Below are positions 1 to 64,000 of a DNA stretch of 64,000 nucleotides, piece after piece. The translations under genes and the position numbers were made by a program. The number at the start of each line of letters is the position of its first letter. The stretch's first letter is position 1. The notes under the pieces are model-generated. The model did not search any database and was not told the DNA's origin. It saw only the letters and a list, made by a program, of their open reading frames with translations. The stretch spans positions 1-64,000 of the forward strand of contig NZ_RYFD01000008.1 in the NCBI RefSeq assembly GCF_004138135.1, written 5' to 3'. The DNA is from Candidatus Oscillochloris fontis. GTDB taxonomy: Bacteria > Chloroflexota > Chloroflexia > Chloroflexales > Chloroflexaceae.

Positions 1-1
1 A

Positions 2-1894
2 TCGCTGCGGTTACGGCGTATTGGGCGAATCAGCCTGCCCCACAATTACTGCCTGCTGGGGGGGCGTGAACGGATACGTCGGCGCTACCTAGAGGACTAT
101 CAACTCAAGGATTGCGAGATTATTGGCCATTCGCATTACGATGTTTTCCCTGAGATTCCCGACTATTGGCGGGCGATTCATCAGCGCTGTTTGCAGGGCG
201 CGGTGGAGAAGAACGAGGGGGAACCCTTCACCCGCAGTGATGGGCGGGTGGATTGGGTGCGTTGGGAGATCCATCCTTGGCGCAATAAGCAAGGTGAGAT
301 TGATGGCTTGGTACTCTTCTCGGAGGTAATTACCGAACGGGTTGAGGCGCTCCAAGCCTTCAAGGCGAGTGAGCAGCGCTACCGCCAGATGTTCGAGATG
401 CATGGCTTACCCAAACTGATCCTTGCTCCAGATACTGGTCAGATCATCAATGCGAACCCAGCGGCGGGCCGTTTCTATGGCTATACGGTCGAACAACTCA
501 AGACGCTCAATATGGCTGATCTCACACTCTTGCCGCCGGAAGAGGTGCGGCATAAGCTCATCCAGGCGATACACTCAAGCATATATTCGATAGAGTGTCT
601 CCATCGTGGGGCGGATGGTCAACCGCACAATGTAGAGATATTTGTTGGGTTGATCGAATTTGAGGATCGTAACGAACTCTACGCCCTGATCACCGACGTT
701 ACCGAGCGCCAACGCACACGCAAGGCGTTGCAGGAAGCCTACGATCTGATGGAACAGCGTGTGATTGCGCGTACTATCGAGCTACAGCGTTATGCCGCCC
801 AAGTCCAGGATCTGTATAACAATGCCCCCGCAGGCTACCACTCGTTGGATGCCAATGGCAGGTTTGTGCAGGTTAATGATACTGAACTGCGCTGGTTGGG
901 CTATACCCGTGAGGAGATGTTAGGTAAAAAGACCTTCGTTGATCTGATCTCTCCCGCCACGCGCCCAGTCTTTGATCATAACTTCCCCATCTTCAAACAG
1001 CAGGGCTGGATCAAGGGCTTAGAGTTTGAACTGGTGCGCAAGGATGGCACTACCTTCCCCGTCCTGATTGATGCGACGGCGATTATTGATGATCAGGGGC
1101 AATTTGTACATAGTCGCTCCACGGTCTACGACATGACCGAACGCAAGCAGGCTGATGATGCTCTCCGCATAGCATGGCAGAAGGAGCATGAACTGAGCGA
1201 ACTCAAATCGCGCTTCGTCTCGATGGCCTCGCATGAGTTTCGTACCCCCTTGGCCGCCATTTTGGCCACGACCGAAACCTTGACGATCTATCGGGATCGT
1301 ATGAACGAGGCCCAGATTGATGCGCGCTTAGATAAGATCCGCCAACAGGTGATGCACATGAAGGAGATTATGGAGGATGTGCTGCAATTGGCACGCATCC
1401 AGGCCGGGCGGATGGAGTTTAAGCCCTTGATCGAGGATTTTGATGCGCTTTGCCGCGAGATTGTTGAGGAGTATGAGACTCAGGTGCGGCAACCCGGACG
1501 CATCGCCTACCTCTGCCCACAGCGTCCTGTCCTCGCCGAGATTGATCCGCGTCTCATGCGCCAGATCATCAGCAACCTGATCTCGAATGCGCTCAAGTAC
1601 TCAGCGCCACAGTCGCAGGTGCAGGTTACGCTACAGCGCGAGGCCCACCAAGTCGTTCTGATGGTGACCGATCAGGGTATTGGTATTCCTCCTGATGATC
1701 TTAAGCGAATGTTTGATCCCTTCCACCGTGCAACCAATGTGGGTACGATTGCTGGAACTGGCCTGGGGTTGAGTATTACGCACCAAGCGGTTGAGATGCA
1801 CCACGGGACGATTCAGGTTGTGAGCGAGATGGATAAGGGTACCACGATACGAGTAGCGATCCCGCTGAAGATCGTTGTAGCAAAGGATAGCTAG
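2..1894 (+). CDS. PAS-domain sensor histidine kinase (5' partial)
   Basis: Membrane-independent looking sensor kinase cut by the left window edge; the frame is open from base 2, so the true start lies outside. The visible part (about 630 residues) begins in a PAS domain (HSHYDVFPEIP, then VRWEIHPW). Two more PAS folds follow, around bases 380-720 and 790-1150. Next come a HisKA helix with H-box SHEFRTPL near 1230 and a HATPase_c domain with N-box NLISNALKY near 1570 and G-boxes DQGIGIP and GTGLGLS. No transmembrane segment is visible in this part. The next gene, a receiver-kinase hybrid, starts 2 bases after the stop, so the two probably form one signalling unit. The signal sensed is unknown. 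Confidence 0.93.
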   Translation, partial: SLRLRRIGRISLPHNYCLLGGRERIRRRYLEDYQLKDCEIIGHSHYDVFPEIPDYWRAIHQRCLQGAVEKNEGEPFTRSDGRVDWVRWEIHPWRNKQGEIDGLVLFSEVITERVEALQAFKASEQRYRQMFEMHGLPKLILAPDTGQIINANPAAGRFYGYTVEQLKTLNMADLTLLPPEEVRHKLIQAIHSSIYSIECLHRGADGQPHNVEIFVGLIEFEDRNELYALITDVTERQRTRKALQEAYDLMEQRVIARTIELQRYAAQVQDLYNNAPAGYHSLDANGRFVQVNDTELRWLGYTREEMLGKKTFVDLISPATRPVFDHNFPIFKQQGWIKGLEFELVRKDGTTFPVLIDATAIIDDQGQFVHSRSTVYDMTERKQADDALRIAWQKEHELSELKSRFVSMASHEFRTPLAAILATTETLTIYRDRMNEAQIDARLDKIRQQVMHMKEIMEDVLQLARIQAGRMEFKPLIEDFDALCREIVEEYETQVRQPGRIAYLCPQRPVLAEIDPRLMRQIISNLISNALKYSAPQSQVQVTLQREAHQVVLMVTDQGIGIPPDDLKRMFDPFHRATNVGTIAGTGLGLSITHQAVEMHHGTIQVVSEMDKGTTIRVAIPLKIVVAKDS

Positions 1895-1896
1895 CG

Positions 1897-3024
1897 ATGG
1901 CGAAGATTTTGCTCATCGAAGACGAACCGACCATTCGTGAAGAGGTCTTGGATTGGCTTCAGTTTGAGGGCTATGAGGCGCTTGGTGCTCCCAATGGGCG
2001 GCTTGGGTTAGAGGTTATCCAGCGCGATCATCCCGATCTTATCTTGTGTGATATTGCCATGCCCGAAATGGATGGCCATGAGGTGTTGCTTGAGGTGCGG
2101 GCGAGTATGCGTTTCAGTTCCACTCCCTTTGTCTTTCTCACTGCCTCGGCGGATCGAGAGGCGATTCGTCGGGGGATGGATATGGGGGCTGATGACTATC
2201 TGACCAAGCCCTTCAGCCATGCTGAGTTGTTGAATATGGTACGCTCGAGGTTGCGCAAGAAGGAACTCCAAGAAGAGGTGATGCTCGGTCGCATCCAGAT
2301 GCTCGATGCGGCTCTAGCCGAGGAGCGCGAGCAGCGGCTGCTCAAGTCGCGTCTGGTGGCGATGTTCTCGCACGATTTTCGCAATCCGCTTACCGCGATC
2401 ATGGCTTCGGCTGAGTTGTTAGATGAGATGAGTGATCCACAGCACTATGTGACGCACAAACAGAAGTATGTGAATCGCATCTTTGGTTCGGTCTATATCC
2501 TGCTCCAGATGTTGGACGAGGTGATGGTCGTTGCCGAAATGGAGGGAGGGCACATCACATGTACTCCTCAGATGATGGATTTGCTCAGCTTTGTCGAGAA
2601 GATCATCGAGGAGTTTCGGCTTATTGATCGGAATGCCCATATCTTCAGTCTTACCTACAGCCTGCCTGAACAAATCGAACTTGATCCACGGCTCTTGCGG
2701 CATATCTTGGCCAACCTGATCGCCAATGCGATCAAGTACTCACCAGTCGGGAGTGAAATTAGGCTCAATCTCTCTCTCCACCATGATCAGATCTGGCTCG
2801 AAGTCCATGATCAGGGCATCGGCATTCCTACTGAAAGCCTCCCGTATCTCTATGAACCCTTCCACCGCGCCAAGAATGCCAAACAGATCAAGGGTGTCGG
2901 CTTAGGGCTGAGTATCGTCAGGGAGTGTGTGCTGGCCCATAACGGACAGATTGCGGTTGAAACGCAGGTCAATGGTGGTACGATGTTCAAGGTAGTGCTA
3001 CCCTTGGTGCCAATTTCTACATGA
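1897..3024 (+). CDS. hybrid response regulator / histidine kinase
   Basis: 375 residues. The N-terminal receiver (about residues 1-120) has phospho-acceptor Asp in LILCDIAMPEMDG and the conserved Lys in YLTKPF. A coiled linker follows, then a HisKA helix with H-box SHDFRNPLTA and a HATPase_c domain (N-box NLIANAIKY, DQGIGIP, GVGLGLS). The order receiver-then-kinase suggests it takes phosphate from the upstream PAS kinase and acts as a second kinase, but no DNA-binding output domain is present. Translation is probably coupled to the upstream gene (2-base gap). Confidence 0.93.
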   Translation: MAKILLIEDEPTIREEVLDWLQFEGYEALGAPNGRLGLEVIQRDHPDLILCDIAMPEMDGHEVLLEVRASMRFSSTPFVFLTASADREAIRRGMDMGADDYLTKPFSHAELLNMVRSRLRKKELQEEVMLGRIQMLDAALAEEREQRLLKSRLVAMFSHDFRNPLTAIMASAELLDEMSDPQHYVTHKQKYVNRIFGSVYILLQMLDEVMVVAEMEGGHITCTPQMMDLLSFVEKIIEEFRLIDRNAHIFSLTYSLPEQIELDPRLLRHILANLIANAIKYSPVGSEIRLNLSLHHDQIWLEVHDQGIGIPTESLPYLYEPFHRAKNAKQIKGVGLGLSIVRECVLAHNGQIAVETQVNGGTMFKVVLPLVPIST

Positions 3025-3040
3025 ATGGATTGATGTCTCT

Positions 3041-3748
3041 ATGACCACTGCCTTGATCACAACCAGCGCTCTGGCCCGCAGTTACGCCATGGGTAAGACA
3101 AGTGTGGCCGCGCTGCGTGGGGTGGATCTGACGGTGCAGCCGGGTGAGTTCGTGGCGCTGGTGGGGCCGAGTGGCAGCGGGAAGAGTACGCTGCTGCACC
3201 TGATCGGTGGTTTGGTGCGCCCTAGTGCCGGTGAGGTGTGGGTGCATGGTTTGGAGTTGGGGCGCAGTAGCGATGCCGAGTTGGTGGCCTACCGCCGCGA
3301 TACGCTTGGTTTTATCTTCCAGAGCTTCAACCTCTTACCGATCAAGTCGGCATGGGAGAATGTGGCCGTACCACTCATGCTCGCCGGTGCGCCGCTAGCC
3401 ACTCGCAAGGCGCGTGCCCTCACATTGCTCGATCAACTCGGCTTGGCCGCCCGCGCCGATCATCGCCCCTCGGAACTCAGCGGCGGTGAACAACAGCGCG
3501 TCGCCATCGCCCGCTCTCTGGCCAACCGTCCGCGCCTACTCCTCGCCGACGAACCCACTGGCAACCTCGACTCGCGCACTGGGAGCGAGATTATGGGCCT
3601 TCTCCAGCGCCTTGTGCGTGACGAGGGGCTGACCATGCTGCTCGTCACCCATGATATGGGTGTGGCCAGTTTTGCCGACCGCATCGTGCATCTACGCGAT
3701 GGGATGATCGAGCGGATTGAGGCGGTGGGGCACAATGCGCAATCGTAG
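3041..3748 (+). CDS. ABC transporter ATP-binding protein (LolD/MacB type)
   Basis: 235 residues, the usual length for this family. Walker A GPSGSGKST, Q-loop region FIFQSFNLLP, signature LSGGEQQRVAIARSLA, Walker B LLLADEPT and H-loop LLVTHDMG are all intact. Sequence style matches the ATPases that drive FtsX/MacB-like permeases (lipoprotein release, efflux or cell-envelope mechanotransmission). No permease gene is next to it, so its membrane partner must be encoded elsewhere. The gene ends inside a hairpin that also ends the convergent HD-GYP gene. Confidence 0.93.
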   Translation: MTTALITTSALARSYAMGKTSVAALRGVDLTVQPGEFVALVGPSGSGKSTLLHLIGGLVRPSAGEVWVHGLELGRSSDAELVAYRRDTLGFIFQSFNLLPIKSAWENVAVPLMLAGAPLATRKARALTLLDQLGLAARADHRPSELSGGEQQRVAIARSLANRPRLLLADEPTGNLDSRTGSEIMGLLQRLVRDEGLTMLLVTHDMGVASFADRIVHLRDGMIERIEAVGHNAQS

Positions 3749-3772
3749 AGACGCAAAATATTGCGTCTCTAC
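3745..3772. terminator. shared stop-codon hairpin, bidirectional terminator-like
   Basis: Perfect 12-bp inverted repeat (3745-3756 / 3761-3772, arm GTAGAGACGCAA) with loop AATA. Its left end supplies the TAG stop of the ABC ATPase (3746-3748). Its right end, read on the minus strand, supplies the TAG stop of the HD-GYP gene (3769-3771). The same GTAGAGACGC motif recurs at 37912 and 49553. No long T-run follows, so terminator activity is inferred. Confidence 0.6.
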
Positions 3773-5322
3773 CCACCATCCATCACCTGAAAGAAGATCC
3801 GTACCGCCTCTGGATCAAGGTGGCTCCCGGCCAAGGTGTTGATGTGGTCGCGTACCCGTTCGACTGGCCAGGCAGGACGGTAGGGGCGATCCGAGCGTAG
3901 CGCATCCCAGATGTCAATCACCGCGAAGAGCCGTGCGGCAAGTGGGATCTCGGTTCCACGCAACCCACGTGGGTAGCCCGTACCATCCCAACGCTCGTGG
4001 TGGCAGTAGGGGATGGCGAGCGCGGGATGCAAGAAACTGATCGGCATCAGGAGTTGGTAGGCATAGACGGGATGCATGCGCATGATGGCCCACTCCTCCT
4101 CGCTGAGCGGGCCGGGTTTGAGTAGAATCGCGTCAGGCACCCCCATCTTGCCGATGTCGTGCAGCAGTGCCCCCCATCGCGCATAGTTGATCTCCTCCTC
4201 GCCCATTCCCGCAGCCCGCGCCATGCGCACCGTCATCTCCGTCACCCGCTGCGAATGCCCCTGCGTCTCCTGATCGCGGAGGTCGAGTGCTCGTGACCAG
4301 CCCTCTAGGGTGCTGTTGTAGGCGGCGAAGATCTCGTGGTTGGAGTGTTGCAGATCATTGACCAAGCGGGCATTCTCGATGGCCACGGCGGCAATGTTCG
4401 CGGCCATACCTAGCATCGCCGCGTGGCCCATACTAAAACTGCCGGGGCTAAAGCTCTGCACTTGAAGTACCCCAATCACCTGTTCACGGGCGATCATGGG
4501 CACATAGAGGATCGATTCGGCAACCCCGCCCTCATCACTTCCCACCTCCACGACTTGGATGGAACGCTGGTTCAATTCCTCAAAGCTGCCCACAATCATT
4601 GGTTGGCGCTTGTGGATGGTGTCGCTCTGAATACCTTTTCCAGGCGGAGCCAGCGTGAAGATGGGAAACTCACGCGGATCGATCTGTTCACCATCCAGAA
4701 TCGCAAAGACGCAGCGGATCTGCTGGGTTGTCGCATCAAAGAGCGAGAAGATTGCCCCGGCCACATCGGGCAACAACTTCATGGCCACCTCATAGAGTAG
4801 CCGATACATCCGCTCAAGATCGAGCGTCTCGGCCAAGGCCCGCCCCAGCGTATTAATCACCTCCAGATCCTCACTACGCGAACGGGCATGACTGAGGCGT
4901 ATGGCATGCACTACCGCTTGGCTGGTCAGATCGGCAATGCTGGTGAGGAGGTGCTGATGCTGGCGGGCCGGATTGAGCAGCACGAGCGCCCCAACGGGAA
5001 TGCCGTCATGCCACAGACCGATGCTATGTACCTGACCGAGCATGTGTGGGGAGTATTGGGGTTGGGCAGGGGCGGGGTGGCTGGGCGGGGGGATGAATTG
5101 CGCCACCTGGGCCAGATCTGCGCCGCGACTGCGTACCATGCGGATCACCCGGCACTCTTCATCATAGGCTCCGATGATGGCCATGGTTTGAAAGGCTACT
5201 GCTACTTCATAACAAATCAGATCTAATACTGAATCTAATAAGTGATCGTTATTCAGTTCTTTGATTAGCCGAGTCAGCAGGGTGAATGCCTCAGCATTGC
5301 TCAGTTCATGCGGATCGGCCAC
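3769..5322 (-). CDS. GAF - HD-GYP phosphodiesterase-like signalling protein
   Basis: 517 residues. Two GAF-like sensor domains (about residues 20-160 and 170-320; the second contains YVPMIAREQVIGVLQVQS) are followed by an HD-GYP domain (about 335-517). The metal and signature motifs HDIGK (HD near residue 388) and HHERWDGTGYP (near 440-450) are intact, so cyclic-di-GMP hydrolysis is plausible. The short second motif is the classical GYP form. There is no transmembrane segment. The convergent ABC gene shares its stop-codon hairpin. The ligand of the GAF domains cannot be told from sequence. Confidence 0.92.
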   Translation of the reverse strand: MADPHELSNAEAFTLLTRLIKELNNDHLLDSVLDLICYEVAVAFQTMAIIGAYDEECRVIRMVRSRGADLAQVAQFIPPPSHPAPAQPQYSPHMLGQVHSIGLWHDGIPVGALVLLNPARQHQHLLTSIADLTSQAVVHAIRLSHARSRSEDLEVINTLGRALAETLDLERMYRLLYEVAMKLLPDVAGAIFSLFDATTQQIRCVFAILDGEQIDPREFPIFTLAPPGKGIQSDTIHKRQPMIVGSFEELNQRSIQVVEVGSDEGGVAESILYVPMIAREQVIGVLQVQSFSPGSFSMGHAAMLGMAANIAAVAIENARLVNDLQHSNHEIFAAYNSTLEGWSRALDLRDQETQGHSQRVTEMTVRMARAAGMGEEEINYARWGALLHDIGKMGVPDAILLKPGPLSEEEWAIMRMHPVYAYQLLMPISFLHPALAIPYCHHERWDGTGYPRGLRGTEIPLAARLFAVIDIWDALRSDRPYRPAWPVERVRDHINTLAGSHLDPEAVRIFFQVMDGG

Positions 5323-5354
5323 GTCTCCCCCTGCTGCTATGGTAGCTCTGTTAG

Positions 5355-5490
5355 GTAAGAGTTCACACTCCTCCTAGCTTCCAGGTTTTGACGCAAAGAC
5401 GCAGAGGCGCAAAGCCTGCAATACAACCTTTGCGTCCTTGCGCCTTTGCGTCAATACGAGATTTCTTTTACCCCAAGTGTGAACAGTTAC
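5355..5490. mobile_element. 136-bp GTAA-ended MITE, complete copy
   Basis: Non-autonomous element with terminal inverted repeats (left GTAAGAGTTCACACTCCTCC, right end AAGTGTGAACAGTTAC) around a long imperfect internal palindrome built from GACGCAAAG / CTTTGCGTC blocks. It is flanked by perfect 8-bp direct repeats TCTGTTAG (5347-5354 and 5491-5498), the mark of transposition. It encodes no protein. GTAA termini and 8-bp duplications recall the IS66 family, whose transposase could mobilise it; that link is from memory of the family, not a match. Confidence 0.9.
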
Positions 5491-5560
5491 TCTGTTAGGG
5501 CATATTGTACGGTATATCGGTGTATGGTACACTAGTCGCTTCATAGGGCTATCAATGCCC

Positions 5561-5602
5561 TTGAAATTCGTTCCAGACTATGTTATCCTAATATTATAGG
5601 AT
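5561..5602 (+). promoter_or_regulatory. candidate promoter with operator over the -10 region
   Basis: TTGAAA (5561-5566), a 17-base spacer and TATCCT (5584-5589) form a plausible promoter just before the XRE/ImmA operon. An inverted repeat ATCCTA-N6-TAGGAT (5585-5602) covers the -10 box. That is where an autorepressor such as the XRE protein of this operon would bind. Inference only. Confidence 0.4.
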
Positions 5603-5613
5603 GTTTGTTCTGT

Positions 5614-5853
5614 ATGCCTTCCTACGACTACCTCATCAGTTTGTGCCGGGAATATCAGCAACTTGTTGACGATATTCAATCGGGCATGCTAGAGACTGAT
5701 GAAATTCGTGAACTTAATGGCCAGCGTACCGTCTTGCATGAGCAGGTGATGGAAGAGATGCAACGATTGGGAATATCCTTCACGGATCGTGAACATGCGA
5801 TGCGGCAGGCATTTCAGATTGCTCGTTGGCTAGGAATGGAGGCAGAATCATGA
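5614..5853 (+). CDS. small hypothetical protein, first gene of XRE/ImmA operon
   Basis: 79 residues from ATG 5614 (a TTG at 5605 could add three residues). It is acidic, predicted helical, without Cys or transmembrane segments, beginning MPSYDYLISLCREYQQ. I do not recognise a family. Its stop overlaps the start of the next gene (ATGA at 5850), and together with the XRE-like and ImmA-like genes it forms a tight operon. The A/T-rich composition differs from the surrounding metabolic genes, which fits a mobile or defence-related module. Confidence 0.7.
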   Translation: MPSYDYLISLCREYQQLVDDIQSGMLETDEIRELNGQRTVLHEQVMEEMQRLGISFTDREHAMRQAFQIARWLGMEAES

Positions 5854-6314
5854 CATTTCGTTGCCCATATACTGACATCTGCCGTGCGCAAGCCTTGCGT
5901 GAATTTGCTGAGACTCCCGATCTTGCCGCACTTTTTACTCAGCGCCTTCAGTGTGGCGAGCGTGATTCGCAAAAGGCACACCGCTGCGCGATCATTCTAG
6001 GGCTTGCTGAACAACAATTTCCCACTCTAGGGAACTATGTACAGACCCAGCGCCGTGAATCCGATATTCCGCAGCGTATCCTTGCACAAAAAGTAGGTAT
6101 GACTGTTCAAGAACTGCGTGATCTTGAACTGAATAAGCTTGATCCAAGGAAGTTCTCAACCGGTCTCATTGAGCACCTTGCACTAGCGTTGAATGCGTCG
6201 GCTGAATACCTCAAGATGCTGGCACGCTTTACAACGCAAGCCGGCAATCCACGCCATGGTACCGTTTTTGCGCGTACCATTCTGATTGATACCAATTCAA
6301 AAGAACAACCCTAG
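5850..6314 (+). CDS. XRE-family HTH protein with N-terminal Cys cluster
   Basis: 154 residues. ATG 5850 is chosen because it overlaps the upstream stop. The N-terminus has a cysteine pattern (CPYTDIC, then LQCGERDSQKAHRC) that could bind a metal. Residues about 70-125 form a Cro/cI-like helix-turn-helix (IPQRILAQKVGMTVQELRD). It probably represses its own operon through the inverted repeat over the promoter. XRE regulators paired with ImmA-type peptidases are usually cleaved or inactivated by the peptidase; here the pairing is 6 bases apart. Confidence 0.82.
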   Translation: MTFRCPYTDICRAQALREFAETPDLAALFTQRLQCGERDSQKAHRCAIILGLAEQQFPTLGNYVQTQRRESDIPQRILAQKVGMTVQELRDLELNKLDPRKFSTGLIEHLALALNASAEYLKMLARFTTQAGNPRHGTVFARTILIDTNSKEQP

Positions 6315-6320
6315 GGGCGG

Positions 6321-6947
6321 ATGATGCGTTGGACAGAATTTGCAGCTAAAGAGGCGCGCCAGACCTTAGCCGCATGGGAAGCGCGGATTGGTGCGCTCCA
6401 ACCGCCAATTGCAGTCGAAGATCTTGCTGATCTGCTCTATCTCTTAGCCATTGATACCACAAGTGATTTGCCATCAACCTTAGCTGGGCGTTTGTATGCT
6501 GAACAGCGTATTATTGAGGTACGACGTAGCGATCATTCACAACGCCAGCGTTTCACCATTGCCCATGAAATAGGTCATTACCGGCTACATGTGATCGCTG
6601 AGGGAATCCAGCAGAAGTATGATTGTAGTACCGAGAGTATGAGTGTGCTTGATGGTATTGTATCGCAGAATCTATCTCTACCAGAATGTACATTACCAAA
6701 AGGACTAAACAACAGCAAACCCGCAAATCTTGATCTGCGCCGCCGTGAGATTGAGGCGAATACATTTGCCGCTGAACTTCTGATGCCTGCTCATTTGATT
6801 GAGGCAGCCGTCTATCGTGACGGCGTCAACATCAATCACCTGGCCAATCTTTTTGATGTTTCGCGTCAGGCGATGCGTTATCGCCTTGAAAAGCTACTCT
6901 TTCTTCCCACCCCAAATGCGCAGATGAACTTTTTCACCGACCTGTAA
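6321..6947 (+). CDS. ImmA/IrrE-family metallopeptidase
   Basis: 208 residues. The zinc-peptidase motif HEIGH sits in FTIAHEIGHYRLH; a later Glu in REIEANTFAAELLMP completes the usual ImmA/IrrE pattern. The C-terminus (LANLFDVSRQAMRYRLEKL) looks like a small helix-turn-helix. Family members cleave XRE-type repressors (ImmA-ImmR, IrrE-DdrO), so the upstream XRE protein is the likely substrate. An insert between the HEIGH motif and EANTFAAELL (about residues 92-135) is longer than in compact members. No phage or integrase genes are nearby. Confidence 0.88.
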   Translation: MMRWTEFAAKEARQTLAAWEARIGALQPPIAVEDLADLLYLLAIDTTSDLPSTLAGRLYAEQRIIEVRRSDHSQRQRFTIAHEIGHYRLHVIAEGIQQKYDCSTESMSVLDGIVSQNLSLPECTLPKGLNNSKPANLDLRRREIEANTFAAELLMPAHLIEAAVYRDGVNINHLANLFDVSRQAMRYRLEKLLFLPTPNAQMNFFTDL

Positions 6948-6983
6948 TCCTGATAATCCACACTAAGTTTACGAGGTTCCCCT

Positions 6984-8180
6984 ATGTCTGTTGAGTTTGG
7001 CCCCAGTACGGCTGCTGTCCACGCGGGTGAGCCACGTCAGCGCGCCCATGACGCGATTACCACAGCGGTCGTGCATGCCTCGACCTACACCTTCGCCAAG
7101 AGTGCCGATGTGATCGATCTCCAGGCTGGTCGGGTGGTGCGCGATGAGTATGGTCGCTATGGCAACCCCACCATCCGCGCCGCCGAGGCCAAACTGGCCG
7201 CTCTCGAAGCCCCTCAGGGTGGTGCCGCCGCCCTGCTCTGCCCCTCCGGCATGAATGCGATTACCTCGACCATCCTCGCGCTGGTGCCGACGGGTGGCCA
7301 CCTCATCCTCACCGATGATTGCTACCGCCGTACCCGCCAGTTTGTACAGACGATCTTGGTGCGCCTCGGTATTGAACATACGGTCATCCCGGTCTGTAAT
7401 ACGGAGGCTCTCGCCGCCGCGATCCGTCCCGGCCAGACCAGCCTGATTCTCAGTGAGGCACCGACGAACCCCTATCTGCGCGTGACCAATCTGGCCGATG
7501 TGGTCGCGGTGGCGCGCCAGCACCAGATCTTGACCCTGATTGATGCCACTTTTGCCACGCCCTACAACATGCGCCCACTTGAATATGGCATTGATCTGGT
7601 TGTCCATAGCTGCACCAAGTACTTGGGTGGCCATAACGATCTGCTGGCCGGGGTGGTGATTGGTGCCCCGGAATTGATCCAGCCGCTGCGCCATGAGCAA
7701 GGGATCATGGGGGCGATCAGTGATCCCCAGAGCGCCTTTCTGCTGCTGCGTGGCCTCAAGACCTTTGGCCTGCGCATGGAGCGCCACAACCAGAATGGCC
7801 TCGCGGTGGCCCAGTTCTTGGAGCGCCACCCACGTGTGACCCACGTCCACTATCCGGGTCTCCCCAGCCACCCCGATCATGCGGTTGCCACGGCCCAGAT
7901 GCGCGGCTTTGGTGGGGTGGTTTCGTTCGAGATCGAGGGTGATCTGGCGGCCACCGCCCACATGATCGATCTGGTCAAGATTCCCTACATCGCCCCTAGC
8001 CTGGGTGGGGTGGAGAGCCTGATCGAACAACCGGCGATCATTAGTTACTACGAGATGACTACCGAGCAATGCAACGCCGTCGGGATCTACGACAACCTCG
8101 TGCGCTTCGCGTGTGGCGTTGAGGATGCTGTGGATCTGATCGCCGATCTGGCCCAGGCGTTGGATGGGTATACCGTGTGA
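6984..8180 (+). CDS. trans-sulfuration family PLP enzyme (cystathionine gamma-synthase/beta-lyase type)
   Basis: 398 residues, full length for the Cys/Met-metabolism PLP family. YGRYGNPT lies near the N-terminus and the PLP-binding Lys is in HSCTKYLGGHND. The C-terminal SLGGVESLIEQPA motif is typical. The family covers cystathionine gamma-synthase, beta-lyase and methionine gamma-lyase, and I cannot choose among them from sequence. A GAGG ribosome site precedes the ATG by 8 bases. It stands alone between the ImmA operon and the convergent kdpE gene. Confidence 0.92.
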   Translation: MSVEFGPSTAAVHAGEPRQRAHDAITTAVVHASTYTFAKSADVIDLQAGRVVRDEYGRYGNPTIRAAEAKLAALEAPQGGAAALLCPSGMNAITSTILALVPTGGHLILTDDCYRRTRQFVQTILVRLGIEHTVIPVCNTEALAAAIRPGQTSLILSEAPTNPYLRVTNLADVVAVARQHQILTLIDATFATPYNMRPLEYGIDLVVHSCTKYLGGHNDLLAGVVIGAPELIQPLRHEQGIMGAISDPQSAFLLLRGLKTFGLRMERHNQNGLAVAQFLERHPRVTHVHYPGLPSHPDHAVATAQMRGFGGVVSFEIEGDLAATAHMIDLVKIPYIAPSLGGVESLIEQPAIISYYEMTTEQCNAVGIYDNLVRFACGVEDAVDLIADLAQALDGYTV

Positions 8181-8200
8181 GAGGCTGGGTATCGTGTGGG

Positions 8201-8899
8201 CTAATCTTCGTCCCGTAGGCGGTAGCCAACACCCAACTCGGTAAGCAGGAAACGCGGGCGGGTTGGATCGGCTTCGAGTTTATGGCGGAGGTGCTGCATA
8301 TAGATGCGGAGGTAGTGGGGCGAGTCGATATACTCTGGCCCCCACACCTCTTGGAGTAACTGGCGCTGAGTCACGACCCGGCCCAGATTGCGCACCAATA
8401 CAACCAGCAGATTGTACTCAATCGGAGTGAGATGGATCTGTGTATTGGTGCGCCATACCTGCCGATGCACCATGTCCAACTTAATATCACCAAATTCGAT
8501 GATCGGTGCTTGTTCTGCCAGCATACTTGATGTACGACGTAGTGCAGCACGAATGCGTGCCAGTAATTCACCAATACCAAACGGCTTTGTGAGGTAATCA
8601 TCCGCACCTGCATCGAGGAGCGCGATCTTCTCCTGCTCGTGTCCACGGGCGGTAAGAATGACAATCGGCACGGATGACCAGCTTCGGATGCGGCGTAGCA
8701 CTTCGAGGCCGTCCATATCTGGCAATCCCAAATCCAGGATGATACCATCAGGTTGAAGCTGAGCTGCCTGTTGAACCCCTTGATCACCGGTACTTGCCTC
8801 GATCATGTGGTAGCCATGCTCATAGAGTGGCGAACGCAAGAAGCGCCGGATCTGGAGTTCGTCTTCGATGACCAGAATGGTTGGTTGCCGATCACTCAC
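8201..8899 (-). CDS. kdpE: KdpE response regulator
   Basis: 232 residues, OmpR/PhoB type. The receiver has phospho-acceptor Asp in IILDLGLPDMDG and Lys in YLTKPF. The winged-helix domain (about residues 130-230) carries LTPIEYNLLVVLVRNLGRVVT. It is the last gene of the kdp operon, 16 bases after kdpC, and is separated from its cognate kinase kdpD, which is divergent at the other end. It should activate the kdp promoter region near 13.65 kb when potassium is low. Confidence 0.93.
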   Translation of the reverse strand: MSDRQPTILVIEDELQIRRFLRSPLYEHGYHMIEASTGDQGVQQAAQLQPDGIILDLGLPDMDGLEVLRRIRSWSSVPIVILTARGHEQEKIALLDAGADDYLTKPFGIGELLARIRAALRRTSSMLAEQAPIIEFGDIKLDMVHRQVWRTNTQIHLTPIEYNLLVVLVRNLGRVVTQRQLLQEVWGPEYIDSPHYLRIYMQHLRHKLEADPTRPRFLLTELGVGYRLRDED

Positions 8900-8915
8900 G
8901 TCGGTTCTCTATCCA

Positions 8916-9515
8916 CTACTCGATGCTATCAAGGGCCAAGTTTAGGCGTACAACATTCACTCTTGGCTCTCCCAAGAGATTAAAATCACGCCCTTCAGTA
9001 TACTGTAGCACCAATTGTTGTACCTGTTCTTCACTCAAACCGCGATTCTGCGCAACTCGTCGGATCTGATATGCAGCCGCCGCTGGGCTGATGTGGGGGT
9101 CTAACCCACTTGCCGATGTCGTGACAAGATCCGCAGGATAGGGTGGGGTTGCTTGTGGATCAGCAACCCGCAACGCATCAATGCGCACCTGGATGGTGGT
9201 GTACAGCACTGGATTGAGTGGCCCAAGGTTTGAACCCGCCGATCCGGTTTGGCTTGCGGCATGGAAGGCATTGTAGGGATGCTGCCCCGTAGCCGATGGA
9301 CGTGACCAGAAATAACCTGGATCACTGAAGTCTTGGCCAATCAATACTGATCCACGGATCTGGTTGTCGTGAACGATCAGGGAGCCGTTGGCTTGAAACG
9401 GAAAGGCCACCTGAGCGATTCCCGTAACGACCAAGGGGTACAGCCCACCAGTGAGCAGGCTTAGGAGTAACAGGCTGATCACGGCAGGGCGAATTTGGCT
9501 GACGATGGAGTTCAT
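8916..9515 (-). CDS. kdpC: KdpC subunit of K+-transporting ATPase
   Basis: 199 residues from ATG 9515 (MNSIVSQIRPAV). One N-terminal transmembrane helix with the family motif GGLYPLVVTGIAQ is followed by a periplasmic domain including GSVLIGQDFSDPGYFWSRPSA and SGLDPHISP. It is a single-span partner that helps couple KdpA and KdpB. It follows kdpB by 28 bases. Confidence 0.96.
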   Translation of the reverse strand: MNSIVSQIRPAVISLLLLSLLTGGLYPLVVTGIAQVAFPFQANGSLIVHDNQIRGSVLIGQDFSDPGYFWSRPSATGQHPYNAFHAASQTGSAGSNLGPLNPVLYTTIQVRIDALRVADPQATPPYPADLVTTSASGLDPHISPAAAAYQIRRVAQNRGLSEEQVQQLVLQYTEGRDFNLLGEPRVNVVRLNLALDSIE

Positions 9516-9543
9516 GGCTGTTCCTAATCTTGCCTCATATTCT

Positions 9544-11622
9544 CTATTTGAGGCCCAGTATTGGGAGGATAAAATCGATGATCTTGATCCCAATGAATGG
9601 TGCGATCAGACCGCCCAAACCATAGATGAGCAGGTTGCGCTGAAGTAACGTGGTTGCCTCGCCAGCGCGGTATTGTACGCCGCGCAGTGCAACAGGAATG
9701 AGAAGTGGGATGATGATCGCATTGAAGATGACCGCAGCGACGATAGCATTGGTAGGGGAACTGAGGCCCATGACATTGAGCACATTGAGTTGTGGGTAGG
9801 TGGTGGCAAAAGCGGCGGGGATGATGGCGAAATATTTGGCAACATCATTCGCAATACTGAAGGTTGTCAATGCGCCACGGGTGATCAAGATCTGTTTGCC
9901 AATTTCGACAATTTCGATCAACTTGGTAGGGTTACTATCCAGATCTACCATGTTTCCCGCCTCTTTGGCTGCCTGTGTCCCCGAGTTCATGGCCACTGCC
10001 ACATCTGCTTGCGCCAGAGCGGGCGCATCATTGGTTCCATCCCCGGTCATCGCAACCAGTCGGCCTGTACGCTGATACTCGCGGATAAGATGGAGCTTGG
10101 CTTCGGGGGTTGCTTCGGCAAGAAAGTCATCAACACCGGCTTCGGCGGCAATCGCAGCCGCAGTAAGCGGATTGTCTCCAGTGATCATGATGGTCTTGAT
10201 TCCCATACGCCGTAGCTCAGCGAAGCGTTCCTTGATACCACCTTTAACGATATCTTTGAGTTCCACCACCCCCAACACCTTGGTGTGGTCGGTGACAATA
10301 AGCGGCGTACTCCCCTGGCGAGCGATAGTCTCTACACTGGTGCGGACATCATGCGGGAAGAGGCCGTTTTGCGATTCAACATAACGCTGAATAGCATCGG
10401 AGGCACCTTTGCGAAAACAACTTCCGTTGAGGTTTACGCCACTCATACGGGTTTGCGCCGTAAAGGGAATAAACTCGGCATGAAGTTCGCCTATACTGCG
10501 TTCACGGATACCGTACTTCTCTTTGGCAAGGACGACAATACTGCGACCTTCGGGGGTTTCGTCGGCTAATGACGCGATTTGGGCGGCATCGGCAAGATCG
10601 GCTTCGCTCACTCCAGTTGCTGGTAAGAACGCCACCGCCTGACGGTTGCCCAGGGTAATGGTGCCCGTCTTATCGAGGAGCAATACATCCACATCACCAG
10701 CGGCCTCCACTGCTTGCCCCGACAGCGCGATCACATTGGACTGGATCATGCGATCCATCCCCGCAATACCAATCGCCGAGAGTAGCCCGCCAATGGTGGT
10801 AGGGATCAGGCACACCAACAGGGCGACCAAGATGGTGATGGTGATGGTGATGGGTGTGCCGCTGCCGTTCGCGGTGATTGCAAAGAGCGAGAAGGGTAGC
10901 AGGGTTGCGGTGACGAGCAGAAAGATGATGGTGAGTGCGGCGAGTAAGATGTTTAGGGCGATCTCGTTGGGAGTCTTTTGGCGTTTGGCTCCCTCAACCA
11001 TACTGATCATATGATCAAGAAAGGTTTCGCCCGGATTTGCCGTAATCCGGATCACCAACCAGTCACTAAGAACCGTAGTGCCTCCGGTAACAGCCGAACG
11101 ATCTCCGCCGCTTTCGCGGATGACCGGAGCCGATTCGCCGGTGATCGCACTCTCATTGACCGAGGCGACCCCTTCTATCACCTCGCCATCCGAGGGAATA
11201 ATGTCACCCACTTCAACGAGGACGACATCTCCCGCACGTAGGCTACCCGATGATACCGCAGTCGTGGGTGTACCGTAGCGTGGCTCTTTGAGTTTCTTCG
11301 CCTGTACATCGCGGCGCGCTTTACGCAGGGTATCCGCCTGAGCCTTTCCGCGCCCTTCAGCCATAGCTTCGGAGAAATTGGCAAAGAGTGTCGTAAACCA
11401 GAGCCATATACTGATTGTGAAAATGAAACTGGCCGATGCCGTATCCGCGCCAAAGAAGGTTTGAATCCAGAGTATGCTGGTCAGAGTCGCACCGATGAGT
11501 ACGACAAACATAACTGGATTGCGGATCTGGACACGCGGATCGAGTTTTAGGAACGAATCGCGGATAGCTTGGCGCACAATGCTGGGATCAAACACGTGTT
11601 GTACTGGTGTGTGCAGTGCCAT
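9544..11622 (-). CDS. kdpB: KdpB, P-type ATPase catalytic subunit
   Basis: 692 residues, normal length. The phosphorylation motif DKTGTIT is near residue 315, with the TGES actuator motif in [29 protein letters not shown] in the hinge, and the Kdp-specific [12 protein letters not shown] helix. It hydrolyses ATP to drive high-affinity potassium uptake through KdpA in the cytoplasmic membrane. It starts 20 bases downstream of kdpA. Confidence 0.97.
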
Positions 11623-11642
11623 GATCTGATCACCCCTCCTCT

Positions 11643-13418
11643 TTATATGCCGAGCATCATGAGGTGCTCGATGATTGGACCAAGGGCCAGTGCGGGAATG
11701 AAGGTCAGCACTCCGACAATGATCACGACGCCTACCAGCATGGTCATAAAGAGCGGAGTGTGGGTGGGGAGTGTACCGGGGCCACTGGGAACGGTCTTTT
11801 TGGCTGCCAGCGATCCGGCAATCGCGAGTACTGGCACAATGATCCAGAAACGTGCGATCAGCATAGCGAGGCCACCAGTGGTGTTATAGAAGGGATTGTT
11901 GGCCCCTAACCCTGCAAAAGCTGAACCATTATTGTTGCCCATCGAACTGTAGGCATACAATACTTCACTAAACCCATGTGGACCTGGATTCGCGATGCTG
12001 GTATATTCAATGTTTGTCGCGTAGAGTGCGCCTTTACCCCAGGGTGTTGTCACCGCCAGGGCCGTGAAGCAGAGAACGACAATGCAGGGGATGAGCAGAA
12101 CTAACGCTGCCATCTTGATCTCAAATGCCTCAATCTTCTTGCCCAGGTACTCAGGGGTACGCCCTACCATCAAACCGGCAATAAAGACCGTGATGAGGGC
12201 GAAGATAAGCATTCCATACAGGCCCGAACCAACCCCCCCGAAGATGATCTCACCAAGTTGGATCAGGAAGAGGGGAACCAACCCACCTAGTGGGGTATAG
12301 CTGTCATGCATCGAATTGACCGAACCGTTGGAGGCTGCCGTTGTGGCTGCGGCCCACAATGCCGAATTCACGACCCCAAAGCGCGTCTCCTTGCCTTCCA
12401 TGTTGCCCCCAGCCTGCATGTCGCTCGCGCCGAGATCGATGCCCAATGCGGCAAGTTGTGGGGTTCCCGCTTGCTCTTGGATCACACCAAAGAGGAGTAA
12501 TGGGATAAAAATGACCATCATGACCGTCAGGAGTGCCTGCCCCTGACGGGGATCGTTCACCATGATTCCGAAGGTGAAACAGAGTGCGACCGGAATGAGT
12601 AAAATAGCCAGCATCTCCAGCATGTTGCTCAGTGGGGTTGGGTTCTCAAAAGGGTGGGCTGAATTGACATTAAAGAAGCCCCCACCGTTCGTTCCCAACT
12701 GTTTAATCGCAATCTGCGAGGCCGCAGGCCCTAGCGGTAGGTTTTGGGTGCTGACCAGATGACCGTCGGTATCAATGGTGTTCTGAAGTAGTACGACCTC
12801 AATCGAGGGGCTGAAGCTCTGCACAACCCCTTGTGAGACGAGCAGACAGGCCAGAATCAGTGCCAGCGGCAGCAGGATGTAGAGGATTGAACGGATGAGG
12901 TCAACCCAAAAAATACCGATGGTCGCAGATGAACGGGCACGCAATCCACGGATGAGGGCGATGAGTACCGCCATGCCGGTTGCAGCCGAGAGGAAGTTTT
13001 GAACATTTAAGCCGAGCATCTGGGTCAGGTAGCTCATGGTGACCTCACCACCATAACTCTGCCAGTTGGTATTGGAAATAAACGATGCGGCGGTATTGAA
13101 CGATAGATCCGGCAGTGGGGCGGCCAATCTGTCTGGGTTGAGTGGGAGGCTGCTTTGTAGGCGCTGCAACCCATATACCATGAGCATCCCTACCGTGTTG
13201 AAGAGCACCAAGCCCAGCGCGTATTCCTTCCAACTCTGCTCGGTCTGCTCATCAATACCGAGTAGGCGATAGCATGATCGCTCTACGGGGGCCAGCAAGG
13301 TATTCAGGCCAACAGATTCTCCTGCGTACACGCGTGCCATATACCATCCAAGTGGTTTGGCTAACACGAGTAAGACACCCAGATAGAGGCTGACTTGGAG
13401 CCACCCTTGTGTGTTCAT
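11643..13418 (-). CDS. kdpA: KdpA, potassium channel-like subunit
   Basis: 591 residues with about ten transmembrane helices. Selectivity-filter segments typical of KdpA are present, for example [18 protein letters not shown] and [10 protein letters not shown]. It binds and translocates potassium. Its ATG shares one base with the kdpF stop (TGATG), so translation is coupled. Confidence 0.97.
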
Positions 13419-13507
13419 CAGAAGTTCTCCGGGTTGAGCAGCGCAATAAAGAGGTAGATCATCAGGGCTAGGGTTACCAGCGCACTGACGAGGTAGAGCA
13501 GAGACAT
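13418..13507 (-). CDS. kdpF: KdpF small membrane subunit
   Basis: 29 residues, a single hydrophobic helix beginning MSLLYLVSALVTLALM and ending ALLNPENF; the LxNPExF end is the KdpF hallmark. It stabilises the KdpABC complex. The stop overlaps the kdpA start and a GGGGAG ribosome site lies before the ATG. It is too short for most gene finders. Confidence 0.92.
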   Translation of the reverse strand: MSLLYLVSALVTLALMIYLFIALLNPENF

Positions 13508-13508
13508 C

Positions 13509-13601
13509 TTATTTTCTCCCCATTAAGTGGTTGCTGTATTCGATCAGTCCCCATGTCAAGCTAAAAAAGAGCAGCGTTAACCCCAGATAGATCATATCCA
13601 T
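13509..13601 (-). CDS. 30-residue membrane microprotein upstream of kdpF
   Basis: ATG 13601 to TAA 13509 encodes 30 residues with one hydrophobic helix (IYLGLTLLFFSLTWGLIEY) and a short basic tail. A strong ribosome site (GGAGG, 13606-13612 on the minus strand) precedes it, and kdpF starts 1 base after its stop. I recall similar unnamed peptides before kdpF in other phyla, but cannot check that here. It is probably an extra Kdp-associated peptide. Confidence 0.75.
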   Translation of the reverse strand: MDMIYLGLTLLFFSLTWGLIEYSNHLMGRK

Positions 13602-13650
13602 TGTCTACCTCCTCCCCAATAGTGGCTCACGATGGTAGCAATATTGTAGA

Positions 13651-13770
13651 GGTATTGAGTATAAAAATGGCGTATAAAATATGACTACAGTGTAAAAATT
13701 ATATATATATTATGATATTTCAGTATATATTCGTGTACAATGACTTCAGAAATACAGCATAGTAGGGGTT
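13651..13770. promoter_or_regulatory. divergent kdp control region
   Basis: A/T-rich spacer between the kdpFABCE operon (minus) and kdpD (plus). Three direct repeats GTATAAAAA (13659), GTATAAAAT (13672) and GTGTAAAAA (13690) lie upstream of the minus-strand operon. On that strand they read TTTTTATAC, ATTTTATAC and TTTTTACAC, resembling the T-rich KdpE site of E. coli. For kdpD, TACAAT (13736-13741) with a weak TGATAT 17 bases upstream is a possible promoter. Both assignments are inference. Confidence 0.45.
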
Positions 13771-16569
13771 ATGGAACAAAAAAATATGCGTACCATAAGC
13801 GAGCAGATGCGGCCTGATCCTGAAGCATTGTTGGCCCGCGTGCGTGCCGAAGAGGCGGCCAAGGCGCGTGGTCGCCTGACGGTGTTTTTTGGATCTGCAC
13901 CCGGAGTTGGCAAGACCTTTGCGATGTTAGAGGCAGGCCACATCCGTAAGGCTGAGGGCGTTGATGTTGTCGCTGGAGTTATTGAGACACACGGACGTAA
14001 AGAGACTCTGTCCTTGCTTGATGGTCTCGAAGTGCTTGCCCAACAAGAGATACCCTATCGAGGGGTGACCCTGCGCGAGTTCGATCTTGATCGCGCCCTT
14101 GCACGGCATCCGCGTCTCATCCTCGTAGATGAACTTGCTCATACCAACGCTTCAGGTACGCGCCATCCCAAGCGTTGGCAGGATGTCCAGGAGCTTCTTG
14201 CTGCCGGTATTGATGTCTATACCACCGTCAATGTTCAGCATCTTGAGAGCCTCAATGATGTTGTCACCCAGATCACGGGAGTGATCGTGCGTGAGACGGT
14301 GCCCGATAGTATAGTTGAACAGGCTGATGAGGTGAAACTTATTGATGTTCCCGTTGACGACCTGCTTCAACGCCTGCGTGAAGGAAAGGTCTACCTTCCG
14401 CAGCATGCAGAGCGAGCGATGAGCAACTTCTTTCGTAAAGGCAATCTGATTGCTCTGCGCGAATTGGCGCTACGTCGCACCGCTGATCGTGTGGATGCAC
14501 AAATGGAGGTGTATCGGCGGGATAATGCGATTAGTACACCCTGGCCGACAACGCTTAGATTGTTGGTTGGTATCAGTTCTAGCCCTTCGGCACCGCGTCT
14601 GGTACGGGCAGCGCGGCGGATGGCGGCTGGTTTGCGTGCTGAATGGATCGTTGCGTTTGTTGAGACACCCGCTGAATTGCGTCGTAGTGAGGTGGATCGT
14701 GAACGAGTAGTGGAAACATTGCGTTTGGCTGAACAATTGGGTGCCGAGACGGTCTCTTTGAGTGCAACGAATGTAGCCGATGAACTACTTGCGTATGCGC
14801 GGGTGCGTAATATTTCTAAAATTGTGATCGGTAAACCTGAACGCCCGCGTTGGCAAGATATGATCTCTGGCTCGGTCGCAGATGATCTGTTGCGCCGAAG
14901 TGGTGTTATTGATGTCTATGCGGTGTCGGGCGATTCTCATGATACGGAACCACCACTCCGTGCAGCATTGGAAGTTACGAGCCCTTGGCAAACCTACGCT
15001 GCTGCGCCGTTGCTGGTGGCGTTCTGTACGGCCTTTGCGTTGGTGATTGATAACGTCGGTATTGGTGAAGCAAATGTGATTATGGTCTATCTTCTTGGTG
15101 TCCTCGGTGTCGCTCTTGCAGGTGGACGTGGCCCTTCGGCGTTAGCAGCAATCCTGAGTGTTTTGAGTTTCAACTTTTTCTTTGTCCATCCCCGCCTAAC
15201 CTTCACATTTACCGATGTACGCTATCTGATCACGTTCACAGTGATGTTGGTGGTTGGCCTTGTGGTCAGCAATCTGACGGTGCGCTTTCGCCAACAGGCT
15301 GATGCCGCCCGCCAGCGTGAGCGCCGTACTGCTGCTCTGTACGCCCTGAGTCGTGAGTTTGCCAGCATCCGGGGTCTCGAAAACTTGTTGGGCGTTGCCG
15401 TGCGCCATATTTATAGTGTCTTTGAAAGCCAAGTGGTGGTGATGCTTCCTGGTAGTGATGGTGTGTTACGTCCATGGGGTGATTGCAGTGGATGGGCACA
15501 ACATATCAATACAAACCAGATCTTCGGGTTAAGTGCTTCTGAACAGGCAGTAGCTCAGTGGGTGGCTGATCATAAAGAGTGTGCGGGTTTGGGTACCAAT
15601 ACCCTGCCAAGCGCCGAAGGTCTCTATTTTCCACTCAGCGGCTCCCAACAGATTGTGGGCGTGCTAGGCGTGCGGCCACGCCAACGCAATTGGTTGCTCA
15701 ACCCCGAACAGATTCATCTTCTCGAAGCATTTGTTAGTCAGACCGCACTTGCGCTTGAACGGGTTCGTCTCGCAGTTGAAGCAGAGCATGCCACGCTTAC
15801 CGCTGAAACGGAACGGCTGCGGGTTGCATTGCTCTCTTCGGTCTCTCATGATTTGCGAACACCCCTGGCAATCATTACCGGTGTACTCACTAGTCTGACC
15901 CAAGAGAATGCTACATTTGATATGCACGCCCGCATGGAGATGATCCAGACGGCCCATGATGAAGCTCACCGCCTCAATCGCCTGCTCAATAATCTGTTGG
16001 AGATGACCCGCTTGGAGGCTGGTGCTGTGCGGATTCGTAAAGAGTGGCAATCGCTTGAAGAGGTGGTGGGGGTTGCTGTCGAACGGGTTGCCGGCGGTCT
16101 TCCGGCCCAAGCGGTATTGCCAGGAAACCATGCGCTGATGATCGATCTTCCCGCTGATCTGCCACTGATACCCCTTGATACCCTGCTGATTGAACAGGTG
16201 TTGGTCAATCTGTTAGAAAATGCGGTGCAGCATACGCCACCCGGTACTCCGATTCATTTGCAAGCACGCTGTATTTGCCCGCGTATAGCCACAGGAACCA
16301 CCTTGGTGGAGGTTTCGGTGGCTGATCAAGGGCGCGGACTTACTCCTGGTGATGAGCAGCGCGTCTTTGATAAGTTCTATCGAGGTGGTGCTGATAGCGG
16401 ACGGGGGAACGTAGGGCTTGGTCTTGCGATTTGTAAGGGGATGGTTGATGCCCACGGTGGCCAGATTTGGGCCGAGAATCGGCCCGATGGTGGCGCGATC
16501 TTTCGCTTTACACTGCCTATTGAGGGGATTCCGCCCAAGGTGATCCTTGATCGCCATGATCCAATGTAG
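13771..16569 (+). CDS. kdpD: KdpD sensor histidine kinase
   Basis: 932 residues with full KdpD architecture. The N-terminal KdpD domain has Walker A GSAPGVGKT (residues 41-49) and LVDELAHTNA. A USP-like domain covers about 255-385, four clustered membrane helices (DUF4118) about 410-505, then a GAF-like region. A HisKA helix with SHDLRTPL is near 690 and HATPase_c near 790-920 (NLLENAVQH, GLGLAICKGM). It senses potassium limitation or turgor and phosphorylates KdpE. It is transcribed divergently from the rest of the kdp genes. Confidence 0.97.
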   Translation: MEQKNMRTISEQMRPDPEALLARVRAEEAAKARGRLTVFFGSAPGVGKTFAMLEAGHIRKAEGVDVVAGVIETHGRKETLSLLDGLEVLAQQEIPYRGVTLREFDLDRALARHPRLILVDELAHTNASGTRHPKRWQDVQELLAAGIDVYTTVNVQHLESLNDVVTQITGVIVRETVPDSIVEQADEVKLIDVPVDDLLQRLREGKVYLPQHAERAMSNFFRKGNLIALRELALRRTADRVDAQMEVYRRDNAISTPWPTTLRLLVGISSSPSAPRLVRAARRMAAGLRAEWIVAFVETPAELRRSEVDRERVVETLRLAEQLGAETVSLSATNVADELLAYARVRNISKIVIGKPERPRWQDMISGSVADDLLRRSGVIDVYAVSGDSHDTEPPLRAALEVTSPWQTYAAAPLLVAFCTAFALVIDNVGIGEANVIMVYLLGVLGVALAGGRGPSALAAILSVLSFNFFFVHPRLTFTFTDVRYLITFTVMLVVGLVVSNLTVRFRQQADAARQRERRTAALYALSREFASIRGLENLLGVAVRHIYSVFESQVVVMLPGSDGVLRPWGDCSGWAQHINTNQIFGLSASEQAVAQWVADHKECAGLGTNTLPSAEGLYFPLSGSQQIVGVLGVRPRQRNWLLNPEQIHLLEAFVSQTALALERVRLAVEAEHATLTAETERLRVALLSSVSHDLRTPLAIITGVLTSLTQENATFDMHARMEMIQTAHDEAHRLNRLLNNLLEMTRLEAGAVRIRKEWQSLEEVVGVAVERVAGGLPAQAVLPGNHALMIDLPADLPLIPLDTLLIEQVLVNLLENAVQHTPPGTPIHLQARCICPRIATGTTLVEVSVADQGRGLTPGDEQRVFDKFYRGGADSGRGNVGLGLAICKGMVDAHGGQIWAENRPDGGAIFRFTLPIEGIPPKVILDRHDPM

Positions 16570-16586
16570 CTGCGGCTCATCGCCGA

Positions 16587-16619
16587 CGGAGTGACCCCTA
16601 TGTGATGCGGGTCACTCCG
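16587..16619. terminator. inverted repeat between convergent kdpD and cytochrome c genes
   Basis: 11-bp perfect arms (16587-16597 CGGAGTGACCC and 16609-16619) with an 11-base loop. The right arm contains the TGA stop of the minus-strand cytochrome gene. There is no clear T-run, so bidirectional termination is inferred from position. Confidence 0.5.
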
Positions 16620-17055
16620 CCAACGACTTGAGGTACGCGATCAACTGGCGTACCTCATCTTCCTTGAGTTGGCCTTCGTAGGCGGGCATGATCGGGTTGT
16701 AGCTCTTCACTACTTTGGCGGCTGGGTTGAGGATCGACTCGTAGAGGTAGGCGTCATCGGCGAGTATATCACTGCCATCCGCGAGGGATACTTGACGGTC
16801 GTAGAGGCCGTGCAGGCGCGGGCCGAGGCCCGCGCCATGCTCTTGGTGGCAGGCCGCACAGCCCAGGTTGTTGAAGAGTTGTTCGCCCCGTATGCGTAGT
16901 TCGCTCTCTACGGGGCTATCTGCATGAATGCTCGGTTGCGCCACCGGTGGGCTGGCCGGAATGGTGTTACCCCTTATGACCACGAGTAACACCATCCCAA
17001 TGATCAGGCTTAGCCCAATGAGAATGATAGCCCCCAGCTTGATCTGCTGCTGCAT
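16612..17055 (-). CDS. membrane-anchored monohaem cytochrome c
   Basis: 147 residues. An N-terminal uncleaved-looking helix (about residues 7-27, IILIGLSLIIGMVLLVVI) anchors it; one haem site CAACH and a distal Met in NPIMPAYEGQL complete a class I cytochrome c. The fold resembles the cytochrome domain of cytochrome oxidase subunit II. It is likely an extracytoplasmic electron carrier. It ends the pair with the TspO-like gene (2-base gap), in the same orientation. Confidence 0.9.
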   Translation of the reverse strand: MQQQIKLGAIILIGLSLIIGMVLLVVIRGNTIPASPPVAQPSIHADSPVESELRIRGEQLFNNLGCAACHQEHGAGLGPRLHGLYDRQVSLADGSDILADDAYLYESILNPAAKVVKSYNPIMPAYEGQLKEDEVRQLIAYLKSLAE

Positions 17056-17057
17056 AC

Positions 17058-17846
17058 CTAGCGACCTCGCCAGATCCCGACAATTGCGCTGAGGATCGAG
17101 GTCAGCGTACCGGCACGTGCCGCACCCGAAATGAGCGCACTATCGGCCTGTTTCTGGGCGATGCCGTTGAAGGCCCACGCCATCACCAGCGGGTAGGTGG
17201 CGTCGCCACGCAGCGCACCCATGCCCGCGCCGAGGGCCGTGCCCGTCCCGATCAGCCCGGTCGTCCAGACATCAGGATCGAGGCCCAGGCTGTCCCAGCC
17301 AATGTCGTACAACACCACCGAGATGTTGACCAGAGTGGCGATGCTGATCCAGCCCAGGTAGATGCTGAAGGGCATGCGTACCATCAGCTTCTCGCCCCAT
17401 GTACCCTGGAGCGGCTTGCCCAGATGCCGATTGATGCCGATCAGGGCCAGCAACATGCCGATGATCGCGCCCACGCTCAGGCGCTGGCGGTTGTAGTGCC
17501 AGAGGTAGATCCAGGTGACATTGGCCATACAGCTCAGTACAAAGAGCCATCCGATCTTGCGCAGACGTGGGTTGGTGCGCTGGCCAGGGAGGGCTTGGTA
17601 GACACCATAGCCGACCAGCCCACTATAGATCAGCGCCCAGATGCTAAAGACATAGCCCGGAGGGGTGATCTTGAGCGGGTAGCGTGCCGAGATCTCGGCA
17701 GTGCTCTGGTTGTTCAGCGGCAGTGTGTTGGCCAGTGTGTTAATCGTGATGGTCGTGGCGAGCGCCGCAATCACCGCTGTCTGCCGTACCAGATCGGCAG
17801 TTTGCGGCTGATCGGGGTTTCCGCTCAGCTCTTGAAGGTCAGACAT
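17058..17846 (-). CDS. TspO/MBR-like tryptophan-rich membrane protein
   Basis: 262 residues from ATG 17846 (AGGAG 7 bases upstream; an upstream ATG at 17873 lacks a good site). Multiple membrane helices with tryptophans in the TspO-like pattern: ITPPGYVFSIWALIYSGLVG, NVTWIYLWHYNRQ and IYLGWISIATLVNISV. It is longer than classical TspO (about 160 residues), matching the larger tryptophan-rich sensory family. The ligand (tetrapyrrole or other) is not shown by the sequence. It precedes the cytochrome c gene. Confidence 0.8.
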   Translation of the reverse strand: MSDLQELSGNPDQPQTADLVRQTAVIAALATTITINTLANTLPLNNQSTAEISARYPLKITPPGYVFSIWALIYSGLVGYGVYQALPGQRTNPRLRKIGWLFVLSCMANVTWIYLWHYNRQRLSVGAIIGMLLALIGINRHLGKPLQGTWGEKLMVRMPFSIYLGWISIATLVNISVVLYDIGWDSLGLDPDVWTTGLIGTGTALGAGMGALRGDATYPLVMAWAFNGIAQKQADSALISGAARAGTLTSILSAIVGIWRGR

Positions 17847-17911
17847 AGCCATGCTCCTGTATACTGTGGTCACATCCGTGATCTTTCTATTGTACAGGAG
17901 TCACATCAGTT

Positions 17912-19279
17912 ATGGGAACTTGGAATACCTATCTTGAGCAGAATCAGCCCCGTTTTCTAGAAGAATTGCTCGACTTCTTGCGTATCCCCAGTATCTCGGC
18001 GCTCTCCGAGCATGCCGCCGATGTGCAGCGTGCCGCCGAGTGGGTGGCGGCACGGGTGACGGCGGCGGGTATGGAGCATGTGCAGATCCTCGCCACCGGC
18101 GGCCACCCGGTGGTCTACGCCGATTGGCTCCACGCCCCCGGTAAGCCTACGGTGATGATCTATGGCCACTTTGATGTGCAACCGGCAGACCCGTATGATC
18201 TCTGGACGAGCCCGCCCTTTGCGCCGGAGGTGCGTGCGGAGCGCGTCTATGCACGCGGGGCCAGTGACGATAAGGGTAATATGCTCGTGCCGATCTTGGC
18301 GGTCGAGGCGCTGCTGAAGAGCCAGGGGGCATTGCCGGTCAATCTGAAGTTCTTCTTTGAAGGCCAGGAGGAGATTGGCAGTCCGCAGTTGGGGGATTTC
18401 GTCCCCAAACATACCGATCTGCTGGCCTGCGATATGGTGCTGAGTTCCGATGGCGGCCAGTGGGCTGAGGATCAGCCCTTGGTGTTGGTCGGCTTGCGCG
18501 GCGGCTGCGGGGTACAGATTGATGTCAAGGCGGCCAAGGCCGATCTGCATTCGGGGATGTATGGCGGTATGGTGCAGAACCCCATCCACGCCCTGGCGAC
18601 GATCATTGCCGGGTTGCACGCTGCCGATGGCCGTGTCACCGTGCCGGGGTTCTATGATCAGGTGCGTCCGCTCAGTGCCCAGGATCGAGAGCGCATTGCC
18701 CAGGTGCCCTTCGATGCAGCAGCCGAGAAGACCAGCCTAGAGGTACCGGGCTTCTTTGGTGAGGCCGGGTATACCCCGCGTGAGTGGATCTGGGCACGCC
18801 CAACGCTGGAGGTGAATGGTATCTGGGGCGGTTTTCAGGGCGAGGGGGTCAAGACGGTGCTGCCCAGCGAGGCCCACGCTAAGATCACCTGCCGCCTGGT
18901 GGCCGATCAGAATCCGACCCAGATCGTTGATCTGCTTATGGATCATATCAGCCGCCAGGTCATACCGGGCGTGACGGTTAGTGTGAAGCCGCTGGCCTTC
19001 CGCGCCTACCCCTACCTGGTTCCCGAAGATGAGCCGGGCAATGCGGTAGTGTGTGAGGTGCTGCGCGAGATCTACGGAGTGGAACCCTTCTATGTGCGTA
19101 CTGGTGGCTCCATCCCGGTGTGCAGCCTCTTCCAGCGCCACCTGGGAGCCTATACCGCCAGCTTTGCCTTCGGTTTGGATGATGAGAACATCCACTCACC
19201 GGATGAGTTCTTGCGTCTGAGTAGCTTCCGCAAGGGGCAGGCGGCCTATTGTACGTTGTTGGAGCGCTTGGGGCGGTAG
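17912..19279 (+). CDS. M20-family dipeptidase
   Basis: 455 residues, the length of the M20/M25/M40 dipeptidase group. Metal-site motifs are intact: YGHFDVQPADP, the DDK motif in GASDDKGNM, and FEGQEEIGSP with the catalytic Glu; a late HSPDEF His ligand is also present. It cleaves dipeptides with two zinc ions in the cytoplasm. It is divergent from the TspO-like gene, with only 65 bases between starts. The stop TAG lies in a GTAGAG motif reminiscent of the hairpin family. Confidence 0.94.
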   Translation: MGTWNTYLEQNQPRFLEELLDFLRIPSISALSEHAADVQRAAEWVAARVTAAGMEHVQILATGGHPVVYADWLHAPGKPTVMIYGHFDVQPADPYDLWTSPPFAPEVRAERVYARGASDDKGNMLVPILAVEALLKSQGALPVNLKFFFEGQEEIGSPQLGDFVPKHTDLLACDMVLSSDGGQWAEDQPLVLVGLRGGCGVQIDVKAAKADLHSGMYGGMVQNPIHALATIIAGLHAADGRVTVPGFYDQVRPLSAQDRERIAQVPFDAAAEKTSLEVPGFFGEAGYTPREWIWARPTLEVNGIWGGFQGEGVKTVLPSEAHAKITCRLVADQNPTQIVDLLMDHISRQVIPGVTVSVKPLAFRAYPYLVPEDEPGNAVVCEVLREIYGVEPFYVRTGGSIPVCSLFQRHLGAYTASFAFGLDDENIHSPDEFLRLSSFRKGQAAYCTLLERLGR

Positions 19280-19318
19280 AGTGTCCGCAGATTACGCAGA
19301 TTACGCAGATTTTTTAGG

Positions 19319-19362
19319 GTAAGCCATGGTTCGTCGCCACGTGACGACGAACCATGGCTTAC
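19319..19362. repeat. 18-bp perfect palindrome after the dipeptidase gene
   Basis: Arms 19319-19336 (GTAAGCCATGGTTCGTCG) and 19345-19362 with an 8-base loop. It follows a short tandem of CAGATTACG units (19288-19310) ending in a T-run. Bases 19363-19392 look like a broken right half of the MITE core. Between 19280 and 19683 nothing codes for protein: only this palindrome and MITE copies. Confidence 0.75.
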
Positions 19363-19400
19363 AAAACCTTTGTGCCTTGGCGTCAAAAACATAGAACATG

Positions 19401-19663
19401 GTAACTATTCACACTTGGGGTAAAAGAAACCTCGTTTTGACGCAAAGGGTTGTTGCAGGCTTTTCGCCTTTGCGTCTTGGCGTCAAAACCTGGAGGCTAG
19501 GTAACTATTCACACTTGGGGTAAAAGAAATCTCGTATTGACGCAAAGGCGCAAGGACGCAAAGGTTTTGTTGCAGGCTTTGCGCCTCTGCGTCTTTGCGT
19601 CAAAAACTGGAAGCTAGGAGAAGTGTGAACAGTTACGAGGCTAGGAGAAGTGTGAACAGTTAC
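19401..19663. mobile_element. GTAA-ended MITE interrupted by a second copy
   Basis: Outer copy: 19401-19500 plus 19645-19663, split by the inner copy and its target duplication. It starts GTAACTATTCACACTTGGGG and ends AAGTGTGAACAGTTAC. Its own flanks are perfect 8-bp repeats AGAACATG (19393-19400 and 19664-19671). Its internal core is partly deleted compared with the complete copies. Confidence 0.92.
19501..19636. mobile_element. complete MITE nested inside another MITE
   Basis: 136 bp with intact terminal inverted repeats, inserted in the outer copy. The 8-bp target sequence GAGGCTAG is present on both sides (19493-19500 and 19637-19644). Removing the inner copy and one duplicate restores the outer element. 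It is almost identical to the copy at 29358-29493, suggesting recent movement. Confidence 0.95.
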
Positions 19664-19683
19664 AGAACATGCAGGAGGTAGCC

Positions 19684-21123
19684 ATGCTCTTCGCCGGGAT
19701 AGATGTCGGCACCCAGGGAGTACGGGTCATGGTCGCCGATGTGGCCGGGGCGGTTGTGGCGCGCGCCAGCGCCCCGCTGAGTACCCACACCCACCCGGAT
19801 GGGCGGGTCGAACAGAATCCGACCGAGTGGTGGACGGCGGCGTGTAGCTGTCTGCGTCAGGTGACGCAAACATTGGGGGCGCAGGCGGAACATATTGCGG
19901 CCCTGGCAGTCACGGCGACCTCCGGCACGCTCTGTCTGCTCGATGCCCAGGGCCAGCCACTTGGCCCGGCGATCATGTACCGCGACCAGCGCGCAGTAGC
20001 CGAGGCCAACGAACTGAACCAGTGCGCGGTGGAGTTGCGCGAGCGCCTTGGCTACCGCTTCGATGCTTCCTTTGGCCTACCCAAACTGCTCTGGCTCCAG
20101 CGCCATGCCCGCGCCGAGTTATCGGCAGCGCGCTATGTGGCCCACGCCGCCGACGTGATCGTGGGCGGGCTGTGTGGCGACTATGGCACCAGTGATTGGA
20201 GCCACGCGCTCAAGAGCGGCTATGACCTGCTCAACCTGGATTGGCCGCGTGATCTACTGGCCGACCTCGATCTGCCGCTGGCCAAGTTGCCGCATGTGGT
20301 TGCCCCCGGCACCCCGATTGGCCCGATCACCCCGGTGGCTGCCCTCAGCACCGGGCTGCCGCGCAGTGCGCTGGTGGTGGCGGGCATGAGCGATGGTTGC
20401 GCGGCCCAGATCGCGGGTGGCGCGGTGCAACCCGGCCAGTGGTTGAGTGTCCTCGGCACCACACTCGTCTTTAAGGGCGTGAGCGCCGATCTGCCGCACG
20501 ACCCGCAGGGGCGGGTGTATGCCCACCGCCACCCAGAGGGCCATTGGTTGCCGGGGGCGGCCAGCAGCACTGGCGGAGCCGCCTTGGTGGCGCGTTTCCC
20601 CAAGGCCGATCTGGCCGCGCTGGATGCCCAGGCACTCGTGCGTAGCCCCGGCAGCGCCATCTGCTACCCACTCCAGGGCCAGGGCGAACGCTTCCCCTTT
20701 GTGAATCCCCAGGCACGCGGCTTTCTGAGCGGGGCCAACGCCGACGATCCTATTGCCGAGTACACCGCCATCCTAGAGGGCGTAGCCTATCTGGAGCGGC
20801 TGGCGTATGCCACCTTCAGACAGCTCGGTTACGCGGTGGTCGGGCCAATCCGAACTGCCGGAGGCGGGGCGCGCAGCCCGGTCTGGTTGCAGATCCGCGC
20901 CGACATCCTGGGGCGCACGCTCCTTGTCCCGGCGGAGGTCGAGGCCGCCTTTGGGGCCGCGATCATCGCGGCGGCGGCGCTGGCCTACCCAGGGTTGAGC
21001 GCGGCCACCCAGGCGATGTGCCACCTCCGCCATGAGGTTGCGCCGCGCCCCGATGCGGAGCGTTATAGCGCACCATACCAGCGTTTTCTGGCGGCACTTG
21101 AGGAGCGGGGTTTTGTTTCGTAA
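19684..21123 (+). CDS. FGGY-family carbohydrate kinase (xylulokinase-like)
   Basis: 479 residues from ATG 19684 (AGGAGG 5 bases upstream, partly at the MITE border). FGGY fold: N-terminal FAGIDVGTQGVRVMVAD phosphate motif, RDQRAVAEAN, GMSDGCAAQIAGGA and the C-terminal GGGARSPVWLQI adenosine motif. It phosphorylates a sugar or polyol; xylulose is likely but not proven. The TAA stop (21121-21123) lies in the GTAA terminus of a MITE. A 51-bp exact copy of its 3' region is found at 23970. Confidence 0.88.
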   Translation: MLFAGIDVGTQGVRVMVADVAGAVVARASAPLSTHTHPDGRVEQNPTEWWTAACSCLRQVTQTLGAQAEHIAALAVTATSGTLCLLDAQGQPLGPAIMYRDQRAVAEANELNQCAVELRERLGYRFDASFGLPKLLWLQRHARAELSAARYVAHAADVIVGGLCGDYGTSDWSHALKSGYDLLNLDWPRDLLADLDLPLAKLPHVVAPGTPIGPITPVAALSTGLPRSALVVAGMSDGCAAQIAGGAVQPGQWLSVLGTTLVFKGVSADLPHDPQGRVYAHRHPEGHWLPGAASSTGGAALVARFPKADLAALDAQALVRSPGSAICYPLQGQGERFPFVNPQARGFLSGANADDPIAEYTAILEGVAYLERLAYATFRQLGYAVVGPIRTAGGGARSPVWLQIRADILGRTLLVPAEVEAAFGAAIIAAAALAYPGLSAATQAMCHLRHEVAPRPDAERYSAPYQRFLAALEERGFVS

Positions 21124-21203
21124 CTATTCACACTTCTCCTAGGTACACGGGCGTCTCGTCCGCGTACCCAGCATCGTCTTTTACCCCAAGTGTGAAGAGT
21201 TAC
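21120..21203. mobile_element. short MITE variant with a different core
   Basis: 84 bp. Both ends match the family in reverse orientation (GTAACTATTCACACTTCTCC at left, TACCCCAAGTGTGAAGAGTT then AC at right), but the usual GACGCAAAG core is replaced by a small GTACACGG/CCGCGTAC hairpin. The 8-base flanks agree in 6 positions (TTTGTTTC and CTTGTTTA), so the insertion is older. It provides the kinase stop codon. Confidence 0.8.
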
Positions 21204-21208
21204 CTTGT

Positions 21209-21475
21209 TTATGGAAAGTAACGATAGATATCACGACGATGGAGGAATCGCACGATGGTTATGGTCTCATCTTCGACCAACAGACCGAGCCGATAATCAC
21301 CGATGCGAATACGATAATATGGACCTTCATTCGTCAAATGTTTGAGATTTGGGATGTCGTGCAAGGAGGTACTTTGTTCGATCTGTTCTAGCACCGTTTG
21401 AACCTCTTGGCGCAGCGTGTTCTTGCGGATCTTCTTCAGATCTTTCGCAAAACTTCGACGGAAGATGAGCTTCAC
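21209..21475 (-). CDS. RelE/ParE-like toxin
   Basis: 88 residues, a small basic protein in the RelE-type mRNA-interferase fold: MKLIFRRSFAKDLKKI at the N-terminus, YYRIRIGDYRLGLL in the core, RRDIYRYFP at the end. Family members cleave ribosome-bound mRNA or poison gyrase. It overlaps the upstream antitoxin by 4 bases, the usual toxin-antitoxin arrangement. Confidence 0.88.
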   Translation of the reverse strand: MKLIFRRSFAKDLKKIRKNTLRQEVQTVLEQIEQSTSLHDIPNLKHLTNEGPYYRIRIGDYRLGLLVEDETITIVRFLHRRDIYRYFP

Positions 21476-21681
21476 CGCTTAGCTCCTAAGAGTGCAAAGA
21501 TTTCATCCCGACCGACGATTTCGGTCGCTTCCCCTTCTTTAATTGCCTGCACGAATGCGCTATCTTCGAGCGCTTCGGCCAATAGCATTGAGAACCACTC
21601 CCGCCGTTGTTCAAGTACTTCAACCAAGGCTTCTTTAAGAAGTGCCTTGAGTCGGGTTTCATCGGAAAGTGTTACAGTCAT
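21472..21681 (-). CDS. antitoxin partner
   Basis: 69 residues from ATG 21681 (GGGG 5 bases upstream; an ATG at 21696 would add five residues). Helical and acidic in the middle (MLLAEALEDSAFVQAIKEGE) with a C-terminal segment (VGRDEIFALLGAKR) that likely wraps the toxin. Antitoxin identity rests on size, overlap and gene order, not on a recognised DNA-binding motif. Confidence 0.75.
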   Translation of the reverse strand: MTVTLSDETRLKALLKEALVEVLEQRREWFSMLLAEALEDSAFVQAIKEGEATEIVGRDEIFALLGAKR

Positions 21682-21753
21682 TGTCACCCCTAGCAAATGT
21701 ACTGGTGTAGCAACCTTTTGTATCTATGGTCTATTCTAGCACGTTCGTTAACG

Positions 21754-21783
21754 GAATGAAAAGCGAATCGCGTCCTTTCAGCA
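21754..21783 (-). pseudogene. relic of a ferredoxin-type gene 3' end
   Basis: Thirty bases match 27 of 30 positions of the 3' end of the neighbouring 4Fe-4S gene (22511-22540), reading a residual KDAIRFSF after a stop. The surrounding spacer 21697-21950 holds no convincing gene. It is probably the end of a decayed paralogue, though chance conservation of a short repeat cannot be excluded. Confidence 0.4.
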
Positions 21784-21950
21784 GCATGTGTGGCGAACTG
21801 ATTTGCCTGTGGGATGCGCTCTCGACGTTCGTGGAGGTGGATGGCATCGAGCCAACCAAACGCCGTCGCCGAGTGCGCGTTGCGTCCTGCCGTGCTGGGG
21901 CGCAAAGGGTGGTACGGTACCCAGAGCGACGACGGATACGGTCTGAACAT

Positions 21951-22466
21951 CTAGCTTCTTTGATCAACCATCGTCATAACCATAATGGGGATTTTTCGCC
22001 CATGAATCCGTTGCTTATAGAGCGGATAGCCTCTATACGTATGTACGGCATAGTCCCAAAACCGCGTATACTCCTCATCGGCAGCTTCATGGGCTAGATA
22101 CGTCGCCACCTTTCCGGCTATCGAACATGTCGCCTGTGGGTTAGCCTTCAAGTTGAAATACCATGCCGGGTAGCGTTTCTGCCCCCAATTGGTCGCAATG
22201 ATCGCGAAATTGGCCGGATTATCTTCGTCACGGATACAGAGGAGCGGAACGGTGCGCGCTAATCCACTCTTCGCCCCCGTGGTGGTCACGATAACAACGG
22301 GCAACCCCGATAGCAAACTCGTCATGGTCATCCGACCGCCCGACAAGCGTAAGACGATACCGTCAGAAATATGCAAGGTGCGCGCATAGAGCCATGCTCC
22401 TGGCGTTGAAGAGCCGATTTTGTGCATCAGGACTTGAAAGGGAGCGTATTTCTTCTCTGGCATCAT
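21951..22466 (-). CDS. Ddn-like deazaflavin-dependent nitroreductase family protein
   Basis: 171 residues. The family core is VVIVTTTGAKSGLARTVPLL followed by FAIIATNWGQKRYPAWYFNL, the split-barrel pattern of F420H2-dependent Ddn-type enzymes. The substrate is unknown. The start overlaps the end of the 4Fe-4S membrane protein by 4 bases, so the two are co-translated. An F420-type enzyme next to a ferredoxin-like membrane protein suggests electron delivery, which is inference. The LLM protein at 48.3 kb is another possible F420 enzyme. Confidence 0.85.
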   Translation of the reverse strand: MMPEKKYAPFQVLMHKIGSSTPGAWLYARTLHISDGIVLRLSGGRMTMTSLLSGLPVVIVTTTGAKSGLARTVPLLCIRDEDNPANFAIIATNWGQKRYPAWYFNLKANPQATCSIAGKVATYLAHEAADEEYTRFWDYAVHTYRGYPLYKQRIHGRKIPIMVMTMVDQRS

Positions 22467-23260
22467 TGATCTCCTGTATGAAGAGCGTGCTTACCTACGT
22501 TCTGAGAACTGAATGAAAAGCGAATTGCATCCTTTCCGCAGTGATCGACGCAGGTGCCGCACAGGATACATTCGCTATGTTCCATCTGTTCCGCCAGCAC
22601 CATCGTATGAACATCAAGGCTCATCGGGCAGAGTCGCGTACAGATCTTACAATCGGTACACGCCGAAGCGTTAGCAACAAGCCGTAGCGATGGCCAACCA
22701 AAACGGTTACGGATCCAACGCCCAATCATCATGAAGGGAGCCATCCAGCAGATAGTATGACAAGCAGCACGCCGCCCAACGATGATGGCCAGACCAATAA
22801 AAAGACCGATCACGATATAGTAGATAAGATAAGCAAAAATGATCGGACGATCCGGTGAACCTGAAACGGAGATACCATCTACTGTCAAGTGAAGCATGTT
22901 GACGGCGTGGTAGCCCCCTGATTGAAAGACAAGGAAGACGATCAGACTGATCCACGGAATCCAGATCAGCCATTTGATCCAATCGAGTTTACGGCGGTTA
23001 ACAGCACTCCTATTGATTGGCTCAACGATCTCCTCCATCCCCGCACCGGGGCAGACCCAGCCGCACCATGCACGCCCCAAAAAGAGCGATGCCAGGAACA
23101 TCAAGCCAAAGAGTATCAGGCTGCCGTTGACAATGCCATTCATCGCTCCGTCAATAATAACGTAGGGTGAGAGAAAGTTCATCGTAAGTGGGAAGGAGAG
23201 GAATGCGATAATGACTATTCCCTTGCGGATACGTTGGCGTGTGGGTAATTGACGCAACAT
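22463..23260 (-). CDS. NapH/CcoG-like 4Fe-4S membrane protein
   Basis: 265 residues from ATG 23260 (GGAG at 7 bases). About four to five membrane helices, with GRAWCGWVCPGAGMEE after the first pair and CHTICWMAPFM after the last. A C-terminal ferredoxin domain has two clusters (CTDCKICTRLCP and CILCGTCVDHC). This layout fits quinol-linked electron transfer across the membrane. It starts 13 bases after padR and overlaps the Ddn-like gene, so a three-gene operon is likely. Confidence 0.9.
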   Translation of the reverse strand: MLRQLPTRQRIRKGIVIIAFLSFPLTMNFLSPYVIIDGAMNGIVNGSLILFGLMFLASLFLGRAWCGWVCPGAGMEEIVEPINRSAVNRRKLDWIKWLIWIPWISLIVFLVFQSGGYHAVNMLHLTVDGISVSGSPDRPIIFAYLIYYIVIGLFIGLAIIVGRRAACHTICWMAPFMMIGRWIRNRFGWPSLRLVANASACTDCKICTRLCPMSLDVHTMVLAEQMEHSECILCGTCVDHCGKDAIRFSFSSQNVGKHALHTGDQ

Positions 23261-23273
23261 GTTGAACTCCGTG

Positions 23274-23831
23274 TTAGTTCTCAGGGATTTCCCCATGACG
23301 AATACGTTCAATGAGATTCTCAACAAACGCGAGGTTTGATTTGAGGCTATGGATACCAATATCGAGGGTCAACATCCCAAAGAAAAACTCACGCGGAGAG
23401 GTGGTATATTCGTCATAGGCTTCGATCTCGCGTGGAATTTGAGCGTAACGCTCAAGACCGGTCCGCATCTGGGCGGCCACGCGCTCAAACATAGCCAACA
23501 CTTCATTATTTGAAAACTGCCCAGCGAAGAAAACCTGAATCATATCGGCGCTACGATTATCTTCAGGCGGCAACGGTGAAAGCAACCATCTGCGCAATTC
23601 ATCACGCCCCATGGGTGTAATAGAGTATTCCTTACGATCCGGGCGCGATTCTTGTCGGACAACTTCGATTTCGACCCACCCTTTTTCATTCATCCGAGTA
23701 AGTGTGCGATAGATCTGGCTTTGGTCGGCGGGCCAAAAATGGCGCACCGAGGCGTCAAAGATCTTCTTCAAGTTATACCCCGAATAAGGGTGAGCATTTA
23801 AAAAACCAAGAATAGCGTGCTCAAGCGACAT
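23274..23831 (-). CDS. PadR-family transcriptional regulator
   Basis: 185 residues. The N-terminal winged helix (LEHAILGFLNAHPYSGYNLK, then QSQIYRTLTRMNEKGWVE) is typical of PadR, followed by a helical dimerisation tail of about 90 residues (Vir-like subgroup 2). It heads the operon with the 4Fe-4S protein and Ddn-like enzyme, and its start codon abuts a 29-bp inverted repeat that could be its operator. Confidence 0.92.
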   Translation of the reverse strand: MSLEHAILGFLNAHPYSGYNLKKIFDASVRHFWPADQSQIYRTLTRMNEKGWVEIEVVRQESRPDRKEYSITPMGRDELRRWLLSPLPPEDNRSADMIQVFFAGQFSNNEVLAMFERVAAQMRTGLERYAQIPREIEAYDEYTTSPREFFFGMLTLDIGIHSLKSNLAFVENLIERIRHGEIPEN

Positions 23832-23832
23832 A

Positions 23833-23898
23833 AACCACCCCGTGCCATTATAGGACTTGTACTATATGCTACAAGTCCTATAATGGCACGGGGTGGTT
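23833..23898. promoter_or_regulatory. 29-bp perfect inverted repeat before padR
   Basis: Arms 23833-23861 and 23870-23898 are exact reverse complements around the 8-base loop CTATATGC. The left arm ends 1 base from the padR ATG, so it lies in the 5' leader or promoter. It is much longer than a usual PadR operator. It could be an operator, a structured leader or the remnant of an element. Confidence 0.65.
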
Positions 23899-23927
23899 AC
23901 AAAGTCAAGCAGATTCTTATGGGAAGC

Positions 23928-23951
23928 GTAGGGGCGACGCATCGCCCCTAC
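23928..23951. repeat. short GTAGGGGCGA hairpin
   Basis: Arms GTAGGGGCGA / TCGCCCCTAC around CGCA. The right flank (GGGATGATCGGGG, then ACTCGGCGAT) matches the spacer next to the 73-bp hairpins at 59765, so these belong to one repeat family. Confidence 0.65.
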
Positions 23952-23969
23952 GGGATGATCGGGGCACTC

Positions 23970-24054
23970 GGCGATGTGCCACCTCCGCCATGAGGTTGCG
24001 CCGCGCCCCGATGCGGAGCGGTATACTGAGCCGTGCAGCGTTTTTTAGCGGTAC
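23970..24054 (+). pseudogene. displaced 3' fragment of the FGGY kinase gene
   Basis: Bases 23970-24020 are identical over 51 positions to 21012-21062 in the sugar kinase gene; weaker similarity continues to about 24054 (GCAGCGTTTTTTAGCGG against CAGCGTTTTCTGGCGG). It has no start or function. The junction falls at GGCGAT, the end of the neighbouring hairpin repeat. This suggests the 21.1-24 kb accessory block lies between duplicated ends. Confidence 0.8.
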
Positions 24055-24067
24055 AGGATGAGTACAC

Positions 24068-25483
24068 CTAATACCCCACCCCAATCACCATATAGGGCAT
24101 AGAGATCGCTATGCCCAGCATGATCGCCACCACCCCCCAGGCCACACGGGTTCGCGCCATGCCCCCGGCCAGCCCGATGCCCACCGCCGCCAGCGCGGGG
24201 AAGAGCAGCCGCCCTTGCCACGCCACCAAGCCCGTGGTGGCCACGAAACTGAGCACCCAGACCGCGCTCATCCCCAAGAGGATGCGCGGGCCAGCCCACA
24301 GCCGCGAGGCCGGTTTGCGGCTGGGGAGCAGCCAGCCGAGTAGCCCCAGGCCCATGACGCCCCAGTAAAACCAGAGCGCCCAGTCGGGCGGGTGGATATT
24401 CATCCAGCCAAAACGTGCCCAGAAGGAGCCAACCAGTTGGCTCAAGCCCCCCGACCACGCGGCCGGGTCGCCCCAGGCGAAGGGTTGACTCGCAAAATGG
24501 CTGCGGAAGAGCGCCGCCGCAAAGGGGTCGCCGTAGAGTTGCTGGTTACGCCAGTACCATCCGCCCGCCACCAGCAGCGCCGTTCCAGCCCACGCGATGC
24601 TATTGCGCACCATGCGCCACCAGTGTAACTGTTCACACTTGGCGTAAAGAACGCTTCTCATTGACGCCAAGGCGCCAAGACGCAAAGGTTTTGTTGCAGG
24701 CTTTGCGCCTTGGCGTCTTGGCGTCAACATCTGGAAGCTAGCATTGCGCCACGTAGCCCAGAGCAGCAGCGGGCCGAGTAGCAGGGCGCTCTGTTTGGTG
24801 AGCAGCGCGAGGCCAAAGAGCAGACCCAGCAGAAGAAACGCGGTTACGCGGCTAGGTTCGGCAGCCCGCACTACCCGCAGACAGATCCACAACACCGCCG
24901 CACTCAGCGCGGCCAGGAGCGCATCGTTACTCACCAGCGCCGCGATGAAGAGAAACTGCGGGTTGAAGGCCACACATGCCGCTGCCAGCAGCGGCGTGCT
25001 GCGCTCCCCCGGCCAGATCTGGCGTGTCGCGAGGTAGGTGCAGAGGACGGTACACGCGCCTGCGAGGGTTGAGGCCAGCCGCGCCAGCCGCCACGCCCAT
25101 GCCTGTTCCGGCCATGTGGTCTGGGGAACATGCACGAACGCCGCCGCCTGATTCCCGCCTGCCCAGATGAAATCGGGGTTGGCGCGTAGCGCGAGGTGCT
25201 GCTGCTCTGCTGGTAGCCACATCAACGCCGGGGTGGTGAGTAGGTACGCCAGGGGTGGTTGGTGGCCCTCGCCGGGGACATCGCTCTCGGCCTGGGTGGC
25301 GCGCTGCACGGGGAGTCGGTGTTCGCGGACGAGGAAGAGTCCATAGGCGAGGTGGCCGGGTTCGTCCGGCCCCTCGCCCAGCGGGATGCTCAGGTTATAG
25401 ATCCACGCGAGGGCAATGAAGATGAGCAACAGGCCCGCAATCGGGCCAGACGTGGCGAAGCGCACATGCTCCTCGCGCATCAA
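24068..25483 (-). CDS. multi-span membrane glycosyltransferase-like protein with MITE-derived loop
   Basis: 471 residues with about ten membrane helices. The first outer loop carries GEGPDEPGHLAYG, typical of GT-C type lipid-linked sugar transferases and DUF2142 proteins. Later NPQFLFIAALVSNDALLA and NQQLYGDPFAA fit the same group. Residues about 246-286 are encoded by a MITE lacking its right end, read in frame and placed in a cytoplasmic loop. It overlaps pheS by 4 bases. Donor and acceptor are unknown. Confidence 0.8.
   Translation of the reverse strand: MMREEHVRFATSGPIAGLLLIFIALAWIYNLSIPLGEGPDEPGHLAYGLFLVREHRLPVQRATQAESDVPGEGHQPPLAYLLTTPALMWLPAEQQHLALRANPDFIWAGGNQAAAFVHVPQTTWPEQAWAWRLARLASTLAGACTVLCTYLATRQIWPGERSTPLLAAACVAFNPQFLFIAALVSNDALLAALSAAVLWICLRVVRAAEPSRVTAFLLLGLLFGLALLTKQSALLLGPLLLWATWRNASFQMLTPRRQGAKPATKPLRLGALASMRSVLYAKCEQLHWWRMVRNSIAWAGTALLVAGGWYWRNQQLYGDPFAAALFRSHFASQPFAWGDPAAWSGGLSQLVGSFWARFGWMNIHPPDWALWFYWGVMGLGLLGWLLPSRKPASRLWAGPRILLGMSAVWVLSFVATTGLVAWQGRLLFPALAAVGIGLAGGMARTRVAWGVVAIMLGIAISMPYMVIGVGY
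24625..24740. mobile_element. 3'-truncated MITE inside a coding region
   Basis: Left terminus GTAACTGTTCACACTTGGCG is intact and the palindromic core is well preserved, but the right terminal repeat after GGAAGCTAG is missing. No 8-bp duplication is visible. The host gene stays open through it, so the deletion that removed the right end may have restored the frame. Confidence 0.88.
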
Positions 25484-26544
25484 CCAAACTGCTGCACAAA
25501 ACGCACATCGCCGGAGTAGAAGTTGCGGATGTCGTCAATCCCATACTTGAGCATCGCAATCCGCTCCGGGCCGAAGCCACCCGCAAAGCCGCTGAAGATG
25601 TCCGGGTTGTAGCCGCCATTGGTTAGCACATTGGGATGCACCATCCCACAGCCCCCAATCTCTAGCCAGCCGGTGTGCTTGCAGATGCGGCAGCCCTTGC
25701 CTGCGCAGAGGAAGCAACTCACATCCATCTCGGCACTCGGCTCGGTGAAGGGAAAGTAGCTGGGGCGCAGGCGCACCTTGGTGCCGGGGCCATACATCCG
25801 CTCGGCGAAGAAGCTCAGCGTGCCACGCAGATCGGCCATGGTGATGTGGTGCCCCACCGCAAGGAACTCGAACTGGTGGAACATCATCTCGCTGCGCGCC
25901 GTAATCTGCTCGTTGCGGTAGACCTTGCCGGGCAGCAGCACGCGCAACGGTTCGGGCGCGTAGCGACGCATGGCGTGCATCTGGCCGGGCGAGGTGTGGG
26001 TGCGCAGCAACACATCGGGAGCCTCTGGCGGCATCTCGACATAGAAGGTGTCCTGCATATCCCGCGCTGGGTGGTCGCTAGGGAAGTTCAGTTGGCTGAA
26101 GTTGAGGTCATCAAACTCCACCTCTGGACTCTCCCACACCTGGAAGCCCATCTCGGCGAAGATTTGCTCAACTTGACGTAAGACTTGGGTGGTCAGATGC
26201 AGATGACCGAGCGCCGGCGCGTGGCCGGGCATGGTCACATCAATCTGATCGGCGGCTAGTTCGGCGGCCTGCGCTGCCGCTTTGAGCCGCGCTTCTGCCT
26301 CGTCAAAGGCAGCCTCTAGGCGTTCGCGCAGCGCATTGAGGCGGCGGCCATGCTCCGGGCGCTGCTCGGCGGGAACACTCCCCATACTGCGCAGCGCCCG
26401 CGTCAGCGCCCCCGACTTGCCGGTATAGCGGCTCTTCCACTCGGCCAGACCAGCCAGATCGGCCACACTCGCCAGATCAACCCCGGCCTGGGCTTCAAGG
26501 GTACTCAACTCATCAGTTGGTGTCATCATAAGATATGGTTCCAT
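25480..26544 (-). CDS. pheS: phenylalanyl-tRNA synthetase alpha subunit
   Basis: 354 residues from ATG 26544 (26529 is a possible alternative; neither has a clear ribosome site). The N-terminal coiled coil is followed by the class II core: LRTHTSPGQMHAMRR (motif 2 region), GKVYRNEQITARSEMMFHQF, CFLCAGKGCRICKHTGWLEI and the motif 3 FAGGFGPERIAML. It charges tRNA-Phe together with PheT, which is not next to it. A membrane glycosyltransferase follows with a 4-base overlap. Confidence 0.95.
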   Translation of the reverse strand: MEPYLMMTPTDELSTLEAQAGVDLASVADLAGLAEWKSRYTGKSGALTRALRSMGSVPAEQRPEHGRRLNALRERLEAAFDEAEARLKAAAQAAELAADQIDVTMPGHAPALGHLHLTTQVLRQVEQIFAEMGFQVWESPEVEFDDLNFSQLNFPSDHPARDMQDTFYVEMPPEAPDVLLRTHTSPGQMHAMRRYAPEPLRVLLPGKVYRNEQITARSEMMFHQFEFLAVGHHITMADLRGTLSFFAERMYGPGTKVRLRPSYFPFTEPSAEMDVSCFLCAGKGCRICKHTGWLEIGGCGMVHPNVLTNGGYNPDIFSGFAGGFGPERIAMLKYGIDDIRNFYSGDVRFVQQFG

Positions 26545-26621
26545 GCAAGCGATGTTTCGCGGGCCGCCGCCATTATACGCGATCACCCCAGGGTATGGGT
26601 AAAATCTTTGGGGCTACGCTA

Positions 26622-26727
26622 TCAACCGCAGAGGACACAGAGGTACGCAGAGGGATGGGTTTCGCGCTACCTGTGGTTATGACCTCTGGTTCTTCCTCTG
26701 CGTTCCTCTGCGTCCTCTGCGGTCAAC
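26622..26727. repeat. CCGCAGAGGACACAGAGG inverted repeat
   Basis: Arms of about 32 bp (26622-26654 and 26695-26727, three mismatches) around a 40-base loop. The same arm sequence occurs at 48115-48183. It fills most of the spacer between pheS and the rRNA methyltransferase gene; no gene is seen there. Confidence 0.75.
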
Positions 26728-26779
26728 AACCAGGGCGCAAGAAGACGCGTAACCGCCCCCGGACTCCCACCGGAGGTGA

Positions 26780-27559
26780 CTACCTCCCACCCCGTTGGCG
26801 CAACGCCTCGAAGAGCATAATACTCCCCGCCACCGCCGCATTGAGCGACTCGGCTCGCCCCTGCATGGGGATCGCCAAATACTGGGTGGCCAGCGTCATC
26901 CCGGCTGCGCTCAACCCGTGCGCCTCGGAGCCGATGATCAGTGCCGCTGGCTGGTTCCAATCGGCTTGGTCGTAGGGCATGGCTGCATCCGCCGCCGCCG
27001 CATAGACTACCGGCAGATCGGCCACCTCAGCCCCGATCTCATCCCAACTCAGGTCGTGGCGCATGGGCAAACTGAAGTGGGCACCCATAGCCGCCCGCAT
27101 CACCTTGGGGGCAAACGGATCGGCGCAGCCGGGCGCACACAGCACCAACCCAACCCCCGATGCCTCAGCGGAACGGAGCAGCGTCCCCAGGTTGCCGGGG
27201 TCTTGGAGGCCATCCAGCACGAGGCGCAGGCCGGGTTGGGGAACTAGGTTAGGCCACGTCACTGCCGCGACCACCCCCTGCGGATTGCGGGTATCAGTGG
27301 CGGCATTGATCGCCACCGCATTGGCCGCGAAGCAGCCGGGGCGGCTGAGGAGTTGGTCGAGGAGTGCCGAACCTGCCGGGGTAGCGCGTAAAGAATCGGG
27401 GTTGTAGAGCACCACCCGCAGATCCGCACTCGTCGCGAGGGCGTGGGCCACGAGGCGCACGCCTTCGATCACAAAACTGCGCTCACGGCGGCGATCACGC
27501 GGATCGGCGCAGAGCGAGCGCAGGTATTTGACGTGGGCATTGTGGGTACTCGTGATCAC
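26780..27559 (-). CDS. SpoU/TrmH-family RNA 2'-O-methyltransferase
   Basis: 259 residues. An N-terminal substrate-binding domain (ERSFVIEGVRLVAHAL) precedes the SPOUT knot with motifs LDGLQDPGNLGTLLRSAEA, IIGSEAHGLS and IPMQGRAESLNAAVAGSIML. It methylates a ribose in rRNA or tRNA using S-adenosylmethionine; the exact target is not clear, 23S rRNA being most common for this subgroup. It lies just downstream of the ribosomal genes. Confidence 0.93.
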   Translation of the reverse strand: MITSTHNAHVKYLRSLCADPRDRRRERSFVIEGVRLVAHALATSADLRVVLYNPDSLRATPAGSALLDQLLSRPGCFAANAVAINAATDTRNPQGVVAAVTWPNLVPQPGLRLVLDGLQDPGNLGTLLRSAEASGVGLVLCAPGCADPFAPKVMRAAMGAHFSLPMRHDLSWDEIGAEVADLPVVYAAAADAAMPYDQADWNQPAALIIGSEAHGLSAAGMTLATQYLAIPMQGRAESLNAAVAGSIMLFEALRQRGGR

Positions 27560-27570
27560 GCATCACCATG

Positions 27571-27677
27571 GTGGGGGTTTGGGGGCGACAAGTCGCCCCC
27601 GAAGATCTTTTTTGGTTGCTCTGTGGCGGCGAAGCCGCCACAGAGCAACCAAAATGGGGTTTGGGGCGTTGCCCCAA
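27571..27677. repeat. triple-hairpin repeat, copy 1
   Basis: Three hairpins in a row: C (27581-27600, GGGGGCGAC arms), B (27611-27630 / 27634-27653, a perfect 20-bp stem with loop GAA) and A (27661-27677, TTGGGGC arms). The inner six bases of stem B (GGCGGC) are conserved; the outer part (TTTGGTTGCTCTGT) is unique to this copy. It lies between the methyltransferase start and the rplT stop. Confidence 0.88.
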
Positions 27678-27690
27678 TGCGCTGCAACAC

Positions 27691-28044
27691 TTACGCCTTA
27701 GGCGTCGCCGCCGCAACAATCTCGCTAAACGCCTTCGCATCGCGCACCGCAATATCAGCCAGGATCTTGCGATCCAGGTTGATTCCGGCATTCTTCAGCC
27801 CACTGATCAAGCGGCTGTAGGTGGTACCATTGAGGCGTGCCGCCGCATTGATACGCTGAATCCAGAGCCGACGAAAATCGCGCTTGCGGTTGCGTCGGTC
27901 ACGGTAGGCATAGGCGAGGGCGTGCAACACCGCCTCGTGGGCGACGCGATAGTGGCGTGAGCGGCTTCCACGGAAGCCCTTCGCCTGATCAAGTAGCTTG
28001 CTGTGACGCTTGCGCGCCATCATGCCACGCTTAACACGAGCCAT
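27691..28044 (-). CDS. rplT: ribosomal protein L20
   Basis: 117 residues, basic, full length ([18 protein letters not shown], then [16 protein letters not shown] and [19 protein letters not shown]). An early assembly protein of the 50S subunit. It is the last gene of the infC-rpmI-rplT set on the minus strand. Confidence 0.98.
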
Positions 28045-28176
28045 AGTAGACGATCCTCCAAAAGAATAGGCAGGCCAGGGGGTGGCAAACCGAACCCTGA
28101 GCTACGCCTGAGCGCATAAGGTAGACCACGGCAAGCGCCGGGTCGTCCACTCTCTGTTTATCCGACGCGATACAAC

Positions 28177-28377
28177 CTACTTCAAACCGTAGGGCAATGC
28201 CTTCTCAAGGTGGCTACTGCTGGTCAGCGACATCGGCTGATCTTTACCATACTTGCGCTGGGCACGCTTGGGGCGGCGGCGCTTGTTGCCGCGAATACCC
28301 TGCTGCTGCATCACCTTACCAGTCGCCGTGATCTTAAAGCGGCGCTTGGCCCCCTTGTGGGTCTTCATCTTAGGCAT
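28177..28377 (-). CDS. rpmI: ribosomal protein L35
   Basis: 66 residues: MPKMKTHKGAKRRFKITATG and RPKRAQRKYGKDQPM are family signatures. It lies 18 bases after infC and 132 bases before rplT. The spacer to rplT holds a hairpin-rich stretch, GGCAAGCGCCGGGTCGTCC included, that could be a regulatory leader. No L20-binding mimic can be demonstrated by eye. Confidence 0.97.
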   Translation of the reverse strand: MPKMKTHKGAKRRFKITATGKVMQQQGIRGNKRRRPKRAQRKYGKDQPMSLTSSSHLEKALPYGLK

Positions 28378-28395
28378 GGAAGTTCCTGTAGGGTA

Positions 28396-29148
28396 CTACT
28401 TCTTCTCGTCATCAAGCTCGTCGTCATCAAGCTCATCGTCGTCGAATTCCTCATCGTCAAGCTCTTCATCATCAAGCTCGTCGTCGTCGAATTCCTCGTC
28501 ATCAAGCTCGTCGTCGTCAAGCTCCTCGTCCTCATCAAGCGGCGTGTCGCTTGGGGTTGCCACACTCGCCGCAGCGGACTTCGCTGGCTTCGCTGGCTGC
28601 GAATGGGCCTTTTGTGCCAACTGGGCGGCCTTGAGCACCTTCGCGGTTGGCGCAAGCAGCAGCGAGAGCACGCGGCCCTCCATGAGCGGCTTCTGTTCGA
28701 TCACCGAAATATCGCGCAACTGCTCAGCAATCTGCTCAAGCATCTTGCGACCGATATCCGGGTGCGCCATTTCACGCCCACGGAAGCGCACATTGAACTT
28801 CACCTTGTCTCCGGTAAGGAGGAAGCGACGTGCCTGATTGGCCTTGACCTCAAGATCGTGATCGTCGGTCTTGGGCATCAGACGGATCTGCTTCAGCTCG
28901 GCCTGCTTCTGATTCTTGCGAGCCTCGCGTTCCTTCTTGCTCTGCTCGTAGCGGAACTTGCCATAGTCGAGCAGACGGCAGACAGGTGGCACAGCGTTGG
29001 GCGCCACTTCAACAAGATCCAGGCCACGCTCTTCTGCGAGGCCAACAGCTTCGCGTACCGAGACGATACCGACCTGTGTCCCATTCTCGTCGATCAGGCG
29101 AACCTCACGCGCGCGAATGCGGTTGTTGATGCGAAACCGATCTCTAAT
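28396..29148 (-). CDS. infC: translation initiation factor IF-3, AUU start, acidic tail
   Basis: 250 residues starting at ATT 29148. The frame shows the full IF3 N-domain (RINNRIRAREVRLIDENGT) before the first GTG at 29007, so later starts would cut the domain. AGGAG stands 7 bases before ATT, and AUU is the known autoregulatory start of infC. The C-domain follows (VKFNVRFRGREMAHPDIGR). Beyond it lie an Ala/Lys-rich linker and about 40 residues almost only Asp, Glu, Leu and Phe, an unusual extension over the roughly 180-residue norm. Confidence 0.95.
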   Translation of the reverse strand: MRDRFRINNRIRAREVRLIDENGTQVGIVSVREAVGLAEERGLDLVEVAPNAVPPVCRLLDYGKFRYEQSKKEREARKNQKQAELKQIRLMPKTDDHDLEVKANQARRFLLTGDKVKFNVRFRGREMAHPDIGRKMLEQIAEQLRDISVIEQKPLMEGRVLSLLLAPTAKVLKAAQLAQKAHSQPAKPAKSAAASVATPSDTPLDEDEELDDDELDDEEFDDDELDDEELDDEEFDDDELDDDELDDEKK

Positions 29149-29357
29149 AGCACGACTCCTTTGTCATCATAAATACAGCACTGATGCCTCGCATGGGTAG
29201 AGGTGTGAACGAATGATGTGGATTTACCGTTGCGTCGGCTGAGGTGCTGCTGCCCTGATCTTCCTGGCAAGGCGACAGGTGGCTGTCGGAACAACCAATT
29301 GGTACCGAAACATCATTATACCAGCCGGATACGCGGTGGTCAAACGGGATTTACCCC

Positions 29358-29493
29358 GTAACTATTCACACTTGGGGTAAAAGAAATCTCGTATTGACGC
29401 AAAGGCGCAAGGACGCAAAGGTTTTGTTGCAGGCTTTGCGCCTCTGCGTCTTTGCGTCAAAAACTGGAAGCTAGGAGAAGTGTGAACAGTTAC
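29358..29493. mobile_element. 136-bp GTAA-ended MITE, complete copy
   Basis: Intact terminal repeats and core, nearly identical to 19501-19636. Perfect 8-bp flanking repeats TTTACCCC at 29350-29357 and 29494-29501. The right duplicate contains the stop codon of the FAD oxidoreductase. The rest of the spacer 29149-29357 is the infC leader, in which nothing else is recognised. Confidence 0.95.
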
Positions 29494-29494
29494 T

Positions 29495-30775
29495 TTACCC
29501 CATCTCCGCCGCGACGCGCCGCCCTAAATCCACCGCGAAGTTGGTGCCGCGATCCCAGGGGTAGACTTGGCTCATGCTGGCCCAGTAGAGTCCGTTCAGG
29601 GGTGTGGCGAAGGGCGGGATGTTGTGGCTCTGGTTGATCGGCGCAATCGGTTGGGCGTAGGCTTCGCGGTGCAGCCAGTGGGTACGTACCCAACTCGGCT
29701 CAAAGGCTGGGTTGATGCGCTTGAGGTAGGGTAGGAAGCGCTGGAGCAGTTCATCCTCGCTGAGCCGGAAGAACTCGTGATCGGGATCGAGGTAGTCGCC
29801 ACAGTAGACGAGGTGGTCGCCGCCATAGTGGCTGGCATCAATGAAGTTGGTGTGCTCCACGAGCGCCAGGAAGGGGAAGTCGCTCTTGGGGGGCATCAGC
29901 CAATAGACCTTGTCGAGCAGTTTTTTGCGCAGCGCGAGGGTGAGTACCACCGCGCCCATCGAGCGGAGTTGCTTGAGTTGGCCCAGGTAGCTGGCGGGTA
30001 GTTGCGGTACGAGTTGGCTGAGCAGTTGCGGTGATCCGGTCATCAACAGGCGATCATACACCTCGGCAGGCTTTCCCGGCGTGATCAGTTCCCAGCGTCC
30101 ATCCTCGCGCTGGCGTGCGGCACTCGCCGGGGTCTTGAGGTCTACCTGAACGCCGCGTGCCTCCACCGCTCGCTGGAGTGCATCCACAAATCCCTGGAAG
30201 CCACCTTCGTAGTAGCCCAACTTGAAGCTGCGCGCCTTGAAGCGCGACCAGAGCCAGGCCATATTGACCTGATCGGCATGCGGGCCGAATTTGCCCTCCA
30301 ACAAGGGTCGGATGAGGGTCGTGTAGGCCGGGTTGCCCATCCAACGCTGCGTCCACTGCGCGGCGGTGGTACGTTCCAGGCTGCGCCAGTTATTGGTGAC
30401 ATACTTGAGGTAGGCGATGGCTGCCCCAAAGCGTACCCGGTCGGGAAAGGGGATGCCGGGGAAGCGCAACACCGGCAACACTCCATCCAGGGCGTGGGGC
30501 CGCCCTTCCCACCACTGCGCTGTTACCGCGCTACGGAAGAAGAGCTGGTGGCTAAAGCCAATCTCCTCGGTCAGCTTGATGATTGCCGCATCGGTCTGAA
30601 AGATGTGGTGGTAGAAGCGCTCCAGCGGCCACTCCCAGCGTGGATCGCGGAACCCCGCCGCCAAACCTCCCGCCACCGCATCCGATTCAATCACCCGCAC
30701 TTGGTGGCCGCACTGGGCCAGATCGTAGGCGGCGGTGAGACCCGTAATTCCAGCGCCAACAATTGCTATCTTCAC
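29495..30775 (-). CDS. FAD-dependent oxidoreductase (protoporphyrinogen oxidase-like)
   Basis: 426 residues. An N-terminal Rossmann motif IAIVGAGITGLTAAYDL is followed by GGLAAGFRDPRWEWPLERFYHH. The C-terminus has the second FAD site (NGLYWASMSQVYPWDRGTN). It belongs to the amine oxidase/HemG-like superfamily; homologues often act on lipids, carotenoids or sugar nucleotides, and the substrate is not clear here. It overlaps the flippase-like gene by 4 bases, suggesting a cell-envelope role. Confidence 0.88.
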   Translation of the reverse strand: MKIAIVGAGITGLTAAYDLAQCGHQVRVIESDAVAGGLAAGFRDPRWEWPLERFYHHIFQTDAAIIKLTEEIGFSHQLFFRSAVTAQWWEGRPHALDGVLPVLRFPGIPFPDRVRFGAAIAYLKYVTNNWRSLERTTAAQWTQRWMGNPAYTTLIRPLLEGKFGPHADQVNMAWLWSRFKARSFKLGYYEGGFQGFVDALQRAVEARGVQVDLKTPASAARQREDGRWELITPGKPAEVYDRLLMTGSPQLLSQLVPQLPASYLGQLKQLRSMGAVVLTLALRKKLLDKVYWLMPPKSDFPFLALVEHTNFIDASHYGGDHLVYCGDYLDPDHEFFRLSEDELLQRFLPYLKRINPAFEPSWVRTHWLHREAYAQPIAPINQSHNIPPFATPLNGLYWASMSQVYPWDRGTNFAVDLGRRVAAEMG

Positions 30776-31821
30776 GAGGAGACTCCTGCGGCAACATCGT
30801 CGCGTTCGGCTTCAGGCTCGGCAAGTTCAGTGGGATGTTCCTTCATCGCGGCGGCACGCGCCATATCGCGCCAGCCCACGCTTTCGTGGAGCATATACGC
30901 GGCACCAAGCAGGGTGATCGGCAGCCAGAGCGCGACATGCAGCACCAGGGTGTAGCCCGTGGCGATAGCCTGGGGTACTCCAAACTGTGTCAGAACCGCA
31001 ATACCGGGGGCATCGAAGGTGCCGACATAGCCCGGTGAGGAGGGGATGGTGGTAAAGAGGTTGACCACCGCCGTCATCAGCATGAGGACTGGGAAGGAGA
31101 CCTCGAAGGGGAAGGCATGCATCACAAACCAGTATTTGAGTGTCTCGCCCAGCCAGATCAGGGTTGAGGTGAGAAAGATGATCAGCAGTTCGCGGGGGCT
31201 ACGCAGTGACTGCAACCCGATGATGAAGCGGTCGAAGATGCCATGCACACGCGGACGGAGCTTGGCAGGCAGGAAGGTATCAACTGCCCACGTATAGAGG
31301 CGACTCATGCGTTCCGGTTGGGCCGCTAAGAGCATAAAGGCGGCCAATGCCACCGCAAAGAGAATGCTAAAGCCAATCACCATCCAGCGGTAGGCGGGTG
31401 GAAGCGGAGCGAAGGGCAGCGTTGCAAAGACAAAGAGCAGCATCACCAAGCCATCGAAGAGCCGCTCCAGCACCACGGTTGCCAGCGAGGCACTCATCGG
31501 GATGCCCTCTTTGCGGCGTAGCACGTAGCTGCGCAATACCTCACCGGCCCGCGCCGGATAGACGTTATTCCCCATATAGCCGATCACCACTACCGGGAAG
31601 AGCCGTCGTGTGGGGATGAGTTGGATATGCGCCAGCATCGAGCGCCAGCGCCATGTGCGCACCCAGACCACCACGGTATAGATGCCAACCCCCGGTAGTA
31701 ACCACCAATAGTTGGCATGGCGCAGGGTCTCCCAGAAGTTACTCAGATCGAGGCCGCGCAGCGCGATGCTGAGAAAAAAGATACTGATGAAGAGGCCGAT
31801 CCAAAACTTCCAGCTACGCAC
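30772..31821 (-). CDS. lysylphosphatidylglycerol synthase-type flippase-like membrane protein
   Basis: 349 residues from GTG 31821 (AGGAGG 7 bases upstream). Upstream in-frame codons run into a hairpin repeat and are not part of the gene. About eight membrane helices in the UPF0104/AglD pattern: GEVLRSYVLRRKEGIPMSAS, VVLERLFDGLV and PSSPGYVGTFDA. Family members move or modify lipid-linked molecules. It is co-translated with the following FAD oxidoreductase. Confidence 0.87.
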   Translation of the reverse strand: MRSWKFWIGLFISIFFLSIALRGLDLSNFWETLRHANYWWLLPGVGIYTVVVWVRTWRWRSMLAHIQLIPTRRLFPVVVIGYMGNNVYPARAGEVLRSYVLRRKEGIPMSASLATVVLERLFDGLVMLLFVFATLPFAPLPPAYRWMVIGFSILFAVALAAFMLLAAQPERMSRLYTWAVDTFLPAKLRPRVHGIFDRFIIGLQSLRSPRELLIIFLTSTLIWLGETLKYWFVMHAFPFEVSFPVLMLMTAVVNLFTTIPSSPGYVGTFDAPGIAVLTQFGVPQAIATGYTLVLHVALWLPITLLGAAYMLHESVGWRDMARAAAMKEHPTELAEPEAERDDVAAGVSS

Positions 31822-31910
31822 CCTACCCCCTCCTGAATCATGGCGAAAGACAATACATAATACCATAAGGGTAGCGATGGAGCATGGGCAACATCCACCT
31901 TGGGTGGAGG

Positions 31911-32011
31911 TTCGGGGGCGGCACAGCCGCCCCCGAAGATCTTTATTTGGTGTATGTTTGGTGGCGTAGCCGCCAAACATACACCAACATGGGGGTTTGG
32001 GGCTACGCCCC
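31911..32011. repeat. triple-hairpin repeat, copy 2
   Basis: C hairpin 31911-31938 (GGGGGCGGC arms), B hairpin 31947-31965 / 31969-31987 (19 bp, one G-T pair, loop GTA) and A hairpin 31999-32011 (GGGGC arms). The outer part of stem B (TTGGTGTATGTTT) differs from all other copies. It lies in the divergent spacer before pdxS; outer TACCATA-type inverted ends at 31861 and 32031 may mark its limits. Confidence 0.88.
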
Positions 32012-32096
32012 ATGGGCTTTGCCCTTACCCTATGGTAAAATGATCGTGTATCCTTTCTAATTGGTGGTTTTAGAACCTAAGGGCGAGGTGTATAGC

Positions 32097-32978
32097 ATGG
32101 AAACGTCTACCTGGACAACGAAGGTAGGCCTAGCGCAGATGCTCAAGGGTGGCGTGATCATGGATGTGGTCACCCCGGAGCAGGCGCGGATTGCCGAGGA
32201 AGCGGGCGCTGTGGCGGTCATGGCGCTAGAGCGGGTCCCGGCGGATATTCGTGCCCAGGGCGGCGTGGCGCGAATGAGTGACCCGGAGCTGATCTCGGCG
32301 ATTAAGGCCGCAGTAACCATTCCGGTGATGGCGAAGGCGCGTATTGGTCACTTTGTTGAGGCACAGGTGATCGAGGCGCTGGGGATTGACTATATTGATG
32401 AGAGTGAGGTGCTGACTCCCGCCGATGAGGAGCACCACATCAATAAGCATAAGTTTAAGATTCCCTTTGTGTGTGGTTGCCGTAATCTGGGCGAGGCGCT
32501 GCGCCGTATCGCCGAGGGTGCCGCGATGTTGCGCACGAAGGGTGAAGCTGGAACCGGCAATGTGGTTGAGGCGGTGCGCCACTTCCGCACCGTGCAGGGT
32601 GACATCCGCCGCCTTCAGAGCATGGACGAGGATGAGCTCTTCACCGCCGCGAAGAACCTCCAAGCGCCTTATGAACTGGTCAAGCAGGTGGCTGAGTTGG
32701 GTAAACTGCCCGTCGTCAACTTTGCTGCGGGTGGTATCGCGACCCCCGCCGATGCCGCGCTGATGATGCAGTTGGGTGTCGAGGGTGTCTTTGTCGGGTC
32801 GGGCATCTTCAAGAGTGGCGACCCTGCGCGCCGCGCCCGTGCGATTGTTGAGGCCACGACCCACTACAATGATCCGGAGATCATCGCCAAGGTGAGCCGA
32901 GGCTTGGGTGAGCCGATGGTCGGCATCAATATTGATCAGATCCCGGCGGAGCAGTTGATGGCCAAGCGTGGCTGGTAG
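32097..32978 (+). CDS. pdxS: pyridoxal 5'-phosphate synthase lyase subunit
   Basis: 293 residues from ATG 32097 (GAGGTG 6 bases upstream), the normal PdxS length; an earlier in-frame start would add an unmatched leader. The two active-site lysines are in [11 protein letters not shown] and [11 protein letters not shown]; the phosphate site is [14 protein letters not shown]. It makes PLP from ribose 5-phosphate, glyceraldehyde 3-phosphate and ammonia supplied by PdxT, encoded 62 bases downstream. Confidence 0.98.
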
Positions 32979-32985
32979 AGGATGC

Positions 32986-33024
32986 CGTTGGGTGTTGGGG
33001 GCTATCGCTCCGCAACACCCAGCG
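32986..33024 (+). other. hairpin in the pdxS-pdxT spacer
   Basis: Imperfect inverted repeat of GTTGGGTGTTG with CAACACCCAGC around GGGGCTATCGCTCCG. No T-run follows, so it may set the relative expression of pdxS and pdxT rather than end transcription. Confidence 0.4.
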
Positions 33025-33040
33025 ACAATAACAAAGACGT

Positions 33041-33613
33041 ATGAGTGTTGGTATTTTGGCCCTTCAGGGCGATATTCAGGAACATAGCGCGGTTCTTCTG
33101 CGCTTAGGGGTGCGTCCGGTTGAGGTGCGGCTGCCCAAGCATCTGGCTGAGGTGAACCGCTTGATCATTCCGGGAGGCGAGAGTACCACCATTGGTCGCC
33201 TCTTGGCGCTCTATGATCTGGTGGAGCCGATCCGCGCCCGCGCTGGTCATGATCTGGCTATCTGGGGGACGTGTGCAGGGGCGATTCTGCTGGCTCGTAC
33301 CATCCTTGATGCGAAGCAGGGCGGTCAGCCTGTGCTTGAACTCATGGATATGGCGGTACGCCGCAATGCCTATGGCTCGCAGTTGGATAGTTTTGAGCAG
33401 CCCTTGGCGATGCCGGTGTTGGGCGAGATTCCGCTTCCAGGAGTCTTTATTCGCGCACCACAGATCGAAACGATTGGCCCAGCGGTCACTGCATTAGCGA
33501 CCCTCCCCAGCGGGGCTATCGTCGCCGCCCAGCAAGGCCGCTTGCTGGCTACCACCTTCCACCCCGAACTAACGAGCGATGACCGGGTGCATCGCTACTT
33601 TTTGGAGTTGTAG
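33041..33613 (+). CDS. pdxT: pyridoxal 5'-phosphate synthase glutaminase subunit
   Basis: 190 residues, class I glutamine amidotransferase. [24 protein letters not shown], the nucleophile Cys in [11 protein letters not shown] and the His/Glu pair in [10 protein letters not shown] are all present. It releases ammonia from glutamine and channels it to PdxS. Confidence 0.98.
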
Positions 33614-33688
33614 ATCATGGCAGATGTTGGATTATCGTGGGCGTTACGTTCACTCTAATCGAATATCGCGCATCTACAAATCACAACT

Positions 33689-34681
33689 ATGATCCGCTCT
33701 GTTACCCCTGCTGACCTCTGGTGGCTACGCCGCAAGCCGCGCAACCAGGTGGTTCTCTATACTGATGAACTCCTGGCTCAGGTACACCGCCCGACCTGGT
33801 TTGCCTTGCGTTGTCTGTTGGCAGGGAATGGGCGTGACCGGACGACGTTGGTGACGCACGAACGGGGGACGACGGCTTTTGTGCAGGCGTGTGGGCGCAG
33901 TGGGCGGCCCGAACAGGATATTGTCTATTTGGGTGCTTTTGGCCCGCGCACCGCACGCCTGCCGAGTGATTATGATCTCTGGTTTAGCCTGCTCGAACAG
34001 CTCTGTATTCACGCCGGGTATAACCACATCCAGCGGCTCTATGCGGCTTCCCCTAGCCAATATACCGAGGTTCGTGAGATCTTCCGCCAGCTCGGTTTTC
34101 AAGCCTATACCCACAAGACCCTGCTGCACCTCTCTGGCCTCGATTGGGATCAGCGCACCACACTGGCCCCGATGCGCATGCAGTCGCGCCGGGATTCTTG
34201 GGCGATTCATAAGCTCTATGGGGCGGTGACACCCCACTTGGTGCAGTATGCCGAGGCGCGCAATGTGCGCCACTGGGCGATTCCTATTCCGCAGCAGTTT
34301 GGCTCGCAACGCCGTGTGGCGTGGGTGCTTGGCCCCGATGATGATCTGCATGCCTATCTGCGCCTCACTAGTGGTGTCTCTGGGCATGTCTTTAGTCTGC
34401 TCATTCGGCCTGATATGCGCGAACAGGTGGTGGATGTGGTGCGCTTTGGTTTGGCGCAACTGAGCGATACCCGCCCGATCTATCTGGTGCTGCGTGAATA
34501 CCAGGAAGATCTGTTGCTGCCCTGTCAGTCGCTCGGCTTCCAGCCGATTGGCGAACAGGCACTGTTGGTGAAGAATATGGTCGTTGCGGTGCGCCGCTCA
34601 CTCCTCGCTGCTCCGTTTGAGCCGGGGTTTGAACCACGGGTGACGGCACCGCGTATCTCCACGGCAAGGGAGGATCGATAA
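33689..34681 (+). CDS. GNAT-like protein of unknown role
   Basis: 330 residues, soluble. It looks like two weak acetyltransferase-like lobes: [11 protein letters not shown] and [20 protein letters not shown] in the first; [20 protein letters not shown] and [20 protein letters not shown] in the second. I recognise no catalytic acetyl-CoA loop, so the function is open. It lies 4 bases before the R3H ATPase gene and is probably co-transcribed with it. Confidence 0.6.
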
Positions 34682-34685
34682 ATCT

Positions 34686-36368
34686 ATGTCCGAGCGTGCT
34701 GATGTGACCAATAATATAGATCTTCTGCTCGCGGCTCTGCCCCCGCATGTTACGGCTGCTCTTCAGGATGGCGTGGCTGATCCCGATGATCTCTTGGAGA
34801 TTGTGATGGATCTGGGGCGTTTGCCCGAAGCGCGCTACCGCAATGAGGAACGCTTCCTGAGTGACCGCGAGGTGACGCAGGATGAGATTGATTATGTGAT
34901 CGAGCGGATCGGCGCATTTGGTGAAGATAATCGCGCTGGTATCCCGCGTACTCTGCACCGTATCTCGGCGATCCGTAATCGGCGTGGCATGGTGATTGGC
35001 CTCACCTGCCGCGTTGGGCGGGCGATCTTTGGCACGGTGGCGATTATTCGCGATCTGGTTGAGACTGGCAAGAGTATCTTGTTGCTCGGTAAGCCGGGGA
35101 CGGGCAAGACGACGCTGTTGCGCGAGACGGCGCGCGTTTTGGCCGAGGAGTTCCGCAAGCGGGTGGTGATTGTGGATACCTCCAACGAGATTGCGGGCGA
35201 TGGTGATATTCCCCACCCCGGTATTGGGCGCGCCCGGCGGATGCAGGTGCCGCGCCCCGCTGAACAGCACGCGGTCATGATCGAGGCAGTGGAGAACCAC
35301 ATGCCTGAGGTGATCGTGATTGATGAGATCGGTACCGAGCTTGAGGCGATGGCGGCGCGCACGATTGCTGAACGTGGCGTGCAGTTGGTGGGTACCGCCC
35401 ACGGGAATACGCTCGATAATCTGATGATCAATCCGACCCTCTCGGATCTGGTGGGTGGTATTCAGGCGGTGACGCTGGGTGACGAAGAGGCGCGCCGTCG
35501 GGGTACCCAGAAGACGGTGTTGGAGCGCAAAGCGCCGCCGACCTTCGATATTCTGATCGAGATCGAGAGTTGGGATAGTGTCACTGTCTATGATGACGTG
35601 GCCGCAGCGGTAGACGCGATCCTGCGCGGCGAGGACCCACCCGCCGAGCTACGTTCGCGTGATGCCGATGGGGTGGTGCATGTCGAGACGGTGCAGCGCG
35701 AGTTGATCAATGCACCTGCGCTGGGGCGTCGGATTGGCCCGACCCGTGTTGGCGGTGGCGGTGGTGATCGGAGTGGCGGTGGTGATCGGAGTGGCAGTGG
35801 TGGCAGCGAACGCTTCGCTGGTTCGCGCCGTGAGCGCGGAGGGGCCGCGAGTGGAACCGCGAGTGGGCCAACTCAGCGCATCTTCCCTTTTGGGGTCAGC
35901 CGCAATCGCCTGGAGACCGCGATTGAGCGGTTGCGCGTCCCGGCGGTGATTGTGCGCGATATGAAGGACGCCACGCTGGTGATGACGCTCAAGAACTACT
36001 ACCGCCAGAGTGGCCAGCGGCTCAAGCAGGCCGAAGAACATGGCGTGCCAGTCTATGTGTTGCGCAACAATACCATCACCCAGATGGAGCGCCAGTTGGC
36101 GCAGGTCTTCAACCTGCGGCTGGCCGATGACGATGAGCGCGGTGATGGCGAGAGTCCGCGCAGCAACGGTTCCGAGGTGATCGAAGATGCGATGGTTGAG
36201 TTGGAGAGCGCGATCAACCAGGTGATGAGCGGTGAGCGCAATGCGGTTGAATTGGCTCCGCGCAGCAGCTACATCCGCCGTCTTCAGCACCAGATGGCCG
36301 ACCGCTACAATCTGCGCTCGGAGAGTCGCGGCGATGATCCCAACCGGCGGGTGAAGATCTACCGATAA
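34686..36368 (+). CDS. SpoIIIAA-like AAA ATPase with R3H domain
   Basis: 560 residues. The ATPase domain (about residues 100-300) has Walker [12 protein letters not shown] near residue 136 and Walker [14 protein letters not shown], as in SpoIIIAA/Ycf45 proteins. A Gly/Ser-rich linker (about 355-395) leads to a helical region with [20 protein letters not shown] and a C-terminal R3H motif ([15 protein letters not shown]), which binds single-stranded nucleic acid. Its role outside sporulation is poorly known. tmk follows after 9 bases. Confidence 0.88.
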
Positions 36369-36377
36369 GAGAGTACT

Positions 36378-37070
36378 ATGAGTCTCTTCATCACATTTGA
36401 GGGTTCCGAGGGCAGTGGCAAAAGCACCCAGGCGCGTTTGCTCTACGAGCGGTTGCAAGCCTTGGGCTACCCGGTCATTCTCACCCGCGAGCCGGGTGGT
36501 ACGCGGATCAGTGAACTGATCCGCCGTATCGTGATGGATCTGCGTCATACCGAGATGGCTCCTACCACCGAGACGTTGCTCTTTTCGGCGGCACGCGCCC
36601 AGTTGGTGAGCGAACTGATCCGACCCTACCTCGGTACGGGCGGGATTGTGTTGTGTGACCGCTATGCCGACTCGACCTTCGCTTACCAGGGCTACGGGTT
36701 GGGCCGCGATCTGGACGAACTCCAGGCGATCACCACGGTGGCCACGGGTGGCCTCCAACCCGACCTGACCTTCTACCTCGATCTGCCGGTGGAAGAGGGG
36801 TTGCGCCGTAAGCATCTGGCTAAAGAACGCGCCGAGCAGAACACCCCTGGCAGTACCCTGACAACTCCGGTGGAGTGGAACCGCCTCGACGCGCGCGATC
36901 TGGCCTACCACCAACGGGTGGCGGCGGGGTTCGCCGATCTGATCCGAAAAGAGCCGCAGCGCTGGCGGACTATTCCAGCCGAACAACCCATCCCCAACTT
37001 GGCCGAACAGATTGCCCAGGAAGTTGCGCCGCTACTCAAACGAGTCGTTCGTCTGGGAGAATCACAATGA
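36378..37070 (+). CDS. tmk: thymidylate kinase
   Basis: 230 residues. P-loop FEGSEGSGKSTQARLL, LTREPGGTRISELIR, DR motif LCDRYADSTFAYQGYG and a LID region with LRRKHLAKERAEQN. It phosphorylates dTMP to dTDP. Its stop overlaps the start of darA (ATGA). Confidence 0.97.
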   Translation: MSLFITFEGSEGSGKSTQARLLYERLQALGYPVILTREPGGTRISELIRRIVMDLRHTEMAPTTETLLFSAARAQLVSELIRPYLGTGGIVLCDRYADSTFAYQGYGLGRDLDELQAITTVATGGLQPDLTFYLDLPVEEGLRRKHLAKERAEQNTPGSTLTTPVEWNRLDARDLAYHQRVAAGFADLIRKEPQRWRTIPAEQPIPNLAEQIAQEVAPLLKRVVRLGESQ

Positions 37071-37393
37071 AATTGATCCTTGCGGTTGTCCAATACCAGG
37101 ATGCGGGTAGCCTGGTTGATGCGCTCACCGAACAGGGGTTTCGGGTTACGAAGCTGAGTAGCCAAGGTGGCTTCTTGCGTGAGGGGAATGTCACGCTGCT
37201 GATCAGTGTCGAAGATACGCAAGTCAATATCGTGATCAAGACGGTGCGTGAACACTGTTCAACCCGCACCCGCTATGTCTCGCCGATGCCGCCGATTGCG
37301 GAATCGGGTGAGTTCTATCCGCCCGCACCCTTGGAAGTGCAGGTGGGTGGCGCGACGGTCTTTGTGCTGAAGGCTGAGTCAACCCGCTTGTAG
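37067..37393 (+). CDS. darA: DarA/PstA-like cyclic-di-AMP receptor
   Basis: 108 residues, a PII-like fold: MKLILAVVQYQDAGSLVDAL, then GGFLREGNVTLLISVED with the GG/G loop used in ligand binding, and GGATVFVLKAESTRL at the C-terminus. The tmk-darA order is the same as in Bacillus (tmk-yaaQ), supporting the call. It would sense cyclic di-AMP, a regulator of potassium balance; the Kdp system lies in the same window. Confidence 0.88.
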   Translation: MKLILAVVQYQDAGSLVDALTEQGFRVTKLSSQGGFLREGNVTLLISVEDTQVNIVIKTVREHCSTRTRYVSPMPPIAESGEFYPPAPLEVQVGGATVFVLKAESTRL

Positions 37394-37404
37394 CGTGGAG
37401 ATCT

Positions 37405-37911
37405 ATGGAAGCTATTCAGAATCTACTCGCTAATGTTATACCGTTGCTGATGGTGCTAGGGGTTCTGCTCGGAGCCTATCTGATTCTGCTCTGGGCAGCC
37501 TCGGTGTTGTGGACTTACCGCGACATTCGCCAACGCAGCGAGGATGTTTCGGTGCAAGTCTTGGCGGTGGGGATGGTCTTGCTGCTACCGTTTGCCGGGA
37601 TTCCCCTGCACATGATTCTGCGTCCTCCCCAAACTCTGGCCGAGAAGTATGAGCGTTCGTTGGAAGAGGAGTACCTGCGCAACGACATCGAAGACAAGTT
37701 TGTCTGCCCGGAGTGTCAGCGCCCGATAGAACCCGACTTCATTCTCTGCCCGCATTGCACCACCGCGCTGCGTCGTCGCTGCGAGGTCTGTTCGCGGGTG
37801 GTTGATCTGACGTGGACCACCTGCCCCTACTGTGGTGACACGGGCACCCCAGCGGCGCGCCAAGCCACCACGGCAGTTGGCGTGGCCTACCCAGCGCGGC
37901 GTGGGGAATAG
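37405..37911 (+). CDS. membrane protein with double zinc ribbon
   Basis: 168 residues. Two membrane helices (about residues 8-35 and 48-68) are followed by a cytoplasmic acidic linker and two zinc ribbons: CPECQRPIEPDFILCPHC and CEVCSRVVDLTWTTCPYC. The function is unknown; such ribbons often mediate protein contacts. It follows darA by 11 bases. The TAG stop begins the TAGAGACGC hairpin. Confidence 0.85.
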   Translation: MEAIQNLLANVIPLLMVLGVLLGAYLILLWAASVLWTYRDIRQRSEDVSVQVLAVGMVLLLPFAGIPLHMILRPPQTLAEKYERSLEEEYLRNDIEDKFVCPECQRPIEPDFILCPHCTTALRRRCEVCSRVVDLTWTTCPYCGDTGTPAARQATTAVGVAYPARRGE

Positions 37912-37931
37912 AGACGCAAGATATTGCGTCT
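37912..37931. terminator. GAGACGCAA-type hairpin after the zinc-ribbon gene
   Basis: Arms AGACGCAA / TTGCGTCT with loop GATA. It is a close relative of the hairpin at 3745 and, like it, starts with the TAG stop of the preceding gene. Terminator function is inferred. Confidence 0.5.
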
Positions 37932-37945
37932 GAAGAGAGGCGCAC

Positions 37946-38701
37946 ATGATCTATGATCGCTACGCGGCGCTCTATGATGTTAGTGGTCAGGTACGGTTTG
38001 CGCTTCTCGTCACCACCTACTTGGCCGAGATCCTGGCCCACCACCCGGTCGCTGGGCGGCGCATGCTCGATCTGGCATGTGGCACCGGCACCTTGGCGAT
38101 AGAGATGGCCGATCAGGGCTGGCATGTGATCGGGCTGGATCGCTCACCCGCGATGATACGTCAGGCTCAAGCCAAAATAGCCGGAGTGCAACTCAACGGG
38201 AGTGTCGGCTTTGTGGTTGAGGATATGCGTTACGCCACGCATAGCCTGCCCAGCGCCAGCTTCGATCTTGCCACGTGTACCTATGATAGCCTGAACTACC
38301 TGACCAGCGAGATCGATCTGCTGGAGTGCTTTCGGGCGATAGCCGATGTGTTGGTACCGGGTGGCCTGTTTGTGGGCGATATGAACACGCGCCACTTTTT
38401 GGAGTTTGAGTGGGGCGCGTGTGCGGTACGCGAGCAGGACGGCTTTGTGCAGGTGGAACAGAGTTACTTTGATCGTTGGAATGCTACCTCTACCATGGTG
38501 CTGACCGGTTTTGTTGGTGATGACACCCAAGGGTATGAGCGTTTCGATGAGGTGCATGTGGAACGGGCCTACCCACCAGAGTTGGTTGAGGATCTGATGC
38601 TTCGGGCCGGATTGCAGATTGAAGCGCGGTATGATAGCTTTACCCTCAGCCCACCAGAGCCACGTAGTCAGCGCATCTTTTGGGTTGCTCGGCGCAGGTA
38701 G
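37946..38701 (+). CDS. class I SAM-dependent methyltransferase
   Basis: 251 residues. Motif I LDLACGTGTLAIEMADQGW, motif II LDRSPAMI and the later FDLATCTYDSLNYL are typical of Methyltransf_25/31 proteins acting on small molecules. A C-terminal cap (YFDRWNATSTMVLTGFVGDD) resembles that seen with alkyl or lipid substrates. The substrate is unknown. The asparaginase-like gene follows after 21 bases. Confidence 0.88.
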   Translation: MIYDRYAALYDVSGQVRFALLVTTYLAEILAHHPVAGRRMLDLACGTGTLAIEMADQGWHVIGLDRSPAMIRQAQAKIAGVQLNGSVGFVVEDMRYATHSLPSASFDLATCTYDSLNYLTSEIDLLECFRAIADVLVPGGLFVGDMNTRHFLEFEWGACAVREQDGFVQVEQSYFDRWNATSTMVLTGFVGDDTQGYERFDEVHVERAYPPELVEDLMLRAGLQIEARYDSFTLSPPEPRSQRIFWVARRR

Positions 38702-38722
38702 GAGTGATCGGAGAGAAATTCC

Positions 38723-39691
38723 ATGAAACGGATTGTTGTGATCACCACCGGCGGTGCTATCGGTGCCCGGCGCGGCCCAGTTGTTGGTGGGGCGACTCCG
38801 GCGCTGAAGGGCGAGGACTTTCTGGCGCTCTTGCCCCGCCAGGGGATTGATCTCGTCTTTGAGGAGTTTGCCAACCTGCCCAGCAGCCATGTTACTCCCA
38901 TCCATGCGCTTGAATTATCCCAGCGGATCGAGACGCTGCTCGCAAACCCCGATTTCGATGGGGCGGTTGTGATTCATGGCCCGGATACGCTAGAAGAGAC
39001 AGCCTACCTGCTCGATCTGACCCTCAACCTGAGTAAGCCGGTTGTACTGACGGGGGCGATGCGCAGTTCGGCCAGCCCCGGCTATGATGGGGTGGTCAAT
39101 CTGGCCAACGCGATCCGCTTGGCCGCCGCGCCCGAAGCCTACGATCTGGGGGTGATGGCGCTCTTTGGCGAAGCCTTCCACGCGGCAACCACCGTGCAGC
39201 AGATCCATAGCCAGATGCTGACGAGTTTCGAGTCGCCCGGTAGTGGCCCGCTGGGTTGGATTGAGGGCGAACGGGTGGTGGTGCAGCAACGCCCGTTCCT
39301 GCGCCAACACATCGCCTGCCAGCGGATAGAAGAGATGGTTGATCTGATTCGCGTCACTCAGGGTGCCGACGTGCGCCAACTGCGCCACAGTATTGAAGAT
39401 GGTGTGGCTGGAATCGTGATCGAGGCGCTCGGCGGGGGGCGTCTGCCACCCTGGTGGCTCCCGCTGATCACCGAGGCGCTGCACCAGCGCACCATGGTGC
39501 TGGTGACCACCCGGTGTGCGGCGGGCGGCTTGGGCGATGAGTTTGGGTATGTGGGAGCTTTTCACGATCTGCGCCGCCTGGGGGTACTCTTTGCGCAGCA
39601 CCTCAGTGGCCCCAAGGCGCGTATCAAACTGATGGTGGCGCTGGGTGCGGCGCGCACAACAACTGAACTGCGGGGCTGGTTTGTGGGATAA
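38723..39691 (+). CDS. asparaginase-fold protein lacking catalytic residues
   Basis: 322 residues with clear asparaginase/glutaminase fold (HGPDTLEETAYLLDLT, PVVLTGAMRSSASPGYDG, SPGSGPLGWIEGE). Compared with E. coli AnsB, three catalytic residues are changed. Thr12 is Ala (TTGGAIG), Thr89 is Pro (HGPDT) and the position of Lys162 is Gln (VQQIHS for VTKTNT). Asp90 is kept. It is therefore probably not an asparaginase; a binding or altered-chemistry role is likelier. The changes were aligned by eye from memory of AnsB. Confidence 0.85.
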   Translation: MKRIVVITTGGAIGARRGPVVGGATPALKGEDFLALLPRQGIDLVFEEFANLPSSHVTPIHALELSQRIETLLANPDFDGAVVIHGPDTLEETAYLLDLTLNLSKPVVLTGAMRSSASPGYDGVVNLANAIRLAAAPEAYDLGVMALFGEAFHAATTVQQIHSQMLTSFESPGSGPLGWIEGERVVVQQRPFLRQHIACQRIEEMVDLIRVTQGADVRQLRHSIEDGVAGIVIEALGGGRLPPWWLPLITEALHQRTMVLVTTRCAAGGLGDEFGYVGAFHDLRRLGVLFAQHLSGPKARIKLMVALGAARTTTELRGWFVG

Positions 39692-39701
39692 GGAGCTACC
39701 T

Positions 39702-40421
39702 GTGAGCGTGTTACCAGAACTGTCCGAAAAGGCAACTTATGTTGAGCGGATGTTTGCGCGTATCGCCCCCGGCTATGATCGTGTCAATCGGGTGATGACC
39801 TTCGGTATGGATCAGGGTTGGCGGCGTCAGATGGTCGCAATGATCGCGCCACCTGTTGGGGGTAACGCGCTCGATGTGGGTACCGGTACTGGTGATTTTC
39901 TGCCTGAACTGGCGGCCTGGGTGCGTGATGGTTTGGCGGTGGGGGCCGATTTCACCGTCGCGATGATGGCGGCTGGCCAGCCCAAGATTGATGATCTTGC
40001 GGCGCAGGGGCGCGCCGGATTTGTGGGAGCGGATGCGCTCAGTCTGCCCTTCCCCGACAACAGCTTCGATGCGATCACTACCGGGTTTATGTTGCGCAAC
40101 GTCACCGACATCCATGTTGCATTGGCCGAGATGTATCGGGTGGCGCGTCCGGGCGCAATGCTGGCATGCCTCGAAGTGGCGCGCCCGCGCAACCCGATCT
40201 TCCGTTTTGGGCATCGCATCTATTTTGAAGGTGTGGTACCCTGGATAGGACAACTCCTCGGTGGTGATCGCAGCGCCTACACCTACCTCCCCCAATCAGC
40301 CCGCAACTTTCCGCCACCTGAACAACTCGCCGCCATGATGCGGGCGGTGGGCTGGCAGCATGTTAGCTACGAATTGGTAGGTTTGGGAGCCGCCGCGATT
40401 CATACTGGAGCAAAAGTATGA
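39702..40421 (+). CDS. menG: demethylmenaquinone methyltransferase
   Basis: 239 residues from GTG 39702 (AAGGAG 6 bases upstream; an in-frame ATG at 39645 would lie inside the previous gene). MenG/UbiE signatures: YVERMFARIAPGYDRVNRVM, ALDVGTGTGDFLPEL, TTGFMLRNVTD and YTYLPQSARNFPPPEQLAAM. It performs the last step of menaquinone synthesis. Confidence 0.95.
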   Translation: MSVLPELSEKATYVERMFARIAPGYDRVNRVMTFGMDQGWRRQMVAMIAPPVGGNALDVGTGTGDFLPELAAWVRDGLAVGADFTVAMMAAGQPKIDDLAAQGRAGFVGADALSLPFPDNSFDAITTGFMLRNVTDIHVALAEMYRVARPGAMLACLEVARPRNPIFRFGHRIYFEGVVPWIGQLLGGDRSAYTYLPQSARNFPPPEQLAAMMRAVGWQHVSYELVGLGAAAIHTGAKV

Positions 40422-41302
40422 GCCAGGAACCAAGTGGGCAGCGCCAGCGCGAAAATATGATGCAGCAGCGGCTACGCAAGGCGCGGGGTGAGGAGATTGA
40501 CGAGGATTATGCGTATGATCATCTGCCCGACGCGGACGACGATGTGCCCCGCACCTTCAGCCGCGCAACCCCGGTGCGACGCAGGTCGGGCGGCGGTGGA
40601 GGCTGTCTGGCCCCGTTGCTGTATGTGATCATCGGTGGGTTGGCCACCCTGCTCGTTCTGGCCTTGGTGTTCAATCAGGTGGGCGGGATTGCGCGCTTCT
40701 TGCCCAGCATGCCCAACTTCAGTACGATCATCATCACTCCTACCCCGGTCATCCAGAGTGGCACTGCGGTGGTGCGGCGCATTCAGCAACTCAGCCGCCT
40801 AGAGACCACCAGGTATACGGTGGAGCAGGTGATTGATGTGCGCCAGGAGAGTAGTATCCCCTGGATTGGCAATTGGGTTGCCAGCGATGCGTTGCTGCTG
40901 ATTGCGCATGGCGAGGTCATCGCTGGGATTGATCTGAGCCAACTCAGTGAGAATGCCATTACGATCTCGCCCGATGGGCGCACGATTACCCTCCAACTCC
41001 CTCCGGCACAGATCCTGAGTGCCATCCTCGATAATAGCAAGACCCGTGTTTATAGCCGAGATCGCGGCTGGTTGGCACCCGAAAATAACAACTTGGAGAC
41101 TTTGGCGCGCCAGGAGGCGGAACAACGCATCCTCCAAGCTGCCTGTGAGGATGGCGTACTGATCCGTGCTACCGAGGCGGCGGAAGTGGCGTTGCAAAAG
41201 TTTTTGGGTCTGCTCGACTATGATCAGGTGCTGGTCGTACCGAGTACGCCGGCTGCCTGTGTGGTGCCTAGCAGCACCCCTGGGGTGACACCCGCCCCTT
41301 GA
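40418..41302 (+). CDS. DUF4230-type membrane-anchored protein
   Basis: 294 residues. A charged cytoplasmic N-terminus with a Gly-rich stretch (SGGGGG) precedes one membrane helix (about residues 68-88). A large extracytoplasmic domain has ETTRYTVEQVIDVRQES and ITLQLPPAQILSAILDNSKT, the DUF4230 pattern. The function is unknown. Its start overlaps menG by 4 bases. Confidence 0.75.
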   Translation: MSQEPSGQRQRENMMQQRLRKARGEEIDEDYAYDHLPDADDDVPRTFSRATPVRRRSGGGGGCLAPLLYVIIGGLATLLVLALVFNQVGGIARFLPSMPNFSTIIITPTPVIQSGTAVVRRIQQLSRLETTRYTVEQVIDVRQESSIPWIGNWVASDALLLIAHGEVIAGIDLSQLSENAITISPDGRTITLQLPPAQILSAILDNSKTRVYSRDRGWLAPENNNLETLARQEAEQRILQAACEDGVLIRATEAAEVALQKFLGLLDYDQVLVVPSTPAACVVPSSTPGVTPAP

Positions 41303-41431
41303 AATGGTGTTGGTTAAAAAAATGTTATCCCGCAACGCCAAAAGGCTTGATCATTGCGTGTACAATAGGGCTACGATCTTGGAACGCATGCGATCAACTA
41401 TTCGGCCCACGGAGGCCCAGGGGCAGATGCT

Positions 41432-41809
41432 ATGGCCCTTGTCTACACGATCTTAGTTGCCAGCCTCGGCAATCGGGTAGAGGAGTACCTCATACCGATT
41501 CTGCTTGAGCAGGGTTATGTTGTGGAAACGAGCGTTGGCTCTCTGTCCACACTGGCAACGGTTGGGCCGCATATTGATCTGCTGCTGGTTGATCTACCTT
41601 CCAAGAACGAGTTGCCCGACTTCCGCAGCCTCCGCGAGCGCACCAGTACCGCGATCATTGTGCTGGGGCCAGCGCGTAATGATCCGCTCCTCGTTACAAC
41701 CCTCGAACTCGGTGCCGATGACTACGTGCAGCGGCCCTTCCGCACCGATGAGTTGATGGCGCGTATCCGCGCCCAACTCCGCCGCGTGCAGTGGGATCGT
41801 ATCTCCTGA
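41432..41809 (+). CDS. receiver-only pseudo-response regulator
   Basis: 125 residues covering a receiver domain only. The phospho-acceptor position Asp is present (LLLVDLPSKNELPDF), but the acidic pair normally in strand 1 is missing (YTILVASLGN) and the conserved Lys is Arg (VQRPF). The end (MARIRAQLRRVQWDRIS) is where an OmpR-type linker to a DNA-binding domain would begin. It may be a shortened regulator acting without phosphorylation. A MITE lies 17 bases beyond the stop. Confidence 0.8.
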   Translation: MALVYTILVASLGNRVEEYLIPILLEQGYVVETSVGSLSTLATVGPHIDLLLVDLPSKNELPDFRSLRERTSTAIIVLGPARNDPLLVTTLELGADDYVQRPFRTDELMARIRAQLRRVQWDRIS

Positions 41810-41825
41810 TGCGGGTTATGTGAGT

Positions 41826-41967
41826 GTAATTGTTCACACTTCTCCGAGCATCCCGGTTTTGACGCAAAGACGCCAAGGCGCAAAGTCCTCACGAGAGGTT
41901 CCAATCGCAACCTTTGCGCCTTGGCGTCAATGAAAGGCTTCTGTTTACTCCACATGTGAACAGTTGC
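41826..41967. mobile_element. 142-bp GTAA-ended MITE
   Basis: Terminal repeats GTAATTGTTCACACTTCTCC and ATGTGAACAGTTGC with a palindromic GACGCAAAG core. Flanks ATGTGAGT (41818-41825) and ATGTGCGT (41968-41975) agree in 7 of 8 positions. Its right end encodes the last residues and stop of the neighbouring hydrolase. Confidence 0.9.
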
Positions 41968-42889
41968 ATGTGCGTGCTGCTTTGGATGCGCATACCCGTT
42001 CGGCCACAAACTGGCGCACAAAGCGCACCACCTGAAGCGGGCGTTCGCGTTGCGGCAGGTGGCCACAGCCGCGCAGGGTGAGCAGGCTGGGCGAGGGTAG
42101 GTGATCGCGGAAGAACTCGAACGAGCCAGTGGGAAGAAACTGATCCGTCATACCCCACACCAACCCCACCGGGATCTGGAGTTGCTGCAACTCTGCGGGC
42201 CGAAAGAAGTCATCCTCGCTGGCCGACGCGACAAACTGGGTTACCGGATCGCGGAGGAAGAGCGTTTGGAAGCCGCGCTGGCCCAGATAGAGCGCCATAA
42301 TCAGTGGCGGGCTGCCGAACATCTGGCGGAAGATGGTGCGCACGGTGCGCAGATCGGGGACGGCAACGGTATCAATGAAGGGTTGCCACGAGGGGTGCCC
42401 ATCGAGCATCGCGCCGCCCGGATCGAGCATGATGACGCCGGTGCTCAGATCGGGGGTGGCGAGGGCCAAGCGCGTACTGATCCAGCCACCCAGGGAGTTG
42501 CCGACGAGTAGGGTGGGATGCCCGATCACCTCGCGGATCATCGCTTGGACGACCGCGACATGCTCATGGAGCGTGGCGTAGCGGCGGCCCTTGGGGTAGC
42601 CACTCAGCCCAAAACCGGGCAGATCTATCGCGTAGACTGGGCCGATCTTGGCTAAGCCGTGGATGGTGAAGGCCCAGGTGAGCGCATTGTCGGCGATGCC
42701 GTGGATGAGCAGGATCGGCATGTGCGGATCACTGCCGGGCGTACCGGGATGGTGGTAGTAGTGGACGGGGATGCCATGCAGTGTGCGATCATGCTCGCTG
42801 ACGCCGAGGCGTAACAGGCTGGTACGGGTGACACCGAGAACCGTGGGCAGGAGCGCGTGTGAGAGCGGTTCAAAGAGATGTGGTTTCAT
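41945..42889 (-). CDS. alpha/beta hydrolase
   Basis: 314 residues. HG motif LIHGIADNA, nucleophile elbow VGNSLGGW, acid in GMTDQFLPTGS and catalytic His in GCGHLPQRERP define an alpha/beta hydrolase of the esterase/haloperoxidase-like type. The substrate is unknown. The last seven residues (CNCSHVE) and the stop are encoded by the terminal repeat of a MITE, which likely replaced the original end. Confidence 0.9.
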   Translation of the reverse strand: MKPHLFEPLSHALLPTVLGVTRTSLLRLGVSEHDRTLHGIPVHYYHHPGTPGSDPHMPILLIHGIADNALTWAFTIHGLAKIGPVYAIDLPGFGLSGYPKGRRYATLHEHVAVVQAMIREVIGHPTLLVGNSLGGWISTRLALATPDLSTGVIMLDPGGAMLDGHPSWQPFIDTVAVPDLRTVRTIFRQMFGSPPLIMALYLGQRGFQTLFLRDPVTQFVASASEDDFFRPAELQQLQIPVGLVWGMTDQFLPTGSFEFFRDHLPSPSLLTLRGCGHLPQRERPLQVVRFVRQFVAERVCASKAARTCNCSHVE

Positions 42890-42903
42890 GATGGAGTTGA
42901 CCT

Positions 42904-43026
42904 ATAACTTGGGGTAAACCGAAGCCTCGTGTTGACGCCAAGGCGCAAAGACGCAAAGGTTTTGATGAGGGTCTATAGGAAAGGCTTTGCGCCTTGGCGT
43001 CTTTGCGTCAAAACCTAGGAGCAGTT
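42904..43026. mobile_element. decayed MITE copy
   Basis: Core well preserved (TTGACGCCAAGGCGCAAAG ... CTTTGCGTCAAAACCTAGG) and an ACTTGGGGTAAA block is present, but both terminal repeats carry deletions and no target duplication remains. It fills the spacer between the hydrolase start and the galK stop. Confidence 0.8.
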
Positions 43027-43028
43027 CC

Positions 43029-44186
43029 CTACATAAGTCTCCCGACCCCTTCGGATGGACGACAGACAAGAATAGTGGGTTCACGGCCCGTCTGGGCCTG
43101 GTAGCCCTGCGCAACCTGCTGCGTAAACGCCTCGACTGCTGAGAGTGTGACGAGGCTGACCGTACTGCCCCCGAAGCCGCCGCCAGTGAGGCGCGAGCCA
43201 TAGCAGCCCGGCACAGCGTGGGCAAGGTCACACAGCAGGTCAATCTCAGGCGTACTGATCGCATAGTCATCACGCATACTGCGATGGGACTCGTTCATCA
43301 ACTGGCCAAAGGTCGCCAGATCAGCCTGTTCAAGTGCGGCAGCGGCATCGAGCGTGCGCTGGTTCTCCGTCACCACATGGCGGACACGCATATAAACGTC
43401 GGGTGGCAGCAGATCGGCATGGGATTCCAGATCCGCCGGACGCAGGTCGCGCAGGGCACTGAGGCGTGGGATGCGCGTCTTGAGCAGGCGCACGGCGGTA
43501 TTGCAGGTGGCGCGGCGCTCATTATAGGCCGAGTCGGCCAGATCATGATGCACGCCGCTATCGCAGACGATCACGCGCACATCGGGCGAGATGGGGATCG
43601 GGCGGTAGCTGAGATCGCGGCAATCAATCAGCAGGGCGTGGTTGGCGCGGCCTAACGCGGCTACAAACTGATCCATGATTCCACACTGCACGCCGACAAA
43701 GCTATTTTCGGCTCCCTGGGCCAGTAGCGCCAACTCTTCGCCGAGGAGATTGATGTTGTTGAGCACCTGTAGTGCATAGCCGACCGCTACCTCTAGCGCC
43801 GCCGATGAAGAGAGGCCACTTCCAATCGGTACATCGCTGCTGATCAGCAGATCAGCCCCGATCATCGGCAGGTCGCGGGCGAGTAAGCCCTTGATCACCC
43901 CGCGCACATAGTTGGGCCAGGTGCTATTCGGGTGGCGCTCGATCCCGTGCAGGCTGAACTGATCTTCTTGGGCAAACTGGCTACTATAGATCCGTATGGT
44001 CTGATCGGGGCGACCGCGAGCTGCCACATAGGTGGCGCGGTCAATCGCCATGGGTAAGACGAAGCCCTCGTTATAGTCGGTATGCTCGCCGATCAGGTTG
44101 ACACGTCCGGGGGCGCGCACGAGGATGCGCGGGCGCAGCGCAAAGTGGGCGCTAAAATCTGTACAGATGGCGTGGGGGTCTGACAT
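43029..44186 (-). CDS. galK: galactokinase
   Basis: 385 residues, GHMP kinase. [20 protein letters not shown] (galactose signature), the phosphate loop [13 protein letters not shown] and the C-terminal [13 protein letters not shown] are intact. It phosphorylates galactose at C1 for the Leloir pathway; no other gal genes are adjacent. Confidence 0.96.
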
Positions 44187-44275
44187 GGTTCTATCCCTGT
44201 GCGGCTGTAACTAAGCCCTGACGCAGCTCTGTTGCGCTGTAGTCTACCACACTCCGCTGGTGTACAATAGCGCCT

Positions 44276-46345
44276 ATGCGCAGTGTGTTACCTCATTTGA
44301 CTCATCGTCACTATCTGTTGGCGGGCATCGGTTATAGCGTGATCGCGCTTTTGATCATGATACCGATCCTACCGGTCTTTGCCAGTGCCATCCCTGGTGG
44401 CCCGATTGCAGGTGTTGATGGTTGGCAGAATGTGTGGAACCTCTGGTGGGTGCATCAAGCGCTTAGCAGCGGCCAGAATCCCTTCTTTAGTGATCGCATC
44501 TTCTATCCCCAAGGGGCGAATCTGGCGTTGCAGACGCTTGGATTGAGTAACGGGATCATGGTCTGGCCAGTGACGGCGCTGTGGGGGCCAACGGCAGGCT
44601 ACAACGCAGCGGTGTTGTTGGCGCTCGTACTTACCGGCGTGGCGGGCTACGCCTTGGCCATTGAGGTCGGGGTTGGGCGTTGGGTGGCCTTCCTGGCTGG
44701 GTTGATCTATACCTGCTCGCCCTACCACTTCACCCGCATCTATGATGGTCAACTCGAACTGCTTACGTTGCAGTGGCCGACCTTCTATGCGCTCTTTTTG
44801 GTGCGTACCCTCCAGCAGCGGCAACGCCGCGATGCGCTGCTCGCCGGTCTCTGTTTGGCGCTGACTGGCTACACCAGTCTCTACTATCTCGTCTTTATGG
44901 CGATCTTCAGTCTGGGAGTGCTCCTGATCTGGACGTGGTCGCCACGCCAGAGTTTGGGCAACTTGGTGCTGTTGGGGGGCAGTGCCCTCTTGCTACTGCT
45001 GCCCCTGCTGCTCCCGGCACTCGCTACTGCCACGGGTGAGAATGGCAGTGTGGTGACCATCACGCGCGCTGAGGTGGTGCATCGCTCGGCCAACCTGCTC
45101 GATATTGGTCTGCCCAGTTACCTCCACCCAATCTGGGGTGAACGCCTCTTTGTCGCGGTGAGCCACGCATGGCATGGCTATAGTGGCGATTGGAATGCCG
45201 CGTTGGGCTACACGGTGTTGGGATTGGCATTGCTCGGCAGCTACGGGCGGTGGCGTACCCTGTGGCGCTGGTGGGCGATTGCCGGGGTAGCTCTCCTCTT
45301 CGCACTTGGTCCAGAACTCCAGATCGGCCCGTGGCGCACCGGGTTGCCCTTACCCTTTGTCCTCTTCGATCTGGTACCGGGGCTGAGCCTGGGGCGACGC
45401 CCGGCGCTCTTTGTGGCGCTGATCAGTCTGGCGCTGATTCCCCCGTTGGCGTATGGGCTTGAACGCCTCATTGCCTTGCGCCGCTCATGGTTGATCGTGC
45501 TCGTCCTCTTGGGGGTCGGGTTTGAGTTTACACCGCGCCCGTGGCCCCTGCACTCTGCAAGTATCCACCCGATCTACCGCGAACTGGCCGAGCAACCCGG
45601 TGCTATTCTGGAGATCCCACCATCTCGTTATAAGTATAGCCTGCCCCAACTGGCCCAGACGGTGCATGGGCGTCCGATCTTAGGCGGCTACTTGGCACGT
45701 ATTCCCTACTACCCCTGGCCCGATGATGCCCCCATCCTCAACATGTTGTGGCAGATGCGGCTCCCCGATGGCCCACCGCTGATTGACGGGATGACCGACG
45801 CATTGGTACCGCTGAATGTCTATGGCGTGGGCGATCTGGTTGTTCGCTGGGATCAACTCAACCCTAACCAGTCCGAGGCGGTACGTGCTGTATTGGCCAG
45901 CGCACTACCGGGGGTTACTCCAACGTATCACGATGATCGCGTAAGTGTCTACACTATTCCCCAACGCACCCCACGCAGCTTTGCCGGTTTGGTGGGTGAT
46001 GGATGGTACCCATTTGAACAGGGGGCCACTACCCATTGGCGCTGGATGGACGCCCAGGGTGAGATCAAGCTTGTCAACCCACATTCAACTAGTATGGGCA
46101 TCCGGCTCAGCCTGCGCGCTCATGGGTACCAGGGGCCACGCGAGGTGCGTGTGCTTCTCGATGGGCTACCCGTGGGTGTGTGGCAGGTGGCAGCTTGGCC
46201 CACGAGTGCTGAATTCCACCTCTGGCTGGCCCCCGGCGAGCATCGGCTGCGGCTTGAGGCACCAACCGTTCCGGAGGTTGCGGCTGCGAGTCTGCGCCAC
46301 TTCAGTATTGCGCTGCTCGAAGCGCATCTTGATATTGATGAGTGA
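44276..46345 (+). CDS. large multi-span membrane protein, probable GT-C glycosyltransferase
   Basis: 689 residues with about twelve membrane helices in the first two thirds and a soluble C-terminal domain of about 240 residues. The first outer loop contains VDGWQNVWNLWWVHQAL, reminiscent of YfhO/ArnT-like enzymes; YDGQLELLTLQW lies in a later loop. The acceptor is unknown. TACAAT at 44263-44268 lies only 7 bases before the ATG, so the mRNA may be nearly leaderless. The SDR gene follows after 11 bases. Confidence 0.75.
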   Translation: MRSVLPHLTHRHYLLAGIGYSVIALLIMIPILPVFASAIPGGPIAGVDGWQNVWNLWWVHQALSSGQNPFFSDRIFYPQGANLALQTLGLSNGIMVWPVTALWGPTAGYNAAVLLALVLTGVAGYALAIEVGVGRWVAFLAGLIYTCSPYHFTRIYDGQLELLTLQWPTFYALFLVRTLQQRQRRDALLAGLCLALTGYTSLYYLVFMAIFSLGVLLIWTWSPRQSLGNLVLLGGSALLLLLPLLLPALATATGENGSVVTITRAEVVHRSANLLDIGLPSYLHPIWGERLFVAVSHAWHGYSGDWNAALGYTVLGLALLGSYGRWRTLWRWWAIAGVALLFALGPELQIGPWRTGLPLPFVLFDLVPGLSLGRRPALFVALISLALIPPLAYGLERLIALRRSWLIVLVLLGVGFEFTPRPWPLHSASIHPIYRELAEQPGAILEIPPSRYKYSLPQLAQTVHGRPILGGYLARIPYYPWPDDAPILNMLWQMRLPDGPPLIDGMTDALVPLNVYGVGDLVVRWDQLNPNQSEAVRAVLASALPGVTPTYHDDRVSVYTIPQRTPRSFAGLVGDGWYPFEQGATTHWRWMDAQGEIKLVNPHSTSMGIRLSLRAHGYQGPREVRVLLDGLPVGVWQVAAWPTSAEFHLWLAPGEHRLRLEAPTVPEVAAASLRHFSIALLEAHLDIDE

Positions 46346-46356
46346 GAGGACCATGC

Positions 46357-47220
46357 ATGGTACGCCAAGAACACACGCTTCTCCAAGGAAAGACGGCGGT
46401 CATTACTGGGAGCACCCAGGGGCTTGGATTGGCTATTGCCCGATCTTTTGCCCAAGCAGGAGCGACGTTGGTCATCTCGAATCATCGTGCCGAAGATGTT
46501 CAACGGGCTGAGCAATGGCTCCTTCAGCAAGGTGCACAGGTGGTTGGGTATGCCTGTGATGTACGCATGCGCGAGCAGGTTTTTGGCTTGGCTGATAGTG
46601 CCATTGCCACTTACGGTAAGATTGATATTTGGGTGAATAATGCTGGTGTCACTGCCACTCAGGGGCCAACGGTGGCGGTTGCTTCGAATGAATTTACCCG
46701 TGTGATCGAAACCAATATTTTTGGTACATACCATGGCTCACTCGCCGCATTGCGCCATATGTCGCCGCGCCGTAGCGGGAAACTGATCAATATTGTTGGC
46801 CAAGGCGACCGGCGGCCCAATCCGTATGGCAATGCGTATGGAGCGAGTAAAACCTGGGTACGCACCTTCAGTTTGGCACTTGCCGCAGAGGAACGGGCCA
46901 ATGGGATCGGGATATTCACGCTCAACCCTGGCCTCCTCGATACTGAACTGACCCGCCAGATGCGGGTAGTCGCAGGCTATGAGCGGCGTGCTCACGCCTT
47001 CGATACAATTGCTCGCCTTGCCGCAGCCCCAGCCGAGGAGTCGGCCCAATTGGCGCTCTGGTTGGCTGGCCCCGCAACCGATGGTACGACGGGTCTCACC
47101 ATACATGCACCTCTATGGCCACGCCTAGCTCGTGGATTGGTGCGCGAAGGGGTGCGGCTACTCCTGCGTCAGCCCGTCACGCAGCATGTTCAGTATGTGA
47201 CGCTGCCGCCAGAGTGTTGA
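46357..47220 (+). CDS. short-chain dehydrogenase/reductase
   Basis: 287 residues from ATG 46357 (GAGAGG 8 bases upstream). NAD(P) motif TGSTQGLGLAIA, NNAG and the catalytic Tyr/Lys in YGASKTW are present. The usual catalytic Ser after the central strand (NISS) appears as Gly in INIVGQGD, which may weaken or change the activity. The substrate is unknown. The preceding membrane protein suggests an envelope or sugar context. Confidence 0.87.
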   Translation: MVRQEHTLLQGKTAVITGSTQGLGLAIARSFAQAGATLVISNHRAEDVQRAEQWLLQQGAQVVGYACDVRMREQVFGLADSAIATYGKIDIWVNNAGVTATQGPTVAVASNEFTRVIETNIFGTYHGSLAALRHMSPRRSGKLINIVGQGDRRPNPYGNAYGASKTWVRTFSLALAAEERANGIGIFTLNPGLLDTELTRQMRVVAGYERRAHAFDTIARLAAAPAEESAQLALWLAGPATDGTTGLTIHAPLWPRLARGLVREGVRLLLRQPVTQHVQYVTLPPEC

Positions 47221-47229
47221 ATCTGAGAC

Positions 47230-48060
47230 CTACCGACTCATCAAGAAGGCCACCAGATCCTCCACTTCGGCCTCGGTAAGCAAGAGCGGCGTGATACCCC
47301 GGCTCACGCCGGCTGTACCGGCATTGCCGCCGCGCTGGTAGAAGCGCACCACATCCGTCAGGGTGGCGGCGGAGCCATCGTGGAAGTAGGGGCCAGTGTT
47401 GGCGAGGGCGACCAGTGCGGGGACGCGGGCTGGTTGTGGGTTGGCGCTGACCCCGGTATACAGGTGGGCCTCGCTGCTCAAAGTAGCTCCCTGGTGGCAC
47501 CCGGCACAGCCGAGTTCCACGAAGAGCGCTTGGCCACGTTGGGCCGCCGGGCTGAGTGGCGCACGGGGTGGAGTGGGCAAGTTGCGGATAGCCGCCGCAA
47601 GTGCCTGGGCGGTCGCTTGCCAGGTGATCGCTGGGGTGTTGGGGTACGCGGCGGCATAGGCTCGTTGCATCGCCGGGTCGTTGCGGAGCCGTTCCAGTGG
47701 CAGATCGCTCAGTGGCCCCATCTCACGCGGATTATCGAGTGGGCGCAGCACGAAGGCTTCGAGTGAACGCACATCTGGCGTGAACCAGCCGAAGCTGCTG
47801 CGGCCTGCCAGCGCGTGGAGCGTGGGGGTGTTGAGGCCATCCTCGGTAGCGACCGAGCGCCCATCGGTGTAGCCACGAGTAGGCTGGTGACAATCGAGGC
47901 AGGCCAGATCGCCACGCAGCGCTAGGCGGCGATCCGCGAGTAGTTGCCAGCCCAGCGCCACCTGGGCATGCGCGGGGTTGGTGGCGCTACTCCCGGCGAG
48001 GCTCAGGCAACACACGAGGAGCAGCATAACATACCAGGGATGTATGGGGCGGTGTGGCAT
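47230..48060 (-). CDS. dihaem cytochrome c (peroxidase/MauG-like)
   Basis: 276 residues from ATG 48060, starting with a signal peptide (YVMLLLVCCLSLAGSSA, likely cleavage near AHAQ). Two haem sites CLDCH and CAGCH are in the arrangement of bacterial cytochrome c peroxidases, with NTPTLHALAGRSSFGW and TGPYFHDGSAATLTDVVRFY. It is shorter than typical CcpA enzymes. It is probably periplasmic, reducing peroxide or passing electrons. Confidence 0.88.
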   Translation of the reverse strand: MPHRPIHPWYVMLLLVCCLSLAGSSATNPAHAQVALGWQLLADRRLALRGDLACLDCHQPTRGYTDGRSVATEDGLNTPTLHALAGRSSFGWFTPDVRSLEAFVLRPLDNPREMGPLSDLPLERLRNDPAMQRAYAAAYPNTPAITWQATAQALAAAIRNLPTPPRAPLSPAAQRGQALFVELGCAGCHQGATLSSEAHLYTGVSANPQPARVPALVALANTGPYFHDGSAATLTDVVRFYQRGGNAGTAGVSRGITPLLLTEAEVEDLVAFLMSR

Positions 48061-48071
48061 AGACGGATGTA

Positions 48072-48091
48072 GGGCGCGTCGCGACGCGCCC
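48072..48091. repeat. perfect 20-bp palindrome upstream of the dihaem cytochrome gene
   Basis: GGGCGCGTCG followed directly by its reverse complement. It lies 12 bases outside the cytochrome start, within a spacer otherwise made of repeats. Confidence 0.6.
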
Positions 48092-48114
48092 ACTCGAATG
48101 ATCCTATCGCTATG

Positions 48115-48183
48115 CCTCTGCGTACCTCTGTGTCCTCTACGGTATACCTGATCAACCGCAGAGGACACAGAGGTACGCAGAGG
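48115..48183. repeat. CCGCAGAGGACACAGAGG inverted repeat, second copy
   Basis: Arms of 29 bp (48115-48143 and 48155-48183, one mismatch) around an 11-base loop. The right arm is the same sequence as the left arm at 26622. Confidence 0.75.
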
Positions 48184-48264
48184 ATAAACAGCGCAACGCA
48201 TCCCTACGGTCACAGTGAATGATATACTATCCAGAATGTCCTGTCTCTCGTAAGGAGCTGTCCT

Positions 48265-49284
48265 ATGTTACTCGATGTTTCGTTCGCCGTAGATTCCAAT
48301 CCACTCCCGGTGGCCGCCGAGGTTGCGCGGGCTGCCGAAGAGGTTGGCTTTGCTGCACTCTGGACGCCTGAAACCGGCCACAATGGCTTTTTGCCCTTGG
48401 CACTCGCGGCTGAGCATACCTCGCGGATCAGCATCGGCACCGCGGTTGCCATCGCCTTCCCACGCAGCCCGATGGTCACCGCGCAGATTGCTTGGGACTT
48501 GGCGGCCTTTTCGGGTGGACGCTTCATTTTGGGGCTGGGAACGCAGGTCAAAGCGCATATCGAGCGGCGCTTCAGCACGCCGTGGGACGCGCCGGTGGGG
48601 CGGCTTCACGACTACATTCTCGCCCTGCGTGCGATCTGGCAGAGCTGGCAGACGGGCGAGCGGCTCAATTATCGCGGGCGCTTCTACCAGCACACCCTGA
48701 TGACCCCGTTCTTTAGCCCTGGGCCAATTGAGCACCCCAACATCCCGATCTATATTGCCGGGGTGAATAGTGGCCTCGCCCAGTTGGCTGGTGAGTTGTG
48801 CGATGGATTCCATGCCCATCCGCTCAACAGTGCCAAGTACACTGCCGAGGTTATTCGGCCTCAGATCGCTATTGGAGCGGCCAAAGCTGGGCGTGACTCC
48901 AGCGCTTGTGCGATTGCCGGGAGCGCCTTTGTGATCACCGGCCACGATACCGAGACCCGCGAACGGGTGCGCGGCTTTGTGCGCCAGCAGATCTCCTTCT
49001 ACGGCTCGACTCCCACCTATCGGGCGGTGCTAGAGTGCCACGGCTGGGGCGAGATTGGCGAACAACTCTCGCAACTCGCCGCCCAGCAGCGCTGGGCCGA
49101 GATGCCAGCGCTCGTCACGCCGGAGATGGAGGCCACCTTTGCGGTTGAGGCCGAACCGGATGCGGTCGGGGCGGCATTGCGCGAGCGGTATGATGGTTTG
49201 CTGGATCGTATTGGGCTATACATCCCGTTTGTGCCGGGGCAGATGGACGATTTCTGGCGCAAGTTAGCGGCAGATTTGGTGTAG
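48265..49284 (+). CDS. LLM-class oxidoreductase (F420-dependent type)
   Basis: 339 residues, luciferase-like barrel: DVSFAVDSNPLPVAAEVARA, EEVGFAALWTPETGHNGFLP, FILGLGTQVKAHIERRFS and PIYIAGVNSGLAQLAGELCD. It matches the TIGR03617-like subgroup of presumed F420 enzymes. The substrate is unknown. Coenzyme F420 use is inferred from family and from the Ddn-like protein at 22 kb. The TAG stop lies in the first unit of a repeat. Confidence 0.87.
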   Translation: MLLDVSFAVDSNPLPVAAEVARAAEEVGFAALWTPETGHNGFLPLALAAEHTSRISIGTAVAIAFPRSPMVTAQIAWDLAAFSGGRFILGLGTQVKAHIERRFSTPWDAPVGRLHDYILALRAIWQSWQTGERLNYRGRFYQHTLMTPFFSPGPIEHPNIPIYIAGVNSGLAQLAGELCDGFHAHPLNSAKYTAEVIRPQIAIGAAKAGRDSSACAIAGSAFVITGHDTETRERVRGFVRQQISFYGSTPTYRAVLECHGWGEIGEQLSQLAAQQRWAEMPALVTPEMEATFAVEAEPDAVGAALRERYDGLLDRIGLYIPFVPGQMDDFWRKLAADLV

Positions 49285-49289
49285 AGACG

Positions 49290-49402
49290 CCCCGGTGGGG
49301 CGTCTACCCCGGTGGGGCGTCTACCCCGGTGGGGCGTCTACCCCGGTGGGGCGTCTACCCCGGTGGGGCGTCTACCCCGGTGGGGCGTCCACCCCGGTGG
49401 GG
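49290..49402. repeat. 17-bp tandem palindromic repeat, seven units
   Basis: CCCCGGTGGGG occurs at 49290, 49307, 49324, 49341, 49358, 49375 and 49392, exactly 17 bases apart, joined by CGTCTA. Unit and linker make overlapping hairpins with GACGCCCC/GGGGCGTC arms. The seventh linker has one change. It lies directly after the LLM gene. Confidence 0.92.
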
Positions 49403-49437
49403 CTAAAACCCATGGTTGGGGCTGCGCCTCAGACCCG

Positions 49438-49518
49438 CTTTTTCTCTCTTCTTTTGGCGGCGAAGCCGCCAAAAGAAGAGAGAAAAAGTTCTTCGGGGGC
49501 GGCGAAGCCGCCCCCGAA
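49438..49518. repeat. triple-hairpin repeat, copy 3
   Basis: B hairpin 49438-49461 / 49465-49488 is a perfect 24-bp stem with loop GAA; C hairpin is 49492-49518 (TTCGGGGGCGGC arms). The A hairpin (about 49416-49430) is degenerate. The outer stem sequence CTTTTTCTCTCTTCTTTT is unique to this copy. Confidence 0.88.
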
Positions 49519-49552
49519 CCCCCGCCGGGAGACTTAACGTAATACGTATGAG

Positions 49553-49581
49553 GTAGAGACGCCCCACCGGGGCGTCTCTAC
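49553..49581. terminator. GTAGAGACGCCCC hairpin at the end of the RTX-like gene
   Basis: 13-bp perfect arms (49553-49565 / 49569-49581) with loop ACC. The right arm, read on the minus strand, supplies the TAG stop of the RTX-like gene. It is related to the 17-bp tandem unit and to the hairpin at 3745. Confidence 0.6.
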
Positions 49582-49967
49582 TCTTCGCAACTGGGATCGA
49601 TCAGATTGTCCCCTGAACCCCCCATACAAACATCATTCCCCTCGCCACCGATCAGGGTATCGTCGCCACCGCCGCCAACCAGGCAATCATCGCCGCCTTG
49701 GCCATCAATCAGATCGGCACCCGCCCCACCCAGAATCAGGTCATTCCCGCTCGTGCCGTTGATAGTACCACTCCCAGAGATCATCGAACTCAGCCCCATT
49801 CCACGACATGCCTCTGGGGCAAGCTCCTCAACACCCACCGATTGGCTCTGGGCATCGAGATGAGTCGCTGGGATACTGTTATTGGCCGCCGCCGCAAAAT
49901 AGATCTGGCTGATCACGAAGCCGATCAGTAAGACGATACCGAATTGAATGAGGTGTGCCGGCTTCAT
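49578..49967 (-). CDS. small secreted RTX-like calcium-binding repeat protein
   Basis: 129 residues from ATG 49967. A signal helix (FGIVLLIGFVISQIYFAAAA) is followed by NNSIPATHLD, the same AA-N-x-IP pattern as in the protein at 51819. The C-terminal half has nonapeptide-like repeats (GNDLILGGAGADLIDG, GGDDTLIGGEGNDVCMGG) of the haemolysin calcium-binding kind, plus several Cys. It is probably exported and cut by the neighbouring signal peptidase; its start is 5 bases before the end of that gene. Confidence 0.8.
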   Translation of the reverse strand: MKPAHLIQFGIVLLIGFVISQIYFAAAANNSIPATHLDAQSQSVGVEELAPEACRGMGLSSMISGSGTINGTSGNDLILGGAGADLIDGQGGDDCLVGGGGDDTLIGGEGNDVCMGGSGDNLIDPSCEE

Positions 49968-49972
49968 AGGGT

Positions 49973-51736
49973 TCAGCCTTTCAGAGTGCGCCGCTGCCAT
50001 GCTACCAAGCGCGCATCCTTCCACGCCTGGGCAAATTCGGCTGAGCGCTCGCGTTCGTGGTAGACGGTGATAATATCTATGCCAATTGCTCGGCAGGCAT
50101 CAGCGGCGAGGCCGGTTTCGCGCAGCGCATGGAGGAAGTCTGCCTGCCAAGCTGGCTCCTGGGGCGGCGGTTCGGCGTGCTTCGGGCGCACTTCGTACTC
50201 TGGTTGCTCATGCTGCACGATGGGCGCGGCCTCCAACGGCGCTCCATACACATAGAGTACCTGCTCGTGCTGCATAAAGTAGCGCGGCTGACTCGCTGAG
50301 GTATCGTGCATGATCAACGCGCCATGGCGCTCAGCCAGTTTGGCCAGATCTTCAAATGAGCCGATCTGCACCACTTGGTTCGCAGGCAGAGACGGCAACC
50401 CCGTCACCTCGATCAGCAGTGGGCCATAACGCAGCGCGATGCGTGCTACTTCATCTTGACGCGCCGTGTGCAGCAACGGCAGCGCCAACAGTGCCACCAA
50501 CCCACCCGCTACCACCGCCATAATCAGCCCGATCTGGCGCGCTTGGGCCACGTCCATGGTGATGCCGAGCAACTTCATACTGGCCGCTTCGCTGTGTGGC
50601 CGGTTCAACACCCCTTGTTGCTGCGGTGTGAGGGGATCACTCCCATCTTCATTCGAGATCATCTGGATTTGGAGCTGATCCACATGAAACCGCAATGGTG
50701 GTGCAAAGCTCTCTTGGACACTCATCCCCCCGACTGCGCCCTCAAGTTCAATCCTAGGAATGAAGGCGAGCGTGAATTGCTGATTCTTCAAGCCAGTCTG
50801 GGCCTCAAATTGTGCAATGATTTCATTCAGACGGCGCAGTTCAATCTCGCTATGTATGGACAGGCTCGTACTCTGGATGGCTTGATCCTCGACCAAAATG
50901 ATCGTCCGCCGCCAGCCATTCTGGCTACTCAGCACAACCGCCATCCCGTAGCGCCCGCCCACCATCACCGCCTGATCGCTAGAGAACTGGTACTCAAAAT
51001 CTACGCTCAACCGCTGCGAGAGTTGGCGGAAGATCGGATCGCCCGAATAGGCCGCTGAGGAATCATAAAGCCCCGCCGGGGCATCGGCAGAGTAGCGAAA
51101 ACGAGCTTGATGCTGGTAGTTGAGATTCTCGACACCCGCTTTGCTGGTGGGCCGGGTAAAGGCAAAGCCTGCCAGGGCCAGACCAGCCACCGCCAGAAGG
51201 GCTAAGAGTGTCATGGCCCATTGGCGTAGATCGCTGTTGGGCGGGGTGCCGCGCTGGGTACGATTCGGATGTTCTGCCTGTGTACGGCGTACCATGATGA
51301 TAACCCCTCCTGTCATCAACAACGCGAGCAGGAGTGGAGATTGGCGCACCTGCACCAACCACTTGCCGAGGTTGGGGATGTGAACCCATGCGCGACCGAT
51401 CAGATCGGCATCAACCGGGCGGTATGGATCAATATAATCGTTGTGGTCGCCCTGGAAGATCCAGCGCTCACCCTCGCGCCCAATGATGCGGTGGATGACC
51501 GGGCCGATCTCAGGATGCTGGTAGGTGACGATGTCGCCGATCTGGTAGCTGCTGGTAGTCTGAATGAGTACCAAATCGCCGCGATAGTAGACCGGCTCCA
51601 TGCTGTTGCCATTCACAATGATTGCGGCCACTCTGCCACCGAACTGGATCGGGGCAAAGAGGAACCATGCGAACCCCATTGCACCAATCATCAGCGCGAT
51701 CTTCAGGTTGGCTGGAAGTGTGCTGGGGGAACGCAT
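49973..51736 (-). CDS. S26B-type signal peptidase fused to a DUF5305-like domain
   Basis: 587 residues. N-terminal membrane helix, then a signal peptidase I domain with Ser in VNGNSMEPVYYRGD, His (not Lys) in GPVIHRIIG and Asp in FQGDHNDYID, the SipW/ER type. A second helix pair (about 130-150 and 175-195) leads to a large outer domain (about 200-410, DUF5305-like), a further helix (VVAGGLVALLALPLL) and a cytoplasmic tail of about 150 residues. Fusion to such domains is unusual. The flanking genes encode likely substrates. Confidence 0.82.
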   Translation of the reverse strand: MRSPSTLPANLKIALMIGAMGFAWFLFAPIQFGGRVAAIIVNGNSMEPVYYRGDLVLIQTTSSYQIGDIVTYQHPEIGPVIHRIIGREGERWIFQGDHNDYIDPYRPVDADLIGRAWVHIPNLGKWLVQVRQSPLLLALLMTGGVIIMVRRTQAEHPNRTQRGTPPNSDLRQWAMTLLALLAVAGLALAGFAFTRPTSKAGVENLNYQHQARFRYSADAPAGLYDSSAAYSGDPIFRQLSQRLSVDFEYQFSSDQAVMVGGRYGMAVVLSSQNGWRRTIILVEDQAIQSTSLSIHSEIELRRLNEIIAQFEAQTGLKNQQFTLAFIPRIELEGAVGGMSVQESFAPPLRFHVDQLQIQMISNEDGSDPLTPQQQGVLNRPHSEAASMKLLGITMDVAQARQIGLIMAVVAGGLVALLALPLLHTARQDEVARIALRYGPLLIEVTGLPSLPANQVVQIGSFEDLAKLAERHGALIMHDTSASQPRYFMQHEQVLYVYGAPLEAAPIVQHEQPEYEVRPKHAEPPPQEPAWQADFLHALRETGLAADACRAIGIDIITVYHERERSAEFAQAWKDARLVAWQRRTLKG

Positions 51737-51818
51737 GGTGTTGATTACCTCACAGATAATAACGGGCGTAGCGGGGATTGCTTCCCGCTACGCCCGTGAG
51801 AGCTACCCTATGGAGCGC

Positions 51819-52202
51819 TTATGGCTGAACATTGCTGGTGGCCACAATCTGCAACGTATCAATGTCAATGACATTCAGTGGTGCAGCGCTGAGATCCACT
51901 TCCCAGTTGTTGCCAGTCACTACGGCGGCGTCGTACCACGAACCGCCGTCAATCAGTTGAACTTTCACCGTGCCAGCCGCAGCATCAAGCGTAAAGGTTA
52001 CGGTATCCAGCTTGGTGGGGTCGGTGTTCAGGATGTAGGCTACATTGGTAACTACATAGCCACTCACCACGGTATCCTTGTCACCTGCGCGGCTCTCTGG
52101 GATGGTATTCTCGGCGGCGAAGCCGTAGGCTACAGACCCCATAATCAGTGCGAGCACAAATGCAAAGATCGTCCGGGGACGGAGGATGGATGTGATGGAC
52201 AT
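51819..52202 (-). CDS. small secreted protein with SipW-type signal
   Basis: 127 residues. Signal helix IFAFVLALIMGSVAYGFAAE then NTIPESRAGD, followed by a beta-rich domain of about 95 residues (VVSGYVVTNVAYILN, TVTFTLDAAAGTVKVQLIDG). The pattern resembles TasA/camelysin-like surface fibre proteins. It heads the cluster, 82 bases before the signal peptidase fusion, and is probably its substrate and a surface or filament component. Function inferred. Confidence 0.75.
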   Translation of the reverse strand: MSITSILRPRTIFAFVLALIMGSVAYGFAAENTIPESRAGDKDTVVSGYVVTNVAYILNTDPTKLDTVTFTLDAAAGTVKVQLIDGGSWYDAAVVTGNNWEVDLSAAPLNVIDIDTLQIVATSNVQP

Positions 52203-52408
52203 TGGATTGCCTCCTTAGGCCAGTTATCGTGCCGCTCAGTGCGGCTTTGATAGGGTCAGTGTAGGGCTACGCACGTGATCGTACAATCACCTAGGAGTAC
52301 CTATGCATATATGTCGTTTTCTCGCATAGCAATCGTGTTGATTAGGGACTGAAGTAATAGGAGAAAAACGAGAAAATCTTCGTTCACACGCAGACATATT
52401 GAGCAGCA

Positions 52409-52447
52409 GAAAAAATACCCCCCTCTCCCGCGTGCGGGAGAGGGGGG
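52409..52447 (-). terminator. intrinsic terminator of metK
   Basis: 14-bp GC stem (52418-52431 / 52434-52447) followed on the minus strand by a T-rich run (A-run 52409-52415 on plus). An 11-G tract (52451-52461) lies between it and the metK stop. The rest of 52203-52408 is the leader of the secreted protein; nothing more is seen. Confidence 0.8.
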
Positions 52448-52470
52448 CTAGGGGGGGGGGGCAGTAATGC

Positions 52471-53685
52471 CTAGAGGCCCGCTGCCTTGCGCAGTGCCTC
52501 AACGCGGTCGGTGCGCTCCCAGGGCAGATCGATGTCGGTGCGCCCGAAGTGGCCACCCGCCGCCGTCTGGCGGTAGATCGGGCGGCGCAGATCCAGGTCG
52601 CGGATGATCGCGCCGGGGCGCAGGTCGAAGACCTCGTTGATCGCGTTGATGATCACCTCGTCGGCGACCGTGCCGGTGCCGAAGGTCTCGACGCTGAGCG
52701 AGAGCGGCTTGGCCACGCCGATGGCATAGCTGAGCTGAAGCTCGCAGCGGTCGGCCAGCCCAGCGGCAACCACATTCTTCGCCACCCAGCGGGCGGCATA
52801 GGCCGCGCTGCGGTCTACCTTGCTCAGATCCTTACCGGAGAAGGCACCACCGCCGTGGCGCGCCACACCACCGTAGGTGTCCACAATGATCTTGCGCCCG
52901 GTCAGGCCGGTGTCACCCATGGGGCCACCCACCACAAAGCGCCCGGTCGGGTTGATGAAGATCTTGGTCTGCTCGTCGAGCCACTCGGCGGGCATCTCAG
53001 CCTTGATCACCTGCTCGATCACGTCGGTGCGGATCTGCTCCTGGCTCACATCAGGGGCGTGCTGGGTGCTGATCAGCACCGTGTCAATGCGCACGATCTT
53101 GCCATAGCTATACTCAACCGTCACCTGGCTCTTGGCATCGGGGCGCAGGTAGGGCAGCGTGCCATCCTTGCGCACCTTCTCGATACGGCGGATCAAGCGG
53201 TGCGCCAGCGCGATGCTGGCCGGCATCAACTCTGGGGTCTCCTTACAGGCAAACCCGAACATCATGCCCTGGTCGCCGGCACCAACCGCCTCGACCTCAT
53301 CCTCGGTCATGGTGCCCTGCTTGGCCTCCAGCGCCTTATCCACGCCCATGGCGATGTCGGGCGACTGACCGTGGATGGCGACCAGCACACCACAGGTATC
53401 GGCATCGAAGCCAAAGCTGGCATCGGTATAGCCAATCTCCTTGACCGTCTCGCGGACGATCTCTTCGATTGGAATATAGCCCTTCTCATACGTAACCTCG
53501 CCCATCACCACGATCAAGCCGGTGGTGGTGGCGGTCTCACACGCGACGCGGGCGCGGGGATCGTGGGAGAGGAAGGCATCCAGGATGGCATCACTTACCT
53601 GATCGCAGAGCTTATCCGGGTGCCCGGAGCTTACCGACTCGCTGGTGAAGAAAAACTTCGGCGACTGCATGAAGGTCGTGGACAT
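52471..53685 (-). CDS. metK: S-adenosylmethionine synthetase
   Basis: 404 residues. [49 protein letters not shown] and [19 protein letters not shown] cover the ATP, methionine and metal sites. It makes SAM from methionine and ATP. GAGGAG precedes the ATG. It ends the SAM-cycle cluster and has its own strong terminator. Confidence 0.98.
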
Positions 53686-53747
53686 TATCGTTGCTCCTCA
53701 ATGAATGCAACACACATGGGTGGAAGGGAAGGGCATGTGCAAAGTTC

Positions 53748-53848
53748 TTGGGGCTATGCCCCAAACCCCAATTTTTGGTAGTGTTTGGCGGCTACGCCGC
53801 CAAACACTACCAAAAAAGATCTTCGGGGGCGGCGCAGCCGCCCCCGAA
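53748..53848. repeat. triple-hairpin repeat, copy 4
   Basis: A hairpin 53748-53764 (TTGGGGC arms), B hairpin 53772-53792 / 53796-53816 (perfect 21-bp stem, loop TAC) and C hairpin 53822-53848 (TTCGGGGGCGGC arms, loop GCA). The outer stem B sequence TTTTTGGTAGTGTTT is unique. It fills the spacer between ahcY and metK. Confidence 0.9.
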
Positions 53849-53890
53849 CCCCCACCGGAGGTGGAAGGGGCGATCTTCTGGCAGAAAGGC

Positions 53891-55162
<1,272 letters not shown>

Positions 55163-55270
55163 TTACTCCTCCTGGGACGCCTTCCATAGGCGTCTGGACG
55201 AGCAGGCCCAACTGCCTGCCCGCTATGCCGCCCCTTTCATGTGCGGAGGTGGCGGTGTATCGGATATGCT

Positions 55271-56242
55271 CTAAACCGCTGCCGCAAATGCGGCAATCGC
55301 CGGGAGTTCTTCGCCGAAGGCGCTGCGGTAGCGCTCGGCAAAGGCTTCGCGGGTGTAGCTATGTTCCTGGCAGCCGCGCTCTTCAATCGCGAAGGTGGCG
55401 GCGAGGGCAGCAATGCGCCCGGTGGTTGCAATCGGTAGGTCGTGGGCGATACCCAACGCCAACCCGGCCAGATAGGCATCGCCAGCGCCAGTGGGATCAA
55501 CCACCTCGCGCACCGGTGCGGTGGGGATCTCCGCCGCCAGCCGCCCATCCACATAGATCTGCGAGCCAGCCTCGCCACGGGTGACGACGGTGAGCGGGAC
55601 GCTGGCGAAGAGATCGGCCTCGCTCATCTCCAACTTGCGCGCCATCATACCGAACTCATAGTCGTTACCAATGAAGACCTTCGCCCCCTTGAGACCGATG
55701 TGGATATGTTCGGCATCCAGGCGCGGCGACTGCTTCCCCGGATCGAAGATATAGGGGATGCCAAGTTGCTGGCACTCAAGCGCATAACGCGCAATCGCCT
55801 CTGGGGTGGTCGGCGAGATCAGCACCAGATCCTGGCTGGTCAGGCCCAGATCCACCAACGAGATCTGGTGATCGTAGCTCATCGCGCCGGGGTAGAAGGC
55901 CACAATCTGGTTGTTGGCGCGGTCGGTATTGATGAAACACGAGGCGGTGAATTCATTCGGAATTTCTACCAGACCACTGGTATCAATCCCGTGGCTCTCC
56001 AGCCATTCGCGGTAGTCGCGGAAATCTTGCCCCACCGTCCCCACCATCAGCGGGCGCTCGCCGAGCAGGGCGAGGTTGTAGGCGATATTCCCGGCTACAC
56101 CACCACGCAGGCGCTTCATCGAATCAACCAGGAAGCTAACCGAGAGCATATGCTGCTTTTCCATCAGCATATGATCTTTGAAGTAGCCAGGGAAATCCAT
56201 AATGTAGTCGAAGGCCAACGATCCAGTCACCACAATTCGCAC
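55271..56242 (-). CDS. PfkB-family kinase, adenosine kinase-like
   Basis: 323 residues from GTG 56242 (AAAGGAG 7 bases upstream). N-terminal GGVAGNIAYNLALLG sugar motif and C-terminal DPTGAGDAYLAGLALG with the catalytic Asp. Its place directly before ahcY suggests it removes adenosine by phosphorylation, but ribokinase-type activity on another sugar is possible. Confidence 0.87.
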   Translation of the reverse strand: MRIVVTGSLAFDYIMDFPGYFKDHMLMEKQHMLSVSFLVDSMKRLRGGVAGNIAYNLALLGERPLMVGTVGQDFRDYREWLESHGIDTSGLVEIPNEFTASCFINTDRANNQIVAFYPGAMSYDHQISLVDLGLTSQDLVLISPTTPEAIARYALECQQLGIPYIFDPGKQSPRLDAEHIHIGLKGAKVFIGNDYEFGMMARKLEMSEADLFASVPLTVVTRGEAGSQIYVDGRLAAEIPTAPVREVVDPTGAGDAYLAGLALGIAHDLPIATTGRIAALAATFAIEERGCQEHSYTREAFAERYRSAFGEELPAIAAFAAAV

Positions 56243-56275
56243 GTGAGGTCTCCTTTGTTCGCATCCCAAGGGTTG

Positions 56276-57322
56276 CTATCCCAACTCATTCCGTTCACGC
56301 AACACATGGGCGGTTGTAGCACATAGCTGTAGTGCTTGCTGGGCCGCATCAACCGAGAGGGTGGCGAGGCTCTGATTACTCGTGATCAGCGCAGCATCAA
56401 GAATGCGTCGGCGATCCAAGCCACTCGCGGCCGCAAGGTAGTCAACGGTACGATCAAACCGATGAGCCAGAAGATCGGCCTGTTCATGGATCAGTGCGGT
56501 CGGATCAGTTGGCACAATCCCCCAACCCAACAGACCGCCCCGTTCAATAAAATTGGCCACCGTACTTGCCGCATGGATCAGCCCTGCCCCATGCTCATAG
56601 GCATCAAAGAGCACCAGATCAACCGGAAGGTTGAGCAGTTCGGCCCAATCCACCTCGCCATTCACAGCTAACCCGCGACAACCGGGCATATCGGCGAGCA
56701 GACGGGCGAGCATCTCGATGCCCTCATCACGCGCAAGCGGGCAGAGCGGCAGGTCGAGCGCATCCAGAAATGGTTCATCAAGGCAGATGATGACGTGGTT
56801 GACATAGGTGCTGAGTTGCTCATAGTACCACGCCACCCGTAGGGCCAGATGGTGCAACAATGACTCACGGAGTGGCTGATCATAGGCCAGCGGGCGATCA
56901 TCCTCGTCGGTCAGTTGCAAGGCCAAACTCACCGGGCCAATCGCTTCGCCCTTGAGGGCGCGGGCTTGGTGGCCGTGGCCAAGCAGACGCAGCAACTCAC
57001 CCAGACCCGCCGCATAGTCGGTTGGAAGGGCACCCGAACCTGGTTCCGCCCGCAGATAGGCCAGACCGAGCCGGTCGAGGCCGATCTCTGCCGCCGCATG
57101 GTCTACACTGATCCGCTCATACGCCGGGTCTATCGTCACGCCGGGGAAGCCCGCTGCTGCCTGCGCCAAGGGACGCTCACGGAAGCTTCGCCCGTAGAGC
57201 GCGGGCCAAGCTGGAATATCGGGCGTGGTGGCAGCCACCAACGCCAACGCATCCTGGGCGTTGGCGTGGGGCAGGCCACCCCGCAACAGCGGCAGACAAG
57301 TCGGCGCAAACGCGAGCGGCAT
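56276..57322 (-). CDS. MetE-like barrel protein, zinc ligands not evident
   Basis: 348 residues resembling the catalytic half of cobalamin-independent methionine synthase: LKGEAIGPVSLALQL, IICLDEPFLDALDLPL and a closing GLLGWGIVPTD strand. The usual HxC zinc pair cannot be found; the region reads GCRGLAVNGEVDW. It may bind a folate or thiol without standard MetE chemistry. It lies 5 bases after mtnA, under the same SAM riboswitch. Confidence 0.7.
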   Translation of the reverse strand: MPLAFAPTCLPLLRGGLPHANAQDALALVAATTPDIPAWPALYGRSFRERPLAQAAAGFPGVTIDPAYERISVDHAAAEIGLDRLGLAYLRAEPGSGALPTDYAAGLGELLRLLGHGHQARALKGEAIGPVSLALQLTDEDDRPLAYDQPLRESLLHHLALRVAWYYEQLSTYVNHVIICLDEPFLDALDLPLCPLARDEGIEMLARLLADMPGCRGLAVNGEVDWAELLNLPVDLVLFDAYEHGAGLIHAASTVANFIERGGLLGWGIVPTDPTALIHEQADLLAHRFDRTVDYLAAASGLDRRRILDAALITSNQSLATLSVDAAQQALQLCATTAHVLRERNELG

Positions 57323-57327
57323 AGGAA

Positions 57328-58392
57328 CTACGCACCCTCTTTGACGCGCCGCAGCCCTTCGGCGAAGGGCGCAGTCACCACACCGCGCTCGGTAATGATT
57401 CCGGTGATCAGTTCGGCGGGGGTCACATCAAAAGCCGGGTGGGCCGCACGCACCCCCACCGGGGCGATCATGCGCCCGGCGAGGTGGGTGACTTCTTCTT
57501 CGGAACGCTCCTCAATCGGGATCTGGTCGCCATGTTCCATCGTCAGATCAATTGTGGAGGTTGGCGCGGCGATATAGAAGGGGATGTTGTGCGCCCGCGC
57601 CAAAATGGCCAGACTATAGGTGCCGATCTTGTTGGCCGTATCGCCATTGGCCACAATGCGGTCAGCCCCAACGATCACACAATCCACCTTACCCGACTTC
57701 ATCATATACCCGGCCATATTGTCGGTGATCAGGGTGAGCGAGATCCCGGCCTGGTGCAGTTCCCAAGCGGTGAGGCGCGCCCCCTGGAGGAAGGGGCGGG
57801 TCTCATCCACCCAGACGTGGATGTTGCGGCCCTGGGCGAAGGCGGTGCGCATCGGGGCGAGCGCGGTACCGTAGCCCGCAGTCGCCAAGCCACCCGCGTT
57901 ACAGTGGGTCAGCACGCGGCCCCCGGCGGGGATGAGCGGGGCACCATGATCACCAATCGCGTGGCACATGGCAAGGTCTTCGTTCAGTACGGCGTGACCC
58001 TCGGCGAGCAACGCCTCGGCCAGTGCCTGGGGGGTAGCGATCTCGGTGCTCAGTTGGCGCGCCTTGGTGAGCAAACGATCCGTGGCCCAAGCCAGATTGA
58101 CCGCCGTGGGGCGCTGGCTATCCAGCATCACCTTGCCCGCCTCCAGATCGGCCAGCAGTGCGGGGACGGTTTCGGCCTGGGATTGGAGCGCGATCAGGGC
58201 CATGCCGTAGGCAGCGGTGCAGCCAATTGCGGGTGCGCCACGCACCTGCATGCTCTTAATCGCATGCGCCACCAACGCAGGGGTTGTACAACGTACCACC
58301 ACCTGCTCGTGGGGCAACAACAACTGATCGATCAAACAGACGGCGTCCTGTTCCCACCAGACGGTACGTAATTCTTCGCTCATAGCTGTCAT
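57328..58392 (-). CDS. mtnA: methylthioribose-1-phosphate isomerase
   Basis: 354 residues from ATG 58392 (58383 is a close alternative; longer in-frame starts run into the riboswitch). Active-site Cys in THCNAGGLATAGYGTALA and Asp in IVGADRIVANGDTANKIGTY are present, as is MQVRGAPAIG. It converts methylthioribose 1-phosphate to the ribulose form in methionine salvage. It is the first gene after the SAM riboswitch. Confidence 0.95.
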   Translation of the reverse strand: MTAMSEELRTVWWEQDAVCLIDQLLLPHEQVVVRCTTPALVAHAIKSMQVRGAPAIGCTAAYGMALIALQSQAETVPALLADLEAGKVMLDSQRPTAVNLAWATDRLLTKARQLSTEIATPQALAEALLAEGHAVLNEDLAMCHAIGDHGAPLIPAGGRVLTHCNAGGLATAGYGTALAPMRTAFAQGRNIHVWVDETRPFLQGARLTAWELHQAGISLTLITDNMAGYMMKSGKVDCVIVGADRIVANGDTANKIGTYSLAILARAHNIPFYIAAPTSTIDLTMEHGDQIPIEERSEEEVTHLAGRMIAPVGVRAAHPAFDVTPAELITGIITERGVVTAPFAEGLRRVKEGA

Positions 58393-58414
58393 AGCTGTGT
58401 TCACCCTGATGAAC

Positions 58415-58442
58415 AAAAAAGCCCCTCGCACGGCGAGAGGCT
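58415..58442 (-). terminator. riboswitch-controlled terminator before mtnA
   Basis: Stem AGCCTCTCG / CGAGGGGCT on the minus strand, then six Ts. The 5' arm CCTCTC can instead pair with GAGAGG in the 3' strand of riboswitch helix P1, forming the antiterminator. With SAM bound P1 closes and the terminator forms. Confidence 0.93.
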
Positions 58443-58458
58443 CCAAAGGTGAGGCATT

Positions 58459-58600
58459 CCTCTCATCTTCCGATGGGCACACAGATGCCCAGCGCAGGAA
58501 TTAGCACCGTTCTGGATGGAACATCAAAGCAAACCTTTGAGTATCCTTCAGGCGGTTGCCGGGCTTCATCGGGCCAGTCCCTCAGCCCATCTCGATGAGG
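58459..58600 (-). promoter_or_regulatory. SAM-I (S-box) riboswitch
   Basis: On the minus strand the aptamer shows all hallmark blocks: CCTCATC opening P1, GAGGGACTGGCCC, GATGAAGCCCGGCAACC, GGTGCTAATTCCTGC and the closing GATGAGAGG. It sits directly before mtnA with a terminator and an evident antiterminator, so high SAM should switch transcription off. The genes downstream (mtnA, MetE-like, PfkB) follow without another obvious promoter. Confidence 0.97.
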
Positions 58601-58698
58601 TCTATGGAGTCACCCAGTTCAATAACCGGGCGAACATTGGCGGCGATTATAGCATGGCTATGAGTCTGGTGCAAACGAGTTCGCGGCTTCTCGTAGTA

Positions 58699-58796
58699 TC
58701 AAGGTTTTGACGCAAAGACGCCAAGGCGCAAAGCCTGCAACATAATCTTTGCGTCTATGCGCCTTGGCGTCAATATAAGAGGTTTCTAGTTACCCC
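58699..58796. mobile_element. decayed MITE at the truB 3' end
   Basis: Core GACGCAAAGACGCCAAGGC ... GCCTTGGCGTCAATATAAG and the adjoining TTACCCCA block match the family; both terminal repeats are lost. The truB stop codon (minus-strand GGGGTAA, 58790-58792) comes from the element's GGGGTAA block. Confidence 0.8.
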
Positions 58797-59659
58797 AAAA
58801 ACACCTTTTCTGGCCTCCACACCGCTCCTGCGCGGCGCAACACCGCCACCAACTCACCGTGCTGATCCTCGGCGCGTGCATACTCGCCAGGCAGATCTCC
58901 ACACTCAATCGGCATCCCATTGTGCACCCGCCGCACCTGCTCGGCATCCAATGGGGCTACTGGCCACGCGGCGAGGGCAATCCGGGCGGGGATGAGGTGG
59001 GCCGCAACATCCTCTGGTTGTAGGTCGGCCAGGGGGAGTGCGCGTTCCAACCTGAAGGGGCCGACGAAGGTGCGGCGCAACCCCGCGAGGTGCGCTCCGC
59101 AACCGAGGGCCACGCCGATGTCGCGGGCGAGGGCGCGGATGTAGGTGCCCTTGCCGCACGTCACCGTGATCAGCAGTTGGTCGGTGGCGACTTGGTGGTA
59201 GCTGAGGGCATCTATCTCGACCGGGCGCGCCGGGAGATCGAGCATCTTGCCTGCCCGCGCCAGATCGTAGAGCCGCTGGCCCTCGTGGTGCAGTGCCGAA
59301 TACATCGGCGGCACCTGCATGATCGTCCCACGGAGCGGAGCCAACACCGCCTCGATCTGAGCCGGGGTGTAGGATGGCACCGGCGCGGTCGTCAGCACTT
59401 CACCCTCGGCATCATCGGTGGTCGTTGTCTGACCCAGTTGCACCAGCCCCTGGTAGCCTTTACGCACCTCGGAGAGGTACTCGATCAGGCGCGTGGCATG
59501 GCCAATCGCCACCGGCAGCACCCCGGTCGCGGCGGGGTCGAGCGTTCCAGCGTGGCCGACCTTGACCTTGCGCCCAACCAGGCGGCGCACCCGCGCCACC
59601 ACGTCGTGCGAGGTCATGGCGAGGGGTTTATCTATATTGAGGAAGCCGTAATGGTTCAC
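58790..59659 (-). CDS. truB: tRNA pseudouridine-55 synthase
   Basis: 289 residues from GTG 59659 (AGGAG upstream); earlier in-frame codons lie in a hairpin repeat. Catalytic Asp in GHAGTLDPAATGVLPVAIG, then YSALHHEGQRLYDLAR and TCGKGTYIRALARDIG, plus a C-terminal PUA-like part. It makes pseudouridine 55 in tRNAs. It belongs to the infB-rbfA-nrnA-truB order common in bacteria. Confidence 0.95.
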   Translation of the reverse strand: MNHYGFLNIDKPLAMTSHDVVARVRRLVGRKVKVGHAGTLDPAATGVLPVAIGHATRLIEYLSEVRKGYQGLVQLGQTTTTDDAEGEVLTTAPVPSYTPAQIEAVLAPLRGTIMQVPPMYSALHHEGQRLYDLARAGKMLDLPARPVEIDALSYHQVATDQLLITVTCGKGTYIRALARDIGVALGCGAHLAGLRRTFVGPFRLERALPLADLQPEDVAAHLIPARIALAAWPVAPLDAEQVRRVHNGMPIECGDLPGEYARAEDQHGELVAVLRRAGAVWRPEKVFLG

Positions 59660-59691
59660 ATGGCTCCTGAAAGGAAATGTGGCGCGCTTGC

Positions 59692-59865
59692 GTAGGGGCG
59701 AAGCATCGCCCGCCAAGCGCGTTCGGGTTCTCCTGCTCCATGGTGGGCGATGCTTCGCCCCTACGGGATGATCGGGGAACCCGGCGATTAATGTAGGGGC
59801 GAAGCATCGCCCGCCAAGCGCGTTCGGGTTCCCCTGCTCCATGGTGGGCGATGCTTCGCCCCTAC
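59692..59865. repeat. two tandem 73-bp hairpins (GTAGGGGCGAAGC family)
   Basis: Copies 59692-59764 and 59793-59865 have 20-bp perfect arms (GTAGGGGCGAAGCATCGCCC and its complement) and differ by one base in the 33-base loop. The 28-base spacer matches the flank of the short hairpin at 23928. The end of the second copy supplies the TAG stop of nrnA (59862-59864). Confidence 0.92.
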
Positions 59866-60851
59866 GCAAGCACAGCACGCAACATCGGCAGCACCGTCGC
59901 CTCAGCCTCAGCCAAGCCCATCGCCAGATCGGCCCCGGCGGCCTGAGCATGGCCACCACCGCCCCAAGTGCGAGCAACTTCGGCCACATTGATGCCACGC
60001 ACCGAGCGCAGGCTGATCTTCACCTGGCCGTTGGCGCGCTCCTTAAAGAGCACCGCTGCGCGCATCCCGGCCACGCGCTGCAAACGGATCATCGTCTCAT
60101 CGGTGGCCTCGTCATTGGCCCCGGTCGCTTGGAGCATCGCCTGGGAGACTGAGACCCACAGCAGGCCATCTTCGCGCTGCATCTGGCTGAGTGCCAACCC
60201 GGCCAACTGCACTGTCTCTGGCGGGAGCGAGAAGTAGACCGCATTGATCACCGTCGCATGATCGGCCCCGGCCTCCAGAATATCCGCCGTGGTGCGCAGT
60301 GTCTGGGGCGAGGAGGCGCTGGTCTGGAAGCTCTGGGTATCGGTGGTGACGCCGAGCAGCATACAGGTGGCCGCCGCCGGAGTGATCGGAGCCTGCATGG
60401 CGCGCAGCAGGCGGAAGAGCAGATCGGCACACGAAGCGGCATGCGGATCGATCAGATTGACTGTCCCGCGCCCATTGTTGGTGACATGGTGATCCACCAA
60501 CAACAACGGGTGGGCGGCGATCTCCGCTTCATGATCCGCAAAGATCTGGCCGACCCGTTGCAGTTCGGCGGTATCGAGCATCCAGATCAGATCGCAATCG
60601 GGCAGGGGGCTACCGGGTTGGTAGATGTGTACCTGCTCAACACCGGGCAGATTGAAGCTGTAGTAGGGCAGCGCCGAGGATGCTAAGGGGATGGGTTCTT
60701 TACCCATCGCCAGCAGGGTATGGTAGGCACCGAGGAGCGAACCAATCGCATCACCATCGGGATTGATGTGGGTGAGCAGGAGGATGCGTTGGGACGCGGC
60801 GATCTGGGCAGCAAAGGCGGGTGCAGCAACTGTGGGATCAGTGTAGATCAT
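59862..60851 (-). CDS. nrnA: DHH-family oligoribonuclease / pAp phosphatase
   Basis: 329 residues. DHH motifs THINPDGDAIGSLLG, MLDTAELQ and LLVDHHVTNNG bind manganese; the DHHA1 domain ends with GGGGHAQAAGADL. It degrades short RNAs and 3'-phosphoadenosine 5'-phosphate. The start overlaps the methyltransferase gene by 4 bases. The stop lies in a repeat. Confidence 0.93.
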   Translation of the reverse strand: MIYTDPTVAAPAFAAQIAASQRILLLTHINPDGDAIGSLLGAYHTLLAMGKEPIPLASSALPYYSFNLPGVEQVHIYQPGSPLPDCDLIWMLDTAELQRVGQIFADHEAEIAAHPLLLVDHHVTNNGRGTVNLIDPHAASCADLLFRLLRAMQAPITPAAATCMLLGVTTDTQSFQTSASSPQTLRTTADILEAGADHATVINAVYFSLPPETVQLAGLALSQMQREDGLLWVSVSQAMLQATGANDEATDETMIRLQRVAGMRAAVLFKERANGQVKISLRSVRGINVAEVARTWGGGGHAQAAGADLAMGLAEAEATVLPMLRAVLA

Positions 60852-61438
60852 GGCATTTCACTTCGCACGCAGCGATAGACGGTATATCCCGAACGCTTCT
60901 TGATCTCTTTGAGCTTGAGTTGGTTGCGCACGCCGATGCGCGGGATGAGGTGGTTGAGGCCACTGACGACCACAAACCAATATTCGCCACCGGGGCGGAG
61001 TTGGCTGAGTGGACCGAGGATGAACTCCTGCTCAATCGCCAGATCACCGATCTTCGCGGGGATGTTGGAGAAGATCAGATCGTAGGGGCCGGGGGGCACC
61101 GCTTCAAGCCCGACACTCCCCAGGATCTGGACATGCGCAACCGCATTGAGGTGCGCATTGGCGCGGGCGTAGCGCACCGCGAGCAGATCTTTATCGGCTG
61201 CTACCACCGCCGCTTCCGGGAAGCGCCGCGCCATGGTGATCGCGATCACCCCGCAGCCACAACCAAGATCGAGGATGCGCGTGGGGTCTTGAGCCGGTTC
61301 GACACTGCGCAGCAGCAGGTCGGTACCATCATCAATCTCGAAGGACGAGAAGATCGTATGGCCGACATCAAACTGGAACGGCTGGCCACGCAGCGTGTAG
61401 GCGATACGCTTCTTGTAGTAGGGATCGTGTTCAATCAT
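60848..61438 (-). CDS. class I methyltransferase (RsmC/small-domain type)
   Basis: 196 residues from ATG 61438, overlapping the end of rbfA by 8 bases. Motif [21 protein letters not shown], acidic motif [22 protein letters not shown], and [11 protein letters not shown] at the substrate motif usually written NPP. An N-terminal segment [20 protein letters not shown] is typical of RsmC-like rRNA guanine methyltransferases. Target not certain; the company of rbfA, truB and infB suggests RNA. Confidence 0.87.
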
Positions 61439-61811
61439 CGTCAAGCTTGGGAGGGTTCGCCCGGCGTTCTGTTTCAACCTGACGCAACACCTCTTCGATA
61501 TGGATAGTATAGTCGAGCGAGGTATCCTGAACCAGATGCAGTTCGGGGATGAAACGCATATGGCGCATCTCATCGGCGACGCGGCGGCGCAAGAAACTGC
61601 GCGCCCGTTGCAGACCCGCCATCGTCGCGGTTTGCTCCTCGGCATCACCCATGATCGAGATCCGCACCGTGGCATGTTGCAGATCGGCACTCACCTCAAC
61701 CCCGGTGACGGTGGCGAAGCCCACCCGTGGATCTTTGATCTCGGACTGAATGACCGCGCCGAGTATTTGCTGGATGCGGTCGCCAACTTGTTGAAGGCGT
61801 TGTTTTGACAT
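61431..61811 (-). CDS. rbfA: ribosome-binding factor A
   Basis: 126 residues from ATG 61811 ([20 protein letters not shown]). KH-like core with [20 protein letters not shown] and [20 protein letters not shown]. It aids 30S maturation by acting on the 5' end of 16S rRNA. It follows infB after a strong hairpin. Confidence 0.95.
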
Positions 61812-61822
61812 AGGAAAAAGAA

Positions 61823-61866
61823 GATAGGGGATCAAGCGCGAAATGTCTCGCGCTTGATCCCCTATC
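61823..61866. terminator. 19-bp perfect hairpin between infB and rbfA
   Basis: Arms 61823-61841 (GATAGGGGATCAAGCGCGA) and 61848-61866 with loop AATGTC. On the minus strand it follows the infB stop by 4 bases; the next bases are CTTCTTTTTCC, a T-rich run, so partial termination or mRNA processing between infB and rbfA is plausible. Confidence 0.65.
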
Positions 61867-61870
61867 GTAG

Positions 61871-64000
61871 TTAGAGACTCGCCTCGACGCGCTCCTGGCG
61901 ATAGAATTCCATATTATCGCCGACCTGCACATCGGTGAAACTTTCCACCACCAGACCACACTCATAGCCAGAGATCACCTCGCGCACATCGTCCTTAAAG
62001 CGCTTGAGGCTACTGATCTTGCCATCGTGGAGCACCGCGCCGTTGCGCAGCACGCGCACACTCAGGCCGGTGCGGGTCACCTTCCCATCGGTGATGTAGA
62101 GGCCCGCGACTACCTCACGCGAAGGCAAGCGGAAGGTATTGCGCACATCGGCGTAGCCCTCGACCACCTCCTTGAAGGTGGGGGCGAGCATACCGACCAT
62201 GGCCTTTTTAATATCATCGGTGAGTTGATAGATGATATTGTAGAAGCGGATGTCAATTCCCTGCTGTTCCGCTGCGCGGCGTGCAGCCGGATCGGGGCGC
62301 GCATTGAAACCGATGATGATTGCTTGGCTCGCGGTGGCGAGGTTGACATCGCTCTCGGTGATCGCGCCGGTACCTCGGTGGATGATCTTGATCTGCACCT
62401 CGGTTTGCGAGTTGTTCAGTTGCCCAAATTGGTGTTCAATCGCACCAATCGAGCCTTGCACATCGGCCTTGATGATCACATTCAGATCTTTGATCTGGCC
62501 CTGTTGCACCTTATTGAAGAGATCCTCAAGCGTGGTGCCACGGGTGGTTGCAATCGCCTCCATGCGGGTCTGGCGCTGACGTTGGAGCGCAATCTCACGC
62601 GCCACCGTTAGGTCGTCTACCACCTGAAGAATATCACCCGCCTGGGGCACACCATCAAGGCCCAGGATCTCGACTGGGGTCGAGGGATCGGCAAAGCGCA
62701 GGCGCTTACCGCTATCGTTGAACATGGTCTTGATCTTGCCAGAGACCCCGCCAACCAGCACATTATCCTCAGGGCGCAGTGTGCCATTCTGGATGAGCAC
62801 CGTTGCCACCGTACCACGGTTCTTATCCAACTCGGCCTCGATGATCGTACCAACCGCTGGCGCATCGGGATTGGCCTTGAAATCCTCAAGGTCTGCCACG
62901 AGCAGGATCATCTCCAACAGCCCCTCGATATTGATCTTGGCGCGCGCCGAGACCTCTACAGAGGGCACGTTGCCACCATAGTCCTCAACGATCACATTAT
63001 GCGTGGCCAACTGCTGCTTGATGCGGTCGGGGTTAGCGGTGGGCAGATCGATCTTATTCACCGCCACGATCATCGGCACCCCGGCAGCCTTGACGTGCGA
63101 GATCGCCTCAATGGTCTGGGGCATCACCCCATCATCGGCGGCGACCACGAGGATGACAATGTCGGTCGCTTGCGCACCACGGGCACGCATTGCGGTAAAC
63201 GCCTCGTGACCGGGGGTATCGAGGAAGGTGATCTTGCGATGATTGACCTCGATCTGGTAGGCACCGATATGCTGGGTGATGCCACCAGCTTCACCTTCCG
63301 CGACGCGCGCCGAGCGGATCGCATCGAGCAGCTTGGTCTTCCCGTGGTCCACGTGGCCCATGATCGTAACCACGGGCGGACGGGGGCGCATGTCATCTGC
63401 GTTCTGGGCCGCGAGGACTTCCTTGACATTATCAACAATCCCGGCAAGTTGCTCCGGTACCGTCTCATGGGTCTCGATATTGAAATCAGCCGCGATGAGG
63501 GCGGCGGTCTCATAATCTATTTGCTGGTTAATATTGGCCAGCACGCCACCCTTGAGCAGTGCCTTGAGGATCTCAGCGGCACCGATACCGGTTGCCTCCG
63601 AGAACTCGCGGATGGTCATCACACTCTGTAATTCCACCGGGCCACGCGGGCGCACGGGGATGCGTGGTGCGGGGGCGCTAGGGCGACCGCCACGGCCACG
63701 TAAGACGGAGGGATTGCCATCGCGCTCTTCGGGGCCACCGGGTCGCCGTCCGCCACCGGAGCGTCCGCCGCTGCCGCTGCCGGGGCGTCCGCCGCTGCTG
63801 CCGCTGCCGGGGCGTCCGCCGCTGCTGCCGCCACCGGGGCGTCCGCCGCCACCACCGCCACCACCACCGCCGCCGGAACGTGCGCCACCGCCACCGCCAC
63901 CGGAGCGTGCGCCACCACCGCCGCCGCCGCCGCCGGAGCGTGCGCCACCACCGCCGCCGCCGGTCGGGCGACCCCCGCCGCCACCGCCACCGCCGGTTGG
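61871..64000 (-). CDS. infB: translation initiation factor IF-2 (5' partial)
   Basis: 710 visible codons, open to the right window edge, so the start is outside. The first about 80 visible residues are almost pure Gly with RP, RS and AR spacers, a low-complexity disordered arm. Then come the IF2 N-domain ([20 protein letters not shown]) and GTPase motifs [16 protein letters not shown] and NKID, followed by domains II-IV. It places initiator tRNA on the ribosome. The Gly-rich arm is unusual in its purity. Confidence 0.97.

Follow-up and report, generated by a model that had tools for sequence, protein, structure and literature searches.

Short palindromes dispersed through the genome analysed here are registered with TAG stop codons, and this registration is real, statistically strong and above chance. 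Within the window, i.e. the whole stretch of 64,000 nucleotides under study (contig C15), a single palindrome terminates two convergent genes (Table 1). The TAG at the edge of an element would mostly be the gene's own earlier stop, captured through the tetranucleotide GTAG that element ends and gene ends have in common; we put this reading at about an even chance, and the shared GTAG is the most economical account, over selection for a stop and terminator in one unit.

As proposed in the first-pass annotation, one hairpin gives TAG to both convergent genes at the main site. Read directly in the sequence, the triplet at 3746-3748 on the plus strand is the stop of the ABC ATPase ORF, and the one complementary to 3769-3771 on the minus strand is that of the HD-GYP ORF. 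The orthologues of the ABC ATPase gene differ at their ends by a few residues only, and the HD-GYP orthologue (L116) of the congener G005 terminates in another palindrome, GTAGGGGCGGCTCGCGAGCCGCCCCTAC. When the HD-GYP gene was compared with the nearest named records, those of uncultured Oscillochloris MAGs, the best segment was 63 and 77% identical, so that the genome most likely belongs to a filamentous member of the Chloroflexota. A known RNA family was dropped as a candidate for the palindrome, because Rfam gave no match at the gathering score between positions 3000 and 5000.

Several further genes of the window had been said to end in related hairpins. This was found to be so for the LLM (Bac_luciferase) ORF, the final bases of which are GTAG at 49281-49284, and for the RTX-like gene, while the zinc-ribbon gene, ending in a decayed ATAG copy (ATAGAGACGC..., 37908), makes a weaker case. 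The proposed end of nrnA was borne out as well, as the stop of the DHH/DHHA1 (nrnA-like) gene at 59862-60851 on the minus strand occupies 59862-59864 in the GTAGGGGCG arm. MITE ends were likewise supposed to provide the stops of two genes; the FGGY kinase does take its stop there, at 21120, but the TAA of truB (58790-58792) sits in an inner, degenerate GGGGTAA, away from the repeat end, and is again a weaker case. Counter-examples occur in the window too: the GTAGGGGCG palindrome at 23928-23951 lies off stops, and the GTAGGGGCGA at 3880 is coding sequence.

Table 1. Palindromes, related repeats and associated genes of the window.
Feature	Position	Strand	Remark
28-bp perfect palindrome GTAGAGACGCAA-AATA-TTGCGTCTCTAC	3745-3772	.	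one of 44 full genome copies
ABC transporter ATPase gene, 3' end inside palindrome	3041-3748	+	ABC_tran, 121.5 bits
GAF + HD-GYP gene, 3' end inside palindrome	3769-5322	-	HD_5, 115.2 bits
GTAACTATTCACACTT...AAGTGTGAAGAGTTAC repeat, first bases are TAA of FGGY kinase gene	21120-21203	.	
GTAGGGGCGACGCATCGCCCCTAC palindrome, non-coding DNA	23928-23951	.	counter-example, away from any stop
Decayed copy ATAGAGACGCAAGATATTGCGTC, 3' end of zinc-ribbon gene (DZR domain), TAG 37909-37911	37908-37930	+	sequence, domain search
GTAGAGACGCCCCGGTGGGGCGTCTAC, 3' end of luciferase-like (LLM) gene	49281-49307	+	opens 17-bp tandem array to about 49408
29-bp palindrome, right arm is TAG of RTX-like gene 49578-50024 (-)	49553-49581	.	
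Degenerate TTGACGCAAAG repeat, truB stop TAA 58790-58792	58687-58792	.	
GTAGGGGCG...CGCCCCTAC element, copy 1 of 2	59692-59765	.	
GTAGGGGCG...CGCCCCTAC element, copy 2 of 2; TAG of DHH/DHHA1 gene in its right arm	59793-59865	.	

Other repeats were also observed in the window. A 15-bp tandem repeat at 28391-28555 lies over the start of ORF 28396-29007 (minus strand), which encodes translation initiation factor IF-3 with a repetitive, acidic-looking C-terminal tail. Another widespread 3' repeat, about 130 bp long, is found at 53770-53860 and in similar places in contigs C1, C9, C34, C56 and C121; it forms a hairpin (GGCGGC loop region), with matching changes in the stem from copy to copy, and a GGGGGCGGC hairpin comes after it.

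In the genome as a whole (G000; 4.46 Mb in 139 contigs), GTAGAGACGC half sites number 218 (118 + 100), compared with 9 (6 + 3) for the reversed control, and 44 palindromes are full, nearly all of them GTAGAGACGCAANNNNTTGCGTCTCTAC. Registration with stops was counted in a sample of 1,645,223 bp that contains every one of the 44 full copies and 166 of the 218 half sites, together with 1375 genes called with a purpose-made hexamer model. In-frame TAG stops were found at 42 of these 166 GTAGAGACGC heads, and in-frame stops at 47 of 287 GTAGGGGCG heads. Random placement over non-coding DNA and the terminal 15-60 bp of each gene, the outcome named in the first-pass annotation as refuting its proposal, predicts 1.9-5.1% of heads at stops and was rejected against the 42/166. 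The position is exact: measured from the nearest stop, the interval -40 to -4 is free of GTAGAGACGC heads, and every other distance up to 60 has between 0 and 5. Stops excepted, six of the 166 heads lie within predicted coding sequences, two of them on the strand of their own gene. Inverted repeats (arm of at least 9) beginning at the base before the stop accompany 71 of 623 TAG stops, whereas the figures for TAA and TGA are 2/374 and 2/347; in G005 the corresponding counts are 24/282, 3/137 and 3/200.

The elements are short, high-copy and mostly extragenic palindromes, located on the 3' side of genes in convergent or unidirectional arrangement, as GTAG REPs are. The full copies are distributed over 27 convergent, 16 unidirectional and a single divergent intergenic location, although convergent intervals make up only 14% of non-coding bases and divergent ones 33%. 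As for stop codons in general, TAG is the commonest both in G000 (626/1352; 59% GC) and in G005 (282/619; 66% GC), and the base before the stop is G in 386 of 623 TAG, 125 of 374 TAA and 99 of 347 TGA stops, for which the palindromes account in part only. Palindrome units of 22-30 bp were also seen in tandem arrays (C136:3947-4127, C56:67536-67700, C70:26255-26471, C98:30605-30767 and C27:9107-9207); in some of these arrays all units are changed on both sides of the stem, as if palindromicity were kept while the sequence drifts.

Element heads were also compared with ordinary GTAG. Among the GTAGs that are either stops or non-coding, 112 of 463 element heads (24.2%) are at stops, as are 277 of 1530 ordinary ones (18.1%). 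The heads of the GTAGGGGCG family behave as expected from the ordinary rate (47/242, p = 0.32), while an excess over 18.1% is seen for GTAGAGACGC heads (42/160, p = 0.007) and for the ends of full copies (25/88, p = 0.012). The GTAA-headed repeat is found at stops in 5 of 59 cases, other GTAA in 121 of 932. Since the rate for heads is only somewhat above that of ordinary GTAG, the insertion target looks like GTAG itself, in combination with a tendency to avoid genes and promoters. The second possibility raised in the first-pass annotation, targeted insertion at gene ends, comes nearer to the data with this qualification. In the 27 convergent full palindromes the TAG is used on the left only in 6, on the right only in 7, on both sides in 4 and on neither in 10 (Fisher p = 1), hence the two ends of a palindrome are used independently. 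Per end, TAG use amounts to 21/54, compared with 28.4% GTAG at other convergent ends (p = 0.097).

Gene lengths were compared in 226 reciprocal-best pairs between G000 and G005, which include 22 comparable genes with a TAG-head and 187 controls. The G000 protein is equal in length to its orthologue in 11/22 and within 2 aa in 19/22 of the former, and in 114/187 and 154/187 of the latter. Nor did the orthologue comparisons reveal genes that an inserted palindrome had cut short to a large extent. In G005 the stop is TAG in 9 of 22 cases when that of G000 is a TAG-head and in 78 of 187 otherwise; orthologous stop codons are randomised (saturated) at this distance, so that the orthologue comparison is without power on a pre-existing TAG. 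Joining the flanks within the genome yielded no empty sites, with matches to other repeat families and arrays only.

Alternatively, the element might carry its own TAG and land within the final codons of a gene or close to them, where only landings in the TAG phase would survive; the stop would then be new, and the landing would often cost a few bases, the old stop among them. We regard this as possible, though rather unlikely. It would account for the presence of GTAGAGACGC at stops more often than shared GTAG predicts, for the slightly shorter G000 proteins in one comparison (an orthologue check in which orthologues were found for 21 of 25 genes and the protein of G000 frequently falls short by at least one residue), and for gene L at C82:44618, which ends in MVAR and the stop where its orthologues end otherwise. 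Random landing in the last 15-60 bp, however, predicts 1.9-5.1%, as against the 25% and 16% observed for the two head families; out-of-phase landings resulting in read-through, expected twice as often, are absent for GTAGAGACGC, and the frequency of lengths equal to those of orthologues is about that of the controls. We favour the capture of stops, with GTAG presumably present before insertion, over their supply by the element. The rate, the independence of the ends and the retention of length all agree with joining at a GTAG already at the gene end, short of proof. The excess of GTAGAGACGC heads, the often slightly shorter G000 proteins and the transposase profile scores below the cut-off speak against it.

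GTAG is common to element ends and to about 22-28% of other gene ends. Under this capture reading, an element would join, or enter by strand switching, at a GTAG on one side or on both, and the old stop would become the outermost bases of the palindrome. Joining on four shared bases at both sides would be a mechanism of a familiar type, of which no direct case was seen. Genes and promoters would exclude insertions and leave gene 3' ends over, above all those between convergent genes; purifying selection against insertion in promoters or genes would give strong 3' placement. The 28-bp element, with its short loop, would then tend to lengthen outward as the nascent strand folds back and copies the flank.

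This last step bears on a further feature of the full copies. Outside the 28 bp, the flanks are perfectly complementary over 4-18 bp in 21 of the 44, with nine at exactly 6 bp, whereas flank pairs taken from different copies are complementary in 15 of 1892. Such symmetry was rejected as a general trait of palindromes of this kind, as it is found in 0/76 of the GTAGGGGCGA family. Insertion into pre-existing gene-end hairpins whose loop carries the stop would explain the 21 copies complementary over at least 4 bp and the nine at exactly 6, and some of the flank-symmetric copies are nested (e.g. C60:39008 and C22:101285); there are also orthologues of the gene C121:73643L that end in hairpins around the stop. 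This origin appears improbable, given the 0/76 of the GTAGGGGCGA family and the rarity of stop-centred hairpins (arm of at least 9; 7 of 1340 G000 stops). Because such hairpins are too rare to serve as general landing sites, the flanks are read as growth by fold-back copying, and the complementary flanks, a new observation, suggest fold-back growth of the palindrome, by a route that we infer.

One locus points the same way. At C82:44618 gene R ends in IPMVAR and the stop, and its G005 orthologue has a similar end (gtggtggtgcgg TAG), while gene L has the same MVAR-stop end as gene R, unlike the orthologues of gene L. Judging from the sequence, the end of gene L seems to be an inverted copy of its neighbour's, by which it would have gained a stop and four codons, in a single case. 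The full scheme, in which a RAYT-linked palindrome makes a GTAG joint on either side and about 6 flank bases are then copied in inverted form onto the other side, so that it captures stops, is able to replace the final codons of a convergent neighbour and allows one palindrome to serve two genes for their stops, is put forward as a doubtful proposal. If true, this RAYT-linked route of GTAG joint and flank copying would be a case of a mobile element editing gene ends in a defined way, and symmetric flanks, if coupled to insertion, would be a footprint of the insertion of REPs by RAYTs, a step termed poorly understood (PMC8266576).

Palindromes were also sampled in relatives (14/26 in G017, 27/32 in G005, 15/15 in G009, 10/19 in G007, 3/9 in G001, and six at loci of other genomes). 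At least one stop is supplied by 8 of the 27 in G005, with both ends used in 2, and by 3/14 in G017, 1/15 in G009, 0/10 in G007 and 1/3 in G001; at the loci of other genomes one of the six supplies a stop, at both ends. These counts indicate that stop use varies between genomes. The symmetric flanks replicate clearly in G017 (5/14; control 2/182) and weakly in G005 (2/27; control 4/702), and the flanks of G009 and G007 appear to belong to a longer repeat. The relative G001 (L141, contig C162) carries TTGGT-GTAGAGACGGCTCGCGAGCCGCCCCTAC-ACCAA, in which both heads are mixed in one palindrome, again with complementary flanks. Moreover, two genes lie next to each other in convergent orientation in G005 (L135, C98) and G003 (L136, C174) but are split in G000 to contigs C119 and C54, where each ends in its own 28-bp palindrome; the palindromes may mark rearrangement breakpoints.

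The first of the two explanations offered in the first-pass annotation, that selection has joined stop and transcription terminator in one unit, is not supported and is very improbable in our judgement. The hairpin is strong (mean -18.4 kcal/mol), 27 of 44 copies are convergent against 14% of non-coding bases, and in E. coli REPs within 15 nt of the stop can reduce translation (PMC12306157), which makes some effect on expression plausible. However, a T-tract (at least 5 T in the 8 bases after the palindrome end) follows 2 of the 88 ends of the 28-bp palindromes, below the background of 3.1%, and no terminator-like site was called at 3600-3950, so the palindromes were rejected as intrinsic terminators. 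Selection for nearness would, moreover, predict a graded distance, unlike the single exact position seen. The occupied stops are lineage-specific between the two congeners: in the reciprocal-best pairs 18 were found in G000 and 11 in G005, none of the 29 being shared (one under a looser definition), by which conserved ancestral palindromes were rejected as well.

The palindromes are probably REP-like, non-autonomous elements spread by the two RAYT-type Y1 transposases of this genome. RAYT-1 (C6:31234-31752, 173 aa) is located downstream of a GTAGGGGCGAAGC repeat array of the GTAGGGGCG family, and RAYT-2 (C56, 176 aa, GTG start) begins 26 bp past a GTAGAGACGC array, upstream of which an ABC gene itself terminates in a GTAGAGCCGC palindrome. 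Both families thus have a Y1/HuH transposase gene adjoining the repeat, as in REPtrons, and a RAYT-like gene beside an array of each makes these genes candidates for the mobilising enzyme of each family. The proteins score 61.8 and 52.8 bits (E = 6.6e-17 and 3.7e-14) with REP_Tyr_transpos (NF047646; NCBIfam cut-off 80), and RAYT-1 scores above the cut-off of the Y1_Tnp profile; by eye, we take both to carry the HuH and Tyr motifs. GTAG is the conserved tetranucleotide of REPs; some of the systems require it for cleavage, and a role as a guide has been proposed (PMC8266576).

The closest known system is the super-family of GTAG-tagged REPs (Di Nocera et al. 2013, PMC3733652), which has been reported in Chloroflexi among other phyla. 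These too are short GTAG-tagged palindromes in many copies, mostly intergenic, near the 3' ends of unidirectional or convergent genes, and their termini are often TAG stops. According to the same source, the GTAG termini often supply the stop codon of flanking ORFs ('opal' is written there, with the codon given as TAG), and in two genomes most of the REPs located between convergent genes are within 20 bp of both 3' ends. Hence the overlap with stops in general is already noted, and the headline is known; the sections of that paper on stop overlap give neither rate nor mechanism, and rates are given here. A difference is that the GTAG of those REPs is unpaired and at one end, whereas in the 44 full copies of the 28-bp element it is paired with CTAC and occurs at both ends. 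With arrays of GTAG palindromes beside a Y1/HuH transposase gene, the present families resemble the REPtron/RAYT (TnpA-REP) systems (PMC2817692, PMC8266576), although both proteins are below the NCBIfam REP_Tyr_transpos cut-off and thus candidate RAYTs, and the 28-bp element is a perfect palindrome with GTAG inside the stem.

The REP/BIME elements of E. coli share the GTAG head and the extragenic hairpin near gene 3' ends. In K-12, however, 0 of 18 GTAG-REP heads are at a stop in 196 kb. TAG stops are rare in E. coli K-12, so this fits the idea of a shared GTAG, which for comparison across genomes predicts that the share of REP ends on stops tracks the share of GTAG gene ends. Template switching at quasipalindromes, a known route of mutation at inverted repeats (PMC8794818), likewise yields perfect, extended inverted repeats and compensatory changes in the stem (PMC8794818, PMC7202029); here it would act at a dispersed mobile palindrome reaching gene ends, with no ancestor-descendant pair seen. 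The MITE-like repeat of the FGGY kinase is alike in that its terminal GTAA coincides with the TAA stop in 5 of 59 cases, but belongs to another repeat family without TAG, at a rate not above that of other GTAA (13%). Literature searches with the palindrome motif string, among the matches listed, and with Oscillochloris plus 'palindromic' returned only unrelated work. A point to which the REP literature gave a single sentence is now quantified, and the null expectation, GTAG shared with stops, largely explains it without selection. The family described here is a variant with paired GTAG ends and its own likely RAYT, and the fold-back flanks and the double-ended use of stops are the parts worth following.

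Follow-up and report, generated by a model that had tools for sequence, protein, structure and literature searches.

A probably IS66-derived MITE family with oriented target selection and repeated self-nesting in Candidatus Oscillochloris fontis

Introduction

Several insertion sequences enter other repeats again and again at one and the same position, among them IS30 and IS231A, which insert into terminal repeats. IS1111, which inserts into the GTAG palindromes of QMITE2, is cited in a review of bacterial MITEs (PMC10969869), and such elements are in general short, gene-less, present in high copy number, bounded by inverted repeats, flanked by duplications and able to form hairpins, all of which applies to the element described below; word searches of the review for IS66 and for nested elements found neither. 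The transposition of IS66 has been called insufficiently characterised (PMC12898284). The closest described group is the ISBst12-like single-ORF group of IS66 (e.g. ISDge4, PMC12898284), which shares with the present family GTAA-type inverted repeats and an 8-bp duplication, and shares with its autonomous relative a transposase gene that stands alone and encodes about 450 aa; unlike these elements, the element of the host genome is a 136-bp gene-less derivative.

The locus analysed here resembles IS1111, IS30 and IS231A in the repeated use of a fixed position within a repeat, but differs from them in that the MITE hits its own family and in that the rule is a word of 3-4 bp at a fixed distance of 14 bp on one side only. 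A search of the open literature found no IS66 target motif, no IS66 MITE and no self-nesting bacterial MITE, and, judged against the open literature only, an IS66-derived MITE with oriented target selection would appear to be new.

Structure of the nested locus

The window, that is, the whole stretch of 64,000 nucleotides that was analysed, is contig 15 of the host genome, a fragmented draft of 4.46 Mb that is 99.99% complete; the host is akin to the green non-sulphur bacteria. The first-pass annotation had described a 136-bp element inserted into an outer element at positions 19393-19671, and direct reading of the sequence showed that its coordinates and flanking octamers were correct to the base. 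The inner MITE (19501-19636, plus strand) runs from GTAACTATTCACACTT to AAGTGTGAACAGTTAC and has GAGGCTAG on both sides (19493-19500 and 19637-19644), and the interrupted outer MITE (plus strand) has its termini at 19401 and 19663, flanked by AGAACATG at 19393-19400 and 19664-19671. The inner MITE is short, without coding capacity and bounded by terminal inverted repeats of 16 bp with 1 mismatch, the left one of the L type (19501-19516, plus strand) followed by GGGGTAAA and the right one of the R type (19621-19636, minus strand) preceded by CTAGGAG, and it contains a long internal hairpin, GACGCAAAGG...CTTTGCGTC (19537-19603, plus strand). A genome search with its 136 bp, as the annotation had proposed, recovered 5 other copies that were 100% identical. 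Removal on paper of the inner copy together with one GAGGCTAG rebuilt the outer copy, as had been claimed, with a length of 119 bp and 96% identity to single copies elsewhere; these single, un-nested copies serve as the empty form of the outer element.

The TCAA words of the locus lie on the plus strand. The target motif of the outer element is at 19383-19386, with CAA at 19384-19386, 14 bp before the left end. The motif used by the inner element is at 19483-19486 in the outer element's own hairpin arm, with CAA at 19484-19486, 14 bp before 19501. A copy of the motif at 19600-19603 inside the inner element is unoccupied; the site from 19600 to 19617 is still empty, and the next duplication would be expected at 19610-19617 (GAAGCTAG).

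High similarity among the copies and a tandem repeat of the right 27 bp (family D4) might be seen if the repeat had been made by tandem duplication, slippage or recombination between copies instead of transposition. However, the junctions lie exactly at the terminal inverted repeats, and at the homologous position the inner copy reads GAAGCTAG whereas both duplicates read GAGGCTAG, so that the duplicated octamer derives from the outer copy, which fits the prediction for insertion and not that for tandem duplication. With the 8-bp duplications of single copies standing in unrelated sequence elsewhere in the genome, an origin other than transposition is almost certainly wrong.

On the right, the outer duplication lies directly 5' of AGGAGG (19673-19678), the ribosome-binding site of an FGGY-family carbohydrate kinase gene with a probable ATG at 19684, and ends 12 bp upstream of that codon; the insertion thus parts the kinase gene from upstream promoters. 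Just left of the outer element, a gapless palindrome, GTAAGCCATGGTTCGTCGCCAC/GTGACGACGAACCATGGCTTAC (19319-19362), begins with GTAA and ends with TTAC, has no matching 8-bp flanks and is the sole copy in the window.

Further copies were present in the window. Single 136-bp copies were located at 5355-5490 (minus strand, duplication TCTGTTAG) and 29358-29493 (plus strand, duplication TTTACCCC), and a 142-bp copy at 41826-41967 (minus strand, duplication ATGTGAGT/ATGTGCGT), all with CAA at the right spacing. An 84-bp copy with a different short core (21120-21203, minus strand) has a decayed duplication (2 of 8 bases differ) and a site without CAA, and a one-ended copy (24625-24745, plus strand) has kept the left end and hairpin and lost the right end.

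Distribution of the family in the genome

With up to one mismatch allowed, the terminal 16-mer matched the host genome 146 + 141 times and the reversed control 0 times, and together with the lack of genes and the 16-bp inverted repeats this bears out the earlier assignment as a MITE. The family numbers far more than a hundred copies. The flanks were analysed in 115 clusters, which are part of the genome's copies, and an 8-bp duplication with at most 1 difference was found in 46 of the 66 two-ended clusters; the 8-bp duplication claimed for the nested locus is thus seen at most complete copies. Most copies were 125-150 bp long, some with other cores (84, 92 and 314 bp). The core hairpin was very stable (z -8.6), and no Rfam family passed the cut-off.

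Unpaired ends proved to be truncated copies when surrounding regions of about 10 kb were inspected. One-ended copies that kept one terminus and the hairpin were L051, L053, L054, L060, L069, L078 and the copy at 24625 in the window, and in one-ended copies the break frequently lay close to the hairpin's foot. Copies at L063:4900-5049 (minus strand), L085:4650-4963 and L085:7291 had the same ends with unrelated palindromic cores (GGGCGATGCTTCGCCCCTAC; GGCCCTCACCCCCAGCCCCTCTCCC type), which at L063 and L085 look as though they had been exchanged or captured. Two left-type ends each, with perfect 8-bp duplications, were seen at L065:4911-5002 and L178:854-937. Contigs C137 and C134 (L017 and L020, bases 1630-1706) have the same final sequence, which directly follows a broken left terminus (GTCCGTAAATTAAGTTTCC...) and may belong to a different insertion sequence at which the assembly breaks off.

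The MITE termini were absent from all five congeners searched, and the two genes that flank the nested locus are not neighbours in these congeners, which offered no syntenic empty site. Related core hairpins occur without MITE termini in some congeners and in other relatives. Because the congeners lack the termini and yet the core hairpin occurs alone there, the family resembles a burst at the level of the species, and the core of the element would be an older dispersed repeat.

Autonomous IS66 relatives

An autonomous transposon of IS66 type with the same termini had been expected from the ends and the duplication length, and it was found in Oscillochloris sp. RM1_1_4, of the same family as the host, and not in the host genome. 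This IS66-family element (L095:1501-2939) is 1,439 bp long, has both termini and shares 23-28 bp of end sequence with the MITE, and the ends and subterminal bases common to the two read GTAACTGTTCACACTTGGGGTAAAGGAA...CTAGGAGAAGTGTGAACACTTAC. It is filled by one transposase frame of 454 aa, without tnpA or tnpB, which scored 163.7 bits against PF03050 and 268.6 bits against NF033517 (NCBIfam transpos_IS66); by this organisation, a single transposase gene, the element is provisionally assigned as ISBst12-like. The same end types recur in Chloroflexi REEB485, whose copy (L191) encodes a protein with 85% identity, and a further autonomous IS66 (L192) has 47% identity and an intact duplication. The two closest autonomous copies, L095 and L191, had no matching 8-bp duplications, though the target word was present. 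The named IS66 proteins listed from plasmids were less than 31% identical to the transposases of these relatives. In sister genera, related 112-bp MITEs with the same termini and a different core, TGGGAGCGAGG..., were observed (L094, L100, L271-L278 and others).

The ends starting with GTAA, the 8-bp duplication and a matching-end element that encodes an IS66 transposase argue for derivation of the MITE from IS66, and with the RM1_1_4 element the IS66 prediction holds. The autonomous parent with matching ends is thus present in relatives (L095, L191) and absent from the host genome, where searches by family and by protein found neither PF03050 nor anything related to the IS66 protein. For this reason, and because several copies are 100% identical and hence recently active, a non-IS66 transposase of the host genome was considered as the mover, with the likeness of the ends to the relatives' IS66 due to descent only. 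This is improbable, as the MITE agrees with the relatives' IS66 in its ends, subterminal bases, duplication length and target motif, and the stretches of about 10 kb inspected around unpaired ends contained no longer element with a second, matching terminus at its far side. Mobilisation by an IS66 transposase of the relatives' type is the preferred reading; since the host genome lacks an IS66 gene, we infer the donor, which would once have been present and then lost, or be missing from the assembly, a fragmented draft from which a lost contig could hold the gene.

One-sided target motif

When the flanks of complete copies were aligned in a common orientation, a strong CAA signal appeared outside the left end, at a distance of exactly 14 bp. 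The base in front of it was G or T, it often formed part of GCGTCAA, and the right side had no comparable signal. At 14 bp, CAA was present in 34 of 60 non-redundant insertions, where about 1 was expected (p ~4e-46, with sites taken as independent once a simple redundancy filter had been applied, as for all p-values and E-values here), and at every other distance in 0-3 of the 60. In the full set, 49 of 73 left sides carried CAA against 5 of 73 mirrored right sides. The left end itself carries TTG at bases 15-17, which gives a dyad across the left junction, CAA-N14 | N14-TTG, and suggests, as a speculation, that one DNA-binding part may read both end and target.

About a dozen non-nested insertions adjoin dispersed GCGTCAA hairpins, and the hairpin is as stable as noted above, so the signal could reflect a preference for such structures (cruciforms, intergenic safe sites) and not for the word. 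Most CAA-bearing targets, however, are unrelated unique sequence without a hairpin, and the distance is fixed to the nucleotide, with CAA at 14 bp in 34 cases, at 13 bp in 2 and at 15 bp in 1, which makes a structural preference highly improbable; the word itself is probably what the transposase reads.

The motif recurs in several related genera. Among relatives, CAA stood at 14 bp in 22 of 72 left ends (p ~8e-20) and 2 of 39 right ends. CAA at the exact spacing was missing in about a third of host copies and two thirds of the relatives' left ends, in some cases perhaps through decay. End mimicry, in which the target CAA would mirror the TTG of the left end, stays a speculation, as no covariation was found across relatives (15/46 vs 7/27, p 0.6).

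The autonomous IS66 copies L095, L191 and L192 adjoin the CAA motif, and at L194, L195/L202 and L200 it was not at the site. Unlike the host MITE, the distant IS66 elements tested lacked the one-sided motif: it was absent at L122, L124, L129 and L210, whose duplications are intact (one side of L129 is cut by a contig end), and likewise at a single IS66 element of G083 in all of its eight copies examined, of which seven have intact duplications. Given its absence at these distant controls, the target rule looks specific to this clade.

Recurrent self-nesting

The right hairpin arm reads GCGTCAA-AACCTG-GAGGCTAG-GAGAAGTGTGAACAGTTAC, that is, the motif, six bases, the octamer and the last 19 bp, and because GCGTCAA in the arm supplies the motif the element is its own target. 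A search for the nested-junction pattern found 12 loci in the genome, which agree in the internal position and the orientation of the insertion, and 0 in the control. Going beyond the first-pass annotation, at least 12 nests, that of the window included, occupy this internal site, and the one-sided motif explains the nesting. In the nine nests that were dissected by script, a constant 27 bp separated the right ends of the inner and outer copies. One locus, L062, was nested twice (triple nest). A few nests occurred at other internal positions (L002, L087 and L152), from which it follows that the hot spot is not a product of the search design.

The octamer GAGGCTAG recurs at five of the 12 junctions, and composites keep intact outer ends and could be mobile, so that a nested pair might have formed once and then transposed by its outer ends, leaving look-alike loci without a true hot spot. 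Yet the 12 junctions carry seven different octamers, and the nine outer copies, with the inner ones discounted, were all different (119-150 bp, 82-98% identity among nests), had differing outer duplications of their own and in nearly all cases had a single copy, not another nest, as their nearest match. The distinct outer copies already largely refute a single origin, the motif rule predicts the site independently, and spread of one composite is accordingly quite improbable. Independent insertion at the same internal site is preferred.

Discussion

The explanation regarded as very probable is a high-copy MITE family from a single-gene (ISBst12-like) IS66 element, with oriented target selection and self-nesting. 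It draws on sequence comparisons that showed the insertion, the duplication length, the family, the motif with its spacing and orientation, the recurrence of the nests and the autonomous match in relatives. An IS66 transposase acting in trans, its donor gene not detectable in the host genome today, would cut at the GTAAC ends and insert copies with 8-bp duplication. The left (GGGG-side) end would be joined 14 bp downstream of (G/T)CAA, best GCGTCAA, the 14 bp consisting of 6 bp and the 8 bp of the later duplication. As the right arm of the MITE hairpin ends in GCGTCAA, it would offer a good target 27 bp from the right end of the element, and new copies would for that reason keep landing in old copies there, parallel to them, and so build up nested arrays such as 19401-19663 and, in one case, a triple nest.

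A broader reading is tentative and rather doubtful: a clade of IS66 transposases in Chloroflexota may read a short oriented word 14 bp from the joining point of the left end, possibly via the DNA-binding part that reads the end, and MITE hairpin cores with the word may act as self-targets that soak up insertions and spare genes. IS66 is widespread, and a one-sided word whose distance is the same in several genera offers a direct way into how such a transposase chooses its target and orientation. A landing site carried within the element is also a simple reason for some MITEs piling up in themselves.

Follow-up and report, generated by a model that had tools for sequence, protein, structure and literature searches.

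Compensatory changes on the two sides of a stem are usually taken as proof of an RNA structure under selection. Stems can also be created and maintained by template switching, as has been inferred (PMC8794818), and the reported signature of this process is the homogenisation of the two arms together with inversion of the spacer between them (PMC8604942).

Bacterial miniature transposons (MITEs) are short, non-coding and present in many copies, with terminal inverted repeats, target duplications and stem-loops, and the element described here, from the green filamentous bacterium Candidatus Oscillochloris fontis, resembles them in all these respects. To our knowledge, no MITE has been reported in which the sequence of an internal palindrome varies between copies, and we found none in the open-access literature searched. 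The window analysed here is a stretch of 64,000 nucleotides (contig NZ_RYFD01000008.1, positions 1 to 64,000), in which a preliminary description had noted four copies of a triple-hairpin repeat, at 27571, 31911, 49438 and 53748, and had proposed either copying of one arm onto the other or strong structural selection to account for their copy-specific central stems.

Results

The four copies are members of an interspersed, non-coding and non-autonomous MITE family with three hairpins. Full-length copies measure 147-151 bp and are bounded by CAGGGCATGTGCAAAGTC...GACTTTGCACATGCCCTG; their ends consist of CAGGGCATG(T/G)GCAAAGTC and its reverse complement, and terminal inverted repeats were accepted as 16-nt ends with no more than 3-4 mismatches, in inverted orientation and about 150 bp apart. 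A 10-bp target duplication is exact in 17 of 40 full-length copies and has one mismatch in 8 of the 40. The copy number is high, the central-hairpin pattern GGCGGCNNNGCCGCC occurring 399 times in the genome versus 9 times for the reversed pattern. Between the ends, CACCTCCGGTGG comes first and is followed by the GC-rich hairpin 1 of about 12 bp; a spacer, GATCTT, then leads to the central hairpin, after which comes hairpin 3, of about 7 bp. Deletion derivatives of 71-74 bp and 109 bp are also present. What the preliminary description overlooked is that the repeat belongs to a MITE, with inverted repeats at its termini and target duplications of 10 bp.

Exact copies of the terminal sequence were found in an Oscillochloris MAG (LJ-3-4m_bin-0978) and in Oscillochloris sp. 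ZM17-4. The search for an autonomous partner gave negative results throughout: DDE_Tnp_1 matches were without MITE ends, no pair of MITE ends with a matching target duplication was found at 0.7-2.6 kb spacing in the DNA examined, the ORFs next to an unpaired MITE end, close to where a contig stops, included no transposase, and a MITE taken from a different Chloroflexales MAG led to no autonomous partner either. We also observed a second family with the same core and perfect 19-bp arms starting GCTTGTTGGGG or similar (G000 C1:70007, C1:129005, C6:24693 and C6:116857). The terminal repeats of the MITE also surround very different short interiors at L105:6136-6250, L149:394-514, L158:3321-3448 and L108:3791-3931, in records from Anaerolineae, Herpetosiphonaceae, Chloroflexaceae and Dehalococcoidia, with a 10-bp target duplication (0-1 mismatch) in three of the four. 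Many MITEs across Chloroflexota may be served by one mobilisation system.

Within the window, only the copy at 53748 (53731-53863) keeps an end, the left terminal inverted repeat GGGCATGTGCAAAGT (53731-53745, plus strand); it is truncated and lacks the other end, and the ends of the other window copies are degraded or lost. Its three hairpins lie on the minus strand: hairpin 3, TTGGGGC-TAT-GCCCCAA (53748-53764), the central hairpin of 21 bp (53772-53816), with core GGCGGC-TAC-GCCGCC and variable arms TTTTTGGTAGTGTTT / AAACACTACCAAAAA, and hairpin 1, TTCGGGGGCGGC-NNN-GCCGCCCCCGAA, followed by GATCTTTTTT on the strand of the element (53822-53848). The copy at 49438, also on the minus strand, is of a sister type with arms CTTTTTTCTC and comprises a degenerate hairpin 3 (GGGGCTGCGCCTC; 49418-49430), a 24-bp central hairpin with pyrimidine-type arms (CTTTTTCTCTCTTCTTTT) and loop GAA (49438-49488), and hairpin 1 (49492-49518). 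On the plus strand, the copy at 31911 has hairpin 1 with loop ACA (31911-31937), a central hairpin of 19 bp including one G-T pair, with loop GTA (31947-31987), and hairpin 3 (GGGGCTACGCCCC; 31999-32011), and the copy at 27571 has a diverged hairpin 1, TTTGGGGGCGA-CAAG-TCGCCCCCGAA (27578-27603), a 21-bp central hairpin with arms TTTTGGTTGCTCTGT / ACAGAGCAACCAAAA and loop GAA (27610-27654), and hairpin 3, TTGGGGC-GTT-GCCCCAA (27661-27677).

The existence of the four copies and the lengths of their central stems (21, 19 with one G-T pair, 24 and 21 bp) are therefore as first described. The flanking hairpins are shared in general, with two exceptions: hairpin 1 of the copy at 27571 reads GGGGGCGA-CAAG-TCGCCCCC, and the copy at 49438 has GGGGC-TGC-GCCTC in place of GGGGC-NNN-GCCCC. 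Folding as single-stranded DNA gave z-scores of -8.9 to -11.2, and no shuffled sequence folded equally well. Elsewhere in the window, another palindromic repeat, GTAGAGACG...CGTCTCTAC, occurs at 49553-49581 and 3745-3772 with inner arm bases that differ between the two copies, and long perfect inverted repeats outside the MITE family, with arms of 29, 19 and 18 bp, lie at 23833-23898, 61823-61866 and 19319-19362.

Rfam covariance models identified no known RNA family at the feature; their sole match in the window was a SAM riboswitch elsewhere (RF00162, 64.6 bits; 58460-58601, minus strand), a few kb from the genes for S-adenosylmethionine synthetase and S-adenosylhomocysteine hydrolase. The central hairpin was rejected as an intrinsic terminator because, whichever strand is read, its 5' side has T-tracts and its 3' side A-tracts. 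As a separate observation, hairpin 1 at 53822-53848 together with the following GATCTTTTTT is terminator-like on the minus strand, which is the strand of both flanking genes, the same synthetase and hydrolase.

To compare arms across the genome, we defined central hairpins by context alone (hairpin 1 plus core), without using the arms, over 2.15 Mb. This gave 107 matches, from which three mis-registered neighbours were set aside, leaving 104 true central hairpins. The conservation of the core is itself no evidence, because the core served to find the copies. The 104 hairpins carry 60 distinct 15-nt arms, and over 13 arm positions 98.9% of the cells (one position in one copy) form Watson-Crick pairs, compared with 71.1% in shuffles. 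Over the same positions, 245 cells had changed on both sides and 15 were broken; these counts exceed the number of events, since copies share ancestry, and a lower bound is about 45 distinct states. Inner positions 1-6 were always paired, and pairing was about 90% at positions 14-15, where it ends in most copies.

The 5' arms are for the most part T/G-rich variants of TTTTTGKKGTKTTTT or of TTTTTCTC plus 7 nt, and two 15-mer arms make up 33 of the 104 copies, so to call the arms unrelated, as was done at first, is too strong. Nevertheless, no single arm is found in most copies, nor did further copies with generally unpaired arms emerge, and the two-sided pairing initially seen in four copies holds for the family. 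Between full-length copies with 5 differences in 108 backbone sites, the arms already differ at 2 of 14 positions per side, and in all 25 of the closest full-length pairs listed the left and right arms showed equal numbers of differences.

The other two hairpins of the same copies serve as internal controls. Over the inner 9 pairs of hairpin 1 we counted 24 two-sided versus 84 broken cells, and over the inner 5 pairs of hairpin 3 one two-sided versus 54 broken cells (broken cells, central arm against hairpin 1: Fisher P 5e-20). Other genomic 16-bp hairpins with 3-nt loops were perfect in 29 cases, with one mismatch in 24 and two in 33, compared with 140, 2 and 5 for those with the core. The pairing is therefore kept by something peculiar to the central hairpin.

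One way to obtain perfect arms would be inheritance, if only elements with a perfect hairpin transposed and each insertion brought the arms of one of many old sources. The 36 copies with both ends, in which no cell is broken, would fit such a scheme with their 10 arm types. However, the 68 copies that lack one or both ends have 49 arm types and are still paired (9 of 816 cells broken over the inner 12 pairs), as are the 38 copies without recognisable ends, whose arms are the most diverse (32 arm types, 7 of 456 cells broken), and it is in those same copies that hairpins 1 and 3 have decayed. We therefore regard inheritance as quite improbable. The arms thus seem to diversify once a copy has been inserted, without losing their pairing, unless the older copies stem from many source elements that have since been lost.

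Along a spanning tree of 49 distinct arms, the two-sided changes comprised 52 transversions and 13 transitions (about 80% transversions), mainly T-A to G-C, and the one-sided changes in hairpins 1 and 3 comprised 122 transversions and 121 transitions (50%; P 1.8e-5 against the arms). As the two-sided changes are mostly transversions, their route did not lead through G-T steps, which would give transitions. Of the 104 central loops, 94 are GNA or the complementary TNC, and reverse-complementary loops occur at similar counts (GAA 28 and TTC 25, GTA 14 and TAC 10, GCA 9 and TGC 7), also on identical arms, so that arm homogenisation is accompanied here by spacer inversion. The loops of hairpin 3 are mostly in one orientation (54:12). 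Stems of at least 19 bp, reaching past the normal end, were found in four copies versus 0.07 in shuffles, and at C100:27803 the right side has AAGATC, the complement of the left spacer. In one copy (C56), a MITE has inserted into the left arm with target duplication TTTTTGGTGC, and the right flank CAGGGG, unique among the 104 copies, is complementary to the inserted MITE end CCCTG; this single case could be a chance match, right flanks starting CAGG being present in 2 of the 104 copies.

These observations bear on structural selection, the second of the explanations first proposed, according to which the hairpin has a function, at the RNA or DNA level, and broken arms are purged until a second mutation restores pairing. 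That the central stem alone is kept perfect, that the core and loop class are conserved, and that hairpin order and pairing are kept with different arms at loci of several genera of the family (G001, G002, G004, G008, G016 and G027 among them) would all be expected from a functional hairpin. But changes that are mainly transversions do not follow the G-T route, loops in both orientations are ill-suited to a strand-specific RNA, stems extend beyond their normal end, and copies without recognisable ends stay perfect; moreover, each of more than 100 copies would need to be under selection by itself. On balance we consider it unlikely. It is less probable by far that copies swap entire hairpins by recombining at the GGCGGC/GCCGCC cores that they have in common: core-to-core deletions do exist, as in the 109-bp derivatives, where the left half of hairpin 1 is fused to the central hairpin's right arm, but such crossovers yield mismatched arms, as in these very derivatives, and exchange would redistribute arms without creating any.

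Discussion

We infer, from the comparison of dispersed copies in one genome, that copying of one arm onto the other by template switching or fold-back priming (quasi-palindrome correction) is the best explanation, with a probability of roughly 0.7. Between the two mechanisms first proposed, arm-to-arm copying is thus the one favoured, by the transversions, the inverted loops, the overlong stems and the pairing of copies without intact ends. In such a process, the central palindrome would become single-stranded or be extruded, and the GC core with its three-base loop (GNA on one strand) would fold first and then prime or guide synthesis, by which one arm would be made anew to complement the other. 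Any point mutation that arises on one side would be either erased or copied across, giving a two-sided change in a single step, and copying would now and then invert the loop or continue beyond the end of the stem. It would act at each copy after insertion and require neither transposition nor function.

Because GNA loops with a closing C-G pair are known for their extreme stability in DNA (PMC4686876), a fold at the DNA level is plausible and would explain the constant core. It is tempting to speculate that the GNA-capped GC core is a built-in self-priming device and the MITE palindrome a self-templating, fast-changing sequence, with arm rewriting far more frequent than at the ordinary hairpins of the genome, although we would rate this as doubtful. 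Some observations count against the copying model. Hairpin 1, with 12 bp, high GC content and inverted loops too, has not stayed perfect, which means that stem length or some other factor must play a part, and the model does not account for the T/G bias of the 5' arms (T 950, G 320, C 47, A 35). Nor would the process be a general one, as other 16-bp hairpins of the genome are more often imperfect than perfect.

If copying is indeed responsible, a dispersed element, even in copies without intact ends, presents textbook two-sided changes that are better explained at the level of DNA, with the decaying neighbour hairpins as a built-in control. This is a caution that covariation alone is insufficient to infer RNA function. 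The element would offer dozens of natural examples of a known but rarely catalogued mutation process in a single genome, where at least about 45 distinct paired states are enough to measure its spectrum, tract length and loop inversion.

Among described systems, REP/BIME sequences are likewise abundant intergenic palindromes, and the Oscillochloris element is set apart from them by its terminal inverted repeats and 10-bp target duplications. In the mitochondrial palindromes of Nematomorpha, the arms also evolve together and two-sided changes keep the repeats perfect, but those repeats reach 284 bp and lie in coding genes (PMC6649704), whereas the MITE palindrome has about 40-50 bp and belongs to a mobile non-coding element. 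A further parallel is quasi-palindrome correction, in which arms are made identical, spacers are inverted and several bases change at once, as in the MITE hairpin, and which has been described at scattered inverted repeats in yeast genes and in RNA genes across phylogeny (PMC8604942, PMC8794818). The present case differs from those studies in its basis, over 100 copies of a single element dispersed through one genome, in which the neighbouring hairpins provide internal controls. Most likely, then, the mechanism is one already known, and it is the density of cases that is unusual.
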